Shown here: positions 1-64,000 of the stretch, one piece after another
How positions within the stretch are numbered: the first letter of the stretch is position 1
How the letters are laid out: every line of letters starts with the position of its first letter
Source of the DNA: Pocillopora verrucosa
Lineage: Eukaryota > Cnidaria > Anthozoa > Scleractinia > Pocilloporidae
Length of the DNA: 64,000 bases
Direction of reading: 5' to 3'
Assembly: GCF_036669915.1 (NCBI RefSeq)
Contig: NC_089319.1
Span: 3,019,082-3,083,081, forward strand
Program-made: the position numbers and the translations under genes
Notes under the pieces: model-generated
What the model was told of the DNA's origin: nothing
The model's input: the letters and a program-made list of their open reading frames with translations, nothing else
Database searches by the model: none

Positions 1-2080
1 TCTGTAACGACTGACTCCTGTATATGTCTTTTCAATGGTCAAGTTGGTCGGGGGCACAGTTCCTCCAGCAATAACGTTATAGATCAGGAGCCAGCCTCCT
101 GCCAGAAATTAAAAAAGAAAATAAAAATCACATTTCTCGGGAGACCGCAAACAAGTCTTCCATGACCCTCTGTTATTCTTACAATAAAAAGGTGGGCTAC
201 TTCGAGTTATGCCATTGCACCACGGCGCAAAGGTATGGTCTCTCCCCCTACCGGCCTTATCTACTTAGAGAAGACAAGATAGCAGAATAGTTTTGTTGGC
301 TTGTTATCACCTCAGTGGCTCCAGATTGAAACCCTGCTTCGACCACAAGCTGGAGTTTTTCTCTGTATTTCAGTTCGTACTACTCTAGAAGTGTTTGGCT
401 CCAGCCTTTTGAAACTTTCACTTGAAATGCGGGCCTCACCTTAAACTCCTTCCCTAACACAAATGTTTTCGTTTGTCCTCGTTTGTCAGTAGTATTCTTT
501 GAATGTTTTTTCTGTATTTAATTATTTCGCCTCTGTTTTGTTTTGTTTTTTCTTCCTCAGGGACAAACACCCCGACGGTTTTTCCCTGCAGCGTTGCTCT
601 TCTATACACGGCCAATATTGCAGAAACGAGTTATATAAACGAGTACAGTGCTTACCTCCATCAGTTGTCATGTCACAAAATACTTTTAAAGAACTTCCAT
701 TTTTCTCAGGGTCGATCCAGTACTCTCCGTCTCCTTTAGAGTCCCCAGCTTCCAAAATCTGCATGCAGGACAGTGCAGAATGACGGGAAGACCAGCCAGG
801 TATAGCTGCGAATTTAAATATGTATTATTCTTTAACGTTGTGGTTCAGGGTCAATTGCCAAATAATTTTGGATGTCCTTACGGGAATAACCAGGTTGATT
901 GTAATATAAGTCTCTGGTAGCTGAAAAGGAAATGAGCTTTGATCTTGATGGGTTTATTAATCTTCACACACCGGTTAAGACGCTGAAAAAAGGGACAAAA
1001 GCTATGTGCAAACTTGAACATGACTGTCCGCATTTATCTTCAGAAATGGGTTTTAAAAGGAGTCTTCAATTGAAAATTTACACTATCCTCAGAGCACTTG
1101 ATAGTCATGTATTTCGTTTAACAACATAAATCACATCTGAAAAACCGCTGGTATCTCTTCCGAAAACTGGAAACCAAATGCCCCACAAAGGAAAAACAGA
1201 TAGAGACACCAAAACCAAAAAACCTAATTTTTTCAGCGCAAAAACCAAAATTTTGATAAAAGAAATAGCCAGAATCACAAAACCGAAAATCCCAACGTCC
1301 CCCCCTTTAAATGGTATTGATTCACGACCCTTGAACTCTGACGTTGGAGCCATATGGAAACAGCTTAAGTTTGATGATGCCATTAATTAAAGAGAGTATC
1401 ACTTGAATTTTCAAAAAGACGCGCACTGGATTTGAGTTAAGATAGCAACCAGCCGGATTCTCAGTGACCTTTGTTTTCAGTAAACCTTTTCTAGAACAGT
1501 CCAAGTACTTACGTGTTTCACAATGTTTTCCTTTGTATCCTGCTATATACATTAGTATATAGCAGTAGTACCGAAACATTGATCTTGGCAGTGAATTACA
1601 TTGGAAAGTTATCAACAAACCTGCTCAACCCAGAACCCACCTGAACAGAGCTATAGTATGTAGATCCTTTTTTCTTTTTAAAATGACCTGGCTTCATCTG
1701 CCGTGTTTTATTATTCAACTCACAGCTACGTTTTCCATTGCTGTCACCGCGATGAACATTGATCGACTTACAGCTGTTGTTTCCCATACATTTTAACTGG
1801 CATTCAAACTCGTCCACAACAACATTTGTCTGAATAACATGACCCACCAAGGCATGGTCTGAAAGGAAAAAAGCGTTCCCTGTAGTTATTAGCTAAAGAA
1901 AGAGAGTATAAGAATGGTTTTTTTCATTTTTTTGTTTTGGTTTTTCATTTTAAGTATTTACTCACCGACTTGAGTTTCAAAAACGCTTCCACAAAAGTCT
2001 TTGTTTGCCAGGACAAACAGGATTCCCAAAAGGATGTTAAGAGTAACAATCATAAACTGGGTAATCCATAAAACAGCCAT
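1..2080 (-). pseudogene. Copy A of the PAN/EGF/fibrinogen-like secreted protein gene, 3' end outside the window, EGF exon broken
   Basis: Exons read on the minus strand: exon 1 2080-1966 (signal peptide starting MAVLW), exon 2 1858-1641 (PAN/apple-like, six visible Cys), remnant of exon 3 about 1539-1513, exon 4 805-656 (fibrinogen-N-like, ending in a TTDGG motif), exon 5 from 98 down to the window edge. Exons 1, 2 and 4 are open with good splice sites and match copy D in phase. Exon 3 keeps only its last part (YKGKHCET); the first half and the intron before it are deleted, so intron sequence lying beside the PAN exon in copy B abuts it here. The only AG at the join gives a 27-nt exon that breaks the frame, and skipping exon 3 also breaks it. 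An insertion of about 355 bp lies between exons 4 and 3. Probably a pseudogene; the rest of exon 5 is not visible. Confidence 0.6.
1126..1482. mobile_element. Insertion of about 355 bp in the exon 3-4 intron of copy A
   Basis: The intron between the EGF and fibrinogen-N exons matches copies B and C on both sides, but copy A has an extra A-rich segment (ACCAAAACCAAAAAACC near 1,210). No long inverted repeats or reading frame are visible. Probably a short non-autonomous element. Confidence 0.45.
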
Positions 2081-2830
2081 ACTAAAATTGGCCGTTTTTA
2101 TCTTTCGCAGGTGGAGCTCCTTAGTGATCTTATTGCGTATCAGCTTTGTGATATTTGCCTTCCTCTTTAGGTAAGTAGGCGTCATTGACTCACAATTGAA
2201 ATACTTATTATCTATAATTCATGATTCCTTTTTATTCATCACTTTATTGCTCTTCAGTTTGCATGAAAATTTCTTTTGTTCGTCGCAGTAATAGAAAAGT
2301 TTGTTTCCACTTTTATCATTATCATTGATATTATAATTCGCCAAATCAACAGGGTGACTTTTGTTTTAAGGAATTTGCAATTAACGGGTCGACTTTGCTG
2401 ACGAGAAACATCCACACAGGAAGTCTGACATAATTAAAACAAAATAAAAGAAAATTGACTTTTTCACTTTGTTTATATTTTACATGGCATCGAGAAGACA
2501 ATCCATTTCATCCTTTGAGTAACTATTTTTCTCTTAATTTATTAACAAGTGGATTACATCCATTTAGCTCTGATCACGTAAAAGTAACGAATAGCCGTTC
2601 AAAATCATACACTCTTTTTAAACCAAAGAACTATTGAGAACGTCGATGCAGATGCCGAGAACATACCAAAAACGTAATTAAACTGAGAGTTAAAGATGAA
2701 GCGTAACTAATAATTTGCATTAGGCTGCAAACTTTTCGTGAACAGGTGACATTACCAACTCGTGCCTCAACGCATAATATTTGCAGAAAAAGGAACGGAT
2801 ATATATAAGTCACCTTTAAACGCTACGTCT
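2081..2830. repeat. Duplicated 5' flank (promoter side) of copy A
   Basis: The roughly 750 bases upstream of copy A are closely similar to 8840-9522 upstream of copy B, including the stretch beginning GACTCACAATTGAAATACTT. The match ends at about 9,522 in copy B. It probably contains the promoter and 5' UTR of the array genes; no TATA box or other element could be assigned with certainty. No gene is seen here. Confidence 0.65.
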
Positions 2831-3220
2831 GTACGAAATAACACACCTTTTTCTTGTCCTTCTCTGCTCTCCGATCGATAAATAGAAAAACAAGGTTAAG
2901 TTCCGAATTTCTCTGCCTTGTAACCCATAAAATTAACAAGATCGTTTTATGCTCAATGAGAAAGACAAAATGAAGACCCCCCATATTTGCTTCGCCTTTA
3001 GCAGCCAAATCAGTTAGAGCTATATTTTTTTAGCACTCTTACGCTTTTCTCGGGAATGCATCTGTTTAATCATAAATAACAAGTAGAGAAGCCTTGACTG
3101 TGCTCTGTTATGTTGTAGATCACGCAGGAAGCGGCCAAAGCACGAAAGAAGTAGAGAGAAAGAATTCTTAAAATTCCCCACACATCACTATCAATTTTCA
3201 AAATTAGAGAGAAAGAATCC

Positions 3221-3430
3221 TTAAAATTTCCTACACATTACTTTCAAAGCAAAATTTATTGCCAAAGCGAACGACAGTGTCGTCAGAATGCTCCATGCTG
3301 TCATAAAGCACGCTACAATAAGCCAATAGGAATCCTTGTTATAATGGTCCAAATAATCAGATTGGTTGACAAGACTAAAGCTGTCAAAAATATCAAACCA
3401 TCCCAGTTCACAACCATCAAAGTTCACAAT
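3221..3430 (-). other. Possible transmembrane-protein exon in spacer S1
   Basis: A minus-strand frame preceded by an acceptor-like TTGCAG reads VNFDGCELGWFDIF, then a potential N-glycosylation site (NQS), then a hydrophobic segment (SYWLIVACFMTAW...ALAINFALK). A GTAATG donor-like site follows the second hydrophobic stretch. The same frame is kept at 14465-14677 in spacer S2 with mostly conservative changes. No neighbouring exons were identified, so it may be an isolated exon, the relic of a gene, or open by chance in a young duplicate. Confidence 0.3.
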
Positions 3431-4901
3431 CTGCAATAGTTTACAAACTCAAATAGTTAGGCAGGTCGAATTTACTACTTCTGCCTGAAGTTTTTCTCTA
3501 ATGTTAGTCTGAAGTTAGTCTCTAATGCAGAATCTGAAACTGAAATGTTCAGTGAAATCCGGCCAAATGATAACTCATAAAAATACGCAAGCTTTTTTAC
3601 ATAACAATCAGAGAACAAACTGCTCAAGGTGTGTGTTTTATGAATGTACGATAGCCGAATTCACAGCAACATGAAGATTGCTTGGAATGACAGCGCCGTC
3701 AAACTCGGCTGTTTCTACACTACGATTACCGTAAATCGCCATGATGAGTTAGCTGCGATGGACCTCAGCATGATCGCAGTCGCTCTCAAACCTTCCTGAT
3801 TAGCATGAAATTTAACAATTGTGCCAGTTTGGCTATATTTTTCATAATTTCTGTGTTGTTCTGTTTTGTTTCTGAACACAAAACTTTATATACTATACCA
3901 GTGTTAACTATGTTTGATTTTTATTATCGTACATAAGCTTGCAATCTAACTAAGTAAAAAAACCTTAAAAACTCGGTCTGTTTAGTTTTCGTCTCTGTTT
4001 GCGTTGTAATAGCGTAAATTACGGTGCTTGGCATGTTTACAAACCTTTATTTGGTTCTTCGGTTGCTACTTGCCGGCTCGTTTGTTCCGAAATTTCATTT
4101 TCAATTAACGAAAACAAGCAAAAGAGAAGTCCGAGGGAAGTCCGAAAAATGGCCAGACACAATACAATTTGGCAGATGGCGTGACAGCTTTAGCTAAGCT
4201 CTGTACTCTGGAAGAGCACGCTCTTTCAACCAATGACAGCACGCTCTTTTTCAGTTGATATTTTAGTCTTTATTAGTGCTTTTGAGGGCTTGTTTTCCTC
4301 TCTTTTTTGGAGAAATCGTTTTTTTTTTCATAAAACAAAAGTGCGAGTCTAGTTAAGGTTTTTTTCTTTTTTGAAGGAGTTAGCAAACTTCTCCAAATTT
4401 TCACAACATTTCGAAAGCAACCTTAAAGGTTCGATGGTCCGAAGTATTTGATTGGCTAATGAGAGAACAGTTGTCAATCACAAAGTGAACCTTACCCATC
4501 ATGTCAATTTCAATTGGCTTTTGGTGTGGAGACCCATCAAGTTCGTTTTATAATTGAATTAAAAAATTAACAAAACTTCATTTCTCTTATCCGGTGGTAT
4601 GAAATCCAGCCAAGTTGTGGCTCACGAAAACGTACACTTTTTCGGTAAACAATTACGAAACAAAGAGCTAAAAACTTGCGGATGAAAAATGCAGCAAGAT
4701 TGACAGAACTTGTGATAGGTGGGAAGATCTGAAAGCTGCCTTTCTGTTTGGAGGAAATGTTAGAGCGACCTTTCAGTTGATAAGTCGTTAAAAATTCAAC
4801 TCGAAAACACACGAATATAATCCATAATCCAATATATTATTATGTATGATATATTGGCTTATTTGTTGTAGGTTCAAACACCCGTGAAAACATGCATTTC
4901 G

Positions 4902-5204
4902 GGAGAGAAATATATATAACAAGTTTTATTTGTTCACATCAGATGGTTATTACATGCATAAGCCAGACAGTTGACAAATAATTTTACACAATTTTATACC
5001 ATAAATATTCACATACAATTACAACATGTAGACATTAATCTTCCTTGCTTACAAACATCTAGGTATTAGGATAATATGTAAAGAGGAAAACTACAGACTA
5101 AACATAATTACAATTAATAATTAATCTTTCATCTTATTAATTAGAGTATCTATGTCGACATAGGAGTTTTCAGTTTCTAGAATTTCGATTAATTTTGTTC
5201 GTAG
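4902..5204. mobile_element. 303-bp insertion present in spacer S1 and absent from S2
   Basis: S1 and S2 match up to CATGCATTTCG and again from AAGTAGAAAATG; S1 has 303 AT-rich bases between. The insert has no coding frame and no clear inverted ends, so its class is unknown. Its presence in one duplicate only dates it after the spacer duplication (or marks a deletion in S2). Confidence 0.55.
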
Positions 5205-6079
5205 AAGTAGAAAATGTTGGGAGAATCTTGTGATCTTGAACAAAGGTACCCTACCTCACAGCCATTGTTCTAGTGGTGACGAAAGAAACAATAAGCATCA
5301 AAGCATATAATTCCTTTTTAAATTGATCCAAATCCCGCCATACGTTAGCGTGTGGGGATGTCCTAAAAATAGTTCATTATTGTTGATTCATACCTCCGCT
5401 TTCAATGCCTTAATAATAATGTGTGAGTAAAAATGAAAACAAAAATGGAGACTGTCAGCTAAGTTTCGTGTTTATTCCCAAGTCTAAGGATCCGCTTTCA
5501 GAGGAAAAAAAACCAAACAAATTAAAACAAAGCAAAAGATAACTAACCACAAGATAAGCTAATCCTTCCTGATGGAGGTAACTATGAATGAACTGAACTA
5601 TTGGTTTCATGATGACAAGGCTAAAAGAGAATCATACACAGCACTACAATCTGTTGAGCTTAAATTTACTTCAGAAATGGCAACTGCAATAAGTGCTCTA
5701 AATTCCAGCTCCTTTCCACTCATGTCTACCTAACGTTTCTTGCTTTTTACATATTTCATTGTGTGCTTCTGGCGTTAATTTATCCGAAAATCCACGATGA
5801 ACAACATTCTCTATAAGACATGTAAGAATACATCTATTTACAATGAAAAAAGATTGAATGATCTTATCAGGAGTATGGGCTGCATAAAGTTCACGCCCCT
5901 GACAACTTGCAATTGAATGACGTACTTCGGGTGTATATTGCGATTCTTCCTATCCATAATAGTACATACAACTTGAGAAGTAATGTCTCAGACATGCAAA
6001 AAATACCAATTCCCAAGAGAGGCCTGACGGTTTCTGAGAATACAACAATGGTGCCTTTAGATACGCTGTTACTTACTGC

Positions 6080-6320
6080 CAAGGTGTTCATAGGGTAAGT
6101 TAATTCAAGATCTTTAAAATGAACCTGTTTATTAGAAGATAACTTTTTTATTAAATATGAGGAGGTTTTTAATATATTACAGTAAAGTTTTGTTTTGCCT
6201 AGGTGTTAAGAGGATATGTTTATTCAAAGATCTTTAAAATGAACTTTTTTATCAGAAGATGACTTTTTTTATTAAATATGAGGAGGTTGCCACTTATGAA
6301 TAAAGGATGGATGCAGAAAG
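6080..6320. repeat. Tandem duplication, period 120 bp, downstream of copy B
   Basis: TCTTTAAAATGAAC and about 100 following bases occur twice, at 6111 and 6231. The equivalent place in spacer S2 (near 17,300) has one copy, so the duplication arose after the spacers separated. Non-coding. Confidence 0.6.
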
Positions 6321-6419
6321 TTTCTAAACTCCTCACATCGTAGTACCGAGTGCCTGTGTCTCAAAAGTAAATATTAAATGTTTTAAAAGGCAGAAGAAAC
6401 AGCAAAGTTATCAACGGAC

Positions 6420-8839
6420 TTAAATTCTCCAGAAGTCACCGGATGTAACAATTTTCTCAAAATTATCATCACATTGCCAAGCGTTCGAACTTGGCCAAGT
6501 GATCCAATGATAGCTACCCACAATAAATGCTGAGTATATATACAGCTCCTTATGCCCTTCATGTCCCCATTTTCCAACACGTATCGCACCGTTTTCCGTC
6601 CCCCATTCTACGCATCTACTTGCAAGGATTGAGTTGTCTCCCTTGAGTTTTTCAAATGAACCAAAGGCTTTGGGAAAAACGTCGGTATCACCGGCAAAGA
6701 ACCTGGCTACAGCTTCACCAGAGCTGTTCGCGGCCGTTTTGACATGAAACGTTCGTCCATGTTGCTGTTTATGGCAGTGGAATCTCAGCTGAGTGAAAGA
6801 TATGCGGGATCTCAACTCTCTCATACCGTCAAGAGAGAGAACCATTCGGTTGCTGCTGTAACGACTGACTCCTGCATATGTTGTTTCAATATTCAAATAG
6901 GTGGGGGGCACAGTTCCCCCAGCAATAACGTTATAGACTAGGAGCCAGCCTCCTGCCAGAAATTAAAAAAGAAAATGTGAATCGCACTTATTGGGAGACC
7001 AGAAACAAGTCTGTTTTTCTTACAATAAAAAATGGGGGACTTCTAGTTATGCCTTTGCGCCACGGCGCAAAAGTATGGTCTTTCCCTCTACCTACCGGCT
7101 TTATCTATTTAAAGAAGATAATTTGGTAGAATGGTTTTGTTCCTTTGTTATCACCTCGGTGATTCCAGATAAAAACCCTGCTTAACCTCAAGCTGGAGCT
7201 TTTCTCTGTATTTCTGCTGTTACTTCTTTAAAAGAGTCTTAAACAATCCTGCTGGTTTGGCTCTAGCCTTTTGGCACTTTCACTTGAAATGCGGGCCAAA
7301 CCTTATACTCCTCCCCTAAAACAGATGTTTTTGTTTGTCCGTAGCATTCTTTGAATGTTTTTTCTGTATTTAATTATTTTGCAGCAATTTTTTTCCTCAG
7401 GTTCAAACAGCACAAAGGTTACCTTTGCAGCCTTGCTCTTCTATGCACAGCCAAAATTACAGAAACCAGTTATTTACAATGCTTACCTCCATCAGTTGTC
7501 ATGTCACAAAATACTTTTAAAGAACTTCCATTTTTCTCTGGGTCGATCCAGTACTCTCCGTCTTTTTGGAAGAAACTTGAGTCCCAGATGTCCTTACACG
7601 AATGACCAGGCTGATTGAAATATAAGCCTCTGGTAGCTGAAAAGGAAATGAGCTTTAATCTTAATGGGTTTATTAATCTTCACACACCGGTTAAGATGTT
7701 ATGAATAGGGGAAAAAGCTAAACGCAAACTTGAACACGATTGTCCGCATGTATCTTCAGAAATGCGTTTTAAAAGGAGTTCCCAATTCGAAATTTACACC
7801 ATCCTCATTGCACTTAATTTTCATGTATTTTGTTTGGCAACGTGTAAAGTAGAACTTTTCTAGAACAGTCTCACCACTTACGTGTTTCACAATGTTTTCC
7901 TTTGTATTCCGGATGACACTGGCCGCTTTTAGTTATTTGTTTTCGCCCGCGGGAAACATCCATGCAGGAGGCCTGATTAGTAAAACAGAAAGTTAAACGT
8001 TTTTCTTCCCGTTCTGCTATCGATTGTTTTTCAGAGTAAACAAAGCTTGTTTTCTCGTTATCAGTATTCAGACGCTCAATTTGCGTTTTCAAAAAGGACA
8101 TTTGACGTTGCCCTTACATTCATGTCAACATTCAGAACATGCTATACAAGCAGAAAAGAAACCTTTTTGGTTCGCAGTGTGTTGCAAAATAGGAATTGCA
8201 AAAAATGAAAAACTCGCTCGGAGAAACGTTTGCCCGAGACTTTTAAGTGCTTGGTGTTCTGTTTACAAAGTGAACGCCTACTTATAAGCCAATAAAAATT
8301 GATTCTCTCAGTTTTCATTAGTATATAGCAGTAGTACCGAAACATTGTTTTTGGCGGTGAATAAGATAGGAAAGTTATCAACAAACCTGCTTAACCCAGA
8401 ACCCACCTGAACAGAGCTATAGTATGTAGATCCTTTTTTCTTTTTAAAATGACCTGGCTTCATCTGCCGTGTTTTATTATTCAACTCACAGCTACGTTTT
8501 CCATTGCCTTCACCGGGATGAACATTGATCGACTTACAGCTGTTATTTCCCATACATTTTAACTGGCATTCAAACTCGTCCACAACAACATTTGTCTGGA
8601 TAACATGACCCACCAAGGCATGGTCTGAAAGGCAAAAAACGTTCTCTCTAGTAACTACAGCTATAAAAAGAGAGTATACGAATCGGTTGGTTTTGGTTTT
8701 CTTTTTTTCGAAGTATTTACTCACCGACTTGAGTTTCAAAAACGCTTCCACAAAAGTCTTTGTTCGCCAGGACAAACGGGATTCCCAAAAGGATGTTAAG
8801 AGTAACAGTGGCAAACTGGGTTCGCCATAAAACAGCCAT
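6420..8839 (-). CDS. Copy B of the PAN/EGF/fibrinogen-like secreted protein gene, fibrinogen-N exon half deleted
   Basis: Minus-strand exons: 1 8839-8725 (signal peptide, MAVLW start), 2 8624-8407 (PAN/apple-like), 3 7972-7882 (EGF-like, with SGQCHPEYKGKHCET), 4 remnant about 7570-7487, 5 6952-6420 (C-terminal domain, stop at 6422-6420). Exon 4 has lost its 5' half and its acceptor: sequence matching copies A and C stops after GEYWIDPEK and resumes in the upstream intron across a short filler. Exon 4 is a phase 1-1 exon in the intact copies, so skipping it keeps the frame and would give a protein of about 318 residues without the fibrinogen-N module. All other exons are open. A longer ATG-started frame (from 8940) is frameshifted relative to copy A and is not the real start. 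Whether B is still expressed cannot be seen, so it is either a shortened paralogue or a young pseudogene. Confidence 0.55.
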
Positions 8840-9522
8840 ACTAAAATTGGCCGTTTTATCTTGTCGAGGTGGAGTTCCCTAGTTTTCTTGTTGCATATCA
8901 GCTTTCTTATATTTGCCTTCCTCTGTAAGCTGAGCGTCATTGACTCACAATTGAAATACTTATTGTCTACAATTCATGATTCCTTTTTATTCATCGCTTT
9001 ATTGCTCTTCAGTTTGCTAAAAAATTTCTTTTGTTCGTTGTAGTAGTAGGAGAGTTTGTTTCTGCTCTTACCATTATCATTGATAATCTGATTCGCCAAA
9101 TCAACAGGGTGGCTTTTGTTTTGAGGAATTTCCAATTAATGGATCGACTTTGCCCACGAAATACATCCACACAGGAAGCCTGACATAATTAATACAAAAT
9201 AAAAGAAAATTGATTTTTTTACTTTATTTTTATTGACATGGCACGAGAGGACAAAAACTTATCCATTTCATCCTTTGAGTAACTTTTTTTCTCTTAATTA
9301 AGAAAGTGATCACGAATAGCCGTTCTAAATAATATACTCTTTTTAAACTAAAGAACTATTGGGAACGTTGATAGAGTTGCCGAGAACATACCAAAAACGT
9401 AATCAACTTGAGACTTAGGTGAACCTAATAATTTGCATCAGACTGCAAGCTTTTTGTGAACAGGTAACATCACCAACTCGTGCTTCAACACATTACTTTT
9501 GCAGAAACTTAACGGATATATA
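8840..9522. repeat. Duplicated 5' flank (promoter side) of copy B
   Basis: Counterpart of 2081-2830, with scattered substitutions and small indels. Homology stops abruptly after GGATATATAAC at about 9,522, where unrelated sequence begins. Confidence 0.65.
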
Positions 9523-10755
9523 ACGGCCTCGGGCAACATTTTCAAGACCTCAGTCACGGTTTTTCACCATAGGAATCGACCCTAATTCGGTAAATAATAT
9601 ATCTATTTTTTAAAAACCTAAGGAAATTCTTTCCGAAAGAACCCGAATGAAACGGAAAGATCCTCCATAAACTGATTTGTTAGCGAGTAAATGGTAGTTA
9701 AAATTAAGGTGATGCAAATTAAAGAGATAATAATTATCAGCTTGAGGTAGTGACCGGCGTCTTTGCGTAAAAAATACTGCCTAGCCGGAAAAACGAGGGA
9801 TATTTATGAAAAATGGTAACGGAGTAGGGATGTACTCTGCGACTCACTAAAGCGTTACCGTTGCCCGTGGTCAGAGATAGGAAAATACTACTGACCGGGT
9901 AAAGAACCAATCAGATTGCGGGATTCGTTACCCTGCCCTCTGAAAAAAAAAATCGATGTCCTACGCGACTACGCGACTAGTCGAGAGCATTAAACAAGAA
10001 TGCAATATAAACCTTTCAAAACCTTACGGAGCCTTATATGTGACACAGATGAACAGTGTTTTTCGCGCGCCTTGATTGGCTGGTGCGAAAGTGATTAATG
10101 AACAGCAAGAGTTTAATTTTCGACCATTTTCGCGGTATCTTGACAAAGACAAACTAATTCATTAGGCTCTGTGTGCTATGTACTAAAATAATTCTTCACT
10201 TCGGTGTCAGTGAAAGTGCTGGATGTTTACTTGGCCGTTTTGCCTCTCTAGCTCCACTTTGGTAAACAATTGTTAATCACTGTTTCAAAAAATTGATTTT
10301 AATGTACAGTCGAACCTCAATTATCCGGACCTCGATTATCCGGACTATTCGATTATCCGGACTTTTTTATCTGGTCCCAATTTTTACATGAATATTAATT
10401 AGTTGTGATCTTGAAAACTCAAAGTCGCAAAAAGCCCAATAATCCTTTCAAAAGACTGTTAAAACAGCGTATCATCCTGTGCGCTTTTCAAAATTCGAAA
10501 GTGCGACGAGACAAAGAAATATTCTGATGTGTTCAGCTGATATCTGATTGGCTCAAAAAATAGAAACTGTTATCTGGAGAGCTTAGAAAAAATGTAAGTT
10601 TTTGGTTAAATAGTATGATGAATTTAGATTTGTGTTATTTTTTCGAAGATACCTCGAGTAGGCGAAAATTCTCGATAACCGCAAGACGGTGTTACTTCTT
10701 ATTCATCAATCTTCTCTCTTTTAAAGTCCAGAAAGATTACAATGTCCTCTGAGCG
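9523..10755. other. Non-coding stretch between copy B flank and the GPCR TM1 exon
   Basis: No gene seen. Up to about 9,950 (GGCCTCGGGCAAC... to ...GCCCTCTGAAAAAAAAAA) it has the look of a non-autonomous element of about 430 bp, but I could not define inverted ends. A TIR-like tandem motif follows at 10,305-10,372. Confidence 0.4.
10305..10372 (+). mobile_element. Solo end of a pogo/Tigger-like DNA transposon
   Basis: Sequence after a TA dinucleotide begins CAGTCGAACCTCAATTATCC and then repeats the unit TCGATTATCCGGAC two more times. This resembles the ends of pogo/Tigger-type (Tc1/mariner superfamily) elements, which use TA targets. A matching inverted end was not found nearby, so it is a fragment or solo end. 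Confidence 0.45.
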
Positions 10756-10868
10756 ATGTCAGATTTAGTTGTCGTTTTCATAGCAATAATTTCCTCCGTG
10801 TTAACCTCCTCAAATATCATGGGGAATTCTGTCGTTTGTTGTATCATAAGGACGAATCGGGATATGAG

Positions 10869-12649
10869 GTCAGTGGCCTAACGAGAGTTATGTTAGTGAG
10901 TTAGAGCAGGACGTCTGTTTATTTGTAAGGCAAAGTTAAAGGAGAGGTCGTATTACGAGCCAGCAGGGTATTTCTAGCCGCAGTGTATCCTAGTTTAAGA
11001 GGCATGAGACGATTGGGAGTATGGCTACTCTACCTCCCTACCCTCTCTAAGTCCAGTCCATCTAAATCTACCACCCAGGCTACCACCCAGTAGTTACCCC
11101 TGTATACTCCTGGGTGGAGAGAGGCATTGTATAAAAGTGTCTACTTTTGAAGAATATTGACGTGCTTGTGAACAGAAAAAGGGTTAAGTTCGCTGTTGAT
11201 ATTGGTGTTGATGTCCCTGTTACTTATGATTTGGTTTGTAGCACTGAGCAAATAAGTTTTTATCTTTGAAGAGTAAACGAAGTGAATAGCGTGTTATTTC
11301 AGGTTAGTCCGTATAAGGAAGACACAAATTGAAAGTAAATTCTCATTCTCTCTTTTCTTTTTATTTGACACAAGCTGAAACAACTTTTATGGCGTTTCAC
11401 TCAATCTAGCATTACATAAGAAATCAGCAAGCCACCGGCTGAATTAAAAGTCGATAAAATCACATGGTGACAAGAACTCTTCAATTTTCGATTTACAGTG
11501 TTTGATTAAGGTGTGGATGGGAGTCATGTTTTATTCAGGCCTCATCCTACTGGTCTTGCGGATGAATCTTTGCAGCCTGTCCAAAACACCAGACGGCGAA
11601 TGCAATTCAGCGGCCGCACTTAAGGCATGCGCAAATGAGTCAATCTTGGCTGACCGTGCGCCCATTTTTCGTGTAAAATTTAAATAGGAAAACGTAAGTA
11701 ACGACCATTGTGACCCAAAATTCCGTTCCTAGAGAACTGTAAAGGGAAATGAAAGTAGAGAACAGGAAAACTCAAGACTTTTCACACGCAAAGGTTATTT
11801 GCTCAGAGGTGTCTGGTTGTTTTAAACTCATAAAGGTTATAAGCTTTTAAGACACCGCGGCCCATTGTGAGACAACTTGGTCCTAGCAGCGTGAAAGCGT
11901 CTGCGCGTGCGCAGAAGTTTGACCGCTGTGTTGGTGAATGTAAACGTACTCCTATTTATAACACGCTATATTTCTTATTCAAAACATGAATGATGATCAC
12001 CAGAGCAAACCAACATTGATCGCACACTATCAGTGATGCTATTTATATTTCTACTTGCTAAAATACCTAAACTTCATGCAGTGTCGAAAAACCAAAACCA
12101 AAATAATCACACCCAATAATCAGAACAAAGGTTAACTATTTAACTCCCAGACCAAATTTGTAATTCTCCTTACTGTCAACCATAGAATTCAACCATATAA
12201 TTCTGGATGTCATGGAAATGGAGACAGTGCCCTAACATAATATTTGCTGCTTAAAAATTTGTTAAGTGTAACAAAATTAATGTCTTTTAATTTTTGTGAT
12301 ACCTTAACTTTTTAGTTAATATCAATTATCAATCTCGAATAAGCAGGTTATGTAAAATGGGAGACTTCTTGGAAACTCAATGAAAATAAAATCTGTAAAT
12401 GAAAAAATGAAAAGAAAAAGTCTCCTTTAATTCTCTAGTCAACAGAGCAGGCGTAATATTGGGAACGAGTGCAATCTGCCATCTTTAATTTTCACAGAAA
12501 TAAAAAGCTGGGGCGAGAAATATTGGGAACTAGTGCTCAGTGTCTTCTCGGTGAACATCCTACCTGCAATCTTTTATTTTAACAAAAACAAAAAAGTGGG
12601 GCGAGAAATAAATCGCTCCAAGGAGGTGCGTAATTTTACAAAAAAAGAT
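10869..12649. other. Intronic/intergenic sequence after the GPCR TM1 exon
   Basis: No gene that I can support. It includes a partial match (12,131-12,185) to the piggyBac-like MITE family complete at 30,731-30,946, and two related segments containing GGGCGAGAAATATTGGGAAC and a close variant near 12,510-12,610, which suggest a local duplication. Confidence 0.4.
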
Positions 12650-12790
12650 TCCTTTTAAATTGATCCAAATCCCGTCATACGTTAGCATATGGGAAAGTCC
12701 TAAAAATAGTTTATTATTGTTGATTTAAAATTTCGCTTTCAATGCCTTAATAATAATGTGTGAGTAAAAATGAAAACATATATGGAAACT
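12650..12790. repeat. Third partial copy of the intergenic spacer
   Basis: Sequence starting TTCCTTTTAAATTGATCCAA matches S1 near 5,310-5,450 and S2 near 16,370-16,500. It shows that the spacer once continued in front of copy C and was cut by rearrangement and repeat insertion. Confidence 0.7.
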
Positions 12791-13136
12791 ACGGTTAAGA
12801 ATATATGAAAGTCATATATTTAAACTGCGGATAAAGACGTGAATGAAAGTGATCCTCGCAGTGATGTGCACTACTTAGGCAGTAGTGAAAATAAGGCCTG
12901 AAAAAAATTTCAGGCCTGTACGGGATTTGAACCCATGACCTCTGCGATACCGGTGCAGCGCTCTACCAACTGAGCTAACAAGCCAAGTGGGAGCTGGTCA
13001 TGATGGTGGTTCTAAATAAACTCGTGAAGTGATGAATATACGGTTAAGAATATATGAAAGTCATATATTTGAACTGCGGATAAAGAAATGAATGAAAGTG
13101 ATCCTCGCAGTGATGTGCACTACTTAGGCAGTAGTG
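12791..13136 (-). mobile_element. tRNA-derived SINE flanked by 97-bp direct repeats
   Basis: A tRNA-like body (12912-12984, minus) sits between two 97-bp direct repeats (12791-12887 and 13040-13136) that differ at only a few positions. The whole is one full unit plus part of the next, with a period of 249 bp, as in a head-to-tail SINE dimer. Box A (TAGCTCAGTTGG) and box B (GGTTCAAATCC) of an RNA polymerase III promoter are intact. I recall similar units as frequent in coral genomes, but could not check this. Confidence 0.75.
12912..12984 (-). tRNA. tRNA-Thr(GGU)-like body of the SINE, probably not a functional tRNA
   Basis: The 72 bases plus discriminator fold as a cloverleaf: acceptor stem GGCTTGT pairs with ACAGGCC (one G-U), D arm GCTC/GAGC, anticodon arm CTGCA with loop CCGGTAT, and T arm around GGTTCAAATCC. 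The anticodon would be GGT (Thr), but position 33 is C instead of the universal U and the last anticodon-stem pair is mismatched. With the direct-repeat context this points to a SINE head, not a working tRNA gene. Confidence 0.5.
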
Positions 13137-13246
13137 CACCGGCATTTTGCAATGTTTTTGTTTTCCTCAGGTTCAAACACCACGAAGGTTAGCCTCTGTT
13201 CTATACACAGCCAATATAGCATAAACGAGTTATTTACAATGCTTAC

Positions 13247-13847
13247 CTCCATCAGTTGTCATGTCACAAAATACTTTTAAGGAACTTCCATTTTTCTCAG
13301 GGTCGATCCAGTACTCCCCGTCTCCTTGAGAGTCCCCAGCTTCCAAAATGTGCTTGCACGACAAAGCAGGATGACGGGAAGACCAGCCAGGTATAGCTGC
13401 GAATTTAAATATGTTTTATTTTTTAGTGTCATGGTTCAGGGTCAATTGCCAAATAATTTCGAATGTCCTTACGGGAATAACCAGGCTGATTGTAATATAA
13501 GTCTCTGGTAGCTGAAAAGGAAATGAGATTTGATCTTGATGGGTTTATTAATCTTCACACACCAGCTAAGACGCTGGAAAAAGGGGATAAAGCTATGCGC
13601 AAACTTGAACATGACTGTCTGCATTTATCTTCAGAAATGGGTTTTAAAAGGAGTCCCCAATTGAAAATTTCCACCACCCTCATTGCAATTAATAGTCATG
13701 TATTTCGTTTAACAACGTCTAAAGAAAGACTTTTCTAGAACAGTCTCACCACCTACGTGTTTCACAATGTTTTCCTTTGTATCCTGGATGACACTGGCCG
13801 CTTTTAGTTGTTTGTTTTCGCCCGCAAGAAACATCCATGCAGGAGGC
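13247..13847 (-). pseudogene. Copy C, two-exon fragment of the PAN/EGF/fibrinogen-like gene
   Basis: Only two exons of the family remain, both intact in length and phase: the EGF-like exon 13847-13757 (91 nt, with an extra Cys where copy B has Arg) and the fibrinogen-N-like exon 13396-13247 (150 nt, GWSSRHPALSC to TTDGG). Upstream, the intron matches copy B up to about 14,190 and then joins the duplicated spacer, so the signal-peptide and PAN exons are deleted. Downstream, the intron meets a SINE-type repeat at about 13,136 and no C-terminal exon follows. Without start or end exons this is a gene relic, though its open exons could be donors for gene conversion. Confidence 0.8.
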
Positions 13848-14234
13848 CTGAGCCTGATTAGTAAAACAGAAAGGTGAACTTTTTGCTTCCCGTTCGATCG
13901 TTCTTCAGAGTAAACAAAGCTTTTTTTCTCGTTTTCAGTATTCAGACGCTCAATGTGCGTTTTCAAAAAGGACATTTGACGTTACCCTCACACTCCTAAC
14001 AACACCCAGAACACTCTATACAAGCAGGAAGGAAACCTTTTGATTCGCAGGTTGTTGCAAAACGGGAATTGCAAAATGATGAAGATAGTTAAGACTCGCT
14101 TGGAGAAACGTTTGCCCGAGATTTTTAACTGTCTGGTGTTCTGTTTACGAAGTGAACGCCTACTTGTAAGCCAATAACAATTGATTTAGCTCTCAAGAAC
14201 TAAAACTGTTCTCGGCTTCGCCTCGAGCAACTCT

Positions 14235-17200
14235 TACGCTTTTCTCGGGAATGCATCTGTTTAATCATAATTAACAAATAGAGAAGCCTTGACTGTGCTC
14301 TCTTATGTTGTAGATCGCGCAGCGGCCGAAGCAAAAAAGAAGTAGGGAGAAAGAATCCTTAAAATTCCCCACACGTTATTTTCAATTTCCAAAAGTAGGG
14401 AGAAAGACTCCTTAAAATTTCCCACACACTACTTTCAATTTTCAAAAGTAGAGAGAAAGAATCCTTAAAACTTCCCTTCCCACACATTAATTTCAATTTT
14501 CAAAACAAAATTTATTGCCAAAACGAACAACAGTGTCGTTAGCATGCTCGGTGCTGTCATAAAGCACGCTACAATAAGCCAATAGGAATCCTTGTTATAA
14601 TGGTCCAAATAATCAGATTGGTTGACAAGACTAAAGCTGTCAAAAATGTCAAACCATCCCAGTTCACAACCATCAAAGTTCACAATCTACAATAGTTTAC
14701 AAACTCAAATAGTTGGGCAGGTCGAATTTACCACTTCTGCCTGAAGTTTTTCTCTATTGTTAGTCTGAAGTTAGTCTCTAATGCAGAAACTGAAACTGAA
14801 ATGTTCAATAAAATCCGGCCAAGTTGTGGCTCATAAAAATACGTAAGCTTTTTTCCATAGCAATCAGAGAACAAACTGCTCAAGGCGTGTGTTTTATGAA
14901 TTAACGATAGCCAAATTCACAGCAACATGAAGATTGCTTGGAATGACAGCGCCGTCAAACTCGGCTGCTGTGACTGCTGTGGCTGCTGTGGCTACCCACT
15001 CAATGCATCGGAAAGGATATCAGAGCAAGCTCTTAGTTGTTTACTCGAAGGGCGGGCGATGTAATTTCTGTGGCTTTCTTCACTACGATTACCGGAGATC
15101 GTCATGATGGTCTAGCCGCGATGGACCTCAGCATGATCGCAGTCGCTCTGGCACCTTCATGATTAGTATGAAATTTAACAGTTGTGCCAGTCTGGCTATG
15201 TTTTTCATCATTCCTGTTTTGTTCTGTTTTTTTTTTTTTAACGCGAAACTTTATATACTATACGAGTGTTAACTGGGATGGATTTTTATTACCGTACATA
15301 GGCTTGCAATCTAACTGAGTAAGAAAACCTTCAAAACTCGGTCTGTTCATTTTTGTCTCTGCTTGCGTTGTAATAACGTAAATGACGGCGTTTGGCATGT
15401 TTACAAACCTTTGTTTGGTTCTTCGGTTGCTACTTGCCGGCTCGTTTGTTCCGAAATTTCACTTTCAATTAACGAAAACAAGCAAGTGAGAAGTCCGAGA
15501 AATGGTCGGACATAATGCAATTTGGCAGATGGCGTGACAGCTTTAGCTCAGCTCTGTACTCTGGAAGAGCACGTTATTTCAACCAATGACAACACGCTCT
15601 TTTCCAGTTAATTTTTTTAGTCTTTTTTAGTGCTTTTGAGGGCTTGTTTTCCTCTCTTTTTTAGAAAAAGCGTTTGTTTTCTTTTTTTCATAAAACAAAA
15701 TTGCGATCCTAGTTATGTTTGTTTTTCTTTTTTGAAGGAGTTAGCAAACTTCTCAAAATATTCACATTTCGAAAGCAACCTTAATGGTTGGAATCGTCCA
15801 AAGTATTTGATTGGCTAATGAGAGAACAGTTGTCAATCACAAAGTGAACCTTACCCATCATGTCAATTCCAATTGGCTTTTGGAGTAGAGACCCATCAAG
15901 TTCGTTTTATAATTGAATTAAAAAATTAACAAAACTTCATTTCTCTTGTCCGGTGGCATGGAATCCAGCCAAGTTGTGGCTCACGAAAACGTACACTTTT
16001 TTGGTAAACAATTACGAAACAAAAGGCTAAAAACTTGCGGATGGGAAATGCAGCAAGATTGACCGAACTTGCGACAAGTGGGAAGATCTGAAAGCTGCCT
16101 TTCTGATTGGAGGAAATGTTAGAGCGACCTTTCAGTTGATAAGTCGTTAAAAATTCAACTTGACGACATACCAATATAATCCATAATCCAATATATCATT
16201 ATGTATGATATATTGGCTTATTTGTTGTAGGTTCAAACACCCGTGAAAACATGCATTTCGAAGTAGAAAATGTCGGGAGAATCTTGTGCTCTTGGACAAA
16301 GGTACCCTACCTCACAGCCATTGTTCTAGTGTAGTGACGATAGAAACAATAAGCATCAAAGTACACAATTCATTTTTGAATTGATCCAAATCCCGCCATA
16401 CGTTAGCATGTGGGGAAGTCCTAAAAATAGTTCATTATTGTTGATTTAAACTTCCGCTTTCAATGCCATAATAATAATGTGTGAGTAAAAATGAAAACAA
16501 AAATGGAAACTGTCAGCTAAGTTTCGTGTTTATTCCCAAGTCTAAGGATCCGCTTTCAGAGGAAAAAATTAACAAACAAAGTTGAAAATATATATCAACA
16601 AGATAAACTCATCCCTCTAGATGGAGATAACTATGAATGAACTGAATAGTTGGTTTCATGATCACAAGGCTAAAAAAGTTTTATACACAGTACTTCAATC
16701 TGTTGAGCTTAAATTTACTTCGGAAAATGGCAACTGCACCAAGTGCTCTAAATTCCAGCTCCTTTCCACTCATGTCTACCTAATGTTTCTTGCTTTTTCA
16801 ATACTTCATTGTGCACTTCTTGGCTTTAATTTATCTGAAAATCCGCGATGAACAGCAACATTTTCTACGAGACATGTAGGAATACACCTATTTACAATAA
16901 AAAAAAGATTGAATGATCTTTTCAGGACTCGCATGGAAGGGTAATTTGACTGATAAATTGTTATTTAATACTAACAATGAAACGCTTCAACCCTGATTGG
17001 TCAATGATCGATACAAAATGTGTTATAGTATGCCGACTTATTGTTATAATGGCAAAACCAACATAAAGTACACGCATATAAAGTACACGCCCCTGACAAC
17101 TTGAGTGACGTGCTTCAGGTGTGTATTGCGATTCTTCCTATCCATAATAACACAAAAAAGTTGAGAAATAATGTCTAAGATATGCAGAAAATACCAATTC

Positions 17201-17350
17201 CCAAGAGAGGCCCGATGGTTGCCTTCAGATACGCTGTTACTAAGATATTACATTAAAGTTTTGTTTTGTCAAGTTGTTAAGATGATGAGTTGATTCAAAG
17301 ATCTTTAAAATTAACTCGTTCATCAGAAGATGACTTGTACATTAGATTTG
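14235..17350. repeat. Duplicated intergenic spacer S2
   Basis: Second copy of the spacer described at 3030-6320. It lacks the 303-bp insertion and carries its own tandem reiteration of a motif around AGAGAGAAAGAATCCTTAAA near 14,340-14,470. Both copies keep a small minus-strand transmembrane reading frame. Confidence 0.8.
14465..14677 (-). other. Possible transmembrane-protein exon in spacer S2 (paralogue of 3221-3430)
   Basis: Same frame as 3221-3430: the first 40 or so residues are nearly identical and the hydrophobic segment carries several conservative substitutions. The end differs (FVLKIEINVWEGKF) and lacks the GTAATG donor-like site. No partner exon was recognised. Confidence 0.28.
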
Positions 17351-17505
17351 AGAAGGTCACCAATTACGGATAAAGAACGGATTTTCGACAGGCGCAAAAA
17401 TCTTAAGCTAACAGTTCGAGATGCTCTAATCTTAATGTATCTTCGTTTGCTCCTTCAACGCCAGTTACGGGGTTTCCACTAAAGAGTCGCAAAGCGTTGC
17501 ATTAA

Positions 17506-20500
17506 TTAACGGACATAAATCTTCCAAAAGTCGCCGCGCGTCAAATTGTTCCGATAGTCATCACATTCCCATCTGCCATGGCCTGGCCACGTGGCCCAAT
17601 GATGGTAATATGCAATGAATGCTGAGTATATATACAGCTCCTTATTCCCTTCATGTCCCCATTTTCCAACATGAAACACGCCGTTTTCCTTCCCCCATTC
17701 AACGCATTTACTTGCAAGGACTGAGTTGTCTCCCTTAAGTTTCTCAAATGAGCCACAGGCTTTGGGAAAAACGTCGGTATCACCGCCGAAAAACCCGACT
17801 ACAGCTTCACCAGAGCTGTTCGCAGCCGTTTTGACATGAAACGTTCGTCCATGTTGCCGTTTACGGCAGTGGAATCTCAGCTGAGTGAAAGACATGCGGG
17901 ATCTCAGCTCTCGCATACCGTCAGGAGAGAGAACCATTCTGTTGCTGCTGTAGCGACTGACTCCTGCATATGTCTCTTCAATATTCAAATTGGTGGGGGG
18001 CACAGTTCCTCCAGCAATAACGTTATAGATTAGGAGCCAGCCTCCTGCCAAATATTAAAAAAAAAATGTGAACCGCGTTTCTTCGGAGACCGGAAACAGC
18101 TCTTCCACGACTCACTGTTGTTTTCACAGTAAAAAATGGGCTACTTCTAGGTATGTCTTTGCGCCACGGCGCAAAGGCACGGTCTCTCCCTCCACCTACC
18201 GGCCTTATCGATTTAAAGAAGAAAAGATAGTAGAATGGTTTTGTTCGCTTGTTATAACCTCAACGGCTCCAGATTGAAACCATGCTTTAACCACAAACTG
18301 GAGTTTTTCGCTGTTTTTCAGCTCCTGCTACTCTGAAGGAGTCTTAAAAAAATCCTGCTGGTTTGGTTCCAGCCTTTTGGAACTTTCACTTGAAATGCAG
18401 GCCACGCCTTAAACTCCTACCCTAAAACAGACGTTTTTGTTTGTCTTCTTTTGTCTGTAGCATTCTTTCAATGTTTTTTCTGTATTTAATCATTTTTCAG
18501 TATGTTTTGGTTTTTTTTTTATTCCTTCTCAGGTTTAAATACCACAAGTGTTTACCTCTGCAGCCTTGCTGTTCAATACACAGTCAAAATTGCGGAAAAG
18601 AGTTATTTGCAGTGCTTACCTCCATCAGTTGTCATGTCACAAAATACTTTTAAAGAACTTCCATTTTTCTCAGGGTCGATCCAGTACTCTCCGTCTCCTT
18701 TTGAGTCTCCAGCTTCCAAAATCTGCTTGCAGGACAGAGCAGGATGACGGGAAGACCAGCCAGGTACAGCTGCGAATTTAAATATGTGTTTATTTTTTAG
18801 TGTCATGGTTCAGGATCAATTGCCAAATAATTTGGCTTTGTAGAATAGTTGGGCTATGTTTTTATCCATATGGACCATCTTGGTCGCGGATGGCTGTTCT
18901 TGGTCAGCAGAGTAATATAGACATGGAGGATGTGAGATATTTAGGACCATTTACTTATGCAGTCAAACGTAAATTTCTTCTTGGTGTAGCTGTACCGAAT
19001 GAGATGTGAATCACGACACACCCGTGTATGTGTTTCTGTCTGTTTCTGTTTTTTCACTCGCAGGTACAATAAAAAACTTGCATGGTAAGGGCTTATGGAA
19101 GTTGAAAACATGGAGTGTTTCTCACGTGTTAGGCAGCCTTTCCCTTTGCGTCCTGGATGACAATGGCCGGAGTTTTTCGCTGCTTTCTCATCGTGAAAAA
19201 CTTCAATGCAGGAAATCTACGTTGAAAAAGATTCGGAACATATTATACCGGTCAAATCTAATTATTAAACGTCTCTAAATATTTGGTGAACAGTTTTAAA
19301 AATTTTTTTCAAGTTTTTCGAAGTTTTTATGTATTTTGATGGCGTTTTTATGTTCAAATAATCAAATATTGCAGTCATGGTTGCAGATTCTAACAGTTAA
19401 TTCCGATTCATTTCTCCTTCAAGTTCAAAGCAACTAAATTATTTGAAAAGGAAATTTTGCACATTTCTCAGGAACCGAAGTATTTTTACTTCTTAGTTTC
19501 AATTGAATTGTATTTTTTGGTAAACTTGCCGATCATAAATAACTGAGAAACTCTTTTTAAAAATCAGAAGATAGATGGAAGCAATGAGACAGAGAACTTC
19601 AATAAACTTTGTTCAAACTTAACTCTTAGTGGACTTTGCAACGACAGGAATTAAGTTCCAATAAGCACCAATGATAAATCGATAAGCACGGAAAGTATAT
19701 AGAAGAAATTCCATCTAACCAGTTTCATTGTTTAATTGCAAAAATAATTCGTCGATTCATTTCCTCGCTCGAAATAAATATCGATGACAAGGTAAGCACT
19801 AAACCCGAAGGAATCGTATTTTGTCATTCGAACTTTGTTGAAAAAGTTAAAAAAAAAAAAAACAAACAAACAAAAATATATATTTCCCATCGTATTTTGC
19901 CATTCGAACTTTGTTGAAAGAGCTAAAAATACAAAAATATATTTAGTTTCAGTAATCAAAGAGCGAAAACGCGACTTCGTGAAACGGGAGTTGTCAAGAT
20001 CGCCGATTAATGAATTTAAGTATGAACCAAGAAAACGTAATTTAAAGGAATTCACGCAAACAACTGAACTTACCTGCAACAAATCGTAGTACGTAGATCC
20101 TCTCTTCCTTTTAAAATCAGCTGCTTTCATCAGTCGAGTTTTGTTGTTCAGCTCACAAATAACATCGTTTTCCTCCGGGTAAACGTTACACGATTTACAG
20201 CGGCTTTCCTTCTCAATACATTTCTCCTGGCATTCAAATTCGTTTTTAACAACACTCTTTTCCATGACATTACCAACAAGAATATGATCTAGAAGTTATG
20301 AGTACATGAAAATCTCTTAAGAACTGGTGAATATCGCTACTGTTCTGTTTATGATTGTCTTACAAATGCAAATCGAAAGAAAAGGAATTCATTTTCTACG
20401 GGTTTTCTTTTTTTTCACTTACCAACTTGGGTTTCGAAGACGCGTCCGCATAAGTCAGAGTTTGCCATCACAGATAAAATCAGGCAGGAGATGATAAGAA

Positions 20501-20537
20501 TTGTAAAGGCCAACTGAATCGGACTTGTATTAGCCAT
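17506..20537 (-). CDS. Copy D: intact secreted PAN/EGF/fibrinogen-like protein, 369 aa
   Basis: Five exons on the minus strand, all with GT-AG sites and consistent phase: 20537-20423, 20288-20074, 19216-19126, 18769-18620, 18044-17506. The predicted protein has a signal peptide (MANTSPIQLAF..., cleavage near residue 25), a PAN/apple-like domain about 30-110 (Cys-rich, CELNNKTR), a short three-Cys EGF-like module 111-140 (GHCHPGRKGKGC), a fibrinogen-N-like segment 141-192 (GEYWIDPEKNG, CDMTTDGGGW across the exon 4/5 join) and a C-terminal domain 193-369 with four Cys (QLRFHC, ACGSF, KCVEWG, ECDD). The start is the ATG that opens the signal peptide; a longer frame upstream adds no recognised sequence. 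Families of this layout are common in corals; adhesion, lectin-like or matrix roles are plausible but not shown by the sequence. It is the only complete copy in the array and the most divergent in exons 1-3. Confidence 0.85.
19815..19960. repeat. Degenerate tandem duplication, period 76 bp, in intron 2 of copy D
   Basis: CGTATTTTGYCATTCGAAC followed by TTTGTTGAAA occurs at 19815 and again at 19891, each followed by an A-rich stretch. It lies between the PAN and EGF exons and should be spliced out. Confidence 0.55.
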
Positions 20538-22081
20538 TGACTGATAAAGGCTTCCCTTGAACTCTTGTCGTAACTGAATCAAAACTCTTTCAACGGCAGC
20601 TTTTACAAAAGAGAGATTTCGATGTTTTGTACAGAGGGGCGGTGGTTGCACCGAAAGAAATTATATTTTGCGTATGAACTCTGCCTTTTGAATTCTTTCC
20701 GCAACCTTGTATTGTTTTAAGTTGGTTTTCTCACAATTGATAAAATAAACAAAGCTTCCTAATAATTTACGTACTGCATTATAGTTTTATAGTTTAAATC
20801 CCAAGGGGAAAATAAGCTCAAAGTAAACTACAATGAAACTGAAAGAAACCGAAAAAAACTTTTTAAAAAATTTGTTTCTCATCGACATCAACCACTTGAC
20901 GCAAACAAAAGAGATTCAATCTCCCACCAGGAATTTTTTTTAAAATATTTTTGTGCATAATTGTCAGTGTTGTGTTTTTTCTTAAACCCTCATAACAATT
21001 TCATAGTAATTTTTGTTTTCTTACAATCATCGTCAAGACTAGCCAGGCGAGGGGGCTATGAATATAACTCCCAACACCTGCTTTTAGTGATAATAACATA
21101 CATTTCCTTTCCCATATTTCATAGTACACTAAAAAAATTGATTTTCTTTTGGTTTCCTCTCAAACGTCATTCCATGAAGACGAGTGTGATTACTCTTATC
21201 TTCATTTATCAATCCGCAATTACATTCACAGTCGTTCAAACCTCATTCCGTTGATCCTTAGATCCTCAGATGTTGTCAAAGCTGTAAAAAGGAAATTTTT
21301 CCTCATCGCAATCACTATTCAGTTTCAGTGATAAATAATTCAATATTGATATGAATAAAATTTGAAAACATTCGGGAAATTGTATCTTCATTATTTTAAT
21401 CAGTTGGAATTTTTAACCTTGCTTTGTGTCATGACATTGGAACTGAATCTATTTTAAAATATTCTCACTGATTTCCCCGGCCTTATCAGCCTGATGTGTT
21501 TTGAATACTGCTGATGATAGCAAATCATTATTTTTAATTATTTACGGATTTTATTCCAGTGCTCTTTGTTTAAGTTTATGTATCAATCTACAGCATTACC
21601 TCTCAGTCTGGGTTCCTTTTCAATTTTCCAAGAGTTGATAATATTCATATTTTTTCTTCTTAATTTGATTGGATGACAAAACTCGATAGCGGAACGACTC
21701 TCTACAGCAGAGATTTGCACTTTAAGGCCAAATGAACTTGCTGATACAATGGAGTACGTCAAGATATTGAATAAAGTTACCCAAAAGATTTACAAGTTAC
21801 AGTCTTTAGTGCCTGCAGAAAATCGTAATGTCCAACTTTCAATACCCGCAGAAGATTGCAATGTCTGACATACAGTACCCGCTGAACATTGCCAACTTTA
21901 AGAACTTGCTTCTGAATTAACGTAACGAAGTCTTCCTTTAATCGACAATATTTTGAAAGATAATGTACTATTTACCATGTGGCAAGGTTGTAAACTTCTC
22001 ACATCGTAGTTTTGAATGCTAGCGTCTCAAAAGTAAATAGAAAATGTTCTAGAATGCAGAAGTGACAAAGTTGCAAAGTTA
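20538..22081. other. Intergenic region between copies D and E
   Basis: No gene recognised. It contains the presumed promoter of copy D just above 20,538, and near 21,811-21,905 three degenerate units of about 34 bp containing variants of CCCGCAGAAGATTGCAATGT. The last 80 bases before 22,081 match the region downstream of copy B, so the homology extends past the stop codon. Confidence 0.5.
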
Positions 22082-23327
22082 TCAACGGACATAGATTCTC
22101 CAGAAGTCACCAGATGCAGCAATTTTCTCCAAAGTATTATCACATTGCCATGTGTTAGAACCTAGCCAAGTGATCCAGTGATAGCTACCCACAATGAATG
22201 CTGAGTATACAGACAGCTCCTTCTGCCCTTCATGTCCCCATTTTCAAACACGATACGCGCCCTTTTTCATCCCCCATTCTACGCATCTACTCGCGAGGAC
22301 TGAGTTGTCTCCCTCAAGTTTCTCAAATGAACCACAAGCTTTGGGAAAAACGTCGGTATCACCGCCAAAAAAGCGACTACAGCTTCACTAGAGGCGTTAG
22401 CGGCTGTTTTGACGTGGAAAGTTCGTCCAGGTTGCTGTTTACGGCAGTGGAATCTCAGCTGATTGAAAGGTAAGATTGTTCTCAGTTCTCGCATACCGTC
22501 AGGTGAAAGAACCAGCTTGTTGTTGTAGTAACGATTGATTCCCCTGTATGACTTCTTAACATCCAAACTGGTCGGGGTAGACGACTTATTTATCACAATG
22601 TTATATATCAGAAGCCAACCTCCTAGCGATAGAAAAGAAAGAAAATATTTTAAAAAGATGTAGATAAAATGGCAGGATTCCTCCTTTTTCTAAAACTATA
22701 TAAATTGTATTCCCAGCGCGCAGTGGTTATAACATTAAAATCTTCTACAAGTACACCATATCGTCACGGCAACCATGGCGACTGAGGATATCATCTGAGC
22801 CTCTTTAATTTTTTTTGTGGGCCTTTTGTAATTTCTAGACAACACCGAAGACAAATTAAACCTTTTTAATACATGGAAAAGAGATAATAAGGCGACGACT
22901 TGTTTTATTTTTTTTTCGAAAGTTGAAGGACCCATGATCTGCTTCCTAAGCACTTATCTGTTTTATTTATCTTTTATACCTAACAAATAAAATTATATTT
23001 CTAACCCCTGATTTGAGTCTGATTTAGTATTGCACTGGTTACTTAGGGTTCACTAACTCTTTTTCACACAAAAACAAATCATAATCACTTGTGCCTCATT
23101 TACACAAGGAACATTTATTTCTTCAACTTCACGGAGAAAAATTTTAATTATATTCGAAATGTTATTTCACCACTTACCTCCATCAGTTGTCATATCACAA
23201 TATACCTTTAAAGGGTTTCCATTCCGTTCAAGGTCGATCCAGTACTCCCCGTTCCCTTTAGATCTTCCAATTTCCCGTATGTGCTTGCAAGATTGAGCAG
23301 GATAACTGGAATGCCAGCCAAGAACAG
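22082..23327 (-). pseudogene. Copy E, 5'-truncated and frameshifted PAN/EGF/fibrinogen-like gene
   Basis: Two exons are recognisable: the fibrinogen-N-like exon 23327-23178 (150 nt, open, CDMTTDGG at its end, strong GTAAGT donor) and the C-terminal exon 22622-22082. The latter has two lesions. A one-base deletion in a T run near 22,365-22,372 shifts the frame just before the segment that reads GDTDVFPKACGSF in copy D. Further on, the GGA of KWG-preceding VGK is replaced by TGA near 22,253-22,255. Past both, the frame ends normally in GDFWRIYVR. No EGF, PAN or signal-peptide exon was found up to 24,850. Confidence 0.8.
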
Positions 23328-24851
23328 CTGAAAATGAAAAAGGTTGTATTCTATCTGAGAAGAAGACGAAAAAGATTCTCCTCAATTGGCAAATGAATAA
23401 AGGGGGTAAGAGCGATTGGCTAACGCTCAAAACTTCAGTTTTTAAACTCTTTACAGTGGCCAATTTACATTATCAACTCAGTTGATGATACTAAATAACC
23501 TTCTTCTACTGTGGAAAAACGGCCGGGTGTTACGATCCAAGGGTTTTTACCATCTTAAATAAACGAAATATGACATATCCAATGGGAACTTGGTTGTTGA
23601 AGTAGTGTGGAGTTAACGCGTGAAACGCTATAAAATTTCTGTTACATAATTCGCTTTTCTTGGAGTCACTATGATATAACAGTTCAAAAATGATATCGTT
23701 CATTCTTTGATCCTGCCTCAGGTCAAAAACCAAGCGTACTCACGCGCGAGACATCCTCCATAGTAGGACCTGTCGTTTTTCGTCGTAATAACGTAGTGGA
23801 AGCTAGGACTGTAGGAGATCTGTGCAGTTAGAATTGCATTAATCCTTTTTCAACATGCAAACTCAAGAGTTCTTACATTTGACGCTGTTGTCAGTCATGT
23901 CACTGACTTTCCAGGAAGTCAGGTGCTTTTGATGCACTTTGTTTGGCTTTTAGATGTCTGCCATCGTATGATCGGAGCGTGGTATTAAACAGCGCGAAAC
24001 AACATAATCTCGCACAAAAGGAAAAAGACAGAAACTGCACAAACAAAACAAAAAATTTATAACAAATACTGTTCATCCAAAATTTCTTAAACTAAGGTTT
24101 ATAATTTCAATTGGTTTTTTTTCTTTCTTTCAAAAGCAAAGCTCGTATCCCTGTAACACCAGCAAGCACAATATTTGTCATTAAGTTTTGGATGATTGAC
24201 AAAATAAACCATAGGTCAATCAATGAGTTACTTTTGATTAAGTTCCTTGAGGCTGCTGTCTAAGAGGAAGCAACTGAAATATCTTGTTTTATTTCTTCGG
24301 GTCATACTGCAGCACGTAGATCATAAGTTATGACCATTGGGTCATAACTGGTTGGTTTTAGACGGATCGAGTTAGAACAGAAATTCTAATCCAGCCTTAT
24401 TTAAAAGCGAGTTTTAAACAGAAGAAAACTATTTTCCCTTATTAAATAGCACAGGAAATTTGTCAACGGTACTTAGCTCAAACCTTATTAAATTTCTTGG
24501 AAAGACGAATTTGCAAACCCACGCATTGTGGATTATGAAAAAGGCCGATGCCATTTGTGGGGTTGAAAAATACAGTGGATTGCGAATCGACTGAAAATCA
24601 CCGTCTAATTTTTTTAATTGGTCAATTTAGTGGTTCAGATCGTGTGTACCTTTGTAGATATTCGGACTGTCTTGCTCACTTTGTTGGCCTCTCTTAGACT
24701 TCGCTACTTTTTAGTTTGGCATTTGTAAAAAGTTAGAACCACTGAACAAAAACAAAATGAAAATTTCCTTATATCTTTCGTCGCTCTTTAAACTTTGAAG
24801 GAAGTTATGACGAGCCGAGAGGTGGGATTCAGTTATTTTTTTAATCCGCAG
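23328..24851. other. Sequence between copy E and GPCR exon 2
   Basis: Searched on both strands for missing 5' exons of copy E (EGF, PAN, signal peptide) without success. No gene, tRNA or clear repeat seen. Confidence 0.4.
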
Positions 24852-25143
24852 GAACCCCATCCGTTATTTACTGGTTAACTTAGCTGTTGCAGACTTCATG
24901 TACGCTGCATTTATTGCTCCGAGCTCCCACCCTGACGGATTTATTGGCTCAGGTTTATACCAATTTCTTACCGACTGCAATGTTGCATGGATGGGAGCCA
25001 TATCCTCGATTGTAACTTTGGTTATTATCTCCATTGAGAGGCATTATGCAACTCTTTCTTCATTTGATAACAAAGGGAAATTTAGCGAGCGTAAACTGAA
25101 GGTATAATCTCAGTAATCATCATTTCAATTGATCAAGAGGTTG

Positions 25144-25268
25144 TGGATCAATGTCAGTATCGGATCTACTGCCCACCTACCCCTCTCCTAACTCAACATT
25201 AACCCTAACTTGTAACCCAGTTGACTTTTGTTGGATTAAAGGAGGGGCAGGTGCGCAGCTGCGCTATG
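25144..25268. mobile_element. Degenerate foldback MITE in a GPCR pseudogene intron
   Basis: It begins TGGATCAATGTCAGTATC and continues with a CTGCCCACCTACCCCTC stretch; the far end carries a damaged inverted version. It is the same family as the well-preserved copy at 43548-43684. Confidence 0.6.
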
Positions 25269-26557
25269 TTCGTATCCAGATCTCGCGTGGTCTTAAACCT
25301 TATGGAGCCTCCTTCATTTCGCGATTTTTAACAGTCACCAAAAAACGCGAAATTGAATACTAAGAAGGTAGCGTCGTTAGTTGATTTTTACTGGCCTTCT
25401 CGGATCACAGAAAATCCAGAAATATTTTGGAAAACAGCCAAGACAGTCAAGTCACAATTTTTTAACCTCCTTTGCGCAGCTCATGATTCCAAGTATTTGG
25501 ACCTTCTCACTGATTCTCATTTTACTTCTGCTCCTTGTTACGAGCTTCATTGAAGGGAAAACCTCATGCGTGGACATCTGGCTGGAACAATGAATGCCCA
25601 AATATTAACTATTGGCGTGGGTGGCACTGGCCCTCATTACGTTGTCAGTTATGGTTGGGTTATACTCCAGAGTCATCTATACATTATGGCTGAAACGCGA
25701 CACAGATCACCGACTCACCTTCCAACAAAAGGAAGAGCTGCATGTTCGTGTCGAAGTTTGGCAAGAAATTTCTTTCCCACATCTCATAAGTAAGTTCTGT
25801 TGCGTCATTTTTTGTAATGCGATGTCATTGATGAGAAGGGGAGCAAATGACAAAATGTTTACACTTGACTGTAAAAATGGTGAGTTTGTGGTGTTCAGAT
25901 GAACGAATAAAATAAATGTATAAATGACTAAAGGTAGTTACTCCGGATGCTCCCATGCGGTGATTACCTTAACAAGAAAGCCTGAATGAGGATTACCAAT
26001 AAGGCTCTTACCCTTTTTTATCTCGACTTTACTCCATTCTGATATCATGTTTCTATTGACTCGATATGAGCAGATAAATAGACAAATAATTCAATTTTCT
26101 TGTTTGGTCTGTTTACTCTGCAATAAGAAACGGTTACGCGTTTTCCTTAGCGAGAACAGACTGATTGAGCTCTTTCCCGATTTATTTCTTAAACAAAAGT
26201 ATACGATCTTGCCCTCCATTCTCGCTCCACAGGGTGTCATTAAGGGGCGAAAACGAATCACCTTGATGGTCGTGGCTGTAAGTGTAACATTTGCAATATG
26301 CTGGGGCACGAATCAAATTGACTACGCTATGATGTACGTAGCATCCTGCGACATTGGTAAAGTTCCCGTTGCCATTTGTAACATAATGGTCTTGTCTAAT
26401 TCTGCCGTAAAAGCGCTTGTATATCTCTCTCTTTAACCAACACTTCAGAGAGAATATGAATGCAACAACATGCTTCAGTAGCCTACCATCTAACAGGATT
26501 TACCCCACTGATAATCCTGTACAGCTCGCTGACATCACCCTTTCGACACAGAGGTGA

Positions 26558-27257
26558 ATCGTCTTTCATGTAAGGAACAACTAATCATCCTCTGTTAATA
26601 AAGGAATGGTCGCTTTCCCTTATAATTGAATTTAACTTACAAAGCTTTAATGAGCATAGAAATATACGATAGCGTATGGCTTGGGTCACGTTAACAATGT
26701 CTAAATGATCCTAGACTCTAGGATCGTATAGTGGCTCTAGCGCACTCGGAATCTAACTGAAACAATACTCTGTATCAGCTACAGGTACATTATCTTTGGT
26801 TGTTGATGTTTTTAACCGTTTCCTGATTTTTTTTAATTTTTTTTTTTATTCTATTATCACTTGTATCAAAGTAAACAAAAGGTCAAGTAAACCTGATGTC
26901 CATTATGTCAAGAAAACACAGAGAACTATGTTTCGCATGGTATTAACCTTCACGTTCTCATGCATGTGGAAACAAGGACAGAGAGCAAGAGGTATGGTTA
27001 AGGGTAAGAGAAGCGTTGGCTTAAGGATTAAAGCAGTATCATTTGAATCGAGACCGGGGTACATTTAGATCTCTAGGTTTTTCCACTCGCCAAAACCGCA
27101 ATCTTGTTCCCAGTTCCTCTCTGCCGTTAATTTTTTCCAGCCTCGTTTTGATGAAGATTTTATCCCATGAATCTTGCAGTTCCTCGCGACCTCGAGAGAA
27201 CTGTCGTCCATGCTTGTTTAGCGTTAGTAGGGAAAGTGGTTAAGTTTTCAGACAAAT
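26558..27257. other. Region upstream of U2AF2, including its likely promoter and 5' UTR
   Basis: No gene apart from the end of the GPCR pseudogene. The last 100-200 bases before the ATG at 27,258 presumably hold the U2AF2 promoter and 5' UTR; no TATA box is obvious, as is usual for a housekeeping gene. Confidence 0.4.
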
Positions 27258-38610
<11,353 letters not shown>

Positions 38611-40687
38611 TTGATGACGTCATACTGCCGTTTAAAGCTGAACCGACAGTTCAACACCCTGTCCCTTTGATAATATGAAGTCTTTTTGTTTTACAACTCT
38701 TGTTTTAGAGTGCTTTTCGATCAAGCTTCTTAGAGCCAAAAACCAAACTACAACAGCCTATCCGAACATTCATTAAGGTAAATACTCGAATAAGCCAATG
38801 AGATTTTCCACGTAATACATTTAACTGGCTTTTGACGCAGAAAAAATGAGAAATATCGAGTTGTAGCGGGTTTTAGTTTTACATCTGATCGATGTGCATT
38901 CAGGAACACATTTGTTTGCTTAAGTTTGAAGAGAATAATACAACACTTTCAAGAAAGAGAAAAGTTCAAGGCTGAGAAGTTGAACTTCGACAGATGCAAT
39001 TTTGTATAGGAATGCGATCGATGGCTTTTTTAAAAAAAAAATTCTTGCAGTTCAATCGGCGAAGTAGCAGATTAACGAAGCTAGAGTTCGGAAAGTGCTA
39101 TTGACTTTCAACAAGTGAGTTACGTTTTTCTTTAGAAAGCGCTATCTTCTAGTTTCTTTTGCAGACGTTTTCTTTATAATTTAATGGCCACCCCCGTGAA
39201 GTTTTTATAACTGACATCTACTGAAGCTCAGCAAGAAGTAGCGAAACCTAAGCAAGCGGATGGTTCATATGTTCCTGAAGCATGTTACGATGTGTCGTAT
39301 GATCATGTTTTTAACTCGTATGCTGATTTGTTGATGTGCTTGGAAATACAACATCACAAAAGTGTTTTTCCTTTGTTCTAATCTACTCCTTTATATTAAC
39401 TGTGAAGGTGGTCTTGATAGAGCCTGCCTGTTGGTTATGGGTGACTGACTGGCTGACTGATGTTGAGAACGCCGTCACCAACCCTGAATTTTCAAAGTCG
39501 TCGTTTTTTAGTTCTTGTCTTAAACTCGGTTACCTTCATGACGGTGTCGATATCTTATTACTGCTGTAGTTATCTACAAGTGAATTGTGGGATAGTAGTC
39601 CGTTGCAAGTGACCTCCCTTCCCCCACCCCATTCCCCAGGTTTTGTCTACAACCCAGAACTCATTCCTTCCCACTTAGACCCCTTGTGGAGGAGAGGGCC
39701 GTGAGAGTCAAGCTAGATCTTACACTTGGCCGCAGTTTGAGCACATTCCTGTCGTTCTCAAGTCCAGTTCCCTTATCGTAACACCCAACATTTTTTAACT
39801 GTTATCATGAAAACTTCACTATGAAGCTTATGTAGTTTAACAAGTCTGTTCATTATTAAACCTAAACACCCGTCTGTGCGTTGTAAAATATAAACAACCA
39901 GTATGTTTTGAGATAACTCTCGTACAAACACTCCAAGAAAACCGCAAGGGTGCGTGAAATAAGGTTTCCGGTGAATACTAGTTGCTAGGAAACTCGTTGC
40001 TGAAAAGCAATCCTTTAAAATCTCCTCGAGTTTCGAAAGAAACAAGGAACCGTTCGGTCCTAGGTGCGTGATAATTTAGTTGCTATCAAACTGAACGGTT
40101 GGTGACGGTTTCACAGATCAAGTCGTGAAGAAATTGAATTGATTACACTTTGAATCAATGAAACATGAAAAACAATTGCAAGACATTCCAATTATCCCGC
40201 CCTCAGATAGTTTATTTCTGAGAGACTTAGATTGTAATGGTGACAAAGGAATTCTTATTTGTTCTCGTTTTGGAGGGTTAAACGATAGTTTTAAGGTAAG
40301 GTTAGTATACTTTTTTATAATTTAATTTTAGGGTTAGTTTATTTCAGTTCAAAAGTCTTATTCTTCTAAACGTGTTAACGTTTGGAAGGCGCGCCAATCA
40401 AAAAGTATGATTTTTCCGTTCACATAAATTTTCTCAACTGCAGCAAACTGAAAATGACACCGTGTCATCAATCTTTTCATCGAAAGATGAGAAAATTGTG
40501 ACTCGCAAAGATATGATTTGGGTTTTAATATGGTTTTAACCCCTACGAGACTGTCATCAAGGTTTATCTTTTGCTCCCCGATTGTCAACTATGGAAACCG
40601 GTTGGCACAAAATTCTGCCAAAGATATGGGTTTCCCTAGCGTAGGTTTACAGTTGTCACCATGAGTTTGTTCATATTGCATTTGTCG

Positions 40688-41030
40688 TTGAAGTTACGGC
40701 AAATATTTGACATTACTCACCTGAAGAGAGTGACAACCTGTAGTTTATGTTTATGTAAACCTGTGAAAAGAACTGTTTTATAATTGAAAACATAATAATT
40801 TTTTTGCGAGTTGCTGATGCGTCAATTGCCACCAATTCGAGATTTGATCGCAGAATACTTCGGGAGCCAAGGAAATACAAGAAAATTCTCTTCCTAAGTT
40901 ATTGCATCAGCAACTCGCACTCAATTTGATGTTTTCAATTACTAAGGAGTTCTTCACTAAGTTTACATATCTTCGTCAAATTATCACTTGCCACAGGTGA
41001 GCAACGTCAAATATTTGTTGTAATTTTAAC
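40688..41030. mobile_element. Long imperfect foldback element
   Basis: The left arm (GGCAAATATTTGACATTACTC at about 40,696) is repeated inverted on the right (ACGTCAAATATTTGTTG at about 41,005). The symmetry runs inward through GTTTACAT, GAAAACAT and a near-perfect GCGAGTTGCTGATGC / GCATCAGCAACTCGC core (40,806 and 40,903). The length of about 340 bp fits a foldback MITE. Confidence 0.7.
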
Positions 41031-41410
41031 GAAAACAACAGGTGATAGCCGATTAAGACGACTTGGATGCTTTCTTCGTGCATTTCCTAAGGGCGAAGCA
41101 TATATGCATTTCTTCCCAGAAAGACCAACACGACTCTTGATAAATTTTTAGACTTGTCGTGGCGTCGCATTCCTATTGCACGGCCTATTCGAAGGGGTGC
41201 GCTTTCTTACTTTTTATCAGTATTAGAATGTCCTGATTTCAGAACCACACTGCTTGACCAAAGTTAAAACAATGACTCTCACGAATGAAATTAATTTGAC
41301 CCCATGTTGCGGCGATATTACTGATTTTCAATAACCGATACAATAGCAAATTTGAAGGCAGACTCGCTCAGAAGAGCCTCAGACATAAAGAAGAATGCAC
41401 CAAAACTGGC

Positions 41411-41585
41411 CAACTGAGCTTCGTGAAAACTCGCCTTGGTAAAATTTCCGCACAGCCAACACAAATCTGTTTTCCCAAAGGCAATGTATTGTTTTTGTCA
41501 TTATTTTTTCTATCCAAGAACTGAATGCAAAATGTAGAATAAGGCTGTGCGGAAATTTTACCCTCGCCTTTTCAGGAGTGCCGAA
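41411..41585. mobile_element. Foldback MITE, about 175 bp
   Basis: GGTAAAATTTCCGCACAGCC (ending 41457) is present inverted as GGCTGTGCGGAAATTTTACC (starting 41543), with further pairing outward through CTCGCC and GAAAA. The loop of about 85 bp is unique. Confidence 0.7.
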
Positions 41586-43547
41586 TTCAACTTTGGCGCG
41601 CATATTGTTGAGAATTAAAGATCTGCTCACATTTTCGCCAATTAGAATGCACAACATCCCGTTATAGCATTTACAAAATTTAAGACCACTTTGTCAGTTT
41701 CATTGCTCCGCTCCTGACGAACAAATGGGAAAAGGCAGAAGAATCCACTGAAAAGAAAGGCGTTGGTTATATCGTCCACTGAAAACCAACTATTTACGCT
41801 TCGCTGCTTATATTTCAAATCTTTTATTGTCTTACCTCTGCACTTAAAATTTGCAAAGCAGTAGGCATTCTGCCTATTGATTAAGAGAAGCTCAAACGTG
41901 TTTGGTAAAGAAACCTCCAAAGGGAATTTAACCCTTTGGACGTTAATAATTATCACTATCTTGTTCGCGGCGACTTGGTAAAACCAAAGCCCCACTTAAG
42001 TCTGTTGTCGTTAACGAGGTTTACACAAAGTGATAACAGAAAAAAAAAAAATGCCATTCTTCTTTGTAGACACAGCCATCGATTAATTTGCATGTAGATG
42101 ATAGCCTAAATATAAACTAGAAGCGTCTGCTGTTTAGGGGCCAATGAATAGGAGTAAGAGGGTCTCTCGTTAAAAAAGACTCCCTTTTTTTCAGTCCCAA
42201 TAGCCTATGAGATGGAAAATAATTGGTTCATTTTAGTGGCTTCGTTTATAATCTTCTTATCACCTTTCAGGTAAGATTAATTGTTTACAAGATATCTTTC
42301 ATGATGAGTATAAGTAATCAGATGATTTCGAGCGCTATTATGGCATAAATCAGCGCGTATAAGTTTTTGAAAGGCCTAATAATTGTTGCACTTACTCGAA
42401 GGTTGAGTGCAAGGTTTGTGGTCTTTGAAAAATTTACAAATATATGCTATTTAATGATATACGAGCGCAAATTTGACACTGGTACCTCCTTTAGTCGTGT
42501 TTTTTCCGTGCCATGGCTGACTGGCTCGGCCGCTTGCCTTTGCCTTGTTGCTGGATGAGTCGAGTTCCTCGCTCAAGAACTTGCATTCATCTTTATATCT
42601 CCGTCACGAATAATAGAGCGTTCGTTCGATAGTAGTAGTCTTCACCTGAAGGCTACGATGCTCGTAATCTTCCCTGTCTTTCTTACACGAACTGTTGTGT
42701 GGAAGTTCTCGGGAATCAGTTTTATTCATGGCCTCCGGTTCGTATTTTTCAATACTTTCGTCAAAGCCGTTTTTGGAGGCCTAAGACTTTAAGCCAGTTG
42801 TTTGTGCTTTGTTGGATGCTTTTGTTCTTGAGTATTTTTCTTCAAACTCTGAATTAAAACGTTGTTGCTTCTTCCTAACCTGTGCACCATTTCGCTTGGT
42901 TATGCCTGGCGACTTTCCTACCAATTTCAATATTTTGCACAGAATTCCAAATTCTTGCACTAAATTCCAACTCTTTGCACTAAATTTACACTTTTTGCAT
43001 GCAATATCAAGATTTCATAGTATTTGGGATTAACTGACGTGTTGTCAGCCTTTGAGTTTGCTAACGTTTTTGCATGCATATTCTTAAGTAAAAAGAAAAA
43101 TTAAACTCTTCTTAGGCCCTTAAAACAACAATTATGATAGATACGAATTTCATCAAACTAAAGTTGCCAAATTTTAAATTAGTAATTAAGTGTTAGTGAC
43201 ATCTCTCTCTTCTCAGAGCTTTTTTAAATGAATCAAAGAGAACTCTTCCTTAGAGCGCAAATAATTCTAATTACAAAAATGCTCTTTAAATTTAACAAAT
43301 TGGTTCACACGTCAGCGTGCGTTCATCGAGATATGAAGCACGCGGGAAGTTTGGAGAGCACAAAAGTTGCGTAAGAGTTGCTCAAGGCGTAGCCGAGAGC
43401 GACGCTAGCTTCTTGAAAAATAGTATTATAATCTTTTTATAACATTTTCAATTCTTTTTTTCTCAAAGGGATTTGTTTGCTGACGTCATGAGCGTGCACA
43501 ATAGGAATATGAAGCACGCTCACGTTATTGAATTTGACCAGAAAAAC

Positions 43548-43684
43548 TGGATCAATATCAGTATCTGGGCAGCTGCCCACCTACTCCTCCCCTAACCTAA
43601 CATTAACCTTAACTCGTTGTCAATTGACTGTTTGAGTTAGGGGAGGGGTAAGTGGGCAGTTGCCCAGATACTGATATTGATCCA
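43548..43684. mobile_element. Well-preserved foldback MITE
   Basis: TGGATCAATATCAGTATCTG at the left end is matched by CAGATACTGATATTGATCCA at the right end; the arms continue through CCCACCTACTCCTCCCCTAAC-like sequence. A damaged relative lies at 25144-25268. Short enough to form a single long hairpin. Confidence 0.8.
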
Positions 43685-45332
43685 ACAAATTTACTAGCTA
43701 TGTTATAAATCTTGTTGATCCATCAATTTATTGGCTCATACACTGTTAAAAGTTAAAAAGCTTTAGTTTCTATAAATTAGAATGAAACAATGATGTCTCC
43801 CCGCTCTTCAGAAAAAGCAATCAATTATGCTATTTTTATCAAATTTACTTACACATATAAGGTTTAATTTTAAAGGAAAAAAGCTTTGATAAGTAAGTGT
43901 CGCTAGCGAAGAATTTGAAAGACATTTACGAATTCTTCTTGTCTAAAAAAAGAAACAAATGTAGAAACCTATAGATATCTAGGCAACCGCTATCTTTCTT
44001 GTGGAATTTAATTTTCATCTTACTTTTTGAAAAGATAGGCAAAATGGTATTAACTGTTTTCATATCACGGATAAAAAATATAGAGAGGTAAAAGAAAAGG
44101 ATAATATAAATTGACATCATCACTGAACTGATTTACTTACAAAAAGTGAAATTTATATCAACCGTGATGGTTACCATGGAGATGTGAAGGTATGACCGTT
44201 GAGCGTTCCACCCGGGTGATGTCTTTTAGCCGCTTGCGGGTAGTGGTTAACTTCTTTCCGTTAAAGTAAAGAGAAAAAATTTTATGTTTAGTATTTTTTA
44301 CCACTAACGGCTCAAAAATTGTCTATACTAACCCCTAAAGTCTAAATTTTTTCGCCATTTTACGGCTAATGGTTAACCCCACTGAGAACCTTATTAATGC
44401 GAGATTGTTATCGAACATGAAATCACGTCGGATAAGTACATTTCTTGTCCAAAACGTCTTCGTAAAAAGTCTTCGACGGGCATATCGGAAAAAAATTATT
44501 TTTCAATTAATTTTAGAACTTAAATTTGTGTCCGTCCACGTTGGAAAGACTAATGCGTCATTTTCAATGACTATCAAAAAGTGAGTGTGTTTCGGGACGC
44601 ATAATGACAGGTCAGTGATACAGGCCGAGCAGGGGCATAAGTTTCCTTTCCACTGATGAAAAGTCACCCATTTGGAACGATCAAAAGAGTATCACTCTAA
44701 AATCGTTAAACTTTAGAGGGCCGGAATTGTTCTACATGTCCTTTCAAAATGAATGGTTGACTTTTATCGTAACTTCAAGGTCGCCCTTTAACATTGGCCT
44801 TGCATATGTTGGCGTTAGCCATAAACTGAGATTTTGTAATTTATTTCCGATGGTGTACGAGCCAAAATCAGTAAATCAGCCCAAGTTGTGTGAGAGAGAA
44901 AATTGGGGGTGTATTCAGTGATCTGAAAAGTTTTAACTGCCAAAAAAAAAAAAAAAAAAAGGGGAAAGGACTCAAACCGAAGAAAAACGTGAAAAAGTAG
45001 GCATCTAAAAATTGCACGCATTGAAGCTCACGAAATCAAATATCAGCTGTACGTGGTGTACTTTTCTGCCCTTTGTAATATCTTGCTCACGCACCGTTAG
45101 GTGTTAGGGTTGGACATTCCCTAAATTCTAACCTCAAGTGGTCAAGAAAAACCAAACAGAACGTGATCTACATTCGTATTGGTGGAACGGAGATAAAGCC
45201 TTTGTAATTATTTCGGTTGACGCCTTTCTCTTATTTTTATAAACAATGCCAGTACTCCATACACACTCAAATTGACTCTTCACAGTGCTTTGAACAGTCT
45301 GCGACAGTACTTCTCTCCTGAGTTGGGTTGAA

Positions 45333-48300
45333 ATGAAGCTTTTAGTTACCATTATTCCCTTGTTCGTAGGTCTGTCGACATTTTCACGGTAAGCTTTCGC
45401 TTTAATTTATTTATCAAGATAAAATTAGATAGCAACAGTGCGATTAATGCGTCCTCGTTGTTGTAATAATACCTTTTCTGTCGTAAAGAAACACTGTAAC
45501 GGTTGTAAGCTTATCATCTTGTATAAAAAGTATACAGATCATGCGTGAGCAATTTAAAATTTAGTGCGCCGCTTGCCCTAACACACAAATTAGTTGAAAG
45601 GCGTGGAGAAGCCGAGCTCAATTTCGCAACGGAATGAGTGCTTTGGTTTGTTATAACTAGGGGCACTGTATTCTTCCTACTTCCTATGCATTCATATTTT
45701 TGTTTATTCAATTATTTGCGCATAAGCCAAGTTCTGAATCACAGCTGGATTACTATTGATCCTGACCGAGCTAAGAAAACACTGCGCATCTATCTGCATC
45801 CTAGTGAGATATCACCGCTAAGGTCGAGAAAGAGAGCTGCATGGGATCAGTTTGTATTGTAATGGAAATTATCAGCACTTTGGAGTATTCACTCTATCAA
45901 AAGATAAACTGTAAGGAAATGAATTGAAAGCTGCGCTGAACTGCCAGATCAAAAATCGCCTTTTATGGTTTAAGTATGGAATGTGCTTTTTTTGGCCACT
46001 AAAGCCACGCTGTCATGAAGCAATGATCATTATATTTGAATAAGTCACCTTCGCGCTCTAAACTATGGAAAATAACTGACGCGACTCTTATCTGTTGCGT
46101 AATTTTTACGCACGATAGGTTTCAGCTCAAAAGACGCGTTCGTTCCATATCAATAAACTTGATTTATGTATTGTGAGCATGTCTTCCGCGACAACAAACA
46201 CACGAATACTATTTAAGGTCAAAGTGGCTCAAAATGGTTTAATTTTCCTCAGAACCAGGTCTTTGATGGTTCGAATTCGTGGTTACTATATTAAAACTGA
46301 TCTTTAGATGTGCAAAAGTTTACAAATGTGACATTTTGCCCCATCAGTCGGTTGGCAGTCAGTAAAGGGCGTGTTCGCTCATCTGGAAAAATACGAGTTT
46401 ATCGGACCAAAACTGTGGAACAGTATGTAGCATCGATGTTATGTCGGCACACTGGATTTTAAGCATAATAATGAACCAGAAGAATCGAGTATTACACTGG
46501 AATAATAACGCAAAATAAATGATTAAACAAACAATAACTTAAAGAAACCATTACCTTGATTGTACTTATTTTTATGTTAATTAAAATGGAGCCTAACGGT
46601 GATGGTGTTTGAATTTTAGGGTGACATTTTCTGAGCACAAAGAATTAGCATAATAATGTAAAATATGGAGCCTAACTGAACAAATCTAATCAACACCCTT
46701 CTGTTAATCTGCGCTCGTGGGAGAGCTTTGAGAAAATTAAAAAAAGTAAGAAAGCGTTCCATTTGATTGAAGTAAAGGGAGAGAATTGGAATTCGACCGT
46801 CAAGCTCCAAAACAAGAGTACACCACAACGATGATTTTTTTTTGGCCGAAGATCATTGGTTTTTATTCCAATATCGGAAGCAATACTTAGAAAGTGAACA
46901 ATACAGTACTAATACAATTTACGTTACAATACTTATAATACTATTAATAAAAATACGTTGCTTAAATTTTTAATAAGGGAGAGTTTCAAAAACAACAACA
47001 AAACACATTAACACCAGTTATGTAAAGTAAATATAATTGTCAATGAGCTAGGTTAAAAATTACGATACATGCTGGAAACAAAGTTCTTCGTGCCTACACC
47101 GAGAGTGCACCCCACCCCCTCCTAAGCCGATACTGAATTTTTACCAGACCCTAACATCCATTCTAAATGATTTGTGCTTTGCTTTTGGGTTAAGGTTTGC
47201 CTCGGCTGTCGACTGTGAGGTGTCCCTACCTCAACACGCCTCCCCTAAGTGTGCAGCCATCAGAAATGCTACTCTAAACAAACTCAAAGAAACTTATACC
47301 ATGAAACCAAGTCAATACGGCTTTGTGCTGTTGAACATGACCATTTCTGAGCTGGGAGCTGTCGCCCTAAAGGACCCATTTATCAGTTACTACGTCAGGG
47401 CATACGTGGGAATGACCCAGACAAATAACCAGATTTTAGCGAAGTACAACAACGCAACTGCAGGACAAGAAATAACTGGATTGTCGGACTATCTCGAGAT
47501 GTCAGAGTTTTTCCAGACAGTTCTAGAGCCAGTACTTGGGGTAAATATAATTTTCTTCCCTGTTTATGATGTAAGGGTGTTTTGAGACCTGCAAGAGGGC
47601 TCCACGATTGGACAGCACAGCTATTGACAAAGCCCTCCTTACTAAAACAAATCCTGAGGTAAAAGGTTCAAACTTCTTCGTTCCGGTACACGGGACTTTC
47701 CCTCTACATAGCGTAGCTTTGTTCGGGTTGTTCCACTGAGCTCCCATGTTGAAGTTAGGGGGACTTCCAAGATGAATCCTGAGCGAGAGGAACAACCTTT
47801 TTTACTGTGGTCTTCGTTGCTGAGTTCCAGATGATGTCTCTTTTTCAGTTCTCGTTTCTATTCTTCAGGTATTCTCTAGATTTTCTAGAATTTTCCACCA
47901 TCCTTCCACCTTCTGAGCTCCACCTCCAGGCTTGTTTTCACAGTAGCTGGTCTTACCAGTGGCCTTTTCTCGTAGCATTCGACCCACTAAGTCCATTCCT
48001 GTAAGGTTGTCATCTGATTCCAGTCAGTAAACAAATTAATTAATTATTTTTTTGCCTCTAGGAATATATGAGGTCGGCTTCAAGGCACGAAGCATTTATT
48101 GACGACAAAACCCAATGGATTAGCGATAAATTTTTCGCTCAGCAGCGTCTAGCAGGGAATAACCCGTTGGCAATCAGACGGGTAACCATGAAAGGTCAGT
48201 AAGGTAGAACTCATTTTTAATGCACGGCAAGAGATTATCAACCGACCTATAATTTCTTGTATAGGGTCAAATCTGTACTGAAACTAAATGGCCCACCCAG

Positions 48301-51300
48301 AGAAACGCCATGGCCCAATGAATACTGCGCAGGACTCCGGGTCGAGTCCTGGCTTTGTCAATGAGTATTGTTCTTGGAAAATATATTTGACGCTCACATT
48401 GCCTCTCTCCACCAGGAGTGTAAAAGGGCACCGGCGAATTGTCAGTACGACCGACAAAATTGTGACAAACGTATGCCCGGGGCAGCTGACAGTGGGATCA
48501 TTGTAGTGCATTATGGGCCACCAGATCAGCTGAATGACATATTAACACAAATGAGTACGTAGTGACAGACGGATGGACAGCGACACTGAACTGCCTACTG
48601 ATAGTCTTAGGCTGCGTAACTGACAAACTGATGTAGTATATATATTTATACATATAATAATACTGACTGTTTGCCCTGCCTCAGTGATAAAGACAATTTT
48701 TAATGTATGCAACTTAGGATGTGCAGCAAAGACAATTCAAGGGGCGTGTTGCCGTTTCCCGTTTAAATATCTTGGTAAAGTTTATCGTCAGTGTACGAGG
48801 GCAGGAAGCCACAGGCCTTGGTGTTTTACGGCGGCAAAGAAACGGGGAAAGAGACTGAAATGGGGATATTGTGCAGGTAGAATGAAACTTATTCGTTCAG
48901 TAATTGTCTTAAATCATATTTCACTTTGTTGTCTTCCGTTAACTCATGCGTTTATTTTTCTTTTGATTGATTTTTCATCTTTTGATGAAAAATTAAAACT
49001 GATCCTACACTTAACATACTTCAACTAAGAATGCATGCTCATGATTTCACAACAGCAACACTTAGCGTTGCACCTAATGATATTTCTACGAGTTGTTACA
49101 GAGGTGCCAGAGCATAAGAATGAATATGACTAAATGGTAAAGTTTCATACCCAATATACGACACAAACATAGAAACCCATGTTTAGCGCCAATCTCTTAC
49201 CCAGATCGTACCGTGTAATTGCAACTGCTTGGCCGTGAAAGGTCTTGGTATGAGACTAGTTCAGCCCTTAAAGCGGACACAATTTTACCATAAAGCCCAC
49301 AAAACCCATTTTGTTGTAGTTCTCGACGTTTTAATTTTTAAGTTCACATGATCACCACACTTCTTTCTCAGAACAAGAACCAGAAATATCAGGACTGGAT
49401 TTCGGTATATTGAAGAAGACAATGAACCTTGACTTTGACTGGGATGGTGCCGTCAGAGCGGCTTTGGGAACTGGTGGTTCTTTGGAAGATGTATGTTCGC
49501 TTAATTTGTTAACTTCAGTGACAAAAGTCTGAGGTGTGAGTGTGCATAAAAATCTCCTCGCAGAAAAATGGTGTCTCTGAGCTTTTAACATCAGGTTTTT
49601 CATTTTGATTTGTCTTAGTCTTTAACTATGACAGGAAAGTCTAGGAACGTTTCAACTTATATGGCCTAATCCTTGTTTTTCTTGTACTTTAGGCGATAGA
49701 GCAGGGTCGCATTTATGCTCTTCGTTACGAGTTGTGCGACGATTTGGGTCGAGCTCCTGACCTCACAGAAAGAGATCCTCAGAGGGAGATGTGGAATTTC
49801 CTTTCTCCCATCGCTTTTTTTGCATCAAAGACGGTTAGAGGAAAAAGGAATGAATTTGTACCTGTTGCTATACAAATGGACCACCCACCAGGTTAGCTAC
49901 AATAGACGTTTTGGCAAATAATGACACAAATACCATTGCATAAGAGTGACGACTGCACTCAGAAAAGTTACCACCAGTGGAAATTGTGGAGGAATTCCTG
50001 ATACCTAACTGCACTATGTTCCTGCCTCTGTTACTCGTAATCTCGAGGCATGAGTTCCGTTACTGTAAGCTTAAACCCTTAAGACTCACTTTAACGTTAT
50101 TTATATCATCTTTGATAGATTCAGTGGTGTATACTCCAGCCGATGGAGACAACTGGTTACTCGCCAAGCTTAATGTTCAGATCACAGACATCGGATATGC
50201 TCAAATCACTGAACATCTTGCCAAGGTAAAATCAGCTGAACAGTTCATTTATTACTAGGAATTAAGACGTAATTCATTTTTCGTGCAACAACAAGATGAA
50301 AAAATATCAACACCCAATTTTCTATCGAATTTATTTGCAATTTAGCCGACAGATTTCTGGTCCCTCTGAAAAAAACTATCCTCTTTTTTACCTTTTGTTT
50401 GCTTTTTTTCTTGAGGGCATATTCAAACCCTTAGCCTTCTATTGGCTAAAACACAAAAAGATTATAGCAAAGAAGTAATATCGCATAAGAAGATCAATTC
50501 AATCCCTATTTTAAAAAACAAAACAAAATAGAACTAAACTGAATCAAAACAAAGCAAGGGGAAATGATCTAGCGCCAAGGTGTAGGGTTTGGATTATTAT
50601 TGGGGAAAGTGATTTACTATCAGTTTCAAACCAGCCCTTTCTGTAATATGAAGTGTCATATCGAGTAGTAGACATCCGTAAATAAGTGAAGAATATCTTC
50701 TTATTATCCTATAGATCCATTTCTTTGTGGAGCCCTTTTGTGTCTCTTTAAAACGTACCCTGCCGCCCATGCACCCGTTGAACCAAATGCTGAAGTATCA
50801 TTGCCGAGAAGTGACCATCCCAAATACATTTGGAACACCTGTTCTTCTAGGCGATACTGGATTCGCAGCTTTGCTGTTTGCATATGGAAAAGAAGGGGCT
50901 TTAAAGCTTATTCGAGATGTACATCCATTGACATCATGGGAGATAACTGACTACAGGGAAAACATCAAGGTATTTTTTATCCCTCACGGTGCTAAGCTTG
51001 AAATATACCAGAGGGTATCACCCTTGCGCTACATATTTAATACTTCGTTAGATTATCTACGTTTCTGTGGCGTAAAAGCATATTTTTACTTTCCCAACAA
51101 AAAAATACTTCGTCTGGAATATCTTAATGTGTCCTTTTCAGGCTTCTCCTGAAAAAGTATCCTAACTGTTTAAGGGTGTAGAATGGTCTTCTAGATACTT
51201 TTATAGAAGCGTATAGCCATTCAGATCTGAGGAACGATCCTACATTTTCATGTAAATTTACGAGAATTTGAACAAACAGAAAACTCTACACGACAATTCA

Positions 51301-54300
51301 AATATGCAGGACTTTCGAGCTAATCGTGCATAGGCAAAATGATGAACACTTGAAAAGTTTAAAGAAGTATTCACCACTTCCTATTTGCATGTTATACAAG
51401 AAAGGATACTGAGAGTAATGGTGTTTGTCGAAACATTTTATACTAGACTGTGATATAGTATCACCAATGTATAGATTCTTCATACTGGTGGCCTCCTAAT
51501 TTCAACTTGTTGAATTTTTAACTAAATTGTAAATTTATCTATGTTGTTGAGCGCATCTATATAATTCAGTTCTAATTTTGGCAGTTAACTTCAAGTATTT
51601 CAAAATTTCCTTACGGTAATCAATTAAGGTCATTTCAACTAAGCTAGTGTTGCTTTATTTTAACCAGAAACGTGGAATGTTCGACAAGAATCTTCTACCA
51701 TACTATCCTTTCCGAGATGATGGTTTGGTGATCTTAAAAGTAATCGAAGATCTAGTGAGAAGTTACATTGACTTGTAAGTGAAACTGTTGATATACATTC
51801 GACTCGATATCTGTATAATCTGTTTATTCTGACTTGTATGATCTGGTTTGACAAAAATGAAAACAATAACAGTTGAATAAAGGAAACTAAACGAAACGAA
51901 ACAATGCGAAATGAAATACTACCCACGAAATTTGCAAGTCTGAAGGAAAACTTGATCCACCAAACGCAAAACTCATGAGCACATGGTCTCGAGCATAATA
52001 CGCATATCTAACCCAGTACCACGCGGGTAGAGCAAATCTAATTGAGATGTTTTGCAATCAACAGAAATTGTATGCTGCAGTGTTCTAAATCCATGCTCTG
52101 AGGAGCATTGAGAGAATTTTCTTGTGAACAGAAAAACAAATGAAGGAGAAAAATGGGTAACCGTTCTGATAATGAGGGCATACAATGGTTTCAATTTTTT
52201 TTTCTTTTGTGCCGATCGATCAAAGCTTTGTTTGACTTAGACGACACTTAGGAATAAAAGTTAAAAAAACTGGGAAGCACCAAACTGGTAGTACAAAAGC
52301 AAGAAGGAACAAAAACTGATGCCTGAGATGGAGGAGATTAAAAAGGAATCCAAATGAAGATTTTGTAAATTGATTGGTTCAACGTTTTTCGTTGCACACC
52401 TCACGACGCAGCACTGTTAAGCTAACAATCTAGACTAGTGGCGATCAAAGGAGGGAATGAATATCAAATTCAAATTTCGTGACTTTTTTCGTTTAGGTAT
52501 TACAGAAGTGATCAAAACGTGAAGGAAGATGTGGAACTACAGGCGTACCTGAATGAGGTGTCACTGGATGGAACTGGACCGAATGGAGGAATTGGTCAGG
52601 TATATTAAAATGTGGGTTATGGAAAACCTCAGGTGTACCAAAACCATTGTTAATCATACCCATCTGATGAAGTATTGATATCTTTATTGAAAACTTGTGC
52701 AGCATGATGCATGTACCCACAAGGTTCCTTGTAGATTGTTGCTTGGGGTTGGGTCGGTACAGATCAGTACAGGCAAGGAGTTCGAAGCAAAACCGAGGTG
52801 TAACAACAAACACAGGTTGTACGCTTGCTTGAGAAGAACGACCTAACGTCGTCGTAGGATCCAAACTGACTGATCGCGAGTGACTTACGCTTCTTGAGTA
52901 AGCCACGTCACAAAGTACACATCACAAAATTGATCAATCAGTTTTAAAAGACAAGAGTTGTAAACCGCCTCTACTTACAAAGAGCTTCTTATTTAATGCT
53001 GATGATGACTTTCGCCTAGGGATCAAACCGTTATCCACAACTATAGATTAACGTCATTAACTTCAAGATCTGAACAAAAGATTTCTACATGAACTGTACA
53101 TCCACAAGGTTTCATATAGTTTTTTTAGATCACTGAAGAAATTTTTGGTCGAGGAAATACCATTGAGTGACAAAAAAGTGCTTGTTTACCTGTTAGTCTT
53201 TATCTTTGATGTCTTCAACAAATAAGCCCATCAGAACGATCCATCCTTACTTATGACTCGGAAGTCACGAATTTATCCCATTTGAGTCTTGTGGCCAATT
53301 CAACCCTCTATGGCAAAATTGACCTATACTATAAGACCACGGGATCACAATTTTTTGTCTGTAATGCTACCTGAAATGTACGCCCTTTGCACATTCCATG
53401 ATGTTTTAAGTTACCGCTAAGGCTGATGACATTTCGTTCTCTTCCTCGCAGATAAAAGGTTTACCACCAGGTGTTGACTCCAAAAGAGAGCTCTGTGAAA
53501 TTCTAAGTCGTTTTATTTCCCACTTGACTATCTATCACGCGTCGGTCAATTACGTTACAACGGATTACCCAGAATACATCCCCAACCAACCAACTAAACT
53601 TTATAACGACTCCAGAGTGGAAGATGGACAATTCTCCTTTCTGCGACTGCCAAACAGAGCTGCAAGCGCAGTGAGTAAAAGTTTTGTTGACTTTAGTTCC
53701 TCTGTTTAGTTTATGGTTAGGAGTAAGATTAACATGACTAGGTCTACCATTTTTTCATGAAAATGAGCTTTAATTGGTCGTATCATTGGAAAGCTCCCAC
53801 CACTCATCATCTCGCCTTACGTCTTTTATATACGATAAGATGGAATTTACTCTGAATCATGTTATTATTTCACCTCTTCGTCTGTTTATCAAAATTGCGA
53901 TTCCTCAAGGAATAAACGATGTCAAATCATGATAGTGTCTTGCTTTTGCATCTGGCACAATCACCAAAAAAACTTGATAGAAACTGAAACTAAGAAGACT
54001 CTAGACAAGGAAGACACTGTAAAAAAATTGTTTTCACATCGTTACTAAACACTTTGGAGCTGCAAGTACAACAGCATTTCTTCCTTAACAAGGGTAGTAG
54101 TCAATTACAAAAGAGGGAATTTCTAAGTTGGGTAAAATTTAGCTTTAACTCTTTTAAATATCCTCAATTCATCCCTATTAAGAAATATTTGGACCTCGAT
54201 AAATTTATCCTTCACGAATATCTCCGTCACTTGTCGAGGAAGAAGTTATGGTTTATTTCCATTTACACAGCTCAAAAAAAAAACTTCCCTGCCTATGAAA

Positions 54301-54623
54301 GCTTGGTGGAGAACTCGCTTGTGTAAACACGACTGCAGCTATGCGTTTTGGACCCTGTTCGCTTGGTACTAACTGGTTTCTTTTTGCAGATCCAGTCAAC
54401 TGCGTTCAATAGTCTGGGAAGTTTCCGTTTCGATTCTTTGTTTGACTACGGCAACGAGCTTGACGACACTAAGGCTGCGAACCTGGTCAATGCATACTAC
54501 TGTCGACTAATGGACAAGGTTCAGCCTAATTTGCAAGCAAGAAACCGTCTGCGGGAGAAGAATGGCTACCTCGCATATCCGTATTTTATCCCAAAATGGC
54601 TGCCCAATGGCATTCAGACTTAA
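45333..54623 (+). CDS. Secreted lipoxygenase-like protein with an inserted fibronectin type II domain, 678 aa
   Basis: Lipoxygenases oxygenate polyunsaturated fatty acids with a non-haem iron. Exons: 45333-45388, 47195-47540, 48062-48194, 48718-48876, 49372-49490, 49693-49891, 50119-50225, 50715-50969, 51668-51774, 52497-52599, 53452-53670, 54390-54623; all GT-AG and in phase. Residues 1-24 form a signal peptide (MKLLVTIIPLFVGL, likely cut after ASA), and there is no PLAT domain. The lipoxygenase domain starts before residue 135 (FFAQQRLAGNNPLAIRR) and is interrupted at 179-231 by a fibronectin type II module. Iron ligands: H370 and H375 (EHLAKIH), H557 and N561 (YHASVN) are present, but the C-terminal residue is Thr (PNGIQT) where animal enzymes have Ile. 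Other family marks: LPPMHPLNQMLKYH and PYYPFRDDGL. Likely extracellular. Iron binding is probable; activity, regio- and stereospecificity cannot be judged. Confidence 0.9.
45389..47194. other. Intron 1 of the lipoxygenase gene
   Basis: Large intron (1.8 kb) between the signal-peptide exon and the mature N-terminus. No gene seen in it. A minus-strand frame at 46616-46828 has no recognisable features. Confidence 0.6.
48416..48554 (+). other. Possible alternative exon preceding the FN2 exon
   Basis: The frame after CACCAG reads ECKRAPANCQYDRQNC, ends ILTQM at a GTACGT donor in phase 1 and joins the FN2 exon in frame. Its phase 0 start does not fit the exon 3 donor at 48194, but does fit an alternative donor CGG|GTAACC at 48181. 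Using both would give a 720-residue form. The peptide has three closely spaced Cys and resembles nothing that I recognise. It may be an optional exon or chance. Confidence 0.4.
48718..48876 (+). other. Fibronectin type II domain exon inside the lipoxygenase gene
   Basis: This exon encodes one complete module (GACCRFPFKYLGKVYRQC, then RPWCF and KWGYC) with the Cys and aromatic spacing of the FN2 family, known for binding collagen/gelatin, phospholipid head groups or mannose in other proteins. It starts and ends in phase 1 (159 nt), so it can be inserted or skipped without a frame change. Acceptor AACTTAG, donor GCAG|GTAGAA. Confidence 0.85.
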
Positions 54624-55381
54624 TCGATTGTACTTGTAGGACAGCGTAACTTTTGTTAGATTTGTGTATGTGTACTCGGGTTGTTATTGGCGTAGGGTAT
54701 GTAATTATTATATCTATGTGTTATTTTGGCGTTTCCAGCTTAGAATCATACTTTGCTGAAGGGTACTTAAACTTTGTCAACCATAGTTGAAGGAAAAATT
54801 TGCTTTTGCTAGTTTAGTGTGATTTTTGACGGTATGGTTACAAAAATTTTTTCGCCTTAAAACTAACTTGGGAAGGGTTGGAAAAGGTAGAATAAGGTGT
54901 GGGGCTACCTCGAGGTTGTGTCTGTAAGACTGTATTGCACTAGGTAAGTGAGGATATAAAAAAGGTTCAGATAACACTGATTTTAACGGGAAACTACTGT
55001 TATGCCTTGGAAGGCAGATTAAACATTCCTCAACTTGATAACAATGACTCTTTGCTTGTGTAATGTTGAAAATTTGTCCTTTGAGAGAAAGCGCACCTTA
55101 AAAATTTCTCGTTGGTTTATTTTCCCCTTTTATTCCGAACGGCTGCAACATGTGCGTGACTGGTGCCATTTCACATCAATCGCTGGCACATCAACTTTGT
55201 TTCAGTTCTTCTCAAAAGTCAGGTCACATTCCATTTCTTTTATTTTGGGCAATGTCATAGTATTTCTACCGAGTAAGGAACGGGAAAGAGTTGCACAAAT
55301 GACTCGTTCCAGATAAACTGTCTTCGAACGTTCCTAAATTTAACAAACAATTTGAATCATTGTTTCCACTGTTCAAGAATT
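54624..55381. other. Convergent intergenic region between the lipoxygenase and NLR genes
   Basis: About 760 bp holding the 3' ends of both genes. No reading frame of interest. An ATTAAA near 55,019 could serve polyadenylation of the lipoxygenase transcript. Confidence 0.5.
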
Positions 55382-58300
55382 TCAACGACTGTCTAGTTGA
55401 ACATCAGTAATCCATGATTGGCTCTCACGAATGAACTGATTATGACCTGGACGTAATTCCGTTACTTTACATGTTGGTGTCTGAAATGCTTGGAAAAGAT
55501 TGTTAACACCAGCAGCGGTGATCTGATTATAACCCAGATCAAGTTTGGTGAGTTTACATGTTGGTGTTTGTAATACTTGACATAGACTGACAACACCGGC
55601 ATCGGTGATCCGATTATGACTTAATTGTAGTGTGGTGAGTTTACACGTTGGTGTCTGCAATGCTTGACATAGACTGACAACACCAGCATCGGTGATCTGA
55701 TTATGACACAGGTCAAGTGTGGTGACTTTACATGTTGGTGTCTGTAATGCTTGACATAGACTGACAACACCAACATCGGTGATCTGATTCTGACACAGGT
55801 CAAGTGTGGTGACTTTACATGTCGGTGTCTGTAATGCTTGACATAGACTGGCAACACCGGCATCGGTGATCTGATTAAGACCGAGATTCAGTGTGGTGAC
55901 TTTGCATGTTGGTGTCTGTAGTGGTTGACATATACTGGCAACACCGACATCGGTGATCTGATTACGAAACAGATTCAGTGTGGCGACTTTACATGTTGGT
56001 GTCTTCAATGCTTGACATAGACTGACAACATCGGCATCAGTGATCAGCGCTTCTACCAGACCCAGTTCATTTAATTTAGATACTAGCAACGATTCCCCAA
56101 GTAAATGAACACATTTTTCCTGCAATACACAGTCATACAGGTACAGTTCGGTAACAGGGCTGTACTTTTTCTCCAACGCCTTGTAGATTACTCTTAACCC
56201 AGTCTCTGAAAGATGACATTTCCAGAGCGTCAATGTTTTAGCCAGCGCCACAGATGACTGTTGAAGGGGTCCTTGTTTCTCCCCAGTGATTTTATCTGCA
56301 TTCAATGTCCTAATGACATCTAACAAAAACGCTACAGCAGTGCAATCCGCACCGGCCAACTTTTCAAATTCAATAACTCCATCACGATCACAAAATTGAT
56401 GGAAACGTTCCTTTACAATTCTTTGGGCGAAATTCTTCTCTTGGTACTCCATGATGCACTGCAGTTTTAGCAGTTTTGGCAGTTTTGGCAGTACTCCAAC
56501 CCTAATGCTGTACATCCAATCGAGTCTTTCAAGTAACGCTCTCATAAAGAATTCGTCCTTTTGCTTTGATAAAATACCAGACATAAACTGAAATATTATT
56601 TCTGACACATTGTCTCTGTGTGAGGGGATCTGTTTTCTCTTCACAAACCAACGAGCTGCCAAATACTCTTGGAGAGTGAAATGCGTGAAACAAAAATATT
56701 TCGTCGTTTCAGTGTAAGATTTTCTGAAAGGAGGACCGCAGTGAAGAAGACCGTTCGCTCTTAGGCTTTTAACTTCTTCTAAAGTAAACCTTTTCATATC
56801 TTTTAAAGCGAAAATAAACTTCCTCTCCTGAAGCAAATGAGCCGCAAACTCTGACATTTTGTCCAGAGTATCTTCGGAAGAGACTGCGGACTCCTTATCA
56901 TGTTTTCCTGGAAACATGTTCACAACCTCAAAATAGATTTCACTTGAGTTGACCGGGAGGACGTCAGTGTTTACTGGTTCATTTAGGAGGTATTCAAAAT
57001 AAGAGCACATCAAAAAACAGACAACTGGAATGTGGGCGAAGCTGACAAGATTGTCATTCTTTGTAATGTGATCCATTACAGCATTCTTCATGACTTCCTT
57101 TTCGTTGAAATACTTCTCTACGTATTTCTTCACCTGTTCTTCGGTAAATCCTGTAATTTCAACGTACCGATCAAAGCCAATTCTACTTGTCATTTCATCA
57201 GATTCATCGGGCCTTGAAGTTATCATGACAACGGAATCTCTCAAGAGTTTTCCTTTGATCAGCTTGGCACACAGGGCTGCTACTGGCATTTCCTCATGAG
57301 CGCTATTCGGGTAACGGTCATCCCAATCACTCTCGATGAAATTTCTCTTCGAATACTCATCATAACCATCAATGAGGATCAAAACTTCTTCTGAATGATC
57401 AAGAATGTACTCAAATACAGAGTCTTCGATATTTGAGTGTTCATCCAGGACTGAAGATCTGTTTAAGATATCCCTCAAAGTAACACGGTCATCTCCAAGT
57501 GAATTCAACTGGCGGAAAGTCAGCAAATATGCGAACTTCAAATCCGGCAGCTGCAAGTTTGCTTGTGTTTCAAACAACATGTTGTTGGCCCAATCTCGAA
57601 TAAACTTTTGGAAAAACAGCGTTTTACCAATCCCTGCCTTCCCAGTAACTAAGACAGACCTTGGTATTTTTACCACGTTACGATCGGTATCACAAATGAA
57701 AATTTCTTGATTATGTTTAACGGGCTCTCCACTCACTCGACCGTACTGGCGTAAGCGTTCTTTCCTTTTCATATCTTGGTCTTCAATTGGCTTTCTTCCG
57801 TGTTGTATGAGAAGACTTGTGTATATGTCATCTGTTCTGGCCTTCTTCATGGTGGGGGAAGGTAAGGTATGAAACTCAGTTCGGCTTTTTACTGATGCTT
57901 TCAGTGCGTTTGTGTATGCCGCTACAGCTGAAAATAAGACCAGATCAGAAGCATTCAATTCTTTCGTCAAGTTTAATTTTTGACCGAATGTAATTTCAAG
58001 TTATTTTTTTACTCAAATGTGAAAGTTCTGCAAATCTCACGCTTGCCTGGAGGAGTTAATGTTCATTATTTTTTGTCGATGGTTTTTTAATTCTTTTTTT
58101 CTTGAATAGCGTATTTTTCCGTCTGATTTCTCAATTTTTTTTACGCAAAGTGATGCGGAAAGAATTGCAAAGGTTAAACTTTGAAAAAGTAACTTAATGT
58201 ATATCCACTTATTTCGAAAGAAGCGTAATGTATTTCATCATTCTCATTGTTGCATGGCTATCTCGAAATTAATTACAGATTATCTCGTTGAAAGTTAATA

Positions 58301-59590
58301 TCAATCCCAAAAGTTTTCCCTGAGATAAGCAAAATAGAAACTCTAAAAATACTTTTCGGCAACTATTTGGCTTACATGTCCTATTTTACTTTCCAAGGAC
58401 TGAATATTAATGTCTTATCTTCATAGAAAACTGACTAAGTTTCGACTTTGCACCATTTTAATGAGAGGCTCTGGATGCACATAATGGTATCTTTCCCCCC
58501 CCCCCCTCCCCCCTAACAGTAATGATCCCAAGCCACCTGCCTGTCTTCAATACATTTACACTGTGCGGCTGTTAGATAAATGTAAGCTATAAGAAAAGAG
58601 TAGAAAGGCATGCGAACTGCCCTGGGTAAACGCAACCGACCCATGTGATGTCTTTTTATGGAGAAAAAGTTGCCCCAAGTTTCACAACTTTGTCAACTTT
58701 GATATGAATATTAAATTCAAACTTGGCTCTGAGGCTTGGGGGAATAAAACGAAAGAAATCACATCGAGGTTGAAGGTGAATAATTAATTTCTTTTCTTTT
58801 ATTACCCCTAGCCTTGGAGCCATGTTAGAATTTTTAATATATCGAAAATGGCTTATTATTTACCTCCAACTCCTGTTTTCTTTTCTGGATTTTCTATGGA
58901 TTCTTTCCAATCATCCAGCTTGCGAGACAACTTTTCTTCTATTTCATCTAATCTTTCCTTGACGCTGACTTCATCCATCACCCACTGTTTAAGAAGCTCT
59001 TTGTAGTATTCTTCGAAATCAGGGTCTATGCATTCCTTTTTCAAATCATCAATGGCACTTTGGTAACTAGCTCCTCCCAGTCTCACCAACGCGCCTTGGA
59101 TGTCCTGCTAGTATTGATTGAATGTTGGATCATCAACTGAGGCCTGGCTGACATGACCATAAACTGTGTTTCTGTAGCACTTGATGCGAACGACATCTGC
59201 CTCAAGGGTTGTGTCTGTTGCAGGAGGAAGTGTATCCCAGCCGGTAGCTGGACGAACAAGACCGCATATATTCCTCAGCAAAACCATCAGTAGAGTGATA
59301 TCGAAATTCTTTGATGAAACTGCAGATTTGATGGCAGGATATAGTTTTCCCCATTGAGAAGGATTAAGAATTCTTTTCTTTCGAAGTGATTGTAAAACTG
59401 CATGAACTGGAGGACTTGACAAAACTGAGTTCAGGTCTCCTGTTGGTCGGCTCTTATCAAAGGCGTCTCTTAAGGCATCTGAGCCAGCATCCACCAGAAG
59501 CCTGCATAACCGGGCGTAATTAGTTGTCTCTTTTGTTGAATGGTATGACGGTGTTGCTACGGAGGCCATGAAGAAATCTTCCTGAATCAT
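55382..59590 (-). CDS. HEPN-NACHT-LRR receptor (NLR family), two exons, with an in-frame TAG in exon 1
   Basis: Exon 1 59590-58864 joins exon 2 57927-55382 in phase 1 (GGA G|GTAAAT to TTTTCAG|CT), giving 1,091 codons. Exon 1 encodes a DZIP3/hRUL138-like HEPN domain with an RNTVYGH (R-x5-H) motif. Exon 2 encodes a NACHT ATPase with Walker A GKAGIGKT (near 57,643-57,620) and Walker [11 protein letters not shown], a helical region, and seven LRR units. NLRs are cytosolic sensors that oligomerise on ligand; HEPN-type N-termini are common among cnidarian members. Oddity: TAG at 59110-59108 interrupts exon 1 between FNQY and QDIQGAL, where related proteins as I recall them carry Trp, so one base change (TGG to TAG) would explain it. 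The rest is fully open, which suggests a recent null allele, a sequencing error, or reinitiation. Two ATGs are possible (59590, 59569). Confidence 0.85.
55436..56044 (-). repeat. Seven tandem 87-bp units encoding the NLR leucine-rich repeats
   Basis: Seven exact-length units of 29 residues with consensus [18 protein letters not shown] followed by K-x-TTLDL-x-x-NQ. Units 2-6 are nearly identical in DNA, while units 1 and 7 are more divergent. All lie in one exon. The variable positions fall on the LDLxxNQ strand, the usual ligand face of this repeat class. Confidence 0.85.
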
Positions 59591-59652
59591 GATCAGAATG
59601 AAATGAATTACTTTTCCTGGATGGTATGCAAGAGTGTTACTAAACTGCGGAT

Positions 59653-59778
59653 TAGCCTAATACGTACGAGATGCGTCAGTGACTAACGTCAACCGAACGA
59701 ATCAACGAATCTGTCAGCCTAATACGCACGAGGTACGTCTGTGAGTAACGCCAACCTGGAACGAATCCACGGGAAGCA
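59653..59778. repeat. Tandem duplication (period about 62 bp) just upstream of the NLR start
   Basis: GCCTAATACGTACGAGATGCG at 59655 recurs as GCCTAATACGCACGAGGTACG at 59717, each followed by a similar 40 bases ending in AACGAATC. Located 60-190 bases before the NLR start codon, in its likely promoter or 5' UTR. Confidence 0.65.
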
Positions 59779-60271
59779 AAACACTGCATACTTCGCTCTG
59801 GACGTCCCGATCAACCGGAAATACGGACGATGAAGTTACTTTACGCTCGTGTTCCTCACTCGAGAGTCATTTACAGTTCTAATACAGTGAAATGGAATAA
59901 AAGGCCGCCGATCCCAGCCTAGAGGTTTGCTGAGAGCCTTCGGATGAGGCGTTGTTCGGATATTGTAGTACTCAAACCGTTAGAGCTTTCAAATTATAAT
60001 TGAAACTACTTACGCTCGGGATTTATGTCTGGTGATTGCTCCTTACGACATAACATACCCTCATACGGTGAGTGTCACCACAATTAAGTCAGTTGTTTCC
60101 AGGTTTAATATAGTCTGTTTTATACCCGAAAACGATTATTCAAATAGTTTTAGGATCTTTCTTGTTTTAATTTTAATATTCATTGCTTCTCTTTTACGAA
60201 AAGGTTTCGCAGCTTCCGGATGATCTGCAATTTAGTAACACTCGACATATAAGCGGATCACGTTCTATATT

Positions 60272-60655
60272 TGAGCCTCTCTATGGGTATTTCCGAAGAA
60301 ATCGAAGACGCGAAGATCACCGTGGAAAAAACGAAGATCTCAAGATTGAAGCGAAGATCTGAAAATTGACCAAAATTTGCGTGATCAAATCGAACACTTA
60401 GATACAAAACTGTCAATATTCGTAAACACTACAGAAAATATCTGTTATTTCTGAATTTTGGCATATGACCACATTTCACAGAAACCACATGATGCCATTA
60501 CAAGGCTGAAAACGACAAAAATAGTCCACTGATAATGTAATCATTAATGACATTAATGACGTCATTGAAAAAACGAAGATCTTCCTAAAAAAAACGAAGA
60601 TTTGCAAAAAAATCGCGAAGAAAACGAAGACCGTGGGTACCCATAGAGAGGCTCA
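60272..60655. mobile_element. 384-bp MITE with internal CGAAGATC repeats
   Basis: The ends TGAGCCTCTCTATGGGTA (60272) and TACCCATAGAGAGGCTCA (ending 60655) are perfect inverted repeats of 18 bp. Next to both ends the motif CGAAGATC recurs many times, in the same orientation. No coding frame. Family unknown to me. Confidence 0.8.
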
Positions 60656-63600
60656 TACTTCAAAATGGTGTCAGATTAATATCATTCTTCCACTTTTGAA
60701 TAAGTTACATCGAGTATAGTCTCAGTAAGTTAAAAGTAAACCATTTGTATAACACAACACGAAGGAGAATTGATCAGTAACCAATGAGGGTACCAAAATA
60801 AATGTGGATCCATTTTACGACATCGAGATTTCCCCTCTATCAATAATAAAACACGTGACCAACAGGACAAATTCCACTTGTACATCAAGTCATGATTTGT
60901 TTATGATAACAGCCGAGAAATTTTCATGAAAAAGCACGTGAAATCCTTATCTGCGTGAAAGAAAAAATTACCAGCTATTCTCACCAGGAACTAATGTCAA
61001 CTGTCAACTGATCAACCAAAGACAAATTTTACAGTTGCTGCAGTCTTTCAAAGATATGAACGTTGAACGTGTTGTTTTGCTTCGCATCGCTGCCTATCGT
61101 ATGACATTGCCTTAAGTCACGTTCCAACTGAATGAGTTGCCAGTAATCGGATCGTTCTGCCTTTTTTTTTAATTTTTTGAAAATTTTTTTTAAAAACTAA
61201 ACTAGTGAGCAGCATTCTGCCAACAGTAGTTGTAAAACTTCTCTATTCTCCGACGCGTTTCGTTTAATTGTCGTAGGCTTCTTCGGGCAGTTTTACAAGT
61301 TTACGAGGGCCAGTGACCATATAGGCTTGGCCGGATCTACGAACAGGAACAGCCGAAGTTCTGAAAAATTTTTAAACTTCTTTTCGAAAAGGCGAGAAAA
61401 ATATTTGGGGCCACGGTTTTAACCAAAACCGTACCGTAAAGATACCTATGGATTTCTCGGTTGTCTGTTCATGAGAATTGGATGGCATGTCAAGGCAACA
61501 TTCCCAGAGCTATAGTGGTCTTACATGACGTATCAGCTATTCGGTGTACGTACTTAACTTATATGAAGACTTATCAGATGATCGCTTTTGTGAATAATAA
61601 GATTTCAAATAAATGAACAGGTCAGGTCACATTTCGATATTCTACCACAAAGCTGTGGCATATCTATTTAAAATGTATTTCAATTCAGCCGGATTTGATG
61701 GTCGAATTTCCCCGCTGCTCTGAATTTACCTAGCATGAAAGCTTCGATACTCTATTGAATATTTTCGATATATTAAACCAAATAATTACCGAAATTATCT
61801 TGTTGCGTATTTGAGCCGAGTGGAGGCCAACACGAGACAAGGGAGTGGAATTCATGAACACAGAGCCATGCACTGCATGCTCCTCATGCGCGCGACTCGA
61901 CCATCACGCGCAGAACTTTGAGACTTCCATGATCGAAAACAACTAGATACATCACAATTACAAAGATTGGGCTAAAGAGCTATGAGTACGTTTTGTTTGT
62001 TCATTTTTCGATCTCCGATGTTATAAAAACTTAAGATTCTAGTAGTTTTTTTTTAGTACTAGTGGTCGAGCCCATTAGACAAATGCGGTGATAATCGAAC
62101 AGATCACATGGAGATTGCCGATTGCTATCAAACAACTTGCACAAATTGTTACTTTATGGAAAATATCCAACAAAGCCTCTGGAATCGAAAGCAAATAGGA
62201 CTCTGCAAAATCAAACCATTATTCAAAAAAATGCAATTCTTACCTCGATGGCGCACGGCCAGACCACTCGATAACAGAGCGCTTTCGACCAAAGTTTTGA
62301 CGCGGCTACACAATGTAATTCGCTTTTAGTCTGTCTTGGGACAGCTGGCAGTAACTACTTCCCTCAGGAACCCATTTAACCATACAACTTAGTCCTTTGG
62401 GTTTCTTACTTCGATTTGCGGTGATACAGATCAACTTATGTGAGCATATGTACAAGACAAATATCTTTCAGAGAAGGGACTTTCGCTTTTGAAATCCTGA
62501 CCTTTCGACTTCGTTTACATTTCTGTCATTTATGCTTAATGACTCGACAGATGAAAAAAAAATTAAGAGATAAATAAACGAAACAAAACACGTAAACCAT
62601 AAATAGACAGAACGATTTGTTTCAATTTCAAGATTCAATTTTCAAGAGTGAGGCGCTGCTAAGCAGGCCGAACACAAAATCTTTTAGAGGTGGCTCAGTG
62701 ACTTTGAAGATTAAACTCAAGCTTCCTTAGATTTCGGTCATTTATGCCATACGACTCAGCAGGTCTAGAAAAAGAAGAGAAAAATTGCCAAAATGGATTG
62801 TTCCGAGATCACCCTCTCAAGAGCAAGATGCCACTCACTACATAGTTCCACACCGCATCCAAAATTATCGGAAAGAGTATCGAATTTTGGAAAATGTATT
62901 TATGGACCCGATAAAACTTTTCAGAGCTTACGAGGTAAACCCTTTCAAGATCTGAAAATAAATTATCTTGAAAATTGTATGTATATCTCTGCTGGCTTTC
63001 ATGAATATATGAGAAAGCTTTCTTCAATAGTCTATCAGAATTGCATGGAATTAATAATTATAAAATGCTTAAATGTTGCATTTGAAATTTATATTGCTTT
63101 CTTCAATAGTCTATCAGAATTGCATGGAATTAATTATTATAAAATGCTTAAATGTTGCATTTGAAATTTATATTGATAGTTATGTAGCTGTTTATGATAC
63201 CTGATAAAATTTTCAATAAAAAATTGACAACATCTGTAACAAGGAGGAGGGCTTAAAATTTTGCGATTGAAGGTTTTATGAGTGACCTTGCGAAAGACGA
63301 AATTCAAGAATTTAAGAATAGAAATGCTTTAAAATACGTAAGGTTTATCAACTGTGTTCATCTTCTTCATGACTGTGATGAGTTTGACATGTCATGACGT
63401 TATTCTTTTGCCGAACTACTCTCGTTATTATCATCAAAATTATTCCCAGGAAGAGCTCGGCACAACTGTGTTCTTTTCCTTATTGATTGCTGAGGGGTAA
63501 GTGAACGACAATTTAAGTTTTCATAAGATTTAAGATAATTGAGTCCAGTGTAAAATGAAAAAAGAGATGCCCAAGAAAGGATCTTTATTTCCTAAAGGTT

Positions 63601-64000
63601 ACACGAGAAAGCTCTACATGAAACTTAAAGATAGGACCACATCGATCATTCAAGATTCCCATCCGAGTGGATGAGCTGCCCCCACTAACGCTCAACACGA
63701 CACAACAACCACAATTTTTTATGTTATTATTTTCCTCAACTGACCATAACACACTTAAAGGGTAGTAATGCAACTCTGCGCATTCTTGTCCTCAGAGCCC
63801 GCAATCTTCAACCCCAGCGCCGGAAATTGATCGACCCGCGCGTTATATTTGGGTACATGTAATGCATCTATAACTTGAACTCGCATATAATTCATTACAT
63901 GCGGCCCTTGTAAAGATTGATCTATGCGCTTGCAAAAAAGAATGTGGGCTTTGGAGACAAGAATGGACCCCAAAAATACGATGTGGATCGATTCTAAACA
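60656..64000. other. Terminal region without a recognisable gene
   Basis: No reading frame with recognisable sequence. It contains a palindromic segment at 61224-61300 (TTGTAAAACT ... AGTTTTACAA enclosing CGACGCGTTTCG and AGGCTTCTTCGGGC), which might derive from a retroelement end, and a tandem duplication at 63017-63174. A minus-strand frame at 63755-63973 has no family features. Confidence 0.4.
63017..63174. repeat. Perfect-like tandem duplication, period 79 bp
   Basis: GCTTTCTTCAATAGTCTATC and the following 59 bases occur twice in direct succession (63017-63095, 63096-63174), differing at about one position. The near-identity indicates a very recent duplication or assembly slippage. Confidence 0.8.

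Follow-up and report, generated by a model that had tools for sequence, protein, structure and literature searches.

The stretch of DNA analysed here (the window) comprises 64,000 nucleotides of the Pocillopora verrucosa genome, in contig C8, and contains a lipoxygenase gene with a fibronectin type II (FN2) exon in its catalytic region. The gene model spans positions 45333-54623 of the forward strand and consists of 12 exons encoding 678 aa, with the stop codon at 54621-54623. All introns are GT-AG and their phases are consistent. An earlier sequence-only reading had proposed a phase-consistent exon chain with boundaries at 45333, 48194, 48718, 48876, 49372, and 54623, and our splice-chain translation reproduced these coordinates and the 678-aa product. 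The features of the gene, all on the forward strand, are as follows.

45333-45388 (+): exon 1, start codon ATG and the greater part of the putative signal peptide (MKLLVTIIPLFVGLSTFS); 56 bp, with equal phase in the inverted neighbor L031, and hydrophobicity
47195-47540 (+): exon 2, remainder of the putative signal peptide, then the N-terminal region with C26 and C38; counterparts in paralogues
48062-48194 (+): exon 3, ends after NNPLAIRRVTMK in phase 1; matching phase-1 junction in 8/8 tabulated paralogue models (11 loci)
48195-49371 (+): host intron (FN2 exon and flanks), 1177 bp; the corresponding intron of L031 is 343 bp
48718-48876 (+): exon 4, FN2 module, 159 bp, phase 1-1 candidate cassette; Pfam, splice scoring, and PDB matches; an alternative acceptor would give 48685-48876
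49372-49490 (+): exon 5, GLDFGILKKTMNLDFDWDGAV segment; exon chain
49693-49891 (+): exon 6, catalytic domain; exon chain
50119-50225 (+): exon 7, WLLAK motif plus H370, the first His ligand of the iron; exon chain and alignment
50715-50969 (+): exon 8, second iron-ligand His (H375); exon chain and alignment
51668-51774 (+): exon 9, catalytic domain (PYYPFRDDG); exon chain
52497-52599 (+): exon 10, catalytic domain; exon chain
53452-53670 (+): exon 11, H557 and N561, which complete the side-chain iron ligands; exon chain and alignment
54390-54623 (+): exon 12, C-terminus PNGIQT and stop; exon chain and paralogue alignment

An inverted paralogue, L031 (C8:3083114-3088878), has its coding end ∼30 bases past the right end of the window. 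A splice-aware alignment of L031, guided by the window protein, gave 11 exons with the phases of the window gene and a first exon of 56 bp in both. Because these 11 exons are of equal phase, exon 1 and the other junctions outside the FN2 exon are supported. The L031 and window proteins are 64% identical. Between the two genes, on the reverse strand at 55385-59656, a series of ORFs encodes HEPN_DZIP3, NACHT, and LRR domains one after another, and these ORFs probably constitute a single NLR-like immune gene. Three similar ORFs (GGWLLxYNV...) are also present on the reverse strand of the window at 6420-6962, 17506-18054, and 22279-22689.

The lipoxygenase and its family

A Pfam search of the 678-aa protein, with matches listed up to E 1, returned the lipoxygenase domain PF00305 (E 3.2e-39, 135.4 bits against a cut-off of 23.6) and the fibronectin type II domain PF00040 (E 1.5e-10, residues 190-230, 41.3 bits against a cut-off of 22.2), and no match to a PLAT domain. 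The sequence-only reading, which had suggested such a domain search on the translated chain, had described a PLAT-less lipoxygenase with an FN2 module between the NNPLAIRR and DFDWDGAV segments; PF00305 and PF00040 both score over their cut-offs, PLAT is absent up to E 1, and the FN2 match falls at the named place. The signal peptide that it had read is likely as well. The most hydrophobic 15-residue stretch of the protein begins at residue 3, and the hydrophobic N-terminus is followed by ASA and then VDC, as signal peptides would have, a reading made from the residues rather than by a trained predictor. The N-terminus of L031 resembles that of the window protein. The window lipoxygenase looks like a secreted enzyme, and it contains four N-glycosylation sequons.

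The iron ligands of the window protein, which we take, following 5-LOX, to be H370, H375, H557, and N561, are all present in the alignment. The three His ligands are common to the 12 other aligned sequences, and the Asn is found in 11 of these, with His in the remaining one. The last residue of the protein is Thr, whereas the fifth ligand of a typical lipoxygenase is Ile (or Val). The terminal iron ligand is a carboxylate, which is supplied by any last residue. Because the three His, the Asn, and the C-terminal carboxylate are kept, the enzyme is probably active as a fatty-acid or phospholipid dioxygenase. This activity is not certain, since the C-terminal Thr is unlike the Ile/Val of the canonical lipoxygenases of the genome. 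The non-Ile/Val C-terminus lowers the claim of typical activity and leaves the match to the lipoxygenase fold intact. The same Thr could also be taken to indicate a secreted protein that is catalytically dead and uses the lipoxygenase scaffold for binding, and the model of one paralogue, L041, seems by eye to lack two ligands. We consider a dead scaffold quite improbable, as the window gene has lost none of the four side-chain ligands and a terminal carboxylate is available whichever residue comes last.

The window gene belongs to a family of PLAT-less paralogues, which were matched exon by exon using the FN2-less protein as the query. All nine family models that reach the C-terminus end in Thr (the family has 12 loci, and the nine include two near-duplicate pairs), whereas six canonical lipoxygenase models of the genome (of seven tried) end in Ile/Val and the bacterial relatives end in Val/Ile in 11/11 cases. 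The canonical lipoxygenase genes of the genome align with coral 8R-LOX. As a whole, the host family (L031-L042) consists of about ten genes with a C-terminal Thr. The distant paralogue L041 (C1:35996000-36005500) has, by eye and in a low-quality model, seemingly lost the first His and the Asn ligands, and is a possible pseudo-enzyme. Separately, C20:45960-49274, on a 61-kb contig, repeats the lipoxygenase locus C4:31120680-31123994, with one exon of equal score and another slightly different; this copy is perhaps an unmerged haplotype.

In a tree of 24 rows, the coral family forms one group (100/100), which is joined by two gammaproteobacterial rows, L044 and L045 (99/96), and stands apart from the canonical animal enzymes. 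A single clade of the coral family and the animal lipoxygenases was rejected (p-AU 0.00025). The coral family, whose 12 loci comprise the window gene and L031-L041, was represented by seven models, after the incomplete or low-quality models of L033, L035, L036, L038, and L041 had been set aside; L061 (of seven canonical-type loci) and L049 and L054 (of 11 bacterial loci) were also left out. Since the set is small, the branches are long, and the canonical rows lack their N-terminal parts, the bacterial affinity of the coral family is a lead and not proof of gene transfer, which is possible in either direction between gammaproteobacteria and the coral family. No relative was found in viral contigs.

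The FN2 exon and its splice sites

In the alignment, the FN2 module is a clean insert between residues 178 and 232, and has conserved lipoxygenase segments on either side. Because relatives vary in length there (five of the seven aligned bacterial ones), the insertion place is probably a surface loop. A phase-1 intron after NNPLAIRRVTMK is present in all eight paralogue models that were tabulated, from 11 paralogue loci; L035, L036, and L038 were left out of this table, and the L032 model includes an exon of 6 bp that is probably an artifact. The intron is thus shared, and the FN2 exon is not: when the 11 paralogue loci were searched with the FN2 peptide (tblastn, E up to 1), no FN2 exon came up, and the two weak matches returned (E 0.07 and 0.18) were both outside the corresponding intron. 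Because the FN2 exon is 159 bp long and of phase 1-1, its skipping keeps the frame intact and leaves a lipoxygenase of 625 aa.

The genome is rich in FN2 exons. Across the 353 Mb searched, 96 FN2 matches were listed, among which the window's alone falls in a listed lipoxygenase gene; as the genome searches score best candidates only, both counts are minimum values, and another FN2 lipoxygenase may have escaped detection. The next-closest listed pair of an FN2 match and a lipoxygenase is on C5, ∼320 kb apart. The layout noted in the sequence-only reading was not found in the 11 paralogue loci or in the other listed lipoxygenase genes. A dense cluster of FN2 matches was observed at C12:18258882-18304490, some of them strongly basic like that of the window (L065 and L066).

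The possibility that the exon was recently copied from another exon of its own genome was rejected, because the DNA of 48600-49000 has no second genomic match in a search that skips very common words, and because identity to the 74 other FN2 matches obtained with the peptide is 36-55%. Though no recent copy, the module retains its open frame, its splice ends, and six Cys, of which four are core (190, 204, 214, and 230) and two are additional (180 and 189). It also retains FPF, WC, and WGYC, and its CC pair is present in 17/17 other parsed FN2s. An open stretch of 52 codons occurs at 198 of 5162 positions when six of the other introns of the gene are joined. The profile match and the phase 1-1 fit add to the open stretch, and the FN2 exon is more than a chance ORF. 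Folded alone with a single-sequence model, the exon gave a pLDDT of 53.1, which is too low to read a fold.

Given how common FN2 exons are in this genome, the exon might belong to a separate gene nested in the host intron. An ORF scan (nine ORFs, four of them in the host intron) argues against this, as the ORF containing the FN2 exon is the only one with a domain match above the Pfam cut-off, and the phases of the exon match the lipoxygenase junction exactly. A nested gene is thus the least probable of the explanations considered here, and very improbable indeed. A zf-TRAF match in the host intron (E 0.011) is below the cut-off and was taken as noise.

The splice sites bear on whether the exon is used in the transcript. 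Scored with a matrix of 60 family acceptor sites (51 from six paralogue models and nine from the window gene, with both FN2-exon junctions excluded), the acceptor at 48718 has a score of 2.5, compared with a family median of 9.2, and three of the 60 sites score lower. An in-frame alternative at 48685, which would lengthen the exon by 11 residues, scores 3.2. The donor site has an ordinary score. For nine of 20 other FN2 exons, an acceptor scoring 6.5-14.4 precedes the CC pair by 29 or 32 bases; for the window's 48718 this distance is 29 bases. The other 11 were unusable: one was without a candidate, and in ten the best candidate was 2-26 bases before the CC with scores of -9.1 to 3.0, which were taken as internal AGs. 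Because its 3' splice site is weak, the FN2 exon may be alternative; it is perhaps a cassette exon that is only partly included. The weak acceptor argues against an enzyme that carries FN2 constitutively.

In its strongest form, this argument would make the FN2 exon an intronic passenger that is skipped in most or all transcripts, with the working enzyme being a 625-aa FN2-less form like the paralogues. The weak acceptor, the survival of the reading frame upon skipping, and the 11 paralogue loci without the exon are all consistent with a passenger. However, the donor site is ordinary, and the exon still has its six Cys, its GT-AG ends, an uninterrupted frame, and phases that fit, though no recent source of it was found in the genome; this would be odd for an old unused exon. 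This objection would weaken if the exon were a recent arrival from a donor that has since been lost. On balance, we consider the passenger explanation unlikely, yet the most probable of the rival explanations.

Charge of the module and known systems

The FN2 module contains 13 Lys/Arg and no Asp/Glu, and the lipoxygenase part of the protein has a pI of 5.6. With a net charge of +12, the FN2 core of the window is the highest of the 18 cores compared, the other 17 ranging from -3 to +9; the 20 FN2s fetched for this comparison were mostly those most like the window's rather than a random sample, and L074, L075, and L079 were not parsed. The best PDB matches of the exon are MMP-9/MMP-2, followed by PDC-109. 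In the alignment with module 3 of MMP-2, the NYDDDR loop corresponds to KKRGKR of the window module. The Tyr of this loop contributes to gelatin binding in MMP-2.

These comparisons bear on the ligand of the module. Its best PDB matches (MMP-9, MMP-2, and then PDC-109) and the retention of FPF, WC, and WGYC would fit a collagen/gelatin or phosphocholine binder that uses the classical FN2 pocket and tethers the enzyme to matrix or membrane. Against such a binder stand the alignment of KKRGKR with NYDDDR and a charge that tops the 18 cores, and we judge it improbable. The sequence-only reading had suggested binding to collagen or lipid head groups, an idea weakened by the replaced loop and by the 13 Lys/Arg without Asp/Glu. 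Given the strongly basic character of the module, which has basic residues where a Tyr-Asp loop is usual, an anionic surface is favored over collagen as its putative ligand.

Searches of open-access papers showed no FN2-containing lipoxygenase, in agreement with the sequence-only reading, which knew of none. The layout is new and its parts are known; annotated but unpublished eukaryotic orthologues may well exist. The best precedent is the FN2 repeats inside the catalytic domains of gelatinases. In MMP-9, FN2 modules lie within the catalytic domain. The same insertion is described for MMP-2 in the portion of the source available (PMC6416301). The gelatinases MMP-2/MMP-9 share with the window gene an FN2 inside the catalytic domain of an enzyme that is secreted (in the coral, probably so), and are also the best PDB matches of the exon. 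They differ in having three modules in a metalloprotease, as opposed to one in the coral lipoxygenase, and in having the Tyr-Asp loop where the coral module has basic residues.

For the host enzyme, bacterial lipoxygenases are among the closest known systems. One of the best matches to the window lipoxygenase is PDB 5med, which we take for LoxA. In the available parts of two reports, Pseudomonas aeruginosa LoxA has a signal sequence and is without an N-terminal PLAT-type domain (PMC10889196, PMC11011848). LoxA shares the lack of PLAT with the coral family, whose own signal peptide is a putative one, and the gammaproteobacterial rows L044/L045 group with that family. The bacterial relatives differ in that those aligned have no FN2, end in Val/Ile (11/11), and are 25-29% identical.

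Human 5-LOX and coral 8R-LOX share with the window protein the catalytic domain, a WLLAK-type motif, and the His/His/His/Asn ligands. The PLAT-type animal lipoxygenases are not known to carry a signal peptide. They further differ from the coral family in their PLAT domain and in the Ile/Val end seen in the six canonical models of the genome, and a common clade was rejected. Lipoxygenase and FN2 (or fibronectin type II) are also named together in the literature on apicomplexan LCCL/LAP (CCp) proteins. These proteins contain a lipoxygenase-homology (PLAT) domain and are not known to contain the catalytic one. According to the available part of PMC10889196, the PLAT-type N-terminal domain of animal and plant lipoxygenases contributes to membrane binding, and the PLAT-less Pseudomonas lipoxygenase still binds membranes. 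A survey of stony-coral lipoxygenases, as far as its accessible text goes, limited its tree to WLLAK-to-PNSIAI sequences and names no FN2 or secreted PLAT-less form (PMC5793058). Because of this restriction, as given in that text, the coral PLAT-less family would tend to be left out of the tree.

Proposed origin and role of the FN2 module

Our current hypothesis, which we hold with moderate confidence and favor over the explanations above, is that a secreted PLAT-less coral lipoxygenase gained one FN2 module by exon shuffling as an electrostatic tether, perhaps in anchored and free forms. A phase 1-1 FN2 exon would have been shuffled into an old phase-1 intron, within the catalytic domain and at a probable surface loop. 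The basic module on an acidic enzyme would then act as a probable electrostatic tether to an extracellular anionic surface, for which membrane lipid, a sulphated mucus or matrix glycan, and a microbial envelope are candidates. In doing so, FN2 may assume the targeting role that PLAT has in other lipoxygenases. With a weak acceptor, and with a frame that survives skipping of the exon, the gene may produce an anchored form as well as a free one.

A more elaborate version of this hypothesis is a splice-switched lipoxygenase, in which the FN2 form would be anchored through its basic module to an anionic extracellular surface such as mucus, matrix, or a microbial envelope and make oxylipins there, the FN2-less form would diffuse, and FN2 would replace PLAT in a lineage of bacterial affinity. 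We offer this version tentatively, and regard it as unlikely in its entirety.

Surveys in which a PNSIAI C-terminus is a requirement may have overlooked the host family. If the module is used, an FN2 in a secreted PLAT-less lipoxygenase would represent an independent answer to the targeting problem that PLAT solves, parallel to that of the gelatinases, and such an enzyme would give a handle on the sites of extracellular oxylipin production in corals.
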